Assembly: GCA_903875345.1 (NCBI GenBank)
Contig: CAIQVS010000305.1
Location: 1-40,406 of the forward strand
DNA length: 40,406 nucleotides
Direction: 5' to 3'
Source: an uncultured Pseudomonadota bacterium
Lineage (GTDB): Bacteria; Pseudomonadota; Alphaproteobacteria; UBA9219
The first letter of the stretch is position 1. Each line of letters opens with the position of its first letter. This document shows positions 1-40,406 of this stretch, in pieces. The position numbers were made by a program, and so were the translations under genes. The notes under the pieces are model-generated. The model worked only from the letters and a program-made list of their open reading frames with translations. It searched no databases and had not been told where the DNA came from.

Positions 1-1
1 C

Positions 2-109
2 TGGTATCGTCGTCTATCCAAAGACTATGAGCACGATCCAAAAACCTCTGAGGCCATGATCCACTTCACCGCCTCAACACTCATGCTCAGGCGTTTAGCA
101 ACTTTGTGA
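2..109 (+). CDS. IS5-family transposase, C-terminal end (cut by window edge)
   Basis: Frame 2 is open from the window edge to a TGA at 107-109. It encodes a stretch beginning WYRRLSKDYE and ending LMLRRLATL. The RRLSKDYE...TSEAMI...LMLRRL pattern is the typical last segment of IS5-family DDE transposases, just after the catalytic Glu helix. Only about 35 residues are visible, so I cannot say whether the rest, left of the window, is intact. A second transposase remnant in another frame begins at once downstream, so this looks like an IS-dense junction. Confidence 0.7.
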   Translation, partial: WYRRLSKDYEHDPKTSEAMIHFTASTLMLRRLATL

Positions 110-644
110 ACAAGCTCTTAGGCTCGCTTAGCTACTCCAGCCCCCAAGGCAAAGCGCAGCTTAATATCGTGCTGGTCGATAGCACGACATGGAAGGTGCA
201 TCGCCACGGTGGCGGCTCAAAAAAGGGGACTGCACGAGGGGCAAAAACCGCGCTGGCGTAACGACCAAACTGCATCTTGCTATCACGCCGGACTATCGGG
301 TGGTCGAAGGCCAGCTAACCGGCGGCAATGTTGCCGACATCACAATGGCCGATGCGCTTACGGCTGAAATTGTTGGTTGTTATATCGTTGAAGATAGGGG
401 CTATGACAGCGACGATCATCGTCAGGAACTCACGGCCAACAACAATGTTCCGGTCATTCCCGGACGCAAAAATCGCAAGGTCGAGATCGTTTACGACAAG
501 GCTCTCTACCGTTGGCGGCGGCGCATCGAGATGTTCTTCGGCTAGCTCAAGGAAAATCGTCGCCTTGCCGTCCGTTACGAAAAAACAGACATCGCTTTCC
601 TCGGCTTTATCGCCCTCGCAGCCCTCAAAATACACCTTTGTTAA
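106..644 (+). pseudogene. Degraded IS5-family (IS427-like) transposase with frameshift site and premature stop
   Basis: Frame 1 encodes NKLLGSLSYSSPQGKAQ, then LVDSTTWKVHRHGGGSKKG, matching the DSTxxKxHR block that carries the first catalytic Asp of IS5-type transposases; it stops at 259-261. Frame 3 carries on the family alignment from about 219 (NRAGVTTKLHLAI, ADITMADAL, VEDRGYDSDDHR with the second Asp, RWRRRIEMFFG with the Glu region). A TAG at 543-545 then interrupts it, followed in frame by LKENRRLAVRYEK and a stop at 642-644. The frame change may be a programmed -1 shift at A AAA AAG (219-225). The TAG and the missing N-terminal region argue for decay. No terminal inverted repeats were recognised. 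Confidence 0.8.
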
Positions 645-793
645 CAGCGTCTAGCTATATGGCTTTTCCAGTTCTTTTCCTGTTGCTTGAACTGCTGTTC
701 GAGATCAGTGGCGTAAAGATCTTTAGGATAAAAGCGCGATCCCACTAAAAATGGAATATTCAAATCAATGTACGGACGTGAAAAAATCCCCAT
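641..793 (-). CDS. Possible 50-residue ORF ending at the IS remnant
   Basis: An ATG at 793-791 opens a 50-codon frame ending in TAA at 643-641. It starts MGIFSRPYIDLNIPFLVGSR and continues FYPKDLYATDLEQQFKQQEK. Composition is protein-like, with mixed charged and aromatic residues and no low complexity. The stop coincides with the end of the transposase remnant, so the last few residues may derive from the element and the ORF may be the stump of a longer gene. The only Shine-Dalgarno candidate is the G-run on the near arm of the hairpin at 802-850. I recognise no family, and it may not be expressed. Confidence 0.35.
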   Translation of the reverse strand: MGIFSRPYIDLNIPFLVGSRFYPKDLYATDLEQQFKQQEKNWKSHIARRC

Positions 794-801
794 AAAAAGC
801 T

Positions 802-850
802 AACCCCCGTTCGGCATGCCTGCGATCGCGTGGCACACCGAACAGGGGTT
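802..850 (-). terminator. Long hairpin followed by T-runs, downstream of the Lys/Ala peptide gene
   Basis: Arms 802-814 and 838-850 pair over 13 positions with a single G-T wobble, and the interior can extend the stem (GCC/GGC). Reading the minus strand, TTTTT follows within a few bases and TTTTTT at 786-781. This fits an intrinsic terminator for the gene at 887-952. However, the ATG of the 50-residue ORF lies right after the first T-run, so a role as a leader structure is not excluded. Confidence 0.6.
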
Positions 851-886
851 GAAGATATCATCATGTCGCCTGACGGCGACAGAGAG

Positions 887-952
887 TTACTTCTTCTTCG
901 CTGTTTTCTTCTTGGTAGTCGTCTTCTTAGCAGCTTTTTTCTTAGCAGCCAT
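887..952 (-). CDS. 21-residue Lys/Ala/Thr-rich basic peptide (histone H1 tail-like)
   Basis: An ATG at 952-950 follows a perfect AGGAGGT (964-958) at 5-nt spacing. The frame encodes 21 residues, made of 11 Lys, 5 Ala, 4 Thr and the initiator Met, and ends in TAA at 889-887. The repeats (MAAKKKAAKK, then TTTKKKTAKKK) resemble the free basic tails of bacterial histone H1-like proteins and extended HU proteins, which bind DNA non-specifically through charge. No folded domain is possible at this length. The strong ribosome site, the hairpin terminator 37 bp downstream and a TTGACT box upstream make it a complete small transcription unit. DNA or RNA binding is inferred from composition only. Confidence 0.7.
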   Translation of the reverse strand: MAAKKKAAKKTTTKKKTAKKK

Positions 953-1394
953 GAGTGACCTCCTGTGACTAGAGTAGAGTGAAATGATGTTGAGGCGCGC
1001 AAGAAAAATAGTCAACAACATTTTCGCATTGCATGATGAATCGGAATCAAATTTTTTCGCATCGCCGTTGCGCGTTGCATGCGTGCAACATTTTTCCGGT
1101 TATGACGACGATGAAACATCTTTGCTGTCGCACAAGCGATCAACATTGCGCTCCGGACGCAGAATTTCACAAAGCGTCGTGAGATGTTCGACTCAATTTG
1201 AAACACAAACCACTAACGAATTATGAATGACCATTGAAAGAAGAAGCGAAACGAAATGCTCCGGCGTTCTGATTCATCGTACGCAGCGACTAAAGCCATC
1301 ATGGAAGCCAGTCATAATGTTGACGCGATCAACAGGCTTAAATCATAATCGAACATGCTGTACTATCAATCATCGCAATGACGGGGCTTTTGCC
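953..1394. other. 442-bp divergent intergenic region
   Basis: It separates the minus-strand basic peptide gene from the plus-strand MscS gene. Besides the candidate minus-strand promoter, I see one compact inverted repeat, GTTGCA-TGCG-TGCAAC (1074-1089), followed by ATTTTT. The frames open here (984-1226 and 1012-1206) look non-coding. The frame from 1227 runs into the MscS gene, but its extra residues do not look like a signal or a domain. No convincing promoter for the MscS gene was found. Confidence 0.4.
987..1015 (-). promoter_or_regulatory. Candidate promoter of the basic peptide gene
   Basis: On the minus strand TTGACT (1015-1010) is followed after 17 nt by CAACAT (992-987). The -35 box is good and the -10 box is weak. 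The start of transcription would lie near 980, giving a leader of about 28 nt that contains the AGGAGGT site. Confidence 0.3.
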
Positions 1395-3545
1395 ATGAAG
1401 AAATTAATTCTTGCCTTTTGCGGATTGCTGGTCATCCAGATGCTCCCTTGCTTGTCCGCGTCTGCCGATGCGCATCCTACGTTGACGATGAAAGTTGATC
1501 CAACACCACCAGCAGCCATCACTCCTATTGCCGAGGAGTTGCAAAAACAACTGCAAACGCTTGTCGGCAGCACCAATCTGACAGCATCGCAAGATGATAG
1601 CGATGACAACGCGACGGAAACCAATGCCGAACCCGCTCCAACCATCGGAACACAAGCTCTAAATTTCGTCATTGCCCTTGCAGATGTTTTGCAGGATCAA
1701 ACCAAAAATTTCATTACCAACTTTGCCGCTCTACCCCAGTTCTCCGACTGGCTCAATTTGCAAGAGAGCGACCATCGTTTGCTCGCCAGATGGATTGTTG
1801 TTGGCCAAGATCTGCTGAATTATGTTGGAATTCCATTTTTGGGCGCGTTGCTACTGGAGCTGTTGTTGTTCCCGATCAGGGTAACCTTGCGCCGACGTCG
1901 GCCATCTGGCTTCGTAGGGCGACTTGCCATCGTACTGGCCTTGTTTTGTCTCCGTGCCGTACCCATCGTTGTTTTTATCGGCGCGACTGCGACCCTTCTT
2001 GATCAGAATGAACCGCAAAAACTGCCGCGTTTCATTTTGTTCAACATCGTCTATGCCTTCTCGTTAAGTCGTGTTGTCATTACGATGTTACGCGGGTTAT
2101 TTGCTCCACGCGTTGCAGCTTTGCGATTGCTTCCGATGAGCAACGAGCAAGCAACTTACAGCTATATCTGGCTGAGTGTGTCCTCCTTCATTATCATTTG
2201 TGGCTATTTCTTCCGCGATGTTGCCAATGCCGTGCACGTACCTTCCGCCGTGATTGTGGCCATAGGAAACATTCTTGGTTTGGCGCTGGTTGCCATGATG
2301 ATCGCAGTAATAGTACAGAAGCGCGCTTTCGTTGCCTCTTTGTTGCGCGGCAATTTATCGGCAGCACAACAACGACCTCTCCCCTTGTTTCAGTCCTTGC
2401 GGCAATGGTTGGCGCGGCGCTGGCATATTCTGACTATTGCCTATCTCGTGATTGGCTACATCATTGCCGCGCTTGGCGTGGCCAATGGCCTTAATGTCAT
2501 GCTGCGCGGAACGATTCTAACTGTCCTTATCCTGATCTTGGTTCGCTTGCTTCTCGGCGTCATCGACCGTTCGGGGTTAGGTCGGGCTGAAGACGAATCG
2601 CTGTCGAGACGATCTGTTTTCCGCGCCGTGCTGCGCGTTGTTGTTTGGTTGCTTGCCGTTATCGGTTTTGTCGCCGCGTGGGGCGGCGATATTCCCGCCC
2701 TGTTTGCGACACCGTTCGGTCAGCGTATTCTGGGTTCGGTTCTGTCGATCACAGTGACTCTTCTTGTCGTGTCGTCCCTATATGAAGCGCTGAGTTCGGT
2801 CATCGACAGGCATATGAATCATCGCACCGAAGACGGCGACGCACTGAGGACGAGCTCCCGCATTCGCACGCTTCTGCCCATGATCCGGAATATTCTTTTT
2901 GTTCTCTGCGCCGCTATTTTTGCGCTGGTGTTCCTGTCCGAGCTTGGCATCAACGTCGCCCCTTTACTGGCGGGCGCCGGGGTTCTTGGTGTTGCGGTAG
3001 GGTTTGGCTCACAGACGCTGGTGAAGGATTTTTTGACCGGCTTTTTCATCGTTCTGGAAAACACAATAGCCATCGGCGACTACGTTAAAATCGGGGATTT
3101 CGCCGGAGCAGTCGAATCCATCGGCTTTCGCTCGTTGCGGTTACGCGACAATGATGGCGCTTTGCACATGCTGCCTTTTAGCGAGGTGACCAAGATCACG
3201 AATATGACCAGAGATTTCGGTTATGCAGTGATCCATGTGGGGGTTGCGTACAATACCGATCTGGAACACGCGATGGATGTGATCCGTGAAGTGGGAGATG
3301 ATCTCCAGAAAGACCCTATTTTTAAGCGCGTAATTCTGGAACCGGTTGAGATCTGGGGTGTCGATAAACTCGGCGATACATCCATTACGCTTGCGGCGCG
3401 CATTCGCACCCGTCCGGGCAAACACTGGGAGGTGCGCCGGATGTTTTTGCTGCGGCTCAAGCAGCGTTTCGACAAGGAAGGCATCGAAATTCCATTCCCT
3501 ACCGTAATAAATATCCATCAAGAACAGAAAGCGCCCAACGGGTAA
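1395..3545 (+). CDS. Large MscS-family mechanosensitive channel (YbiO-like)
   Basis: This inner-membrane channel should open under membrane tension to release solutes during osmotic downshock. I start it at ATG 1395 because the protein then begins with a clear signal peptide (MKKLILAFCGLLVIQMLPCL, then SASADA). An upstream in-frame start at 1227 would bury that signal. The protein is 716 residues, close to E. coli YbiO. It has a periplasmic N-terminal part, a series of membrane segments from about residue 140, and the MscS pore helix GVLGVAVGFGSQTLVKDFLT near 529-548. The beta-domain (ENTIAIGDYVKIGDFAGAVE) and a cytoplasmic C-terminal domain follow. It converges with bpt with only 3 bp between stops. 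Confidence 0.9.
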   Translation: MKKLILAFCGLLVIQMLPCLSASADAHPTLTMKVDPTPPAAITPIAEELQKQLQTLVGSTNLTASQDDSDDNATETNAEPAPTIGTQALNFVIALADVLQDQTKNFITNFAALPQFSDWLNLQESDHRLLARWIVVGQDLLNYVGIPFLGALLLELLLFPIRVTLRRRRPSGFVGRLAIVLALFCLRAVPIVVFIGATATLLDQNEPQKLPRFILFNIVYAFSLSRVVITMLRGLFAPRVAALRLLPMSNEQATYSYIWLSVSSFIIICGYFFRDVANAVHVPSAVIVAIGNILGLALVAMMIAVIVQKRAFVASLLRGNLSAAQQRPLPLFQSLRQWLARRWHILTIAYLVIGYIIAALGVANGLNVMLRGTILTVLILILVRLLLGVIDRSGLGRAEDESLSRRSVFRAVLRVVVWLLAVIGFVAAWGGDIPALFATPFGQRILGSVLSITVTLLVVSSLYEALSSVIDRHMNHRTEDGDALRTSSRIRTLLPMIRNILFVLCAAIFALVFLSELGINVAPLLAGAGVLGVAVGFGSQTLVKDFLTGFFIVLENTIAIGDYVKIGDFAGAVESIGFRSLRLRDNDGALHMLPFSEVTKITNMTRDFGYAVIHVGVAYNTDLEHAMDVIREVGDDLQKDPIFKRVILEPVEIWGVDKLGDTSITLAARIRTRPGKHWEVRRMFLLRLKQRFDKEGIEIPFPTVINIHQEQKAPNG

Positions 3546-3548
3546 GAT

Positions 3549-4298
3549 CTATTTAGTTTTGTCGGTCAGGTCGAGCCAATCCCACCCGTGTGGGCCGAGA
3601 GCTTGCAACGGGCGAAAGCGCGATTTGTAGGCCATTTTGCGCGAGGCCGATATCCAGTAACCAAGATAAACATAAGGCAGCCTTTTTTCCTGCATTTCCT
3701 TAATAAGGGTCAGGATCATTAGCGCGCCAAGACTACGCCGAGGTTCCCGTGAAGAAAAGAAACTGTAAACCGCCGATACGCCGTCGCTGATGTGATCGGT
3801 TATAATCGCTCCCGCCAGCACTCCGGACGACTCACGCATCTGGTAAATATACGTATCAGCTTGCCCCTCCTGCAGCATCAGAGTGAAATCCGCAACAGAC
3901 ATCTGCGCCATTTCACTGTCGGGATGGCGTGCCGATTGATAGTCCATGAACAGTTTGTACAGCTCATCCGTTATGTCGGGTTTAGTGACTTCAAGCGTTA
4001 AATCCTGATTCATGCTGGCAATCCGTCGTAATGATCGGGATGGTTCAAAAGCCACCACGGGAACTCGCACGGGAACACAGGCGCTGCAATCACTGCACGC
4101 GGGACGATAGATAATGTCATGACTGCGGCGAAATCCGGCGCGTGTCAGAGCTGAGTTCACTTCCGTATCGGTCTCGACTGGTCCTGAGATACGCGTAAAC
4201 AGTTTGCGTTCAATCCGTCCCGGCAGATAAGGGCAAGGCAAAGGACCTGAGAGATAAAACTGCAGCAAGCGCGTCAGGCCTGGAGGTATGATGGACAT
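3549..4298 (-). CDS. bpt: Aspartate/glutamate leucyltransferase
   Basis: Bpt moves Leu from Leu-tRNA to proteins with N-terminal Asp or Glu, creating an N-degron for ClpS/ClpAP. At 249 residues it has the usual family length. The N-terminal ATE domain shows CPYLPGR (22-28) and the Cys cluster CSDCSACVPVR (68-78). The C-terminal GNAT-like half contains SAVYSFFSSREPRRSLG and YVYLGYWI, followed by a MAYKSRF match to the family. It lies 49 bp downstream of the SNase-like gene on the same strand and may share the ispE transcript. Confidence 0.93.
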   Translation of the reverse strand: MSIIPPGLTRLLQFYLSGPLPCPYLPGRIERKLFTRISGPVETDTEVNSALTRAGFRRSHDIIYRPACSDCSACVPVRVPVVAFEPSRSLRRIASMNQDLTLEVTKPDITDELYKLFMDYQSARHPDSEMAQMSVADFTLMLQEGQADTYIYQMRESSGVLAGAIITDHISDGVSAVYSFFSSREPRRSLGALMILTLIKEMQEKRLPYVYLGYWISASRKMAYKSRFRPLQALGPHGWDWLDLTDKTK

Positions 4299-4347
4299 GT
4301 CGCTATCTTAACATTTGAAAGCGTTCCTTACCAAGGGCGAAGTCAAT

Positions 4348-5124
4348 TCAGTCTCGGTTGCCATCGATTGGTCGCTTCATATCGCCAATGAGCTGAATTT
4401 GTTCGGGGAATGTCACCGCCATGATCGGCCCCCTATCGCGTTTGACCCAACCACGCACACGGACGGTTTTGCCTTGATAGGACTGAGGATTAGTTCCTGC
4501 TTTAAGAAACCGGCGGCGATCATGCGCAGCAATGATTGCCGTGAAATCGTTATGCCAGTCTTTGCCAAAATTAAGATAAATCCTGTTTTTAATCTCTTTC
4601 ACGTCCACGATGTTGCCGACGACAAATGCAAAATGCCCTTCGTGTTTTCCGGCATCAGCAGCGAACGTGTCGGCATAAGCGCCGTCGCTCCAGATGCCAA
4701 TTTTGGCGGCACGGGCGGCATCTTCAGCCTTGAGCAGCGCAGACAAATTGAATTCAATCCCGGTCGGAGGGTAGACGAAAGCCAGACCGCTGCGCAGCAT
4801 TTCCTCTTGCAGCCAGATCGCTTTGTCTTTTTTGGCCATGATATAGCCCTGCCCCACTATCCGACCGTAACGATCAAGAGAGGAGTCGTGAATATCAACG
4901 ATTTTCCGAGCCGCCAGATTTTGCAATTGAGCTTGGGCGGCGACTGCCAAGTCCGGCGTTTGACCGGACGGAGCCTTAATTCCTTCAAGCCGCAAGATGC
5001 GACCGTCGCTAAGCGCAAGCGTATCTCCTGAAAAGGCTTTTTCGACGGTGACGGGTTGCGGATCGGCAAAAACAACCTTCGGCAAAACGGCAAACCAAAA
5101 AATTAAAACGAGGCGCACCAACAT
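4348..5124 (-). CDS. Secreted SNase-like (thermonuclease-fold) protein with altered active site
   Basis: I start at ATG 5124-5122, giving 258 residues with a signal peptide (MLVRLVLIFWFAVLPKVVFA); this start lies 2 bp past the ispE TAG, so translation is probably coupled. The staphylococcal nuclease fold is seen in FSGDTLAL (GDT 33-35), RLEGIKAP (45-52), LDRYGRI (83-89) and GLAFVYP (113-119). In the model nuclease the third strand reads RLLLVDTPE, supplying Arg35, Asp40 and Glu43; here Asp40 is Lys and Glu43 is not conserved. Nuclease activity is therefore doubtful. The C-terminal 120 residues form a second conserved block (RIYLNFGKDWHNDFTA, GKTVRVRGWV) found in many alphaproteobacterial homologues. 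A structural or substrate-binding role in the periplasm is possible. Confidence 0.8.
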   Translation of the reverse strand: MLVRLVLIFWFAVLPKVVFADPQPVTVEKAFSGDTLALSDGRILRLEGIKAPSGQTPDLAVAAQAQLQNLAARKIVDIHDSSLDRYGRIVGQGYIMAKKDKAIWLQEEMLRSGLAFVYPPTGIEFNLSALLKAEDAARAAKIGIWSDGAYADTFAADAGKHEGHFAFVVGNIVDVKEIKNRIYLNFGKDWHNDFTAIIAAHDRRRFLKAGTNPQSYQGKTVRVRGWVKRDRGPIMAVTFPEQIQLIGDMKRPIDGNRD

Positions 5125-5126
5125 AA

Positions 5127-6002
5127 CTAGCCGCCAACAGGCAGAAAAGTTCCCGCTATCCACCAATCGGGATAGCTAGAGCAAAGAGTTGATGCGGCTT
5201 GTTTCACATCCTCGGCACTCGCGTAGAGACCGAAACAGGTTGCGCCGCTGCCAGACATCCGCGCCAGAAGGCAGTTCGGCGTCTTTTGCAAGGCATCAAT
5301 GATGGAGCCAATTTCGGGCATGAGCTTCCGCGCCGGTTCATAAAGATCGTTGCTACGCGCCTTTAGCGCGGCAATCAGCTCCAGCACATCCGCCGGGGAC
5401 CGCGCCAGTCGCGCCTCAGGTGAAAACGCAAAACCGCCGTCGCGGAAACACTTATAAACGGCGGGGGTCGGCAAGGCTTTGTTGGGATTCACCAGAAGGA
5501 CATTGACACGTGGCAACATCGGCGCATCCGCCGTGCCCGTGGCGGTCAGATAGCTGTTTGCGATTTTGAGGCAAACCGGCACATCCTGTCCATGCCGCGC
5601 GGCCGCCGCAAACAAACGTGGATCGTCCAGATTCAAATGCCAATAGATCGCTAAAGCCCGTAATGCCGCAGCGGCATCGCTCGATCCGCCCCCGATACCC
5701 GATGCGATGGGCAGATTTTTGGTTAAGATCAGCTTGATATGAAGGGGTTTGCCAACCAATTCGGCCAAAGATTGAACGGCTTTAACTACGAGATTGCCGT
5801 CGATTGCTTCATTCGACAGACGTTCCGCACAGGGACCTTCTATCTCGAACCGGAAATGATCCGATGGCTCAAGGGCAATCGCATCGCCGACATTGGCAAA
5901 AGCCACAAGGCTATCAAGATCATGATAACCATCCGCCCGTCGGCCAGTGATGTGCAGATAAAGGTTAAGTTTCGCCGGAGCAAATTCGCGGATGATGTTC
6001 AT
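5127..6002 (-). CDS. ispE: 4-diphosphocytidyl-2-C-methyl-D-erythritol kinase
   Basis: IspE phosphorylates the 2-hydroxyl of CDP-ME in the non-mevalonate isoprenoid pathway. At 291 residues it is of family length. The GHMP kinase N-terminus PAKLNLYLHITGRRADGYHD (residues 9-28) carries the catalytic Lys (K11). The glycine-rich ATP loop PIASGIGGGSSDAAAA is at 98-113, the catalytic Asp in GQDVPVCL near 140, and the C-terminal motif LLARMSGSGATCFGLY is intact. It heads a minus-strand run (ispE, SNase-like, bpt) and diverges from the YmdB gene across 88 bp, which must hold both promoters. Confidence 0.96.
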   Translation of the reverse strand: MNIIREFAPAKLNLYLHITGRRADGYHDLDSLVAFANVGDAIALEPSDHFRFEIEGPCAERLSNEAIDGNLVVKAVQSLAELVGKPLHIKLILTKNLPIASGIGGGSSDAAAALRALAIYWHLNLDDPRLFAAAARHGQDVPVCLKIANSYLTATGTADAPMLPRVNVLLVNPNKALPTPAVYKCFRDGGFAFSPEARLARSPADVLELIAALKARSNDLYEPARKLMPEIGSIIDALQKTPNCLLARMSGSGATCFGLYASAEDVKQAASTLCSSYPDWWIAGTFLPVGG

Positions 6003-6090
6003 AGGGTATCAGGATTCAGGATTCGACGCAGCAAATGGATAGGCTATAAGATTTGGCAACTCAACCCTGATGATTGAAAGCTGATTTTAT

Positions 6091-6909
6091 ATGCGTATTC
6101 TCTTTTTTGGCGATGTCGTAGGACGCAGCGGGCGCGATGGGATTGCCCGGCATTTGCCTGAGCTGAGAGCCAAACTGAAATCGGACGTTGTAGTCATCAA
6201 TGTCGAAAATGCCGCCGGTGGTTTCGGCGTGACCGACAGGATTGCGCAGGATTTCTACGGGTTTGGCGTCGATTGTTTGACGACAGGCAACCACGTCTGG
6301 GATCAGCGCGAGCTTCTGGGCACGATTGATCGTGATCCCCGGTTGTTGCGTCCGTTGAATTATCCGGACGGCACCCCCGGACGCGGAACTTTTATACATA
6401 CGCTTGCTGATGGGCGAAAAATCCTGATCGCCAACGTGATGGCTCGGTTGTTTATGGAGCCAGTGCTCGATGACCCTTTCGCCGCGACGGAGAAATTAAT
6501 CGCTTCGCATCGGCTGGGTACAAGCGTGCATGCCATACTGCTTGACTTTCATGCCGAAGCGACGTCGGAGAAAATGGCTTATGCTCATGTGTTCGATGGT
6601 CGCGTGTCGGCAGTCATCGGGACTCATACCCATGTACCGACGGCAGATGAGCAGATTTTACCGAAAGGCACAGCCTACCTGACCGATGCCGGAATGTGTG
6701 GTGACTACGACAGCGTCGTCGGCATGAAGAAAGAATTGGCGATCTGGAAGTTCACGCGCAAAATCCCGACACCCGAACGCAAAGGCCCCGCCGAGGGCGA
6801 GGCTACCATTTGCGGCGCTTTGATTGTAACGGACGACCAGACCGGCCTCGCACGCAGCATTGATGTCATCAGGCTTGGCGGACGATTGAAACCAAATCTA
6901 CCTGACTAA
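6091..6909 (+). CDS. YmdB-family metallophosphoesterase
   Basis: This 272-residue protein matches the TIGR00282/YmdB family, whose members are dinuclear-metal phosphodiesterases that act on 2',3'-cyclic nucleotides in Bacillus. Metal ligands are visible: FFGDVVGRSGRDG (D8), NVENAAGG (E39, N40), GNHVWD (66-71), LLDFHAEATSEK (His near 150) and IGTHTHVPTAD near 176-186. The start MRILFFGDVVG is the normal N-terminus. It stands alone on the plus strand and converges with the MFS gene. The cellular role in Gram-negative bacteria is not established. Confidence 0.92.
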   Translation: MRILFFGDVVGRSGRDGIARHLPELRAKLKSDVVVINVENAAGGFGVTDRIAQDFYGFGVDCLTTGNHVWDQRELLGTIDRDPRLLRPLNYPDGTPGRGTFIHTLADGRKILIANVMARLFMEPVLDDPFAATEKLIASHRLGTSVHAILLDFHAEATSEKMAYAHVFDGRVSAVIGTHTHVPTADEQILPKGTAYLTDAGMCGDYDSVVGMKKELAIWKFTRKIPTPERKGPAEGEATICGALIVTDDQTGLARSIDVIRLGGRLKPNLPD

Positions 6910-6918
6910 ACCCCGCCG

Positions 6919-8169
6919 TTATTCCGGTCTTTGCACATAATCCAGATCAAGCCCATGCGTTTCGCGTAAATGGCGAAGGGCGAGGAAGGCGGCTGCGTAC
7001 GAAACAAAGCCGATGAGCGCCGCCGCATGAACGCTGGTGGTCAAACCTTGAAGCTGTTGAAACGCAAAAATAATCGGGATTGTCAGGCCGCGCAACAAGT
7101 TCAGCATAACAATTGCGGAAGTGGCACGAACGTTCGTGCCAAAATGCTCGGAGGTCATCAACGTGGCCAACGCCCAAAAACCGGAAGCCGCACCTAAAAT
7201 GAAATAGGTTATGTACAATGTTGTCGTTGAAACCTTTATCTCCGGCATCGCCAAAAGGTAAATGGCGGAGGCGATCGCGCCCGCGAGCAAGGCGGCAGTC
7301 ATCGCCTTCCGGCGACTTTGTAAAAATTGGGTGGTGACGCCGCTCAACACATCGCCGCAACTGGCGCCAAGAAAAAAGATGAACAGGCAGGTCTTTTGGT
7401 TAAATGAAGAATCCGGAGTCAGGACGGCGCGGCCGAACTCCATCGAAAAGAAATTCAGCAGACTCCACGCAAAGATAGCGGGCGATGCCATGAGTAGGCA
7501 GCAAACCAAGGTCGTGAAAGCTTTGGGCCGCGCGAATAGCTTCCAGAAATCGCCCAAGGACTGATGGTGATCGATCCTCTGGAACAACGAAGATTCGGCA
7601 AGCCGTGTTCTCAACGCCAGCAGCAAGAGGCCGAGAATTCCTGCCGCAATGTAAGTTTGTCTCCAATCCAAAAGGAAGGCGGTCAACACGGCGCAGGCCG
7701 GCCCCAGATACCCAATGCCACCGATGATGATAATACCCCAGCCACGCTCCTTTGGGGACATAAGTTCTGCCACAAGCACGACGGCAGCCCCCACTTCCCC
7801 GGACAGGCCAAACCCCGTCACGAATCTCAACAATCCGTAGACCACGGGATCATGCACGAAACTGCAGACAAGCGTTCCAAGCGAGTAGATGAGGATAGAA
7901 CCGTAAAGGGCTTTGGTCCGACCAACGCGGTCGCCCAGCCAGCCCCACACAAAACCGCCCAAGACCATGCCGAACATTTGCGCGCCAAAAATAAATCCAC
8001 CGACCGAAGCCAATCTGTCGGGAGCAACACCTATGTCCATCAGGCTGGGAACGCGCAAAACCGTGAAAAGCTGGATGTCGAAAACGTCGATAAAGTAACC
8101 GAGCGCGCAAATAATAATGGCGCGGCGGATCATGCGGCTTGAGCCTATGGCTGAAGTTTGATCGGTCAT
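6919..8169 (-). CDS. MFS transporter (sugar/metabolite:H+ symporter type)
   Basis: A 416-residue protein with about 12 hydrophobic segments. MFS motif A is seen as GWLGDRVGRTKAL (near 76-88) in the loop between TM2 and TM3, and the ALGYFIDVFDIQLFTV N-terminus has the acidic pair typical of metabolite/H+ symporter subfamilies. Its ATG overlaps the ychF TGA by 4 nt (ATGA), so it is translationally coupled to ychF. This is an unusual partner, since ychF-pth-rplY is otherwise a translation cluster. The substrate cannot be read from the sequence. Confidence 0.85.
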   Translation of the reverse strand: MTDQTSAIGSSRMIRRAIIICALGYFIDVFDIQLFTVLRVPSLMDIGVAPDRLASVGGFIFGAQMFGMVLGGFVWGWLGDRVGRTKALYGSILIYSLGTLVCSFVHDPVVYGLLRFVTGFGLSGEVGAAVVLVAELMSPKERGWGIIIIGGIGYLGPACAVLTAFLLDWRQTYIAAGILGLLLLALRTRLAESSLFQRIDHHQSLGDFWKLFARPKAFTTLVCCLLMASPAIFAWSLLNFFSMEFGRAVLTPDSSFNQKTCLFIFFLGASCGDVLSGVTTQFLQSRRKAMTAALLAGAIASAIYLLAMPEIKVSTTTLYITYFILGAASGFWALATLMTSEHFGTNVRATSAIVMLNLLRGLTIPIIFAFQQLQGLTTSVHAAALIGFVSYAAAFLALRHLRETHGLDLDYVQRPE

Positions 8170-9272
8170 ACGTTAAATTTGAAATGAAACACGTCGCCAT
8201 CCTGCACCAGATAGTCCTTGCCCTCCTGACGTAGTTTTCCGGCGTCGCGTGCGCCCGTTTCGCCCCTGCAAACGATGTAATCGTCATAGGCAATGGTTTC
8301 AGCGCGGATAAAGCCGCGTTCGAAATCGGTATGGATGACGCCCGCCGCTTCAGGCGCGGTCGCGCCGCGCCGCACCGTCCACGCCCGCGCTTCCTTGGGG
8401 CCGACGGTGAAGAAAGTCAGAAGCCCCAAACGTTTATATCCGGCGCGGATGATGCGATCCAACCCCGGTTCCTCAAGCTCCAGAGCCGACAAAAATTCCC
8501 GCTTGTCTTCGGCACTTTCCAGAACAGCCACTTCGGCTTCGATAGCGGCAGCGATGATAACGCATTCGGTGTTCTCGGATCTGGCTTTCGCTTGCACTTT
8601 TGCCGACAAGTCATTGCCCTTGGCCGCATTGGCCTCGGCTACATTCGCGACATAAAGCACCGGCTTGGAAGTTACCAATTGCAACCCAAGCAACAGTTTT
8701 TGCTTTTCGTCATCAAGCGTCGGGAGGATCGTCCGCACAGGTTTGCCTGCCTGTAACGCCGCGAGGGCTGGTTGCATGACGACCAACTGCTCTTGCGATT
8801 CTTTATCGCCACCCTTGGCTTTCTTCTCGGCGTTGGACAGGCGTTTTTCGAGGCTGTCGAGATCGGCAAGCATCAACTCGGTCTCGACCGTTTCAGCATC
8901 GCGGATCGGATCGACCGAGCCTTCGACATGGGTAATGTCGCCGTCCTCAAAACAGCGCAGCACATGAATGACGGCATCGACCTCGCGGATATGGGCGAGG
9001 AACTGGTTGCCAAGCCCTTCGCCTCGCGCCGCGCCGCGCACGAGGCCGGCAATGTCGACGAATTCCAATTGCGTCGGAATGATCTTGGCTGATCCTGCTA
9101 TGGCCGCGAGTTTGCCGAGCCGCTCGTCCGGCACGCCGACGCGCCCGACGTTCGGTTCAATCGTGCAAAACGGATAATTAGCTGCTTGAGCTGCGGCGGT
9201 TGCCGTCAGCGCGTTGAACAAGGTCGATTTACCGACATTCGGCAATCCGACAATTCCGCAGTTGAATCCCAT
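8166..9272 (-). CDS. ychF: Ribosome-associated Obg-type ATPase YchF
   Basis: YchF is a universally conserved TRAFAC P-loop protein that prefers ATP and acts in translation and stress response. The 368-residue protein has Walker [10 protein letters not shown] (8-16), switch [18 protein letters not shown] and the NVAE motif in place of NKxD, which explains the loss of guanine specificity. A helical insert ([19 protein letters not shown]) and a C-terminal TGS domain ([25 protein letters not shown]) follow. It lies 25 bp downstream of pth, a pairing common in proteobacteria. Confidence 0.97.
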
Positions 9273-9297
9273 AGTTTATTCCTGTCACATCATGTTT

Positions 9298-9882
9298 TTA
9301 TGAAAGCGTCGCTGTAGCCTGAGCGATGCGGTTGAGATAATCGGCGGTTTTGCCCTCTAACATCAGAGGGAAGTCATGTGCGATAGCATTCAGTATCGGT
9401 TCAACCCATTGATAATCTGCCTTGGCGAAATTGCCGAGGACATAGTTCAGGACAACATCGCCTTTAACCCCCGGGTGACCGATTCCAATGCGAATACGCC
9501 AATAATTCTGCCCGATATGCTGGTCAATGGATTTCAGACCATTATGCCCGCCAGAGCCGCCGCCCTGCTTGATTTTGACTTGCCCCGGCTCCAGATCGAG
9601 ATCGTCGTGAATGACAATAATGTTCTCCGCCACGAGCTTATGAAAACGCGCCGCCTCGCCAACCGCTTCGCCCGACACGTTCATGTAGGTCATCGGCTTC
9701 AACAGCAGCAGCGAAGGCTCGCTACAGGAGGTTATCAAACCTTTGAATTTGGCTTTCCACGGCAGGCAGCGCAAATACGCCGCGAGAGCATCCGCCGCCA
9801 TAAATCCGATATTATGACGCGTCGCTGCATACTCGTCGCCCGGATTGCCGAGGCCGACGATGAGGCGAAAAGACGTTGTCAT
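9298..9882 (-). CDS. pth: Peptidyl-tRNA hydrolase
   Basis: Pth frees tRNA from prematurely released peptidyl-tRNA. From ATG 9882 the protein has 194 residues and begins MTTSFRLIVGLGNPG, the standard N-terminus; an in-frame GTG at 9909 would add 9 residues. Key residues are present: the substrate Asn in GNPG, the catalytic His in TRHNIGF, Asn in MTYMNVSGEAV, Asp in VIHDDLDLEPG, and GGSGGHNGLKSI. It sits between rplY (62 bp upstream) and ychF, the usual order. Confidence 0.95.
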   Translation of the reverse strand: MTTSFRLIVGLGNPGDEYAATRHNIGFMAADALAAYLRCLPWKAKFKGLITSCSEPSLLLLKPMTYMNVSGEAVGEAARFHKLVAENIIVIHDDLDLEPGQVKIKQGGGSGGHNGLKSIDQHIGQNYWRIRIGIGHPGVKGDVVLNYVLGNFAKADYQWVEPILNAIAHDFPLMLEGKTADYLNRIAQATATLS

Positions 9883-9944
9883 GAGAAAAACGAAAAGGTC
9901 GGTCGGCACCCCACAGCTTGTTTTGGAATGCCGACCTCCAATTC

Positions 9945-10697
9945 CTACTTCTTGCCTTCGGGCTTCTTGGCATCAGCCGCTGGAGCAGCCTTGCCTGCTG
10001 CCGCTGCCGGAGCCGCGCCCTTGGCGCCTGCCGCCGCCGGGGCTGCCGCTGTGCCTTCAGCCGGAGCCGCTGCTTCAACCGGAGCCGCTGCTGCTGCCGC
10101 CGCCGCTTCAGCCGCTTCCTTGGCTTCTGAACGGATGGCTGACGGAACAGCGATTGTGGCGATCGTAAAGTCCTTCTCATGCGTCGTGAGCGTGACGCCT
10201 TCCGGAATTTTAAGAATGCTCAAATGCACGGCGTCGTTAATCTGCAATCCTTCAAGGCTGACTTCAAACTTCTCCGGAATTTTATCCGGAGCGCACAGCA
10301 CCTGAATTTCATGATGCACAACGTTTAACGTGCCGCCACGCTTGATGCCCGGTGACTTGTCGCCGTTGATGAAGGACACAGGCACATCGACGCGCACGCG
10401 CGTGCTGGCCGAAACGCGCAGGAAATCAACGTGAATGGCGCGATCCGAAACCGGATCGAACTGCACGTCGCGCGGCAGGACGCGATACTTCTTGCCGCCG
10501 ATCTCCAGATCGAACAGATGAGTGAAAAAGCCGGAACGTTCAAGCTGACGCGCCAGAACATTGGCTTCGAGATCAATCGACAAAGGCGATTGCTTATCGC
10601 CATAAATAACGCCGGGTACCCGGCCTTGACGACGAAGGACGCGAGCCGTCCCCTTGTTTGCCCGCTCTTCCGCCGCAAGTTGTGTGACTTGCGTCAT
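9945..10697 (-). CDS. rplY: 50S ribosomal protein L25, CTC type, with long Ala/Pro tail
   Basis: L25 binds 5S rRNA. The N-terminal domain (MTQVTQLAAEERANKGTARV, then RRQGRVPGVIYG) and the C-terminal beta domain (KSPGIKRGGTLNVVHHEIQV, IPEGVTL) are those of the long general-stress CTC form. Length is 250 residues, more than the common 200-220. The excess is a tail of about 55 residues made almost only of Ala and Pro with scattered Lys and Glu, ending KKPEGKK. GGAG lies before the ATG. A stem (GCCAGC/GCTGGC, 10722-10743) lies in its leader. It follows prs on the same strand. Confidence 0.95.
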   Translation of the reverse strand: MTQVTQLAAEERANKGTARVLRRQGRVPGVIYGDKQSPLSIDLEANVLARQLERSGFFTHLFDLEIGGKKYRVLPRDVQFDPVSDRAIHVDFLRVSASTRVRVDVPVSFINGDKSPGIKRGGTLNVVHHEIQVLCAPDKIPEKFEVSLEGLQINDAVHLSILKIPEGVTLTTHEKDFTIATIAVPSAIRSEAKEAAEAAAAAAAAPVEAAAPAEGTAAAPAAAGAKGAAPAAAAGKAAPAADAKKPEGKK

Positions 10698-10721
10698 GCT
10701 TCTTCTCCATAGTTCATGTTA

Positions 10722-10743
10722 GCCAGCCTCCAGGGGTGCTGGC
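10722..10743 (-). promoter_or_regulatory. Hairpin in the rplY leader
   Basis: GCCAGC (10722-10727) and GCTGGC (10738-10743) can form a 6-bp GC-rich stem about 25 nt upstream of the rplY start, with no T-run after it. It could be a leader structure for L25 control or an RNA-processing site between prs and rplY. Evidence is only the inverted repeat. Confidence 0.3.
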
Positions 10744-10824
10744 ATGGACGCTGCAATAGCGGATTTTAGAATAGATTCCAAGAAAAAGAATGCTTGCTAT
10801 ACGAATTTGGCGCTCGATTGTCCC

Positions 10825-11772
10825 TTAACCAAACAAACTCGAAACCGAGCGTTCCTGGCTAATGCGGACAACGGCTTCAGCCAGCAGCGGGCCGATGGGC
10901 AACAGCTTGATTTTGCTGGAGGCTTCAACGGCTGGCGTCGCGGCGATGGAGTCGGTGACGATCAACGCCTTCATCGGCGAGGCGTCGATGCGTTCGACGG
11001 CTTGACCGGAAAAGACGCCATGCGTGACGTAGGCGCTGACCGATTTGGCTCCGGCGTCCATCAAAGCAACTGCCGCGTTGCAAAGCGTTCCAGCACTATC
11101 GACAATGTCATCGACGAGCAGGCAATCATGCCCCTTGACATCACCGATGATGTTCATCACTTCGGACTCGCCCGCTTTTTCGCGACGTTTGTCGATGATC
11201 GCGAGGCTCCCCTCGACGCGCTTCGCCATCGCGCGTGCGCGCAACACGCCGCCGACATCGGGAGATACAATGGTTAAATTGTCCGGCAGCTTGCCCTGAA
11301 CCGACATCGTGTCACGGATATGGCGGACAAAGACCGGCGCGACATAGAGATTATCGACCGGGATGTCAAAAAAGCCCTGAATTTGACCGGCATGCAAATC
11401 CAGTGTTAGCACGCGATTTGCGCCCGCTTGCGTAATAAGGTTGGCAACGAGTTTGGCGGTGATAGGCGTTCGGGGTCCTGTTTTGCGATCCTGTCGCGCG
11501 TAACCATAGTAGGGAATGACCGCCGTAATACGACGCGCTGAAGCGCGCCGCAGCGTATCAATCGTGATCAGCAGTTCCATCAAATTATCATTAACCGGAT
11601 ACGATGTCGGCTGGATAACGAAGGCATCTTCCCCGCGCACATTCTCCAGAATCTCGACAAAAATTTCCATGTCGGAGAACCGGCGAATGCTCGCTTTCGT
11701 CAACCCGACCCCAAGATTCTGGGCAATAGAGTCCGATAGTGGTTTGTTGCTGTTGCCTGCGATCAGTTTCAT
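10825..11772 (-). CDS. prs: Ribose-phosphate pyrophosphokinase
   Basis: Prs makes PRPP from ribose 5-phosphate and ATP for nucleotide, His and Trp synthesis. The 315-residue length is standard. The N-terminus [20 protein letters not shown] is the family type. The flexible ATP loop is [20 protein letters not shown], the metal and ribose site is [18 protein letters not shown], and the PRPP loop is [19 protein letters not shown]. It diverges from rpsT over 281 bp and heads the minus-strand run toward rplY (127 bp away). Confidence 0.97.
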
Positions 11773-11971
11773 GTGCCGAGTCCCCGCAAACTGCGCTTTG
11801 AGAAACCATATTGAATTTCATATGCCTAAATATGCGCTTTCTATATCAGTCCGATAGTAGCGTGTAAATAAGGGAAAGCGATTAGCAGCGGGCCGGGCGA
11901 ATATTCGATTCATGGTTAATGATAATCGATGTCAAAACAAGGCGGCTTGACGCAGATCATCAGTAACGGGC

Positions 11972-12000
11972 TTGACCATATCCTGCTCTGCGCGTATGAG
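11972..12000 (+). promoter_or_regulatory. Candidate rpsT promoter
   Basis: TTGACC (11972-11977), a 17-nt spacer, then TATGAG (11995-12000). Transcription would begin near 12007, leaving a 47-nt leader before the rpsT ATG with its own GGGAAGAG ribosome site. The match to a sigma-70 consensus is fair and the position is sensible. Confidence 0.45.
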
Positions 12001-12053
12001 TCGCGGCTTCACGTTCGGTCAATGCCGACGCTTGCAATCATTCGGGAAGAGAC

Positions 12054-12323
12054 ATGGCTACACATAAGTCAGCAGAGAAACGCGCACGGCAATCTATCAG
12101 CCGCAACAAGATTAACCGTATGCGTCGCACTCGCATTCATTCGAGTCTCAAGGATCTCGACGCCGTTATCGCTACAGGTGATCGTGACGCGGCGCTCAAG
12201 GCTCAACGCAAAGCCGAGTCCGTCATGGCGCGCAGCGCCGGGCGTGGAACATTGCATTGGAAAACAGCCGCGCGTCGCACGTCGCGTCTTGCCAAGCGCG
12301 TCAAGGCTATGAAGAAAACCTAA
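12054..12323 (+). CDS. rpsT: 30S ribosomal protein S20
   Basis: S20 is a primary 16S rRNA-binding protein. The 89-residue highly basic protein begins MATHKSAEKRARQSISRNKI and contains the family core NRMRRTRIHSSLKDL and GTLHWKTAARRTSRLAKRVK. The ATG follows GGGAAGAG at good spacing. Placement directly upstream of dnaA is the common alphaproteobacterial order. It ends 78 bp before a strong intrinsic terminator, so dnaA is probably not on its main transcript. Confidence 0.97.
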   Translation: MATHKSAEKRARQSISRNKINRMRRTRIHSSLKDLDAVIATGDRDAALKAQRKAESVMARSAGRGTLHWKTAARRTSRLAKRVKAMKKT

Positions 12324-12400
12324 CCCCTCAACTTTTACATGAAGAGTCTTCGCAAAGCGCATGCGATAACAGACTCTCCAAAAAAGAAATCCTGAAAATT

Positions 12401-12440
12401 TTGCCGCACTTTGAATTCCAGAGTGCGGCAATTTTTTTTT
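12401..12440 (+). terminator. Intrinsic terminator after rpsT
   Basis: TTGCCGCACT (12401-12410) and AGTGCGGCAA (12422-12431) form a perfect 10-bp stem, and nine T follow directly (12432-12440). This is a textbook Rho-independent terminator, separating rpsT from dnaA. Confidence 0.9.
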
Positions 12441-12796
12441 GCAAAAAACTTTTCAGAATTTTTTGTTCGCAGTTCAGTTTTTATTTTTTGAAATTGCGAC
12501 GTGAAATTTCTTTTTTCTCTGTTCTCGCTTCGGCCTCTGGACAAATGCCGTCGCTCTGATCTAAGTTGCGTCCATCAACGAGACGTGATCCATTGAATGA
12601 AGGACTACAGGCCAATGCGTGTTATGTTTTTCCTTCCTCTGCTTCCTGTTCTTCTTCATAACGTTTCGTCCATCCTGATCTCGTCAAGTTCCTGACCACC
12701 AGCTTCGTTCTCGGACAACAAAGGGCACCCGCTTTTTGTTGTTAAGGTTTTTGTTGTTCTCGCGGCACGCCCAACGAGGATATTTAGGGAGAAGTA
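12441..12796 (+). other. Long dnaA leader region
   Basis: The 356 bp from the rpsT terminator to dnaA hold no recognised gene. The first 100 bp are T-rich. A short hydrophobic frame (12615-12695, 26 residues starting MRVMFFLPLLPVLLHN) has no clear ribosome site. An 11-nt direct repeat TTTTTGTTGTT lies at 12733-12743 and 12748-12758, 38 bp before dnaA. I found no TTATCCACA-type DnaA boxes, so I do not call an origin here. A promoter must exist, but no clean -35/-10 pair stands out. Confidence 0.4.
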
Positions 12797-14245
12797 ATGA
12801 CTGTCCGATCCGCTGTAGAAAATGACCGCGAAATGTTCACCGGCTCGGCGACTTCGCCCGCGCTTTGGGACAAGATGCGGAAGGGTTTGCGCGATCATAT
12901 TGGTGAGACGGCGTATCGTCGCTGGTTTGGCGTGGCGACGGCTGCGGTTATTTCGGACGGAAAATCTAACGTTTTGCGCATGACGTTGCCGACGCGCTTT
13001 ATGCGCGATTGGGTTGAGGCTCATTACGGCGACACAGTGCGTACGCTGTGGCGTCATACGGTTGTCGAAGGACGCGTTGATTTCACGGTTCTGGCTCAGC
13101 TCGGAAAAAAGGGTTTGATGGAAGAGAGTTCTGCTGCTCCTTCACCAGCAACGCCGCAATCGAGTAATCGTGCGGGATCGTCCATGATGGGCGACAACGC
13201 GCTAGCTGCGCCGGTGATGGATGTGGTCAGCGATCTCGATCCGCGTTTTACCTTTGACAACTTCGTCGTCGGCAAGCCGAACGAGCTCGCCTACGCAGCC
13301 GCGCGGCGCGTCGCCGATACGGAAAACCCCACTTTCAATCCACTGTTTCTCTATGGCGGCGTCGGGCTTGGGAAGACGCATTTGATGCACGCGATCGCGT
13401 GGCATATCCGCCGCAACTATCCGAACCGCCGCGTCATCTATATGTCGGCGGAAAAGTTTATGTACCAGTTCGTGCGCGCCCTGCGCTACAAGGACACAGT
13501 ATCGTTCAAGGACCAGTTCCGCTCGGTCGACGTGTTGATGATCGATGACGTGCAGTTCATCGGCGGCAAGGACACGACACAGGAAGAATTTTTTCATACC
13601 TTCAACGCGCTGGTCGACCGCAACCGGCAAGTCATCATCTCGGCCGACAAATCGCCGCAAGACCTCGACCGCGTCGAAGAGCGTCTACGCTCGCGCCTCG
13701 GCTGGGGATTGGTCGCCGATTTGCATCCGGTGACGTATGAATTGCGCCTCGGCATCCTGCATGCGAAGTCGGAAAAAATGGGATGCCCGGTGCAGGACAA
13801 GGTTCTGGAATTCCTCGCCCACAAGATTTCGTCGAACGTGCGCGAGCTGGAAGGCGCGTTGAACCGTATCGCGGCGCATTCCCAGTTGGTCGGTCGCGCG
13901 ATTACGCTGGAGATGACGCAGGAAGTTCTAGCCGATCTTCTGCGTTCGACCGAACGCCGCATCACGATCGACGAAATTCAGAAGAAGGTCGCCGAACATT
14001 ACAACATTCGTATTTCCGACATGCATTCGGCACGCCGCGCGCGTCAGGTCGCGCGTCCGCGTCAGGTCGCGATGTATCTCGCCAAGCAGCTCACGCCACG
14101 CAGTCTGCCGGAAATCGGGCGCAAATTCGGTGGCCGCGATCACACCACGGTGATCCACGCCGTGCGCAAGATCGAAGAGCTTTCGGCCTACGATCCGACC
14201 TTCAAGGAAGATGTCGAGCTTCTGCGCCGGTTGTTGCAGAACTAA
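12797..14245 (+). CDS. dnaA: Chromosomal replication initiator DnaA
   Basis: DnaA binds DnaA boxes and melts the origin. The 482-residue protein has an N-terminal domain I (LWDKMRKGLRDHIGETAYRR), a short linker rich in Ser/Pro/Ala (about 110-140) and an AAA+ domain with Walker A GGVGLGKTH (near 187-195). Walker B VLMIDDVQF is near 246, the sensor/Arg motifs are ERLRSRLGWGL, and the domain IV DNA-binding signature is GGRDHTTVIHAVRKI near 445-459. GGGAGAAG precedes the ATG. No DnaN gene follows; the next gene encodes an unknown protein. Confidence 0.98.
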   Translation: MTVRSAVENDREMFTGSATSPALWDKMRKGLRDHIGETAYRRWFGVATAAVISDGKSNVLRMTLPTRFMRDWVEAHYGDTVRTLWRHTVVEGRVDFTVLAQLGKKGLMEESSAAPSPATPQSSNRAGSSMMGDNALAAPVMDVVSDLDPRFTFDNFVVGKPNELAYAAARRVADTENPTFNPLFLYGGVGLGKTHLMHAIAWHIRRNYPNRRVIYMSAEKFMYQFVRALRYKDTVSFKDQFRSVDVLMIDDVQFIGGKDTTQEEFFHTFNALVDRNRQVIISADKSPQDLDRVEERLRSRLGWGLVADLHPVTYELRLGILHAKSEKMGCPVQDKVLEFLAHKISSNVRELEGALNRIAAHSQLVGRAITLEMTQEVLADLLRSTERRITIDEIQKKVAEHYNIRISDMHSARRARQVARPRQVAMYLAKQLTPRSLPEIGRKFGGRDHTTVIHAVRKIEELSAYDPTFKEDVELLRRLLQN

Positions 14246-14282
14246 ACTGCCCCTCCGATTGTCTAAAATTCTATTGTTTGCA

Positions 14283-14379
14283 GCCACGATAAATACTTGC
14301 GTGGCCACAGCAAGCAACCTTGTGTCTTTTAACGAAAAAACCTGACTGGACGGCCTGTTTTTAAGGCTTATTTAAGCCT
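14283..14379 (+). other. Two small inverted repeats after dnaA
   Basis: GCCACG (14283-14288) pairs with CGTGGC (14300-14305), and AGGCTT (14364-14369) pairs with AAGCCT (14374-14379). Neither is followed directly by a T-run, although TCTTTT lies after the first. They may weakly terminate dnaA or be regulatory. The rest of the 254-bp gap before 14500 shows no gene. Confidence 0.3.
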
Positions 14380-14499
14380 ACCAATGCTAGGACATGATGG
14401 TGGCTATCGATAAATTTCGGTCAAATTAGTTGCAGGAAAAAGTGGTACTATGGGGGCGTGAAGAAGCGTTCCACCTTCTCCGGAAGCGAGGCGTGAATT

Positions 14500-14898
14500 A
14501 TGGACGCGAAGACACTGAACGAAGGACAGATGATCAATCTGGTGCGCAACGCGCTCCTCGTCGCCGGTCACGAGATGGGCGAAGATGGCGATCACTGGCC
14601 AGTCATCAAATCGACCATTCATCAGATAATGAGGGATTGGGAAAACGTTCAGATCGAACGCAACACCGATGCCGAGATGAAAATCCATTTGTATCAGCAA
14701 CTGGCAATCATGGAGCGCGGCTTGCCCGATTGTGCACCGGACGTTCAGGCTGACCTCGCACCGCGCTTAAAAGAATTGCGCGAAATTTATGACGCTTATT
14801 TTTCCGCAGTCGACGAGAAGGTCGAGGACTTTTCCGAGCAAGAGTCCCCTCTTTACGTTCAACGAGCAGAAGCGATAGTCACTGCATTGGGGGAGTAA
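14500..14898 (+). CDS. Conserved-looking protein of unknown function, 132 residues
   Basis: I do not recognise the family. The protein is acidic, soluble and mostly helical in appearance, beginning MDAKTLNEGQMINLVRNALL with a middle stretch QQLAIMERGLPDCAPDV. It has no signal peptide or membrane segment. GAGGCG lies upstream at workable spacing. Its TAA is 1 bp before the ATG of the next gene, and the pair is closed by a strong terminator, so the two form a compact operon just after dnaA. Composition matches neighbouring genes. Function cannot be assigned. Confidence 0.75.
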   Translation: MDAKTLNEGQMINLVRNALLVAGHEMGEDGDHWPVIKSTIHQIMRDWENVQIERNTDAEMKIHLYQQLAIMERGLPDCAPDVQADLAPRLKELREIYDAYFSAVDEKVEDFSEQESPLYVQRAEAIVTALGE

Positions 14899-14899
14899 A

Positions 14900-15217
14900 A
14901 TGGCTAAGAATGATTTTCGTGCAATGCTTGATGCTGGGCTTCAAACAGTCGGACGGATCGGCAGTGAGGCTGCGAGTTATGCGCGGGGAACAGCCCCTAA
15001 CATATTGTTTTCTGCCCTTGTGGTTTCAACGTTTCAGCAAGGCGCATGGAATCGTGCAACCCCTGACATGCAAAATGCCGCAGGGCAAACAACAGCAGTA
15101 ATCGATGCCCGCAACGCTCCAGTGGTATCGCCGAAAAAAGCTCCGGTCGCACAGTTAACGGAACCTCAAACGGTTGTGAAGTCTGCTTTCCGACCGGGCG
15201 GTCCCGCGATGGTTTAA
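14900..15217 (+). CDS. Small protein of unknown function, 105 residues
   Basis: GGGGGAG lies immediately before the ATG, spanning the end of the previous gene, so the two are translationally linked. The protein starts MAKNDFRAMLDAGLQTVGRI and has one moderately hydrophobic stretch (PNILFSALVVSTF, about 34-46), too short to be a sure membrane anchor. A low-complexity tail follows, rich in Ala, Pro, Val, Thr and Lys (PVVSPKKAPVAQL). No family is recognised. The terminator at 15238-15285 ends the unit 20 bp after its stop. Confidence 0.7.
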   Translation: MAKNDFRAMLDAGLQTVGRIGSEAASYARGTAPNILFSALVVSTFQQGAWNRATPDMQNAAGQTTAVIDARNAPVVSPKKAPVAQLTEPQTVVKSAFRPGGPAMV

Positions 15218-15237
15218 CTCTTCTTGCACTTTCCGAC

Positions 15238-15285
15238 AACTTCGGCTCGAATACCCTCTCCCCTTATTCGAGCCGAAGTTTTTTT
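15238..15285 (+). terminator. Strong intrinsic terminator of the unknown two-gene operon
   Basis: A perfect 16-bp stem (15238-15253 with 15265-15280) with an 11-nt loop is followed by TTTTT and then the GTG of the next gene. It is one of the strongest intrinsic terminators in the window. Confidence 0.92.
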
Positions 15286-16062
15286 GTGCCCCATCACCAT
15301 CATCATCTGATCGCCAATATCCTTCATCTGATCGCGGGCGGGGGAATCGGGCTGGTTGCGGCGGCTCTGGCACAGCATATCGGCGCGCGCTCCGCCGACC
15401 GGATGCCGGGGGATAGCCGCGCGCCGGAATGTTTTTATTGTCTGCGGCCTCTGACGTGGCAGGATATTTCCCCGCTTTTTGGTTGGTTGTTGCGACCGGA
15501 CACCCTCAATTTCCCCTGCCCATGCGGTTTGCGCAAAAACCAATGGACGCAACCAGCGGTTGAGATATTAGGGCTGCTCTTCGGCGTCATCGGCATGTAT
15601 CTGGCGGATTGGGGATGGACGGCTGTCCCGCTTTGCATTGGCCTCGGCCTTTTACCGGCAATCGCCATGATCGATCTGCAATTTCGCATCATTCCCGATG
15701 GGCTAAATATGTTGCTGGGCGTTTTAGGGCTGTGGTGGCTTTACGCCAGCGGCGGTGATCGTCCTTCGGCATTGATCGTCGCCGGAAGTCTTCTGGCGGT
15801 CGGTTTATTCTTCGCTCTGGTCTACAGCCGTTGGCGGGGGAAAGAAATGCTGGGACTTGGCGATGTGAAATTTCTCGCCGCAGCCGGGCTTTGGCTCAGG
15901 CCGGATCTTGCGCCGTGGTTCTTGACCGTTGCGGGCGGGCTTGGCGTAGGGATCGGGTTTCTCTGGCGATATTTGGGAGGGGATAAAGAATTCCCCTTTG
16001 CTCCGGCGCTGTGTTTGTCGCTGGTGATATTTGTTTTGGTTGAGACGGCACAAATGCCATAG
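15286..16062 (+). CDS. Prepilin peptidase (A24 family), TadV/PilD-type
   Basis: This membrane aspartic protease would cleave (and in full-length forms N-methylate) type IV pilin-like precursors. The 258-residue frame has about 7 hydrophobic segments, a zinc-type Cys set (ECFYC near 49-52 and CPCG) in the first cytoplasmic loop, the first catalytic Asp in AMIDLQFRIIPDGLN, and the second in the GxGD motif LGLGDVKFLAAAG. The only plausible start is GTG 15286, directly after the terminator T-run with no Shine-Dalgarno; it gives MPHHHHHLIANILHLIAGGG. murJ follows 7 bp downstream. No pilin genes lie in the window. Confidence 0.85.
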   Translation: MPHHHHHLIANILHLIAGGGIGLVAAALAQHIGARSADRMPGDSRAPECFYCLRPLTWQDISPLFGWLLRPDTLNFPCPCGLRKNQWTQPAVEILGLLFGVIGMYLADWGWTAVPLCIGLGLLPAIAMIDLQFRIIPDGLNMLLGVLGLWWLYASGGDRPSALIVAGSLLAVGLFFALVYSRWRGKEMLGLGDVKFLAAAGLWLRPDLAPWFLTVAGGLGVGIGFLWRYLGGDKEFPFAPALCLSLVIFVLVETAQMP

Positions 16063-16069
16063 TTATTTC

Positions 16070-17644
16070 ATGAGCTTTGCCCGATCCCTTATGACTGTGA
16101 GCGGGCTGACAATCGTCAGCCGCGTTGCCGGGTTTATCCGCGATACGCTGACCGCGACTCTTCTCGGCGCGGGGCCAGTCGCCGACGCGTTCTTTGTAGC
16201 GCAGCGCCTTCCCAACCTGTTCCGTAGCCTGTTCGCTGAGGGCGCGTTCGCGGCAGCGTTTGTCCCACTCTATACCACCGAACGCGAGCGGCACGGACAA
16301 GAAGCCGCGCAGCGTTTCGCCGGTCAGGCCTTGATGCTGTTGCTGGCCGCGCTGCTACCTTTTTCCGTTCTGATCATGTTGCTGATGCCGAAGGTCATGC
16401 TGATCTTGGCTCCGGGGTTTGAACATGACCCAGAGAAATACAATCTCGCGGTTACATTCAGCACGATCACCTTTCCTTATCTCGCATTGATCTCAGTCAC
16501 GGCGTTGCAGACCGGCGTTCTCAATGCGCAGGGGAAATTCGGCCCCGGCGCGGCGGCTCCAATCGCGTTTAACATAGTCCTGATCGCGGCGTTGTTCGCC
16601 GCGCGGATTTTCGGGCTTCATGTCGGTTATACGCTTGCTTGGGCGGTAACGATCTCCGGCGTCGTGCAGATGGTCTGGCTGATGATCAGCTGCTATCGCG
16701 CGCGCGTTTCGATTCCCATCGTCAAACCCCATCTGGGCGAGGCCAGCAAGCGCCTGTTTCGCCGCATAGGTCCCGGTGCGGTCGGCGCAGGCGCGGCGCA
16801 AATCAATTTGCTGATCTCGACCATTCTCGCCTCGACACTGCCGACGGGCGCGGTGTCCTACCTGTTTTATGCGGATCGTTTGAACCAGTTGCCGCTTGGC
16901 GTCGTCGGCATAGCGGTCGCGACGACGTTGCTACCGTTGCTGGCGCGGCATGTCGAAGCCGGACGCGAGGATATTGCTCGTCATTACATGTGCCGCTCGA
17001 TTGAATTTTGCCTGATCCTCGGTTTGCCCGCGACGATCGGCCTCGCGGTCGCGGCACAACCGATTATCGCCACGCTCTTCGAACACGGCGCATTCACGCA
17101 TAACGATACGGTGGCGACAGCGGAAGCTTTGGCGGCTTATGCGCTTGGCATTCCGGGGTTTTTGCTGGTCAAGGTTTTCGCCGCCGGATTCTTTGCGCGC
17201 CATGACACGTCAACGCCGGTCAAGGTCGCCGTCGTCGCTATGGCGGTCAATGTGGTGGTCTCGGTTTTACTGCTGGGACCTTTGCAACATATCGGCATCG
17301 CGCTTGCCAACAGCATCGCAGTCTGGGTAAACGCGATCCTGCTGTCGGTGCGGCTGCGTCGCAAAATCGGCGTTATCGGCGACGATAAACTGCGCTCCAG
17401 TGCGCCGCGTATTATCCTCTGCGCCGTCGGCATGGGTCTAGCGACATGGGCGCTGGTGGGCGTCAGCGCAGTCTGGTTTGTTAGTCATCATTTTCTGGGC
17501 AACGTGATCTTACTCGGCGGTGTTATCGGCCTGTCGTCGCTAGTTTACGGGTTGTTGCTGCAATCAACCGGGGCGATGCGGTTAAAAGACTTGCTTGCTT
17601 TGATGCGCCGCGAAACTAAAATGCCTCAATCAATCAAGGAGTAA
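16070..17644 (+). CDS. murJ: Lipid II flippase MurJ
   Basis: MurJ moves lipid II across the inner membrane for peptidoglycan synthesis. From ATG 16070 the protein has 524 residues and about 14 membrane segments. The start [20 protein letters not shown] and [20 protein letters not shown] is the hallmark N-terminus of the MviN family, and [16 protein letters not shown] follows. The first possible start, at 16031, would overlap the prepilin peptidase gene and is not needed. It is 7 bp after that gene and 2 bp before trpS, so the three are probably one operon. Confidence 0.95.
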
Positions 17645-17646
17645 CA

Positions 17647-18648
17647 ATGTCCCGCATTCTTTCCGGTATGCAACCGACCGGCAATCTGCATCTTGGTAAT
17701 TATCTCGGCGCGCTCAAGAACTGGGCGGGGATGCAGTACAGCCACGAATGTTTTTACTGCGTCGCCGATTTGCACGCGATCACCGTTCCGCAAGATCCGC
17801 AGAAATTGCGGCAGGCAGTGCGCGAGACGGCGGCGGCCTATATCGCCGCCGGCATCGACACGAAGAAAAGCACATTGTTCGCGCAAAGTGCTGTGCCTGC
17901 CCATGCCGAATTGATTTGGGTGCTGGCGACGTTTGCGCCGCTCGGCTGTCTCATTCTTATGACGCAGTTCAAGGACAAAACTGCCAAATCGCGCGATTTG
18001 GAGTTGCTCGGCCTCTATGCTTATCCGGTCCTGATGGCCGCAGATATTCTGATTTACAAGGCGACGCATGTGCCGGTCGGCGAAGACCAGAAACAGCATC
18101 TGGAATTGACGCGCGATGTCGCGGGCGCTTTCAATCGCCAGTACAGCGTCGAATATTTTCCCTTGCCGGAACCGGTGATCCTCGGCGAGGCGGCGCGGGT
18201 CATGTCGTTGCGCGACGGCACGAAGAAAATGAGCAAATCGGATGAGAGCGATTATTCGCGTATCAACCTGACGGACGATGCGGATGCCATCGCGTTGAAA
18301 TTCCGCAAGGCTAGGACTGACGCCGCGCCTCTGCCGCACACACTAAAGGAACTCGAAACCCGTCCTGAGGCCGACAATCTAGTGACTATTTACGCCGCAT
18401 TGGCGGATCAAGCGCGGAAAGACGTTTTGACGGCTCACTCCGGATCGCAATTCTCCGGCTTTAAGAAAGAACTGACCGACCTCGCCGTATCGAGACTCGC
18501 GCCGATCACCGAAAAGATGCGACACTTGCTACAAGACCCCACGGAGATCGACCGTATTCTTGTACGTGGTGCGGACACGGCCAATGCGCTGGCCGGACAA
18601 CATATGCGCGAGATCAAGGATATCGTCGGTTTGTGGAGCGGCAAGTAG
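17647..18648 (+). CDS. trpS: Tryptophanyl-tRNA synthetase
   Basis: TrpRS, a class Ic synthetase, charges tRNA-Trp. The 333-residue protein shows [20 protein letters not shown], with the HIGH-equivalent HLGN (15-18), and KMSKS (near 194-198), which form the ATP site. [13 protein letters not shown] is also typical. The ATG follows AAGGAGT at ideal spacing, overlapping the end of murJ. The pairing of murJ with trpS is frequent in alphaproteobacteria. Confidence 0.97.
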
Positions 18649-18672
18649 TACATTGGACAGGGCGTCATAATT

Positions 18673-19845
18673 ATGCGCATTGAACGCAATCTGACGCTTG
18701 TTTGGCTCTTTACGATTTGCACCAACGCGCTGCCCTTGGTCTCGGTCATTCTCCCCTATTACAACGAGGTTATCGGGATCGGTTACCGCGAATTTCTTCT
18801 CAGCGAAGCCGGCTTCGCTGCAGCCATCGTCATATTTGATGTTCCAACAGGATGGATTTCGGACGTTTGGCGACGCAAGCATTCTTTGGCGCTCGGCGTC
18901 ATCGTCAACCTGTTCGGCTGGAGTGGCCTTTTGATCGCCCACAATTTGTGGCAAGCGATCCTGTCGCAGGTCTTGCTCGGCGTCGGGTACAGCCTTCTGT
19001 CGGGAACGCATACGGCCTTGCTTTATGATTCTTTGCTGTCCGTCGCGCGCGCGAACGAATACCGCAAGAACGAGGGCAAACGTCTGGCCTTGTCCCTCTA
19101 TGCCGTCGCCACCGCGAGCATAGCCGGAGGCTTTCTTTACGCGATTAATCCCCGACTTCCCATCTATGTGACGATTGTCGTCCAGTGCGTAGCCTTTGCT
19201 CTCGCCGCCGCGATGGATGAACCGGAGCGCCACAAAAGGAGCGGCGGGAAACATCCCGTTGCGGATATTATCGAAACGATGAAATACGCCTTGCATGGCC
19301 ATGCGGAGGTTGGGTTCATCATCCTTTTCGCCGCCGTCATGTTTTGTTCCACAAAGTTGATAATGTGGTCGCAGCAGCCTTATTTTGTGCAACTCAATTT
19401 CCCGAAATCGGCGTTCGGTTTGCTCATGGCCGTCGGATATTGTCTTGGCGGCATATCAAGCCATTGGGCGCATCTTCTGGATGGCAAGATCAATATCTTT
19501 CGTGCGCTTATGTCAGCGTGGGCATTAGCCCTGCTGGTCTGCATCGGAGCTGGAGCGCATGTCGGGATTTTGGGTGTCGCTTTGCTGATGATCGGGGGCA
19601 GTTGCATCTATGGCGCGACCTCGCCACGAGTCAACGAAGCCATCAATCGCCTCGTCGGGTCAGACCGGCGAGCGACAATTCTTTCCACACAAAGTTTTAT
19701 GGCAGCATTTCTCGCCATTCCTCTTGACGCCATAACCGGATGGGCGGCGGGTTACGGCGGCGTTCAAGCGTCACTGTTTATGATCGCGCTGTGGCTCTGT
19801 CTGGCCGGAGCTTGTCTAGCAGCATGGAAGCTGCGACGGAGGTAA
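18673..19845 (+). CDS. MFS transporter of unknown substrate
   Basis: A 390-residue protein with about 12 hydrophobic segments, beginning MRIERNLTLVWLFTICTNAL. The TM2-TM3 loop shows a short MFS motif A variant (PTGWISDVWRRKHSL, near 58-72). Sequence flavour is that of drug or metabolite exporters with a YYNEVIG stretch after TM1. It lies 24 bp after trpS and probably belongs to its transcript. Its stop is 3 bp from the rnhA stop, and no terminator is visible between them. Confidence 0.8.
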   Translation: MRIERNLTLVWLFTICTNALPLVSVILPYYNEVIGIGYREFLLSEAGFAAAIVIFDVPTGWISDVWRRKHSLALGVIVNLFGWSGLLIAHNLWQAILSQVLLGVGYSLLSGTHTALLYDSLLSVARANEYRKNEGKRLALSLYAVATASIAGGFLYAINPRLPIYVTIVVQCVAFALAAAMDEPERHKRSGGKHPVADIIETMKYALHGHAEVGFIILFAAVMFCSTKLIMWSQQPYFVQLNFPKSAFGLLMAVGYCLGGISSHWAHLLDGKINIFRALMSAWALALLVCIGAGAHVGILGVALLMIGGSCIYGATSPRVNEAINRLVGSDRRATILSTQSFMAAFLAIPLDAITGWAAGYGGVQASLFMIALWLCLAGACLAAWKLRRR

Positions 19846-19848
19846 GCT

Positions 19849-20304
19849 TTATCCGCGCTGTGAAATCTTCCCAATCGCCTGAACCGCAAGCCGGTCGACG
19901 CGTTCGTTTTCGGGATGGCCGTTATGTCCGCGCACCCAGATGAATTCAACCTGATGCGGCGCTTTAGCTTTCTGCAATCGTTGCCACAGGTCGGCGTTCT
20001 TGACCGGTTTTTTGTCCGCCGTTTTCCAGCCGCGTTTCTCCCATCCCGCGAGCCACTCCGTCACGCCTTTCTGCACATATTGGCTATCGGTATAAAGCTT
20101 GGCGTTGCAGGGTTTAGTAAGCGACTCCAACGCGGCGATCGCTCCCATCAATTCCATGCGGTTGTTGGTGGTCTGTGCCTCGCCGCCTGAAAGTTCTTTT
20201 TCCGCATCGCCATAGCGCAACAACGCCCCCCAGCCACCCGGCCCGGGATTACCGCTGCAAGCGCCATCGGTATAGATTTCAACGATTTTGTGAGCTGAGG
20301 CCAT
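19849..20304 (-). CDS. rnhA: Ribonuclease HI
   Basis: RNase HI cleaves RNA in RNA-DNA hybrids. The catalytic carboxylates are visible: Asp in [19 protein letters not shown], Glu in [10 protein letters not shown], Asp in LYTDSQYV and the final Asp in ENERVDRLA; the His of the flexible loop is in RGHNGHPEN. The basic handle segment [16 protein letters not shown] is present. I prefer ATG 20304 (151 residues) over a GTG two codons upstream. No strong ribosome site is seen for either. Confidence 0.95.
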
Positions 20305-20413
20305 GGACACGGGAACGCATAGTAAAAGAAAAAAGCATCAGAAAACGACTTGTTTTCACGCTAGGGCAACGTTAACAGTAAACGAAATAGGACTATAGGA
20401 AAAGGAATATCCC

Positions 20414-21037
20414 TTGCGCATAGCTCTCATTGGCATGTCGAATATCCGCAAGACCATCTGGTCGAAACGCTTGGCCGACAAATACGGATGGACACGCGTC
20501 GATTGCGACGAGATCATTGAACAAAGGCTGGGCTCCGAACTGACCGCGCAAGGCTTTGTGGGGCTGAAAGGCATGGCGGCGTGGATGGGACAGCCCTATG
20601 AGACCCGCTATGCCGAGACCAGCCGTAAATATCTTGCACGCGAGCGATTAGTGATGCTGGGTACTCTTGATGCCCTGCGCACGGCGCCACCGGAAGAAGC
20701 CGTCATCATCGATACGACAGGCAGCGTCATTTACACGGGCGACGATGTGGGTGACGCACTGAGGCGACAGGTTCGGGTGGTGTGCCTCGATTCCTCGCCC
20801 GAACACGCGGCGATGCTCTTTGAACGCTACATCGCCGCACCCAAGCCGGTTATCTGGGGCGATTCCTTCAATCGCCGCGACGAGGAAACCCCCGACGAGG
20901 CGCTGAAACGCTGCTATCCCGAATTGCTAGAAACGCGAGCGCGGCGCTACCGGCAACTGGCACATACCGTCATTCCGTTCGAGCAACACATGAAACCGGA
21001 TGCCGATCTCCTTGATTTAATAAGTCACGCTGAATGA
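20414..21037 (+). CDS. Shikimate-kinase-like protein with degenerate P-loop
   Basis: The TTG start at 20414 follows AAAGGAA at good spacing and gives 207 residues beginning MRIALIGMSNIRKTIWSKRL. The overall pattern (GMSNIRKT, then DCDEIIEQRLG, later IIDTTGSVIY) follows the shikimate kinase fold, in which a Walker A GxxGxGKT precedes the Asp pair. Here the glycines at the second and third positions are Asn and Arg, so nucleotide binding is altered. It overlaps the glycosyltransferase start by 4 nt (ATGA), so the two are coupled. It may act on a sugar or have lost kinase activity. Confidence 0.65.
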   Translation: MRIALIGMSNIRKTIWSKRLADKYGWTRVDCDEIIEQRLGSELTAQGFVGLKGMAAWMGQPYETRYAETSRKYLARERLVMLGTLDALRTAPPEEAVIIDTTGSVIYTGDDVGDALRRQVRVVCLDSSPEHAAMLFERYIAAPKPVIWGDSFNRRDEETPDEALKRCYPELLETRARRYRQLAHTVIPFEQHMKPDADLLDLISHAE

Positions 21038-21987
21038 GAATCCTGTTCATTACCGCCAACCGTCTCGGCGATGCCGTGCTTTCGACCGGCGTTCTGGCGT
21101 GGCTGGCGGAGCAACATCCCGAAGCGGAAATCACGATCGCTTGCGGTCCCTACGCAGCGGGATTGTTCCGCGCTGTTCCGGGGCTGCGGCAGTTGATCGT
21201 CCTTCACAAAAAAAGTTTCAGTCGGCATTGGATCGGCTTGTGGCATGCCTGCGTTGGCACGCGCTGGGATTTGATCGTCGACATGCGCAACAGCCTTGCC
21301 TCGCGGTTGCTTCGGACGCGCCGCCTTGCCTGCCGGGGGCGCAATACCGGAAAGCATAAAGTCATTGAGAACGGAGATGTTCTAGGCATTTCGCCACCTC
21401 CCGCACCGCGCATCTGGCTGGATACGGAGGCTGAAGCGTCAGCAACAAGAATTATAGGAAACGGCGGCGCTTTTCTCGCGCTCGGTCCTGCCGCGAACTG
21501 GCCGTGCAAACAATGGCCGGTCGAAAGATTTGCGGAATTGGCGTTGCGCCTGACGAAGGACGGCGGTTTTCTCGCCGGAGCTTCGGTCTTGGTCGTCGCC
21601 GATGAACGGGAACGGGCGCAGCTTGAACCGCTTTTGCGGGCTATTCCTGATGATCGGCGCATCGAGCTAATCGGACAGGATTTGCTGACCGTCGCAGCAT
21701 GTTTGAAACAGGCAAGTCTTTTTGTCGGCAATGATTCCGGCCTGATGCATCTCGCCGCCGCCGTCGGCTCACCGACGCTCGGCCTGTTCGGCCCCGGCTA
21801 TGAAGAGATTTATGGTCCTTGGGGAGAAAATTGCGCCTTTGTGCGCACGTCCGAAAGCCGCGAGGAGTTGTTGAGTCGACTGCCCTCCCTCAGCGCCCGC
21901 GAACCCAATCTGATGATGGGGCTAGCGGTGGATAGGGTTTATGAAGCAGCTTGCAACTTGCTGCTAAAAATCAAGCCCGCTGTTTAA
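21034..21987 (+). CDS. Glycosyltransferase family 9 (heptosyltransferase-like)
   Basis: GT9 enzymes add heptose or related sugars to LPS core at the inner face of the inner membrane. The 317-residue GT-B protein begins MRILFITANRLGDAVLSTGV with the family acceptor-side loop RLGDAVLS, then LGPAANWPCKQWPVERFAEL and the donor site FVGNDSGLMHLAAAVGSPTL followed by LFGP. Its usual LPS-core neighbours are absent. It is coupled to the kinase-like gene upstream. Its stop overlaps the PBP1A stop by 4 bp on the opposite strand. Confidence 0.85.
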   Translation: MRILFITANRLGDAVLSTGVLAWLAEQHPEAEITIACGPYAAGLFRAVPGLRQLIVLHKKSFSRHWIGLWHACVGTRWDLIVDMRNSLASRLLRTRRLACRGRNTGKHKVIENGDVLGISPPPAPRIWLDTEAEASATRIIGNGGAFLALGPAANWPCKQWPVERFAELALRLTKDGGFLAGASVLVVADERERAQLEPLLRAIPDDRRIELIGQDLLTVAACLKQASLFVGNDSGLMHLAAAVGSPTLGLFGPGYEEIYGPWGENCAFVRTSESREELLSRLPSLSAREPNLMMGLAVDRVYEAACNLLLKIKPAV

Positions 21988-23948
21988 CGATTTCTTCCTG
22001 TCGGATAGCTCGATTCGGTTTTGTCGCCACCAAGGATGCCGCTGATAAAATCGCTAAGCCCTTTGGAAATTTGCTCGGTTACACCGTTTGACCAATCGCT
22101 ACCCGGCGGGCCGGAAAGAAGACTGCGAGACGGCAACGCACCTTCGGCCTCTGCCATATAATCATGCCATAATTCCGCCGGCAAACTACCTCCGACGATT
22201 TTGCGCATGGGACTGTTGTCATCGTTGCCGAGCCACACGCCGGTCGTCAGATTGCCGGTGAAGCCAAGAAACCATGCGTCGCGGTAATCCGAGCTGGTTC
22301 CCGTCTTGCCTGCGACTGTCCGATCCCCGAGCGCGGCGCGTTTGCCGGTGCCGGAGCGCACGACTTCCTCCATCATGCCAACCAAGGTTTTAACGGCACT
22401 TTCGTCAACGGTCTGCGGCAAACGCACGTCCGGGTGGCGGTACAGAACCTGCCCTTGCCGATTGCGAATTTCCTTGATTCCGTAGGGCGCAATTGCTCGT
22501 CCTCCGGCGGCGATCGCAGCGTAGACGGAGGTCAGTTCCAGCGGCGTCACTTCGCTTGCGCCGAGAGCCAACGCCGGATCGCGTTCAAGCGGCGAAGTAA
22601 CACCAAGGGCACGTGCGGTTTCGATCACATGTTCAGCCCCGGCACGCATAAAGACGCGCACCGCTACCGTATTGATTGACTCGGCCAAGGCTTCTCGCGC
22701 AGTGACGGGACCACGATATTTGCCGTCGAAATTCTCTGGCGCCCAGCCGCCGAGCCGGATCGGTTCATCCTGAATGACATCATCAGGCGATAAGCCTTGT
22801 TCAATAGCCGCCAGATAAACAATGGGCTTGAAGGCCGAACCGGGTTGCCGCATGGCCTGCGTAGCGCGGTTAAACTGGCTCTCTCTGTAATTTCGGCCTC
22901 CGACCATAGCTCGCACAGCGCCATCATAGGCAAGCGTGACCAGAGCTGCTTGTGAAACATCATGCCCATTTTGTTTGGCAAGGATATCATCAACATGACG
23001 CTCGGCCATGCGTTCCAAGTTCAAATTCAGCGTTGTCGTTACGATAATGTCCTGGGACGTATCCTGTACCAAAGGTTCGATTTGGTCAGCCACCCAGTCG
23101 GCAAAATAATGCCCGTCGCCGGCTGATCCCGGCTTGTGTGCAGGCGGGGCTATGCTCGATAAGGCGGCCTTCTTCTGATTTTCTGTAATATACCCGGCTT
23201 CAGTCATCGCTTGCAGCACCGTGGACGCGCGTTCCATAGCCAATGCCGGATCGCGTGACGGCGCAAAACGTGACGGGGCCTTCAGAAGCCCTGCAATAAT
23301 AGCGGCTTCGCGCAAATCGAGATCGTGCGCCGATTTATCGAAATAGATATGCGCGGCAGCATCGACGCCATACGCGCCATTACCTAGATAAACGCGATTC
23401 AGATAGGCCGTCAAAATCTGGTCTTTGGTGTAATTATGCTCAAGCCAAAGCGCCAAAATCATTTCCTGTACCTTGCGCTTCGCGGTGCGTTCAGGCGACA
23501 GAAATAGATTTTTTGCCAGCTGTTGGGTCAGCGTCGAGCCCCCCTGAACGACATGATGCGCCGTTACATCGCGGAATGCAGCGCGCAGCAGACCTAAAAT
23601 GTCGATGCCGAAATGGGAATAGAATCGCCGGTCTTCAATCGCCATGACGGCTTCGGGAACATATTTGGGAATCTCGGCCAGTGAAACATGCGCGCCGTAA
23701 AGGTCGCCATAACGGGCGAAAACCGTGCCGTCCTCGGTTTCAAGCGTGATCGAAGGGCGCTTTGGCGCTTGCGTGATCTGATGAATATCCGGCAAATCAA
23801 GCGCACACCAGCCGACAAAACATCCAACCAGAATGGCGCCCCAGATGAAAGCAAGCAGAGCAACCTTCGCCAGCCATTTGCCAAAACCGGGTTTTGGCTT
23901 GGATGGTTTTTTCGCGGAGGAACCGGAAGAACGGCGTTTTTTGGGCAT
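21984..23948 (-). CDS. mrcA: Class A penicillin-binding protein 1A
   Basis: A bifunctional peptidoglycan glycosyltransferase and transpeptidase of 654 residues. A Lys-rich cytoplasmic N-terminus (MPKKRRSSGSSAKKPSKPKP) leads to one membrane helix (about 29-50). The GT51 domain shows EDRRFYSHFGID with catalytic Glu105, and QGGSTLTQQLAKNLFL. The transpeptidase domain shows Ser371-x-x-Lys374 (GSAFKP), SIN (424-426) and KTGTSS (548-553). It is shorter than E. coli PBP1A (850) and lacks a large insert, as in many alphaproteobacterial forms. ppa lies upstream on the same strand. Confidence 0.93.
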   Translation of the reverse strand: MPKKRRSSGSSAKKPSKPKPGFGKWLAKVALLAFIWGAILVGCFVGWCALDLPDIHQITQAPKRPSITLETEDGTVFARYGDLYGAHVSLAEIPKYVPEAVMAIEDRRFYSHFGIDILGLLRAAFRDVTAHHVVQGGSTLTQQLAKNLFLSPERTAKRKVQEMILALWLEHNYTKDQILTAYLNRVYLGNGAYGVDAAAHIYFDKSAHDLDLREAAIIAGLLKAPSRFAPSRDPALAMERASTVLQAMTEAGYITENQKKAALSSIAPPAHKPGSAGDGHYFADWVADQIEPLVQDTSQDIIVTTTLNLNLERMAERHVDDILAKQNGHDVSQAALVTLAYDGAVRAMVGGRNYRESQFNRATQAMRQPGSAFKPIVYLAAIEQGLSPDDVIQDEPIRLGGWAPENFDGKYRGPVTAREALAESINTVAVRVFMRAGAEHVIETARALGVTSPLERDPALALGASEVTPLELTSVYAAIAAGGRAIAPYGIKEIRNRQGQVLYRHPDVRLPQTVDESAVKTLVGMMEEVVRSGTGKRAALGDRTVAGKTGTSSDYRDAWFLGFTGNLTTGVWLGNDDNSPMRKIVGGSLPAELWHDYMAEAEGALPSRSLLSGPPGSDWSNGVTEQISKGLSDFISGILGGDKTESSYPTGRNR

Positions 23949-24057
23949 GATTCTCAGAGGCAGGAAAAAGCGCGGTACGGCAACATCCCTACAATGGCAG
24001 AAAAAGGCTTGAAACGGAAACCCTGAAGAATGGCCTTCAGTTCACTTCCGGCTTCGA

Positions 24058-24597
24058 TCAAGCCGCCTTGCTCTCAGCCAAACGCTTTTGCCCATCGGTG
24101 ATCAGCTGACGTGCCTCGGCGGCGTCACCCCAACCCGCAATCTCGACCCATTTACCGTGTTCAAGATCTTTGTAATGTTGGAAGAAATGGGCAATCTGCT
24201 CGCACAAGATCGGCGGTAAATCCTTGTAGCAAGTCACGCCCGTGTAAAACGAATGGAGCTTGTCGGTCGGCACGGCGATGATCTTTTCGTCATGGCCACT
24301 TTCGTCCTTCATCTTGAGTACGCCTATAGGACGGCAGGCGACAATCGCACCGGAAATAACCGGAACCTGCGCAATCACCAAGGCGTCGCACGGATCGCCG
24401 TCGCTCGACAAGGTGTTCGGGATAAAGCCGTAATTCGCCGGGTAGTACATGGCGGTGTGAAGAAATCTGTCGACGACCAACGCCCCGGATTCCTTGTCAA
24501 TTTCATACTTTACCGGATTTCCGCCCTGCGGAATTTCAATAACGACGTTAATTTCCTCGGGTGGGTTCTTGCCAGTCGATAATTTCTTCAAATCCAT
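24058..24597 (-). CDS. ppa: Inorganic pyrophosphatase, family I
   Basis: Ppa hydrolyses PPi and pulls biosynthesis forward. From ATG 24597 the protein has 179 residues beginning MDLKKLSTGKNPPEEINVVI; an ATG two codons upstream is equally possible. Active-site residues are visible: EIPQGGNPVKYEID, AMYYPANYGFIPNTLS and the metal ligands in DGDPCDALV. It diverges from mltG over about 150 bp and precedes the PBP1A gene by 109 bp. Confidence 0.96.
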   Translation of the reverse strand: MDLKKLSTGKNPPEEINVVIEIPQGGNPVKYEIDKESGALVVDRFLHTAMYYPANYGFIPNTLSSDGDPCDALVIAQVPVISGAIVACRPIGVLKMKDESGHDEKIIAVPTDKLHSFYTGVTCYKDLPPILCEQIAHFFQHYKDLEHGKWVEIAGWGDAAEARQLITDGQKRLAESKAA

Positions 24598-24749
24598 GAT
24601 CATGCCTATTTGTTTCAAGAGCTAACATAATTGTCTGTATAAACAAATTGTCCAGCGAAAGCCAACTTTTTCCCCATTTATTGGGCTTCGGATTGTCGCC
24701 ATACGATTCTTACTTTATGGTAAGTCGGAATTTGCGATTAGGATGCAAT

Positions 24750-25814
24750 GTGAGCGATCCAGCACTCGATACCAAAGCATCGTTAACTTCGGATGCCGAC
24801 CAAACGGCAGATGTCCAACCTGTTGTTGCCAGTCCTGTCAAATCCATTCGCAACGGCATCAATCGGGTTTTTTCCATTCTTGTTTTGGCGGGGTTGTTCA
24901 CCGTCATGTCGGTTTTTGCCGTTCTCGTTGCGCCGGGACCCCTGAAGGAAAGCAGAAACATCATCATTCCGCGAGGAGCAAATGTTCACGAAATCGCCGG
25001 AATCCTTGATGGCAACAAAGCTATTTACCATCCTCTGCTGTTTCGTTTGGGTTCTAAATTGATTGCCTACGATACCTTGCATGCCGGCGAGTATCAGATC
25101 GATGCAAAGGATAGCATTGCCAATATAGTTCTCATGTTACATGCGGGACGTTCCATTGTTCATCGTGTCACCGTTGCCGAAGGCTTGACTTCTGCAGAGG
25201 TTGTCAAATTACTTAATGATGCGTCCGCCCTCAACGGCGATATAACCTCCATACCTCCAGAGGGGTCGCTTCTTCCGGAAACCTATCTTTACACTTATGG
25301 CGACAGTCGCGTCACGCTGATCGAACACATGCAAAAAGCAATGCGGGATATGGTGAATGGGCTGTGGACAACGCGCGATCCGTCAATCCCTATTACAAAC
25401 TCTGCGCAAGCGGTCATTATGGCTTCGGTCGTCGAGAAAGAGACGGGAAAAACCCTCGAACGTCCGCGTATCGCCGGGGTTTTTTATAACCGGCTTCGCC
25501 AAAAGATGCGGCTGCAATCTGACCCGACGGTGATTTATGCGATTGTGAAGGCTAAAGGGCTACTGGACCATAATCTGAATCACGATGATTTGGCTTTTCC
25601 ATCACCGATTAATACCTATGCCACGGAGGGATTGCCACCACAGCCCATTTGCAATCCGGGGCGGGCGGCGCTCGAAGCAGCGCTGCATCCCGAAACCAAC
25701 GATTTCCTATATTTCGTAGCCGACGGCACTGGAGGACATGTTTTCTCCCGCACACTGACCGAACATAATCAAAATGTTACTCGCTGGAATAAAATTAAAA
25801 ACAAGACACCATAA
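24750..25814 (+). CDS. mltG: Endolytic murein transglycosylase MltG
   Basis: MltG cuts nascent glycan strands near the membrane and sets their length. The YceG fold is clear: GANVHEIAGIL (LysM-like part), HAGEYQIDAKDSIANIV, VTVAEGLTSAEV, GSLLPETYLYTYG, the catalytic Glu in ASVVEKETG, and GVFYNRLRQKMRLQSDPTVI. One membrane anchor (VFSILVLAGLFTVMSVFAV) follows a cytoplasmic N-terminus. I prefer GTG 24750, with AGGA at 7-nt spacing (354 residues), over ATG 24717 or the TTG at 24648, neither of which has a ribosome site. It is not next to acpP-fabF as it often is in alphaproteobacteria. Confidence 0.92.
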   Translation: MSDPALDTKASLTSDADQTADVQPVVASPVKSIRNGINRVFSILVLAGLFTVMSVFAVLVAPGPLKESRNIIIPRGANVHEIAGILDGNKAIYHPLLFRLGSKLIAYDTLHAGEYQIDAKDSIANIVLMLHAGRSIVHRVTVAEGLTSAEVVKLLNDASALNGDITSIPPEGSLLPETYLYTYGDSRVTLIEHMQKAMRDMVNGLWTTRDPSIPITNSAQAVIMASVVEKETGKTLERPRIAGVFYNRLRQKMRLQSDPTVIYAIVKAKGLLDHNLNHDDLAFPSPINTYATEGLPPQPICNPGRAALEAALHPETNDFLYFVADGTGGHVFSRTLTEHNQNVTRWNKIKNKTP

Positions 25815-25915
25815 CCAAAATAAAGCGTTTCTTAACGCCATACAAATCAGTGCTGAACGCGGGTTTTCGCAGTCTTAACCGGATTGAAAGATTCCTGTCG
25901 TAAAGTCAGCTACGG

Positions 25916-25944
25916 TTGAAGCCTGAATTTTCTTAATTTAATAA
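25916..25944 (+). promoter_or_regulatory. Promoter of the secreted PG-binding protein gene
   Basis: TTGAAG (25916-25921), 17 nt, TAATAA (25939-25944). The predicted start near 25951 leaves a leader of about 13 nt with GGAG at 25953-25956 before ATG 25964. Confidence 0.5.
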
Positions 25945-25963
25945 TAATTCTCGGAGACACATC

Positions 25964-26749
25964 ATGAAAGCATATGCGCGAAGTTTTATAATTGCGTCTG
26001 CGGCTATTTTCTTTCTCGCCCTTTTGCACGGTTCACCAGCCGCGGCTATGAACGATTCCGATCTGACCCAAACGGCACAGATGCGATTGGCCAGCCTTGG
26101 CTACTATGTCGGTCGCTATGATGGTATTATGGGACCGGTAACGCGCACCGCCATAGCGCATTTCCAGAAGAACAATGGGTTGCCCGTGACCGGTCAAATG
26201 ACGGCGGACACCTATAATCTTCTGGAGCAAAAGGAATATATGGCTAGCTTTGCCGTATCTCATCATGACAGCATGAATGCTGTCGCTTGGCCTTCTGATG
26301 CGGATTCCGCGCTGGCTTGGGATAATCGTTGGCACAGCGTGTCGATGCAAACGCTGTCTTTGCGATATGGCAGTTTAAAAGTGGTCGAAAACGTGAGCGG
26401 TGGTTTGCGGCATTACACGGTCATGCTGAATGACCAGCCGGTAATTCTAGCCCAAAATCAGCCGGGACTGTTACGGGTTTCGCAAACGTTCCACTTGAAC
26501 GGAGAGGATGCCGTCATGTTCACCGCTTACAACGGTGAAACTGATTGCGCCTACAGAAGCTATTTGCTGACCATACGTAACGACGGGACGCACGATGCGC
26601 CACGTCAAGTTAACAGCTGCTCAAATGCATATGAAGCGCATGTAACCGATGGTTTTCTCTATATAAGCTTCGTCAATAATTACATGGTGAACGGTTGGTC
26701 GACGTGGGATATATGGCGTTATAGAGATGGTTCTTTGATGCGTGTTTAA
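25964..26749 (+). CDS. Secreted protein with N-terminal peptidoglycan-binding domain
   Basis: A signal peptide (MKAYARSFIIASAAIFFLAL, then LHGSPAAA) is followed by a PG_binding_1 domain at about 33-82: TAQMRLASLGYYVGRYDGIM and GPVTRTAIAHFQKNNGLPVT. This three-helix fold docks on peptidoglycan. The remaining 170 residues form a domain I do not recognise, rich in beta-type stretches (VSMQTLSLRYGSLKVVENVS, DAVMFTAYNGETDCAYRSYL) with two Cys. GGAG precedes the ATG, a good promoter lies upstream and a strong terminator follows, so it is monocistronic. Confidence 0.82.
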   Translation: MKAYARSFIIASAAIFFLALLHGSPAAAMNDSDLTQTAQMRLASLGYYVGRYDGIMGPVTRTAIAHFQKNNGLPVTGQMTADTYNLLEQKEYMASFAVSHHDSMNAVAWPSDADSALAWDNRWHSVSMQTLSLRYGSLKVVENVSGGLRHYTVMLNDQPVILAQNQPGLLRVSQTFHLNGEDAVMFTAYNGETDCAYRSYLLTIRNDGTHDAPRQVNSCSNAYEAHVTDGFLYISFVNNYMVNGWSTWDIWRYRDGSLMRV

Positions 26750-26766
26750 GTTAGCATTGTCGATGA

Positions 26767-26803
26767 AGAACCTGCCGGAGCTCGTCCGGCAGGTTCTTTA
26801 TTT
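26767..26803 (+). terminator. Intrinsic terminator after the PG-binding protein gene
   Basis: AGAACCTGCCGGA (26767-26779) pairs perfectly with TCCGGCAGGTTCT (26785-26797) across a 5-nt loop, and TTATTT follows. The convergent minus-strand gene ends 90 bp away and may use it too, though its T-run on that side is poor. Confidence 0.9.
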
Positions 26804-26893
26804 GTATATAGGGAACTTTGGCCTATTCTGGCAAGCCATAGCGTGATAGATAGATTATGCTTTTCCAGCTGGCGCTTGCTTGTTGTGTCCAGT

Positions 26894-27196
26894 TTACACA
26901 AGCGGAAGCTCAGCATGGATTCCATTTGCAGCGTCATCAAATTCCCGCTCAAGCGCGGCATGTTCTTCGGCGGAACCCTGATAACCACGAAAAACTTCGT
27001 TTTTCCATTGTGCCAGAGAGCCGCCAATAACTGTCAGCTCATCGCGCGCGCCGCAGCGAGCATATAGCGCGCCAAACTGACCCTGCTGGTAAGCGATCTT
27101 TTTTTCGAGATCAAGTGTTGGCGTTTTCATGCCAACGGCATAGGCAGGGGCTATGGAAATCATTAGCAAGATTGCGGCGAAAATATTTTTTACCAT
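26894..27196 (-). CDS. Small secreted protein of unknown function, 100 residues
   Basis: The ATG at 27196 follows AGAGGG at workable spacing. A signal peptide (MVKNIFAAILLMISIAPAYA) precedes about 80 mature residues: a coiled or helical start (LDLEKKIAYQQGQFGALYAR), one Cys in ARCGARDE, and an acidic helical end (EEHAALEREFDDAANGI). No family is recognised. It lies 75 bp downstream of glmU on the same strand. A periplasmic location is inferred from the signal alone. Confidence 0.7.
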   Translation of the reverse strand: MVKNIFAAILLMISIAPAYAVGMKTPTLDLEKKIAYQQGQFGALYARCGARDELTVIGGSLAQWKNEVFRGYQGSAEEHAALEREFDDAANGIHAELPLV

Positions 27197-27271
27197 AATA
27201 GATACCCTCTAAAATTAATGCTTTGAAAACATAGCAACAGAAATAAGACGATGCCTAGGATTTTAATACTT

Positions 27272-28642
27272 TCAATGGGTCGGAGGCTCTTTTTTCGGAA
27301 CTTTTTCTTCCCGGAAACGGCGCGCCCAATCTTTAATATTCGTTTGGCGTCCCCGCGCCACGGCGAGTGCTTTGCTGGGCACTTCCAAAGTGATGACGCT
27401 GCCTGCCCCCACAAAGGCGCCATCTCCCACCTTAACCGGCGCAACGAGCGCGGTATTAGAACCAATAAAAGCTTCAGACCCAATCTGGGTCAGATGTTTG
27501 CGGAAGCCGTCATAGTTGCAGGTGATCGTTCCGGCACCGATGTTGGCACGCGCACCGACTGTGGCATCGCCGATATAGGATAGATGGTTAATTTTTGCTC
27601 CTGAATCAACCTTGGCGTTCTTGAGTTCAACAAAATTGCCAATGTGAACGTGCGCTCCCACAACAGTGCCGGGACGCAGACGAGCAAACGGTCCTATCAT
27701 CGCGCCGTTATCGATCCGAACCTGTTCCAAATGGCAAAAAGCGCGGATCTCCACCTTATCGCCGATTTCGACTCCGCGCCCGATAACGACATTCGGGCCA
27801 ATCGTTACGTCACGACCAATTTTAGTGTCGGCGGAAAGGTAGACGGTCTCAGGATCGATCAAAGTTGCGCCGTTCAGCATCGCGTTTCCTCGCAAACGCT
27901 GTTGCATCAATTTCTCGGCTTTGGCGAGTTCACAGCGTGTGTTAATGCCAAGCACTTGATCGGGAGGAAACGGAACGACAACACAAGTTTTTCTCGCTTC
28001 GCCCGCGAGCGCAATGCAATCGGTTAGGTAATACTCACCTTTGGCGTTCACGGGGTTGATTTGGCCAAGTAACGTCCACAATGTTTTCGCTTCAAACAGC
28101 ATGACCCCGCCGTTGCAAAGCCGGATGTCGCGCTGTTGAGAAGTTGCGTCGGCTGCTTCAACAATCGCGATGAGATTCTCTCTGGAATCGAGCACAAGAC
28201 GTCCGTAGGGCGTCGGATCCTCCGGTGTAAATCCGGACACAACAATATCGGCTCCAGTTTCAGAACGTTTGAGTTGCAACCGGCGTAACGCTTCAGTTGT
28301 TACCAGCGGCGCATCACCGAACAGAACGATAATGTCACCATCAAAATCCTTCAAAGTTTCTTGCGCCGCTTTGGCGGCATCACCAGTGCCCAAAGGCTCG
28401 CTTTGCTTCACACAACGATGCGGTGCTACAGCTTTCTCGACCGCATCCATGCCGGGAGCGACGACAACCATAACATTCGCAGGATTCAAGGCGCCGCAGG
28501 CACTCACGACATGAGTGATCATTGGGCTGTTGGCGATGGGGTGCAGCACTTTCGGAATCTCCGAACGCATGCGCGTGCCACGTCCGGCGGCTAGAATGAC
28601 GCAGGCCAAAGGCGGGAAGGTCGTTTCGATCTCGTTTGACAT
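27272..28642 (-). CDS. glmU: Bifunctional GlcNAc-1-P uridylyltransferase / GlcN-1-P acetyltransferase
   Basis: GlmU makes UDP-GlcNAc for peptidoglycan and LPS. From ATG 28642 there are 456 residues. The N-terminal pyrophosphorylase has LAAGRGTRMRSEIPKVLHPI (18-37) with the nucleotide-binding Gly-rich loop, then EPLGTGDAAKAAQ and the metal Asp in LFGDAPL. The C-terminal left-handed beta-helix shows hexapeptide repeats (IGPNVVIGRGVEIGDKVEI), the acetyl site HLSYIGDATVG and NIGAGTITCNYDG. A GTG six codons upstream was rejected. It diverges from gph. Confidence 0.97.
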   Translation of the reverse strand: MSNEIETTFPPLACVILAAGRGTRMRSEIPKVLHPIANSPMITHVVSACGALNPANVMVVVAPGMDAVEKAVAPHRCVKQSEPLGTGDAAKAAQETLKDFDGDIIVLFGDAPLVTTEALRRLQLKRSETGADIVVSGFTPEDPTPYGRLVLDSRENLIAIVEAADATSQQRDIRLCNGGVMLFEAKTLWTLLGQINPVNAKGEYYLTDCIALAGEARKTCVVVPFPPDQVLGINTRCELAKAEKLMQQRLRGNAMLNGATLIDPETVYLSADTKIGRDVTIGPNVVIGRGVEIGDKVEIRAFCHLEQVRIDNGAMIGPFARLRPGTVVGAHVHIGNFVELKNAKVDSGAKINHLSYIGDATVGARANIGAGTITCNYDGFRKHLTQIGSEAFIGSNTALVAPVKVGDGAFVGAGSVITLEVPSKALAVARGRQTNIKDWARRFREEKVPKKEPPTH

Positions 28643-28778
28643 AAAAAAATTGTGCCACACTTATCAAAATCTGCCAACAGAGAGTCATAATAATTCAAGG
28701 AAAATATTTCCTGCTTTCTAGGTCATGGTTAGACGGCTAGGCTTGGGCTATTGTTTTTCAGCCATTGGAGCTAGAATT

Positions 28779-29456
28779 ATGCCTATCTTGCAAGCTGCTA
28801 TTTTTGATCTCGACGGCACGTTGCTGGATAGCGCGCCGGACATTCGCAATGCCTTGAACCTGACTCTAACATCACATCGTCGCCGACATGTGACGCTTGA
28901 TGAAGTGAAAGCTATGGTCGGCGACGGGCTTCTGACGACACTCGAGCGGGCTTTTACGATAACAGGAGCACCTATTCCATCGGCTGAATCCTATATACAT
29001 TTTCAGGAATTCATCGAGCATTATCGAGCGCAAAAACCGGACCCGGCGCAACTTTATCCGGATGCCATCGCGACGATGCAAAAATTCCTCAAAACAGGGG
29101 TCAAACTTGGAATATGCACGAATAAGCAAGAAGCTTCGACGCTACGGTTGCTTGATCAACTTAATGTGGCGCGTTATTTCAATTTTGTCGCTGGAGGAGA
29201 TACGTTTCAGGTGCACAAACCCAATCCCGGCCACGTAACGGGTGTGCTTGAAAAACTGAACGTTTCCCCGATAAACGCCGTCATGATCGGAGACAGCCGG
29301 AACGATGCCTTGGCTGCGCGAGGAGCGGGCGTCGCGTGCCTGATCGTTAAGCATGGCTATGGAACCGATTTCAGCAATCTTGAAATCGACGGATTGATCG
29401 ATGGTTTTGCCGATCTTGACGCAACCTTGGAACGGTTGGGATTCCGGCAAAGTTAG
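28779..29456 (+). CDS. gph: Phosphoglycolate phosphatase (HAD superfamily)
   Basis: Gph removes phosphate from 2-phosphoglycolate. From ATG 28779, preceded by GGAG at 8-nt spacing, there are 225 residues. HAD motif I is IFDLDGTLLDS (nucleophile D10, acid D12), motif II is in LGICTNKQ, the motif III Lys is in FQVHKPNPG and motif IV is MIGDSRNDALAARGAG. A helical cap lies between motifs I and II. Upstream in-frame starts at 28725 give an unlikely N-terminus. Substrate choice within the HAD family is by similarity only. Confidence 0.88.
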   Translation: MPILQAAIFDLDGTLLDSAPDIRNALNLTLTSHRRRHVTLDEVKAMVGDGLLTTLERAFTITGAPIPSAESYIHFQEFIEHYRAQKPDPAQLYPDAIATMQKFLKTGVKLGICTNKQEASTLRLLDQLNVARYFNFVAGGDTFQVHKPNPGHVTGVLEKLNVSPINAVMIGDSRNDALAARGAGVACLIVKHGYGTDFSNLEIDGLIDGFADLDATLERLGFRQS

Positions 29457-30313
29457 CCGTTCGTCTCCGGCTTCCAATTCGAAAGATGAATCATAACCAG
29501 ACCCCAAACGCTGCCGCTTTCAAGCTTGATTGGGAGTTCCGGCAAATCGGGTCTTGGTTGCGCCAGCCAGATATGGAACGGCTCACGACCACGCTCGGTA
29601 TCGCTTTTATACCAGAAACGGCTTTTGACCTTTTCTTTCCACTCACCGGCAACCAGATTAAAACTCGCGTCGCACGTACGCGCTGTTCCCTTAAACGCGC
29701 CATACTCCTCATCGTCAACATCCTCATAACCGACATCTATCCCCGTAATGTCAAACCGGATCTTGCCGTCAAAAACCGGCACGGTAACGTCGCAATTCTT
29801 GCTCACCATGACATGCGCCAGAAGTTGCAAAAGGGCGGTGATGGGATCAAGCGAACCTCGCCGTTGTTCGAACGTAATTTGTTGATGATCGGCATCATTC
29901 TGAGGTGGATCAAATTCAGACGTTACGTCACCATTTCTCTTGAAATGCAATTTTGCGGTTTTTACCTTTTTGCCCCAGATATCGTGGGTGGAATATTCGG
30001 TCGGGACAAAGCTGTCTTTGCGGATAATTCCGTTCGTCAGCAACTCGGCATCCCAAGGAAATAATTTGTACCAAAATCCCTGCGTATGCACGACAACCCG
30101 CGCCACATATTTACCGACTTGCTCCTGAAAATGAATATCTGCGGTAATGAAATGCATACCTCCAACGTACAGGTCATAGGTGGCAACAATCGGAGGAACG
30201 ACGGGGATCAATTGTTCCGGTGCCGTCCGATGGTGTGCAACATTGTCCTTGGCCTCTACGGGAAAGTCGACAACCAGCAAGGCCAAAAGAAGCAGAATGA
30301 AACGTGCATACAT
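29453..30313 (-). CDS. Secreted DUF3108 protein
   Basis: A 286-residue protein with a signal peptide (MYARFILLLLALLVVDFPVE then AKDN). The body matches DUF3108, a predicted periplasmic beta-rich domain: ATYDLYVGGMHFITADIHFQ, ELLTNGIIRKDSFVPTEY, DPITALLQLL, FDGKIRFDI and KSRFWYKSDTERGREPFHIW. The function of the domain is not known; a lipid- or polysaccharide-related role has been suggested by its fold. Its stop overlaps the gph stop by 4 bp on the other strand. Confidence 0.82.
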   Translation of the reverse strand: MYARFILLLLALLVVDFPVEAKDNVAHHRTAPEQLIPVVPPIVATYDLYVGGMHFITADIHFQEQVGKYVARVVVHTQGFWYKLFPWDAELLTNGIIRKDSFVPTEYSTHDIWGKKVKTAKLHFKRNGDVTSEFDPPQNDADHQQITFEQRRGSLDPITALLQLLAHVMVSKNCDVTVPVFDGKIRFDITGIDVGYEDVDDEEYGAFKGTARTCDASFNLVAGEWKEKVKSRFWYKSDTERGREPFHIWLAQPRPDLPELPIKLESGSVWGLVMIHLSNWKPETNG

Positions 30314-30572
30314 TTTAATAACTCACGGAGCCTCGAGTGTGAGCGTAACATCATTGTTTGTGGAGCAAAAACGATAAATCTGGAAGCCGACAAATTATGA
30401 TGGGGCTGCAGCAGCTAAGAGCTAACCGAGGGATTAGTATCAGCGGATGATCTATCAGCGCAAGGGCGGATAACCTCGAACTACCTCTATGAATTGATGA
30501 GATCGTCGAGTGAAAATTTTGGATATGCGCCCTGAGCTTATATTGATCCGTGCCTTCGTTTTCTAAATAAGC

Positions 30573-30578
30573 TATAAT
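30573..30578 (+). promoter_or_regulatory. Perfect TATAAT just before the FliJ start
   Basis: TATAAT lies only 5 nt before ATG 30584. Transcription starting about 7 nt downstream would begin at or next to the ATG, giving a leaderless message. That fits the absence of any Shine-Dalgarno. No good -35 box sits at 16-18 nt; TTGATC is 24 nt away. Confidence 0.35.
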
Positions 30579-30583
30579 TACAC

Positions 30584-31003
30584 ATGCGCTCCCTCGCCAC
30601 CCTCATCAAACTGCAAAAGACCTATGTCGATGAGCAACGCCTACAATTGGCAAAATTGCAGGAACAACTCGAACAAATTCAACAACGCATTGTTCAGCAC
30701 GAAATTCTGATGGCGCGAGAGCAGGTCGCCGCACAGAAAAACGAAGAAGCGCGAGCGACATATGGCGCATTTCTGAGCGCCGCCGTGGCGAAAAGCCGCG
30801 CGTTGGAAAAAGAACGGCAAACGGCGGTTGCTGCGATAGAGGCTGCCCGCGCAAGACTGGCCGAGCTTTTCGAAGACCAGAAACGCTACGAAATCGCTGA
30901 AGAAGGGCGCCAACAAGCCGAAGCCGCCGAGGAACGCAAACGCGAACGGATCGCTTTTGATGAGGTGGGAAGCATCAGCTTCATTCGCAAGAACAAAAAA
31001 TAA
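30584..31003 (+). CDS. fliJ: Flagellar export protein FliJ (probable)
   Basis: FliJ is the coiled-coil stalk that works with the FliI ATPase and FlhA in flagellar protein export. The 139-residue protein is almost all helix with heptad character and begins MRSLATLIKLQKTYVDEQRL. That layout (short hydrophobic start, then VDEQR and long Gln/Glu/Ala helices) fits alphaproteobacterial FliJ, as does the closing Arg/Glu-rich helix (AEEGRQQAEAAEERKRERIA). It stands alone between two opposite-strand genes, 6.3 kb from fliI, which normally adjoins it. A generic coiled-coil protein is the alternative. Confidence 0.68.
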   Translation: MRSLATLIKLQKTYVDEQRLQLAKLQEQLEQIQQRIVQHEILMAREQVAAQKNEEARATYGAFLSAAVAKSRALEKERQTAVAAIEAARARLAELFEDQKRYEIAEEGRQQAEAAEERKRERIAFDEVGSISFIRKNKK

Positions 31004-31068
31004 AGTTTCTTCCCGTCGCGCACCTTGATCGCTTACCGCCATTCGCGCCCATCGGCAAATCGTAAAAT

Positions 31069-32184
31069 TTACCAGCTCATGCCAGAGGCAAGTTTAGGCG
31101 TCGTTTTATATATTTTGGCGAGGAGCTTGATGACCTCAAGCAACTGGTCACGCGGCAAAAGACGATCAGGAAAGCGCTTTGTCATCACGTCCCAGCAGTA
31201 GGTTGCGTGACCGGATTTGCCGAGGCAATTACCAAGATCCCAATACGCCTTATTGCTGTTTTTCAAAAAAGATAGGAATTCGGTCGAACTTGTCTTCAGT
31301 TTGAACATTTTATCGTACCCATCCTGATAATCTTGGAGAATGCCTTCGGTAAGTTTCCATTCTGCAGCTAACTGGGTTTTAATTAGCTCAAGCATGGATT
31401 TCATTTCTGTGCGTTCTGCAGCTGAGAGGGTTGCAAAAGGCATTTTCGTTTCTTTGATCCACGTCATAAGCTCAATCAGCATCGGCCTGATGCGTTGAAA
31501 CTGATAGGAATAGAAATTAACACCTTTCCAAGCGGAAAAAATTTTCAACTCTTCGCCTTTCGGCAAACGAAAGGCGATGATCAAAGGTTGCAAAACATCA
31601 AGATCTCGCGCTTCCCAAATCTTTTCGATTAATTTGCGTGCGCGGTCGTTGGAGGACATGGCATCGGGAAAAGCGGCTTTAATCAAAGGCTCGAATTTTT
31701 GCAAAATATAAATTTCAATTTCCTGCCAGAATTCCTTACTGACCTCGAAATAGGCCTCATTCATGGAAATGCCTTCGTTACGAAACACGTCTTTCAATAA
31801 AAATGGGTCAAGCGAGGGCAAGCCGTCAAGAATCGACAAAATCCGAAAATCTTGATCAAGCGCGTCTTTGATTAACGCGCCTTCGCCAAAATTATCAATA
31901 AGGGAGCGTTCCAGATGCTTGTCATGGGCAAAAATTGTTCTTCCCCCTTCGTAAATATCGTTTTCATTGAAGGGAAAGTACAGCTTGGTGCCGATTGACG
32001 ATCTTCCAGAGATCGAAGCTTCGTCGATTGTATCCTTGATCAGCACAAGATTATTTAACGGCTTATTGCGAAAGAAAGTCTCCGCCGCAGAATCTTTCGC
32101 AAGCAACCGCCGCGTCAGAACATTGCAGTTCAGAACACGCGGCGACCCGACATCAAGCATGGGTTTGAGATATTCGGAAGCCAT
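31069..32184 (-). CDS. Protein of unknown function, 371 residues
   Basis: I do not recognise the family. From ATG 32184 the protein is soluble, with no signal peptide or membrane segments, and looks largely helical. Distinct stretches are YLKPMLDVGSPRVLNCNVLT, YFPFNENDIYEGGRTIFAHD, FWQEIEIYILQKFEPLIKAA and the C-terminal YWDLGNCLGKSGHATYCWDV. Cys and aromatic residues cluster near the end. Base composition is more AT-rich by eye than that of neighbours such as the FNR gene. No Shine-Dalgarno is obvious. It sits alone between fliJ and the crotonase gene. Confidence 0.72.
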   Translation of the reverse strand: MASEYLKPMLDVGSPRVLNCNVLTRRLLAKDSAAETFFRNKPLNNLVLIKDTIDEASISGRSSIGTKLYFPFNENDIYEGGRTIFAHDKHLERSLIDNFGEGALIKDALDQDFRILSILDGLPSLDPFLLKDVFRNEGISMNEAYFEVSKEFWQEIEIYILQKFEPLIKAAFPDAMSSNDRARKLIEKIWEARDLDVLQPLIIAFRLPKGEELKIFSAWKGVNFYSYQFQRIRPMLIELMTWIKETKMPFATLSAAERTEMKSMLELIKTQLAAEWKLTEGILQDYQDGYDKMFKLKTSSTEFLSFLKNSNKAYWDLGNCLGKSGHATYCWDVMTKRFPDRLLPRDQLLEVIKLLAKIYKTTPKLASGMSW

Positions 32185-32295
32185 GGAAACCACACAAAAA
32201 ACAATCCAGAGCTAAACTTTATCAGGAACTGAGTTAACGAATATTCAAGATGTATTCAAAAATCGACATTATGGCACACAGGTTCAAACCCTATA

Positions 32296-32312
32296 CCCTT
32301 GTTAAACAAGGG
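32296..32312 (+). promoter_or_regulatory. Perfect inverted repeat upstream of the crotonase gene
   Basis: CCCTTGT (32296-32302), TAA, ACAAGGG (32306-32312). It lies 21 bp before ATG 32334, just before the ribosome site AAGGTG. The symmetry fits a repressor operator or a small leader hairpin; no T-run follows, so it is not a terminator. Confidence 0.4.
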
Positions 32313-32333
32313 AAGCTGACTTAAGGTGTAATC

Positions 32334-33119
32334 ATGGCAAACGAAATCTTAACTGAAAAAAGAGGCACATCGCTCATTGTCAGCTTTAATAGTCCCGATC
32401 ATGGCAATGCCCTGACGTTGGACATGGCGAACCAGCTTTTCGCCGCTTTAAAACAGGTGACGATAAACTCTGGAATACGCGCCGTTTTGTTGCGTGGCCA
32501 AGGCGGCCATTTTATGGATGGGCTCAATCTCAACATTTATCGCACCGAATACAACTCGGCGGTAACATCAGCTAACCAACTGATTCAGCCTTATCATTCC
32601 TCAATCAGAGAAATCAATGCAATGGATAAACCCGTTCTTGCCGCTGTCGAAGGGCATGTTACAGGACCGGGAATGAGCTTCATGCTGGCGAGTGATTTGG
32701 TGCTTGCTGCACGCAATGCCACATTCAACCTTGGATTTACATCCTATGCCTTGTCGCCGGACGGGGGTGCCTCGCACTATTTGACACGGAAGATCGGAGC
32801 GGCTAAGGCGATGGAATTGTTGATGTTGAGCGAGACCTTCAGTGCCGAAGAAGCTGAAAAATGGGGACTTATCAACGGTATTGTAGAGCCTGATAAGTTG
32901 CATGACGAGTCCATCACATGGCTTGATCGTCTGGCGAGCGGACCAACCAAAGCCTTTGGTGCCGTAAAGAAGCTTGTTTCCAAAGCATTTGAGCAGGATC
33001 TTGTTACACATTTGGGGCTTGAACACACGTACTGGGGAGCCAGCACACGCAGCTTCGATTTTCGAGACGCCATCCGTGCAGGATTTGATCCAAAACGCAT
33101 GAAATTTAACGGCGCGTAA
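32334..33119 (+). CDS. Enoyl-CoA hydratase/isomerase (crotonase) family, isomerase-like active site
   Basis: A 261-residue crotonase-fold protein; the ATG follows AAGGTG. The fold is seen in RAVLLRGQGGHFMDGLNLNI (first oxyanion loop), KPVLAAVEGHVTGPGMSFML (second), and FSAEEAEKWGLINGIV. The two hydratase glutamates of rat mitochondrial ECH (E144, E164) align with Ser115 and Phe135 here. Instead Asp143 lies in SPDGGASHYL, the position used by PaaG-type isomerases. I therefore expect isomerase or another CoA chemistry rather than classic hydration. It heads a plus-strand run that reaches the tRNA. Confidence 0.85.
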   Translation: MANEILTEKRGTSLIVSFNSPDHGNALTLDMANQLFAALKQVTINSGIRAVLLRGQGGHFMDGLNLNIYRTEYNSAVTSANQLIQPYHSSIREINAMDKPVLAAVEGHVTGPGMSFMLASDLVLAARNATFNLGFTSYALSPDGGASHYLTRKIGAAKAMELLMLSETFSAEEAEKWGLINGIVEPDKLHDESITWLDRLASGPTKAFGAVKKLVSKAFEQDLVTHLGLEHTYWGASTRSFDFRDAIRAGFDPKRMKFNGA

Positions 33120-33127
33120 TTAATATA

Positions 33128-33814
33128 ATGGCGGAGTCACTGTTTTCGTATTTGCGCTTTGTCCGCTCTCATCCTTTCTCGATCATGGCATTGAGCAACA
33201 TCGTTGGCGATCTGTGCTATCTCGGTTTCGCCTTCGACGCCGCAGGTTTCGTCAGCATTCCTAAACTCGGCGGCGCTTTGTGCGCCATGCTGGCGCACAT
33301 CCTACTGTTGGCCTATGGCGACGATTACGCGCATGCCGTCGCCTCTGAACCGGGGCGGCTTTCAGCTGTGTTCTTTTTGTTGCGTCGTTGGGCGCAAACC
33401 CTAACCGGCTTGCTGCCGAATTGGGCGCTGAAAGTCACACAAAACAAACCCGTCGGTCTGCCCTTCCTGATGTTGAGCATGAACGGCGTGGGCTTCGTGG
33501 TCGACAGTTTGTTGCGGCTTAACCGGCCTAACAATCTTGCGATGCTTGATCAGATTATTATGGGCGTGTTCATATCCCTCGGCACCGCCTTCTTCGCGGC
33601 TGCCGATTATGTTTCAAGCCAAAAACAAGCGGATTTCCTTACCAAGCTGGCACCCTCAACACTTGGGTGCGCTTCCGCCGCCAATATCGCACTGGCGGCA
33701 CTGACCCTCAACCCGTTCATCATCCTTTCCACCCTTGTCTTCGCTTTATCCAATCTTGCCGGATTTTTCACCCGCTTGAATAAGGCAAAAGACCGCCCCC
33801 ATGCGACGGCATGA
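33128..33814 (+). CDS. Multi-pass membrane protein of unknown function
   Basis: The 228-residue protein begins MAESLFSYLRFVRSHPFSIM, 8 bp after the crotonase gene. I see about six hydrophobic segments, for example LGGALCAMLAHILLLAYGDD, FLMLSMNGVGFVVDSLL, IIMGVFISLGTAFFAAADYV and a C-terminal pair (ANIALAALTLNPFIILSTLV). No signature motif identifies it, and no signal peptide is apparent. Tight spacing suggests co-transcription with the crotonase gene. Confidence 0.72.
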   Translation: MAESLFSYLRFVRSHPFSIMALSNIVGDLCYLGFAFDAAGFVSIPKLGGALCAMLAHILLLAYGDDYAHAVASEPGRLSAVFFLLRRWAQTLTGLLPNWALKVTQNKPVGLPFLMLSMNGVGFVVDSLLRLNRPNNLAMLDQIIMGVFISLGTAFFAAADYVSSQKQADFLTKLAPSTLGCASAANIALAALTLNPFIILSTLVFALSNLAGFFTRLNKAKDRPHATA

Positions 33815-33880
33815 TTTTGCCTTTTTCGCATCCCTCTTGAACCCTTGCTTTAACTTCGCTAAGACCCTCTACTTGGATAG

Positions 33881-34948
<1,068 letters not shown>

Positions 34949-34980
34949 AACCACGACCACGAACCCTAACGAGTGAAACA

Positions 34981-35295
34981 ATGCATATTTTCTGTACCGA
35001 CATGGAAGGCAAGGAACACAAGCTTCAGGCGACCGAGGAATGGAGCGTGATGGAGATCATCCGCGAAGGCGGCATCCCCATTCTGGCGCAATGCGGCGGT
35101 TCCTGCGCTTGCGCAACATGCCACGTCTACGTTGATCCGGCATGGAAAGACAAGTTGCCCGAACCTAATGAAGAAGAAATCGGCATGCTTGACGGTGCTT
35201 TTGAGGTCAATGAAAATTCACGCTTGGCTTGTCAGATGATTTTCAATGAAAAGCTCAACGGGCTTAAAATCAAATTGGCTCCCGGATCCGTGTGA
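34981..35295 (+). CDS. 2Fe-2S ferredoxin, adrenodoxin type
   Basis: A 104-residue electron carrier with the cluster ligands Cys38-x5-Cys44-x2-Cys47 and Cys84 (AQCGGSCACATCHVYV, then NSRLACQM). An extra Cys42 lies inside the ligand loop. The acidic recognition helix PEPNEEEIGMLDGA is present. The isc genes that often accompany such ferredoxins are absent; its neighbours are its probable reductase (upstream) and the zeta-subunit homologue (downstream, 8 bp). Confidence 0.95.
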   Translation: MHIFCTDMEGKEHKLQATEEWSVMEIIREGGIPILAQCGGSCACATCHVYVDPAWKDKLPEPNEEEIGMLDGAFEVNENSRLACQMIFNEKLNGLKIKLAPGSV

Positions 35296-35303
35296 GGCAC
35301 CTG

Positions 35304-35633
35304 ATGGACGAGCTTGCTAACCGTGAAAAGGCGTTCGAAAAGAAATTTGAGCTTGATGAAGAACAAAAATTCAAGACATCCAGTCGTGCAGCGCGGTTGT
35401 TCGGCCTTTGGGTGGCAGAACAAATGGGGCTAAAAGGCAGCGAAGCCGAAGCTTATGCCCGCAATGTCGTCGTTCCTATCACGGTGCAGTCTGGACACGA
35501 ACATATGGTTACAAAAGTTGAACAGGATTTGCGGGACAAGGGTGTAAGCTTGGAGCGGCGTAATCTTGAGAAGGAATTCGACCAACATCGCACGAGGGCG
35601 CAATCACAGATCGCTGAACACATGAACAACTAG
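35304..35633 (+). CDS. F1-ATPase inhibitor zeta-subunit homologue (DUF1476)
   Basis: In Paracoccus the zeta subunit blocks ATP hydrolysis by F1 through its N-terminal segment. From ATG 35304, with GAGG at 8-nt spacing, the protein has 109 residues: MDELANREKAFEKKFELDEE, then FKTSSRAARLFGLWVAEQMG and EAEAYARNVVVPI match PF07345 throughout, including the four-helix body. A GTG at 35292 would overlap the ferredoxin gene. It marks the genome as alphaproteobacterial. ATP synthase genes are not in the window. Confidence 0.9.
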   Translation: MDELANREKAFEKKFELDEEQKFKTSSRAARLFGLWVAEQMGLKGSEAEAYARNVVVPITVQSGHEHMVTKVEQDLRDKGVSLERRNLEKEFDQHRTRAQSQIAEHMNN

Positions 35634-35653
35634 CACCAGCATTGGAACAATGA

Positions 35654-36631
35654 ATGCCCCAGACCCATACCACAAAAGTTCTTATCATCGGCGCGGGGCC
35701 AGCCGGATACACAGCGGGTATATATGCGGCACGCGCAAGCTTGAGCCCCATTCTCGTGCAAGGAATGCAACCCGGCGGCCAACTGACCATTACAACCGAT
35801 GTCGAAAATTATCCCGGCTTCGCTGAGACTATTCAGGGTCCGTGGTTGATGGAGCAAATGCTGGCGCAAGCGACCAATGTTGGAACAGACGTCGTTTTTG
35901 ATACGATCAGCGAGGTTGACTTCAACCGCCCCCCCTTTGTCTGCAAGGCGGATTCCGGAGACACCTTCATTGCAGACACCGTCATCATCGCAACAGGAGC
36001 TCAAGCACGCTGGCTTGGACTTGAAAGCGAAAAAAAATTTCAAGGATTCGGCGTTTCGGGTTGCGCCACTTGTGATGGTTTCTTTTTTCGTGGCAAAGAC
36101 GTTTGTGTTATTGGCGGCGGCAATACGGCACTGGAAGAAGCGCTCTATCTCACAAATCATGCATCTAAAGTCATACTTATCCATCGTCGCAACGCTTTTC
36201 GTGGCGAGAAAATTTTACAGGAGCGTGTTGCGAAACATCCCAAAATTTCGATCATATGGGACAGCGTAGTTGAGGAAATTCGGGGCACTGAAACGCCAAC
36301 CTTGGCTGTCACAGGCGCTCGGCTTCGCAACCTCAAAACCGGGGACGAACAGGTTATCTCCGCGCAGGGGATTTTCATCGCTATTGGGCATCATCCGGCA
36401 ACGGCGATCTTCAAAGGCAAGGTCGTCTTGGATGAATCTGGCTATATACTGACCAAGCCAGATTCGACTGCGACCAGCGTGCCGGGCGTTTTTGCGGCCG
36501 GGGACGTGAAAGATAGGGTTTTTCGTCAAGCCGTAACGGCGGCAGGCATGGGGTGCATGGCTGCTCTGGAAGCTGAAAAGTGGCTGGCGGCGCAAGAAGA
36601 TCGGTCCCAGCCTCTAGCTGTTAACGGGTAA
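35654..36631 (+). CDS. trxB: Thioredoxin reductase
   Basis: TrxB reduces thioredoxin with NADPH. The 325-residue protein has FAD motif IIGAGPAGYTAGIYAARA (11-28), GGQLTITTDVENYPGF, the redox-active CATC (137-140) in VSGCATCDGFFFRG, the NADPH motif VIGGGNTALEEALYL with the HRRNAFRGE loop, and the final FAD motif GVFAAGDVKDRVFRQAVTAA. The start is 20 bp after the zeta-homologue gene, and the PH-domain gene follows 5 bp downstream. Confidence 0.96.
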   Translation: MPQTHTTKVLIIGAGPAGYTAGIYAARASLSPILVQGMQPGGQLTITTDVENYPGFAETIQGPWLMEQMLAQATNVGTDVVFDTISEVDFNRPPFVCKADSGDTFIADTVIIATGAQARWLGLESEKKFQGFGVSGCATCDGFFFRGKDVCVIGGGNTALEEALYLTNHASKVILIHRRNAFRGEKILQERVAKHPKISIIWDSVVEEIRGTETPTLAVTGARLRNLKTGDEQVISAQGIFIAIGHHPATAIFKGKVVLDESGYILTKPDSTATSVPGVFAAGDVKDRVFRQAVTAAGMGCMAALEAEKWLAAQEDRSQPLAVNG

Positions 36632-36636
36632 GAGAC

Positions 36637-37149
36637 ATGTCCTACGTTGCCAAAATATTACTCCCGGGCGAACAGGTTCTAGGCGTTGCAGTTCTGCACT
36701 GGATCATGTACCTGCGCGGCTTGGCTATCACCGGCGTTGGGGGGCTTCTCGGCTTCTTCAGCCGTGATCTGACCGAATTATTGTTTGGCACTCAAATCGC
36801 TGATGATTACGCTCGCGCCGTAACGATCACGGCTACGGTCGTCGTAGCCTATGGCGTTATCATGCTGATCGGAGCTTTTGTCCGTCAGCTATCAACGGAG
36901 ATTGTTGTTACCGATCAACGTCTGATCGCCAAATACGGCGTCATTGCCCGTACCACCTATGAAATCATGGCCAATCGCATAACCGGCGCGAACTTTGACC
37001 AGACTGTCATGGGACGTCTCCTGAATTATGGCACAATCTGGGTTCACGGTGCAGGCGGCGAGGTTTCCCCCATCCACAACGTATCTGAACCGCAGGTTTT
37101 CTACCGGGCGCTCATCGGTGTTCTCGAGCGTTTTCAGCCGCATCGTTAA
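36637..37149 (+). CDS. Membrane protein with bacterial PH domain
   Basis: A 170-residue protein with a helical hairpin in the membrane (about 18-45, WIMYLRGLAITGVGGLLGFF, and 62-88, ITATVVVAYGVIMLIGAF), followed by a bPH2-type domain: TEIVVTDQRLIAKYGVIART, TYEIMANRITGANFDQTVMG and GTIWVHGAGG. Such proteins are common in the inner membrane; their role is unknown. It begins 5 bp after trxB, so it is probably co-transcribed. Confidence 0.83.
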   Translation: MSYVAKILLPGEQVLGVAVLHWIMYLRGLAITGVGGLLGFFSRDLTELLFGTQIADDYARAVTITATVVVAYGVIMLIGAFVRQLSTEIVVTDQRLIAKYGVIARTTYEIMANRITGANFDQTVMGRLLNYGTIWVHGAGGEVSPIHNVSEPQVFYRALIGVLERFQPHR

Positions 37150-37171
37150 TGCAATCTTCCGAAAATCTTGC

Positions 37172-37198
37172 TTGTCCCTCGTGTGACAGGCTTATATG
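37172..37198 (+). promoter_or_regulatory. Weak candidate promoter of the tRNA
   Basis: TATATG (37193-37198) lies 22 bp before the tRNA. TTGTCC is 15 nt upstream of it, and TTGCTT (37168-37173) is 19 nt upstream. Spacing is imperfect for both. Confidence 0.3.
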
Positions 37199-37220
37199 CT
37201 TACCGTCTGTCGGCGAAGTT

Positions 37221-37296
37221 GGGCCTGTAGTTCAGCGGTTAGAACGCACCGCTCATAACGGTGTTGTCGCAGGTTCGAATCCTGCCGGGCCCACCA
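37221..37296 (+). tRNA. tRNA, anticodon CAT, probably tRNA-Ile2
   Basis: All arms fold: acceptor GGGCCTG/CGGGCCC (one G-T), D stem GTTC/GAAC, anticodon stem CACCG/CGGTG with loop CTCATAA, T stem GCAGG/CCTGC with loop TTCGAAT, discriminator A and an encoded CCA. Anticodon CAT allows initiator Met, elongator Met or Ile2. The acceptor pairs 1-72 as G-C, ruling against the initiator mismatch. C4-G69 and C5-G68, known TilS determinants, together with the CTCATAA loop favour tRNA-Ile2, whose C34 TilS turns to lysidine to read AUA. Confidence 0.9.
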
Positions 37297-37341
37297 TTCT
37301 GGCATGAAACTGGGCATTTGGTGTTGCCCGTTGATATGCCC

Positions 37342-38667
37342 TTAGCCGGCACCAAGAATCTTCGTCAACCGTGCATAACCCGAGGCCAGATCCGCGCGCT
37401 CTTCCTTGCCTTGCCGCATAAACTCCTCAAGCGGAGTATAAAAATTCATCGCTTCGTCGACTTCCTTGTTGCTGCCCTTGCGGTAAGCGCCAAGACGGAT
37501 CATCTCGGCCATGTTTTCATAGGCGGCAAGATGACGCCTCGCCTGATTGACAATAACGTTTTCGGCGTCGTTGTTACAGGCTGGCATGGTACGCGAAATG
37601 CTGCGCAGAACATTGACCGCCGGATAGCGTCCCCGCTCGGCAATCGACCGATCCAGTACAATGTGACCGTCGAGAATACCGCGCGTCGCATCGGCAATCG
37701 GCTCGTTATGATCATCACCATCCACCAGAACCGTGAATAGGCCAGTAATGCTGCCACTTCCCGTAACACCAGGTCCCGCACGTTCTAGCAATTTGGGCAA
37801 TTCGGCAAAGGTGGTGGGCGGATAACCCTTGGTCGTCGGCGGCTCACCTGCCGCAAGGCCGATCTCGCGCTGCGACATGGCGAAACGCGTCACGCTGTCC
37901 ATCAGGCACAGCACATTCTTGCCCTGATCGCGGAAATACTCGGCGACGGCGAGCGTCATATACGCCGCCTGCCGCCGCATCAACGGCGCTTCGTCCGAGG
38001 TCGCCACAACCACCACGCTGCGAGCCAACCCTTCTGGGCCAAGATCGTCGTGGATAAATTCCTGCACCTCGCGTCCACGTTCGCCGATCAAGCCGATGAC
38101 CGAAACATCCGCCGAAGTATAACGTGCAATCATCGACATCAGCACCGACTTGCCAACGCCAGATCCAGCAAAAATGCCCATGCGCTGCCCCTGACAACAG
38201 GTCAGGAAAGTGTTCAGGGCGCGAACGCCAAGATCGAGTTTCCCTTCAACCCGGTTGCGCTTGTGCGCGGGTGGTGGCGGGCTGCGAATTGCCTGCGGAA
38301 TGGTTCCGAGGGGTAAAATCCCACGGCTATCGATCGGTTCGCCTAGAGCATTAATCACTCGGCCAAGCCACGCTACTGTCGGTGAGACTATCGGTTGGGA
38401 TTCGGCAACATCAACCTTACACCCCAACCCCACCCCCTCCAACGGCGCAAAAGGCAAGAGCAAGGCTTTGCCATCGCGAAAGCCGACCACCTCGCACAAA
38501 ACCTGCCGATCACCGCGCGCCGTAACATGGCAACGCCCCCCAACAGAGAGATGTCGCTCAATGCCAGCGACCTCGATCAGCAACCCTTGCACGCCCGTCA
38601 CGCGCCCATAAACCCGGACAGCGGGTATTTGGTCGATACGATTAACAAGTTGATCAATATCGGGCAT
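37342..38667 (-). CDS. fliI: Flagellum-specific ATP synthase FliI
   Basis: FliI is the export-gate-associated ATPase of the flagellar type III system. The 441-residue protein shows Walker A GSGVGKS (168-174), [20 protein letters not shown], Walker [21 protein letters not shown] and the family stretch [20 protein letters not shown]. It has the FliI-type C-terminus rather than that of F1 beta. No other flagellar gene adjoins it; fliJ is 6.3 kb away on the other strand. It converges with the upstream tRNA transcript. Confidence 0.95.
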
Positions 38668-38794
38668 AAACTGAAGATCGGTGGTAAGGGTTGAACTCTG
38701 GAAACGACTCTAACAAATTTTTTGCCCTGTGTCCTAACTCATCGTGAACGTGTTAGCCTTGTTCCTCCGTTTAATCCGAATCCCAGCCACCCCC

Positions 38795-39427
38795 ATGTCT
38801 GAAAAAAAATTTGAAATTCTTCAGCGCGAGACGCTCTTTCAGGGGTATTTCCGCGTTGATCGCTATGATGTCCGTCACGAAAAATTCGATGGCAGTTGGA
38901 GCGATCCTTTTTCCCGCGAAGTTTTTGAGCGTGGCCGTGGCGTCGCAGGAGTTCTACTTTTCGACCCCCAGCATGACAAAGTCGTCCTAGTCGAACAATT
39001 CCGTGCCGGAACGCTGTCACGGGGCGATAACAATCCATGGTTGATCGAAATGGTTCTCGGCATGATCGATACGGGTGAATCGCCGGAACAGGCCGCTCGG
39101 CGCGAAGCTCTGGAAGAGGCAGGTTGTACCGTTATCGAACTTCAGCCGATTGCCACATGTTACTCAAGCCCCGGCGGCACATCGGAACATATCCACCTAT
39201 TCGTAGGACGCGCTTCGGCACCTAAAGACGGGGAAATTTTTGGCATAGCCAACGAACATGAAGACATCCGAGTCCATGTATTGGATGCAACCCGCGCCAT
39301 CGGTCTGCTATACGCCAACAAGATACGCGATGCCCAAACGCTGATCGCCCTGCAATGGTTTGCCATGCATCACACCGAGCTGCGCAGTCGTTGGCTTGTC
39401 AGCGACGTTGGCACACCAATTATTTAG
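38795..39427 (+). CDS. Nudix hydrolase, ADP-ribose pyrophosphatase type
   Basis: A 210-residue protein from ATG 38795. The full Nudix box [20 protein letters not shown] followed by AGC (89-111) fits GX5EX7REUXEEXGU. The preceding PWLIEMVLG and the [11 protein letters not shown] loop (with the acidic metal site) resemble NudF-type ADP-ribose pyrophosphatases, which are dimeric and split ADP-ribose to AMP and ribose 5-phosphate. A GTG at 38744 would add a hydrophobic N-terminus and is less likely. It overlaps the end of ygfZ by 8 bp, convergently. Confidence 0.9.
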
Positions 39428-40259
39428 GCACGACTTGCAGAACGGCGTTTCCACAAATGAGCCTTGGGGTGTGATTTCCCATTTCGGCAATTTCGCATCT
39501 CAGCAAGGCAAGTCCCATGTCGCCACAATGACTGCGCATATCGCCAACCTCCTCACCATCCAGCATGATAGGGGCTCCAGTCTCAGGCGGTGCGCCAGAA
39601 ATTATCACGGGATAAAGCCGTTTTTTAACGAGTCCTCGATGACACATACGCGCCGTTAGTTCTTGTCCGACATAGCACCCCTTCGTCCAACTGATACCAT
39701 TCAGCAGATCGAAATTGCCCTCCGGCAAGTTCGATTTCCCAATTTCCATATCACGGCTGCCATCGGGCGCTCCCAAGCCGATGCGTAGCCGGTCATAATC
39801 TCCGAAATGACTGTCTTCCGAACAATTGGATAAAGACCCTTTCCGAAGCAACAATCGCCAACCCAGCTTGGAATGCCGTGGGTCAACCGCCGCAGCAACA
39901 ATCGAATCCGATGCAATAAAAAATCTATCTTCGTCTCCCCATGCGGCGCATACGTCAAAATCACCGGCAGAATTTACCAGCGCAATCTTGGCGCGTAATT
40001 TGTATGAGGAAAGCCTTTTCAACAAATCCTCAGCCCGGGCCGTCTCACAATCGATTAGGAATGCGTCATCGACCTCATGAACGAACATATCATGCAAGAA
40101 TTTTCCTTGCGGCGTAAGCAAAGCGGCATAAATGGGTTTAGAGGGCGCGCAAATATTAATATCGTTGCTAATCAATCCCTGCAAAAATGATCGCCGGTCT
40201 TCGCCGGAAAGGCGAATCACGCTACGCTGCAACAAATGGCAAAAGTTCGCGCGTTCCAT
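39420..40259 (-). CDS. ygfZ: Folate-binding Fe-S cluster protein YgfZ
   Basis: YgfZ (IBA57 family) uses tetrahydrofolate to help maintain or build certain 4Fe-4S enzymes. The signature [12 protein letters not shown] starts at residue 193 with the essential Cys. The N-terminal part reads [20 protein letters not shown], typical of the family. From ATG 40259 there are 279 residues. The frame stays open to 40397, which would add 46 residues not found in the family. The C-terminal domain is present. No ribosome site is obvious. Confidence 0.92.
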
Positions 40260-40379
40260 ATTTTGATTGTGACGCAGCCAAAGGATGCTTCTTACCACCC
40301 CATGATTTTCAGTGGTGCTAACGAATCGTTCACAAGTTATTGATTCAAAGGCTTCTTTCAATTTTTGAAGGAGGCGTTG

Positions 40380-40406
40380 GTGGGAACGGTTGAGCATTTG
40401 GCGAAG
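40380..40406 (+). CDS. Possible start of a plus-strand gene at the right edge
   Basis: AAGGAGG (near 40368-40374) is followed at 5 nt by a GTG at 40380 that opens a frame to the window end (MGTVEHLAK). The ribosome site is strong and the gene would diverge from ygfZ. Only nine codons are visible, so this is tentative. Confidence 0.3.

Follow-up and report, generated by a model that had tools for sequence, protein, structure and literature searches.

The question raised by this locus is whether an open reading frame of 21 codons, encoding almost nothing but lysine, alanine and threonine, is a gene, and what such a peptide could do in the cell. The frame lies in the window, by which we mean the whole 40,406-nucleotide stretch of DNA that was analysed, from a source assembly of 3.12 Mb in 454 contigs. 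The original prediction had described here a coding part preceded by an AGGAGGT at 5-nt spacing and a TTGACT box and followed by a long terminator hairpin. Each of these elements is present where it had been placed, on the minus strand (Table 1), with the Shine-Dalgarno (SD) sequence, start, stop and terminator of the miniprotein gene all inside ~230 nt. We consider it close to certain that this ORF is a real gene.

Table 1. Features of the miniprotein gene in the window.
Feature	Position	Strand	Remarks
Miniprotein ORF, 21 aa	887..952	minus	ATG 952-950, TAA 889-887; product MAAKKKAAKKTTTKKKTAKKK
Shine-Dalgarno AGGAGGT	958..964	minus	5 nt from the ATG; GGAGG kept among orthologues
5' leader ACTCTACTCTAGT, predicted transcript start	968..980	minus	same or nearly the same string in nearly all f1 orthologues
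Predicted -10 box CAACAT	987..992	minus	equal spacing in f1 promoters and in several of f2 and f3
Predicted -35 box TTGACT (extended TGTTGTTGACT)	1010..1015	minus	17 nt to CAACAT
Short post-stop hairpin GTCGCC-GTCA-GGCGAC	865..880	minus	folding of f1 transcripts
Long terminator hairpin, inner motif CGCG...GC	802..851	minus	model R1 match, E 6e-14; covariation; energy
Terminator U-rich tail AGCUUUUU	794..801	minus	U5 at 798-794

A simple promoter scan of the window did not list TTGACT-N17-CAACAT and a simple terminator scan of it did not list the hairpin at 851-802, and the case for both signals therefore rests on their conservation. CAACAT scores poorly as a -10 box when judged against E. coli rules, but it is nonetheless kept in relatives, and transcription would presumably start at the leader ACTCTACTCTAGT. 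The hairpin region gave z-scores of -4.2 to -4.75 when its folding was compared with that of shuffled sequences, and the stretch 851-794 has the hallmarks of an intrinsic terminator, a stable GC-rich stem with a U run behind it. The promoter boxes also form an approximate inverted repeat (ATGTTGT...ACAACAT, 987-1020 in the window, and in orthologues). Among the f1 promoters compared, that of G009 has its CAACAT copy shifted, within TCAACATCAT, and its inverted repeat is almost perfect (ATGATGTTGA...TCAACATCAT). A palindromic operator over the promoter was considered and is not supported, as the left arm differs among species while the right arm (the -10 box) is constant.

A chance ORF in a spacer, or an (AAG)n microsatellite, might be suspected given that the local DNA is of low complexity and rich in lysine codons, but we regard this as scarcely credible. 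When Lys-rich ORFs were defined as 16-60 aa with at least 45% Lys, none occurred in 25 first-order Markov versions of the window as against exactly one in the window itself. The ORF pattern with its SD matched once in the whole of its own genome and its reversed control not at all, and the control nearly always gave 0 matches in the genomes scanned. The chance origin is refuted by the conservation of the ORF across the order together with SD, promoter and terminator.

This conservation was not apparent from protein searches. The 21-mer found matches in only 4 of 59 genomes and an alignment-profile search missed even its own copy; since low-complexity sequence makes a poor query, DNA patterns combining the SD, the start and KKK codons were used instead. 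The pattern of SD, ATG and KKK codons recovered copies in a number of relatives within the family, and the promoter pattern TGTTGTTGAC-N18-CAACAT recovered copies in 15 f1 genomes. Nearly all of these 15 have in common the promoter spacing, the leader, the SD AGGAGGTC and both hairpins, around an ORF of 17-34 residues of K, A, T, V and P. A 40-aa form in G003 and a fragment in G015 were located by a covariance model of the hairpin. In the families f2 and f3 orthologues were sought around the same tRNA(CAU) gene and then by a relaxed ORF pattern, and intact ones of 19-45 aa were found in five of five and four of four genomes, respectively. A search of genome contigs with the MscS neighbour as the query gave no match. 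Public records with the exact promoter and SD were metagenome-assembled genomes (MAGs) labelled Alphaproteobacteria, Rhodospirillales or uncultured proteobacterium. Two exact promoter-pattern matches in Nocardioides MAGs were rejected as chance, an unrelated gene following them.

Altogether, an intact single copy is present in 27 of the 33 genomes of the order, an uncultivated one within the Alphaproteobacteria, covering all three families (f1, f2 and f3), and a 28th genome, G015, has the C-terminal half only, at a contig edge. Loss of the ORF in relatives, which would have spoken against the original prediction, is thus not what was found. No gene was found in G012 (94% complete) or in G008, G014, G021 and G023 (62-82% complete), and because the nearly complete G012 appears to have no copy, the gene may be dispensable. 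The promoter spacing, which the original prediction had not considered, is kept across families. In G001 and G017 the ORF and its SD are present with different promoters; in G001 the promoter and the terminator are both unrelated in sequence, and throughout f2 the terminator sequence has been replaced, with ORF and SD retained in each case. The most telling indication that the peptide is important is that the ORF and SD are kept while the promoter and terminator are replaced.

Comparison of the orthologous sequences demonstrates that selection acts on the protein. The 666 residues following Met in 26 orthologues comprise K 343, A 188, T 47, P 40 and V 37, together 98%, the remainder being R 6, S 2, G 2 and I 1, with no acidic and no aromatic residue. 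The net charge ranges from +10 to +28 and is +11 in MAAKKKAAKKTTTKKKTAKKK; even the shortest orthologues, of 17 and 19 aa, carry +10 and +12. The first KKK is lysine in 26 of 26 orthologues while its third positions vary between AAA and AAG in six codon combinations. Simulated mutation of the ORFs at 20% per site left such a composition in 0.5%, and the remaining two frames contain stops and other residues, the pattern being absent from them. Length ranges from 17 to 45 aa, the 40-aa form in G003 being assembled from in-frame repeats, and such shifts by whole residues or small repeat units are expected if only charge and spacing matter. Lys is encoded by AAG at a frequency of 0.70 compared with 0.44 in the genes of the window, and Ala by GCT at 0.51 compared with 0.15. 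This lean would be compatible with high expression, and it may also stem from the repeats themselves. The usual lower limit of gene callers is 90 nt, and most orthologues are shorter than 30 aa, in keeping with the expectation that such genes would be missed.

The 3' hairpins add a second layer of conservation. In all 15 f1 transcripts folded, the short hairpin occupies the equivalent place with a varying sequence. In the terminator of f1 and f3 an inner CGC...GC core is nearly invariant and the stem shows compensatory changes: nine pairs are altered on both sides, one of them (columns 21-32) being seen as AU, UA and GC, and 95.7% of cells are paired compared with 89.7% after shuffling (0/500). 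The covariance model of this hairpin finds essentially one site per genome, always at the miniprotein gene, and the locus-specific motif, of which the original prediction made no mention, was never found apart from the ORF. Since the 3' hairpin is so strongly conserved in f1 and f3, a role at the RNA level is also suggested, and it is possible that the hairpin in these families does more than terminate transcription.

Taken further, the near-invariant core, the strong covariation and the restriction to one locus per genome could mean that the RNA is the product, as a small regulatory or dual-function RNA whose 3' hairpin binds a protein or RNA, the ORF being secondary. We consider this distinctly unlikely, since the hairpin never occurs without the ORF, yet the ORF occurs without the hairpin in G001 and all of f2, and the encoded residues are kept while third codon positions vary. 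Nor does Rfam hold a matching family; the Rfam 15 covariance models, at gathering score, detected only tRNA in the window and near the orthologues. A broader proposal combines both levels: the bare charged tail of 17-30 residues would be a minimal nucleoid protein and a core gene of the order, and its transcript would be dual-function, the hairpin having its own partner, for example through feedback of the peptide on its own mRNA. We put this forward tentatively, as a conceivable but rather improbable arrangement.

The surroundings of the gene bear on whether it acts on its own. Its neighbours in the window are an IS transposase remnant on one side and, on the other, an MscS-type channel gene that runs on the opposite strand; dnaA is ~12 kb away. 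Broken into several frames, the transposase remnant (1-654, plus strand, PF01609 DDE) follows closely downstream of the gene, at the edge of the contig. In other genomes the gene has either rpoD and dnaG or alaS and tRNA-Leu(CAA) close by, the names rpoD, dnaG and alaS having been assigned by eye from the protein sequences. In one genome of the G001/G004/G006/G007 cluster (L097, L099, L101), where rpoD is near the miniprotein gene, RpoD has a long Lys/Ala/Pro-rich N-terminal extension. As regards synteny, which had been proposed as a check, the flanks change often, and a tRNA(CAU) gene is found within ~1.5 kb in 15 genomes of the order, that of the window being 36 kb off.

As there is no constant neighbour, the gene is best seen as an independent transcription unit and not as a leader. 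Leader peptides and attenuators typically consist of a short ORF with hairpins behind it, and one at this locus would sense the supply of Lys, Ala or Thr and control a neighbouring gene. The neighbours, however, vary by genome and strand (MscS-like gene, rpoD, alaS, tRNA genes), the last hairpin is a terminator beyond which nothing recurs consistently, and an alternative antiterminator fold was not seen, making such control very improbable. Of the proposal that this is a free H1-like tail made as a separate gene, the separate gene has thus held up, with the same architecture in 27 of 33 genomes and changing neighbours; the likeness to an H1 tail holds by composition only.

We propose that this monocistronic gene encodes a free and disordered polycation with DNA, RNA or both as its binding partners, a reading to which we give a probability of about 0.6. 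A housekeeping-type promoter, TTGACT-N17-CAACAT, would give a transcript of ~190 nt ending at the terminator hairpin, and the consensus ribosome site would direct translation of 17-45 residues, about half of them Lys with Ala/Thr/Pro/Val spacers. The absence of acidic and aromatic residues, a charge of +10 to +28 and a variable length together point to a product that is disordered and acts through its charge. The peptide (+11 here) would bind electrostatically to nucleic-acid phosphates, in the manner of the H1 C-terminal tail, Hc2 and AlgP, so that DNA would be neutralised and compacted, or RNA coated, without a folded domain. Binding to nucleic acid is likely on these grounds, and the preference for DNA over RNA as the main partner is a judgement. 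It counts against this proposal that the DNA affinity conferred by eleven charges is only moderate at the ionic strength of the cell, and that function cannot be proven by homology with low-complexity sequence, for which the family models give no match. Packaging of plasmid DNA is stable with oligolysines of at least 16 residues and less so with K8 (PMC4991294), and the charges of the miniproteins, 11-16, would fall between the K8 and K16 oligolysines described there.

The polycation could instead be directed at RNA or the ribosome, as an RNA chaperone, a small basic protein bound to the ribosome or a factor in RNA/polyphosphate condensates, and not be a nucleoid protein. Composition alone does not distinguish DNA from RNA as the partner, basic ribosomal proteins of very small size are known (bTHX, bS22, bL37), and the nearby tRNA(CAU) in 15 genomes and tRNA-Leu(CAA) in some are a weak hint of translation, although the tRNA may be a mere neighbour. 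RNA binding and repression of translation have been reported for Hc2 (PMC2848022), and AlgP, whose tail is similar, is found in association with polyphosphate granules (PMC9239181). The known small ribosomal proteins, however, have fixed complex sequences, whereas here the sequence drifts freely over 17-45 aa, and we regard an RNA- or ribosome-directed role as unlikely, though it is the main alternative.

Lys-rich proteins were also sought across the class. A strict pattern found only the gene itself, being too tight; a relaxed version was run on 386 genomes drawn across the class, and the figures rest on the matches read. Most matches fell in the N-terminal tails of large proteins. Families f96 (31-36 aa) and f103 (31 aa, also near tRNA(CAU)) have standalone Lys/Ala miniproteins. 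The f96 loci (L194, L195, L196) encode Lys/Ala/Val miniproteins with a parallel gene anatomy, in which a leader hairpin lies 5' of the ORF and a long hairpin, unrelated in sequence, lies 3' of it. In f33 two standalone proteins of 124-144 aa with AAPKKK-type repeats (L202, L204), from small genomes, look like a long version of the same idea, their genes being preceded by a TGTTGAC box and a good SD. In f14 the Lys-rich frame is 62 aa; at L103 (G043) a separate 62-aa Lys-rich frame follows an apparent mdh. Stretches of 76-87 aa in f100 were rejected as standalone homologues, since at L198, the f100 locus read, the stretch is an in-frame C-terminal extension of malate dehydrogenase; this tail consists of 87 Lys/Thr/Ala/Arg residues and L200 looks alike.

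If our proposal is true, a charged low-complexity tail without a folded domain can be a conserved core gene. At 17-30 aa it would lie at the lower limit of proteins, and such genes would be missed twice, gene callers passing over them for their shortness and family models for their simplicity. The gene would offer a natural system for studying the function of an isolated H1-like tail in bacteria, and it bears on the idea of a bacterial origin of the H1 family (cited in PMC9239181).

Such tails are already known on larger proteins, and the new aspect is the H1-like tail alone as a core gene. H1-CTD-type tails, such as those of AlgP, PhaF and HupB, resemble the miniprotein in their AAKK/PAKK composition, high net charge and expected disorder; Lys, Ala and Pro likewise dominate here, with 0 D/E in 666 residues, and what the miniprotein does not share is the joining of the tail to a folded domain. 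The ribosomal proteins bTHX, bS22 and bL37 are also very short, strongly basic and encoded by their own genes, but they have fixed complex sequences and the likeness is one of charge only. No family in Pfam, NCBIfam, PHROG or Rfam covers the miniprotein gene. The 21, 34 and 45 aa forms gave no match to the HC2 models PF07382, NF038052 or NF038053 at E up to 10; PF07382 was reached, below its cut-off, only by a longer Lys-rich tail from elsewhere in the class. The miniproteins do show the features of an HC2-type body, with Lys-rich repeats, Ala/Thr/Val/Pro and a length that changes by in-frame repeats; by model score they are not members of HC2, and the likeness is one of composition. The MDP1 tail is an H1-like tail of similar composition (PMC5974015). 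Tails of the H1 and MDP1 type belong to larger folded proteins, unlike the free miniprotein, and common descent with them cannot be shown from low-complexity sequence. The C-terminal KPAA tail of AlgP/PhaF from Pseudomonas is also disordered, rich in Lys/Ala/Pro and likened to the H1 tail, and peptides derived from this Lys/Pro/Ala segment in AlgP have DNA-binding activity in vitro (PMC9239181). That tail has ~150-195 residues carried on a folded N-terminal domain, whereas the gene described here encodes nothing but the tail. Also close are Hc2 (HctB of Chlamydia) and proteins of the BpH1/BpH2 type, which are likewise free-standing Lys/Ala repeats with Thr/Val/Pro, at 165-237 aa compared with 17-45 aa for the miniproteins. 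Hc2 binds both DNA and RNA and varies in length by in-frame Lys-rich repeat units (PMC2848022), a size variation that the repeat-built 40-aa form of G003 resembles.
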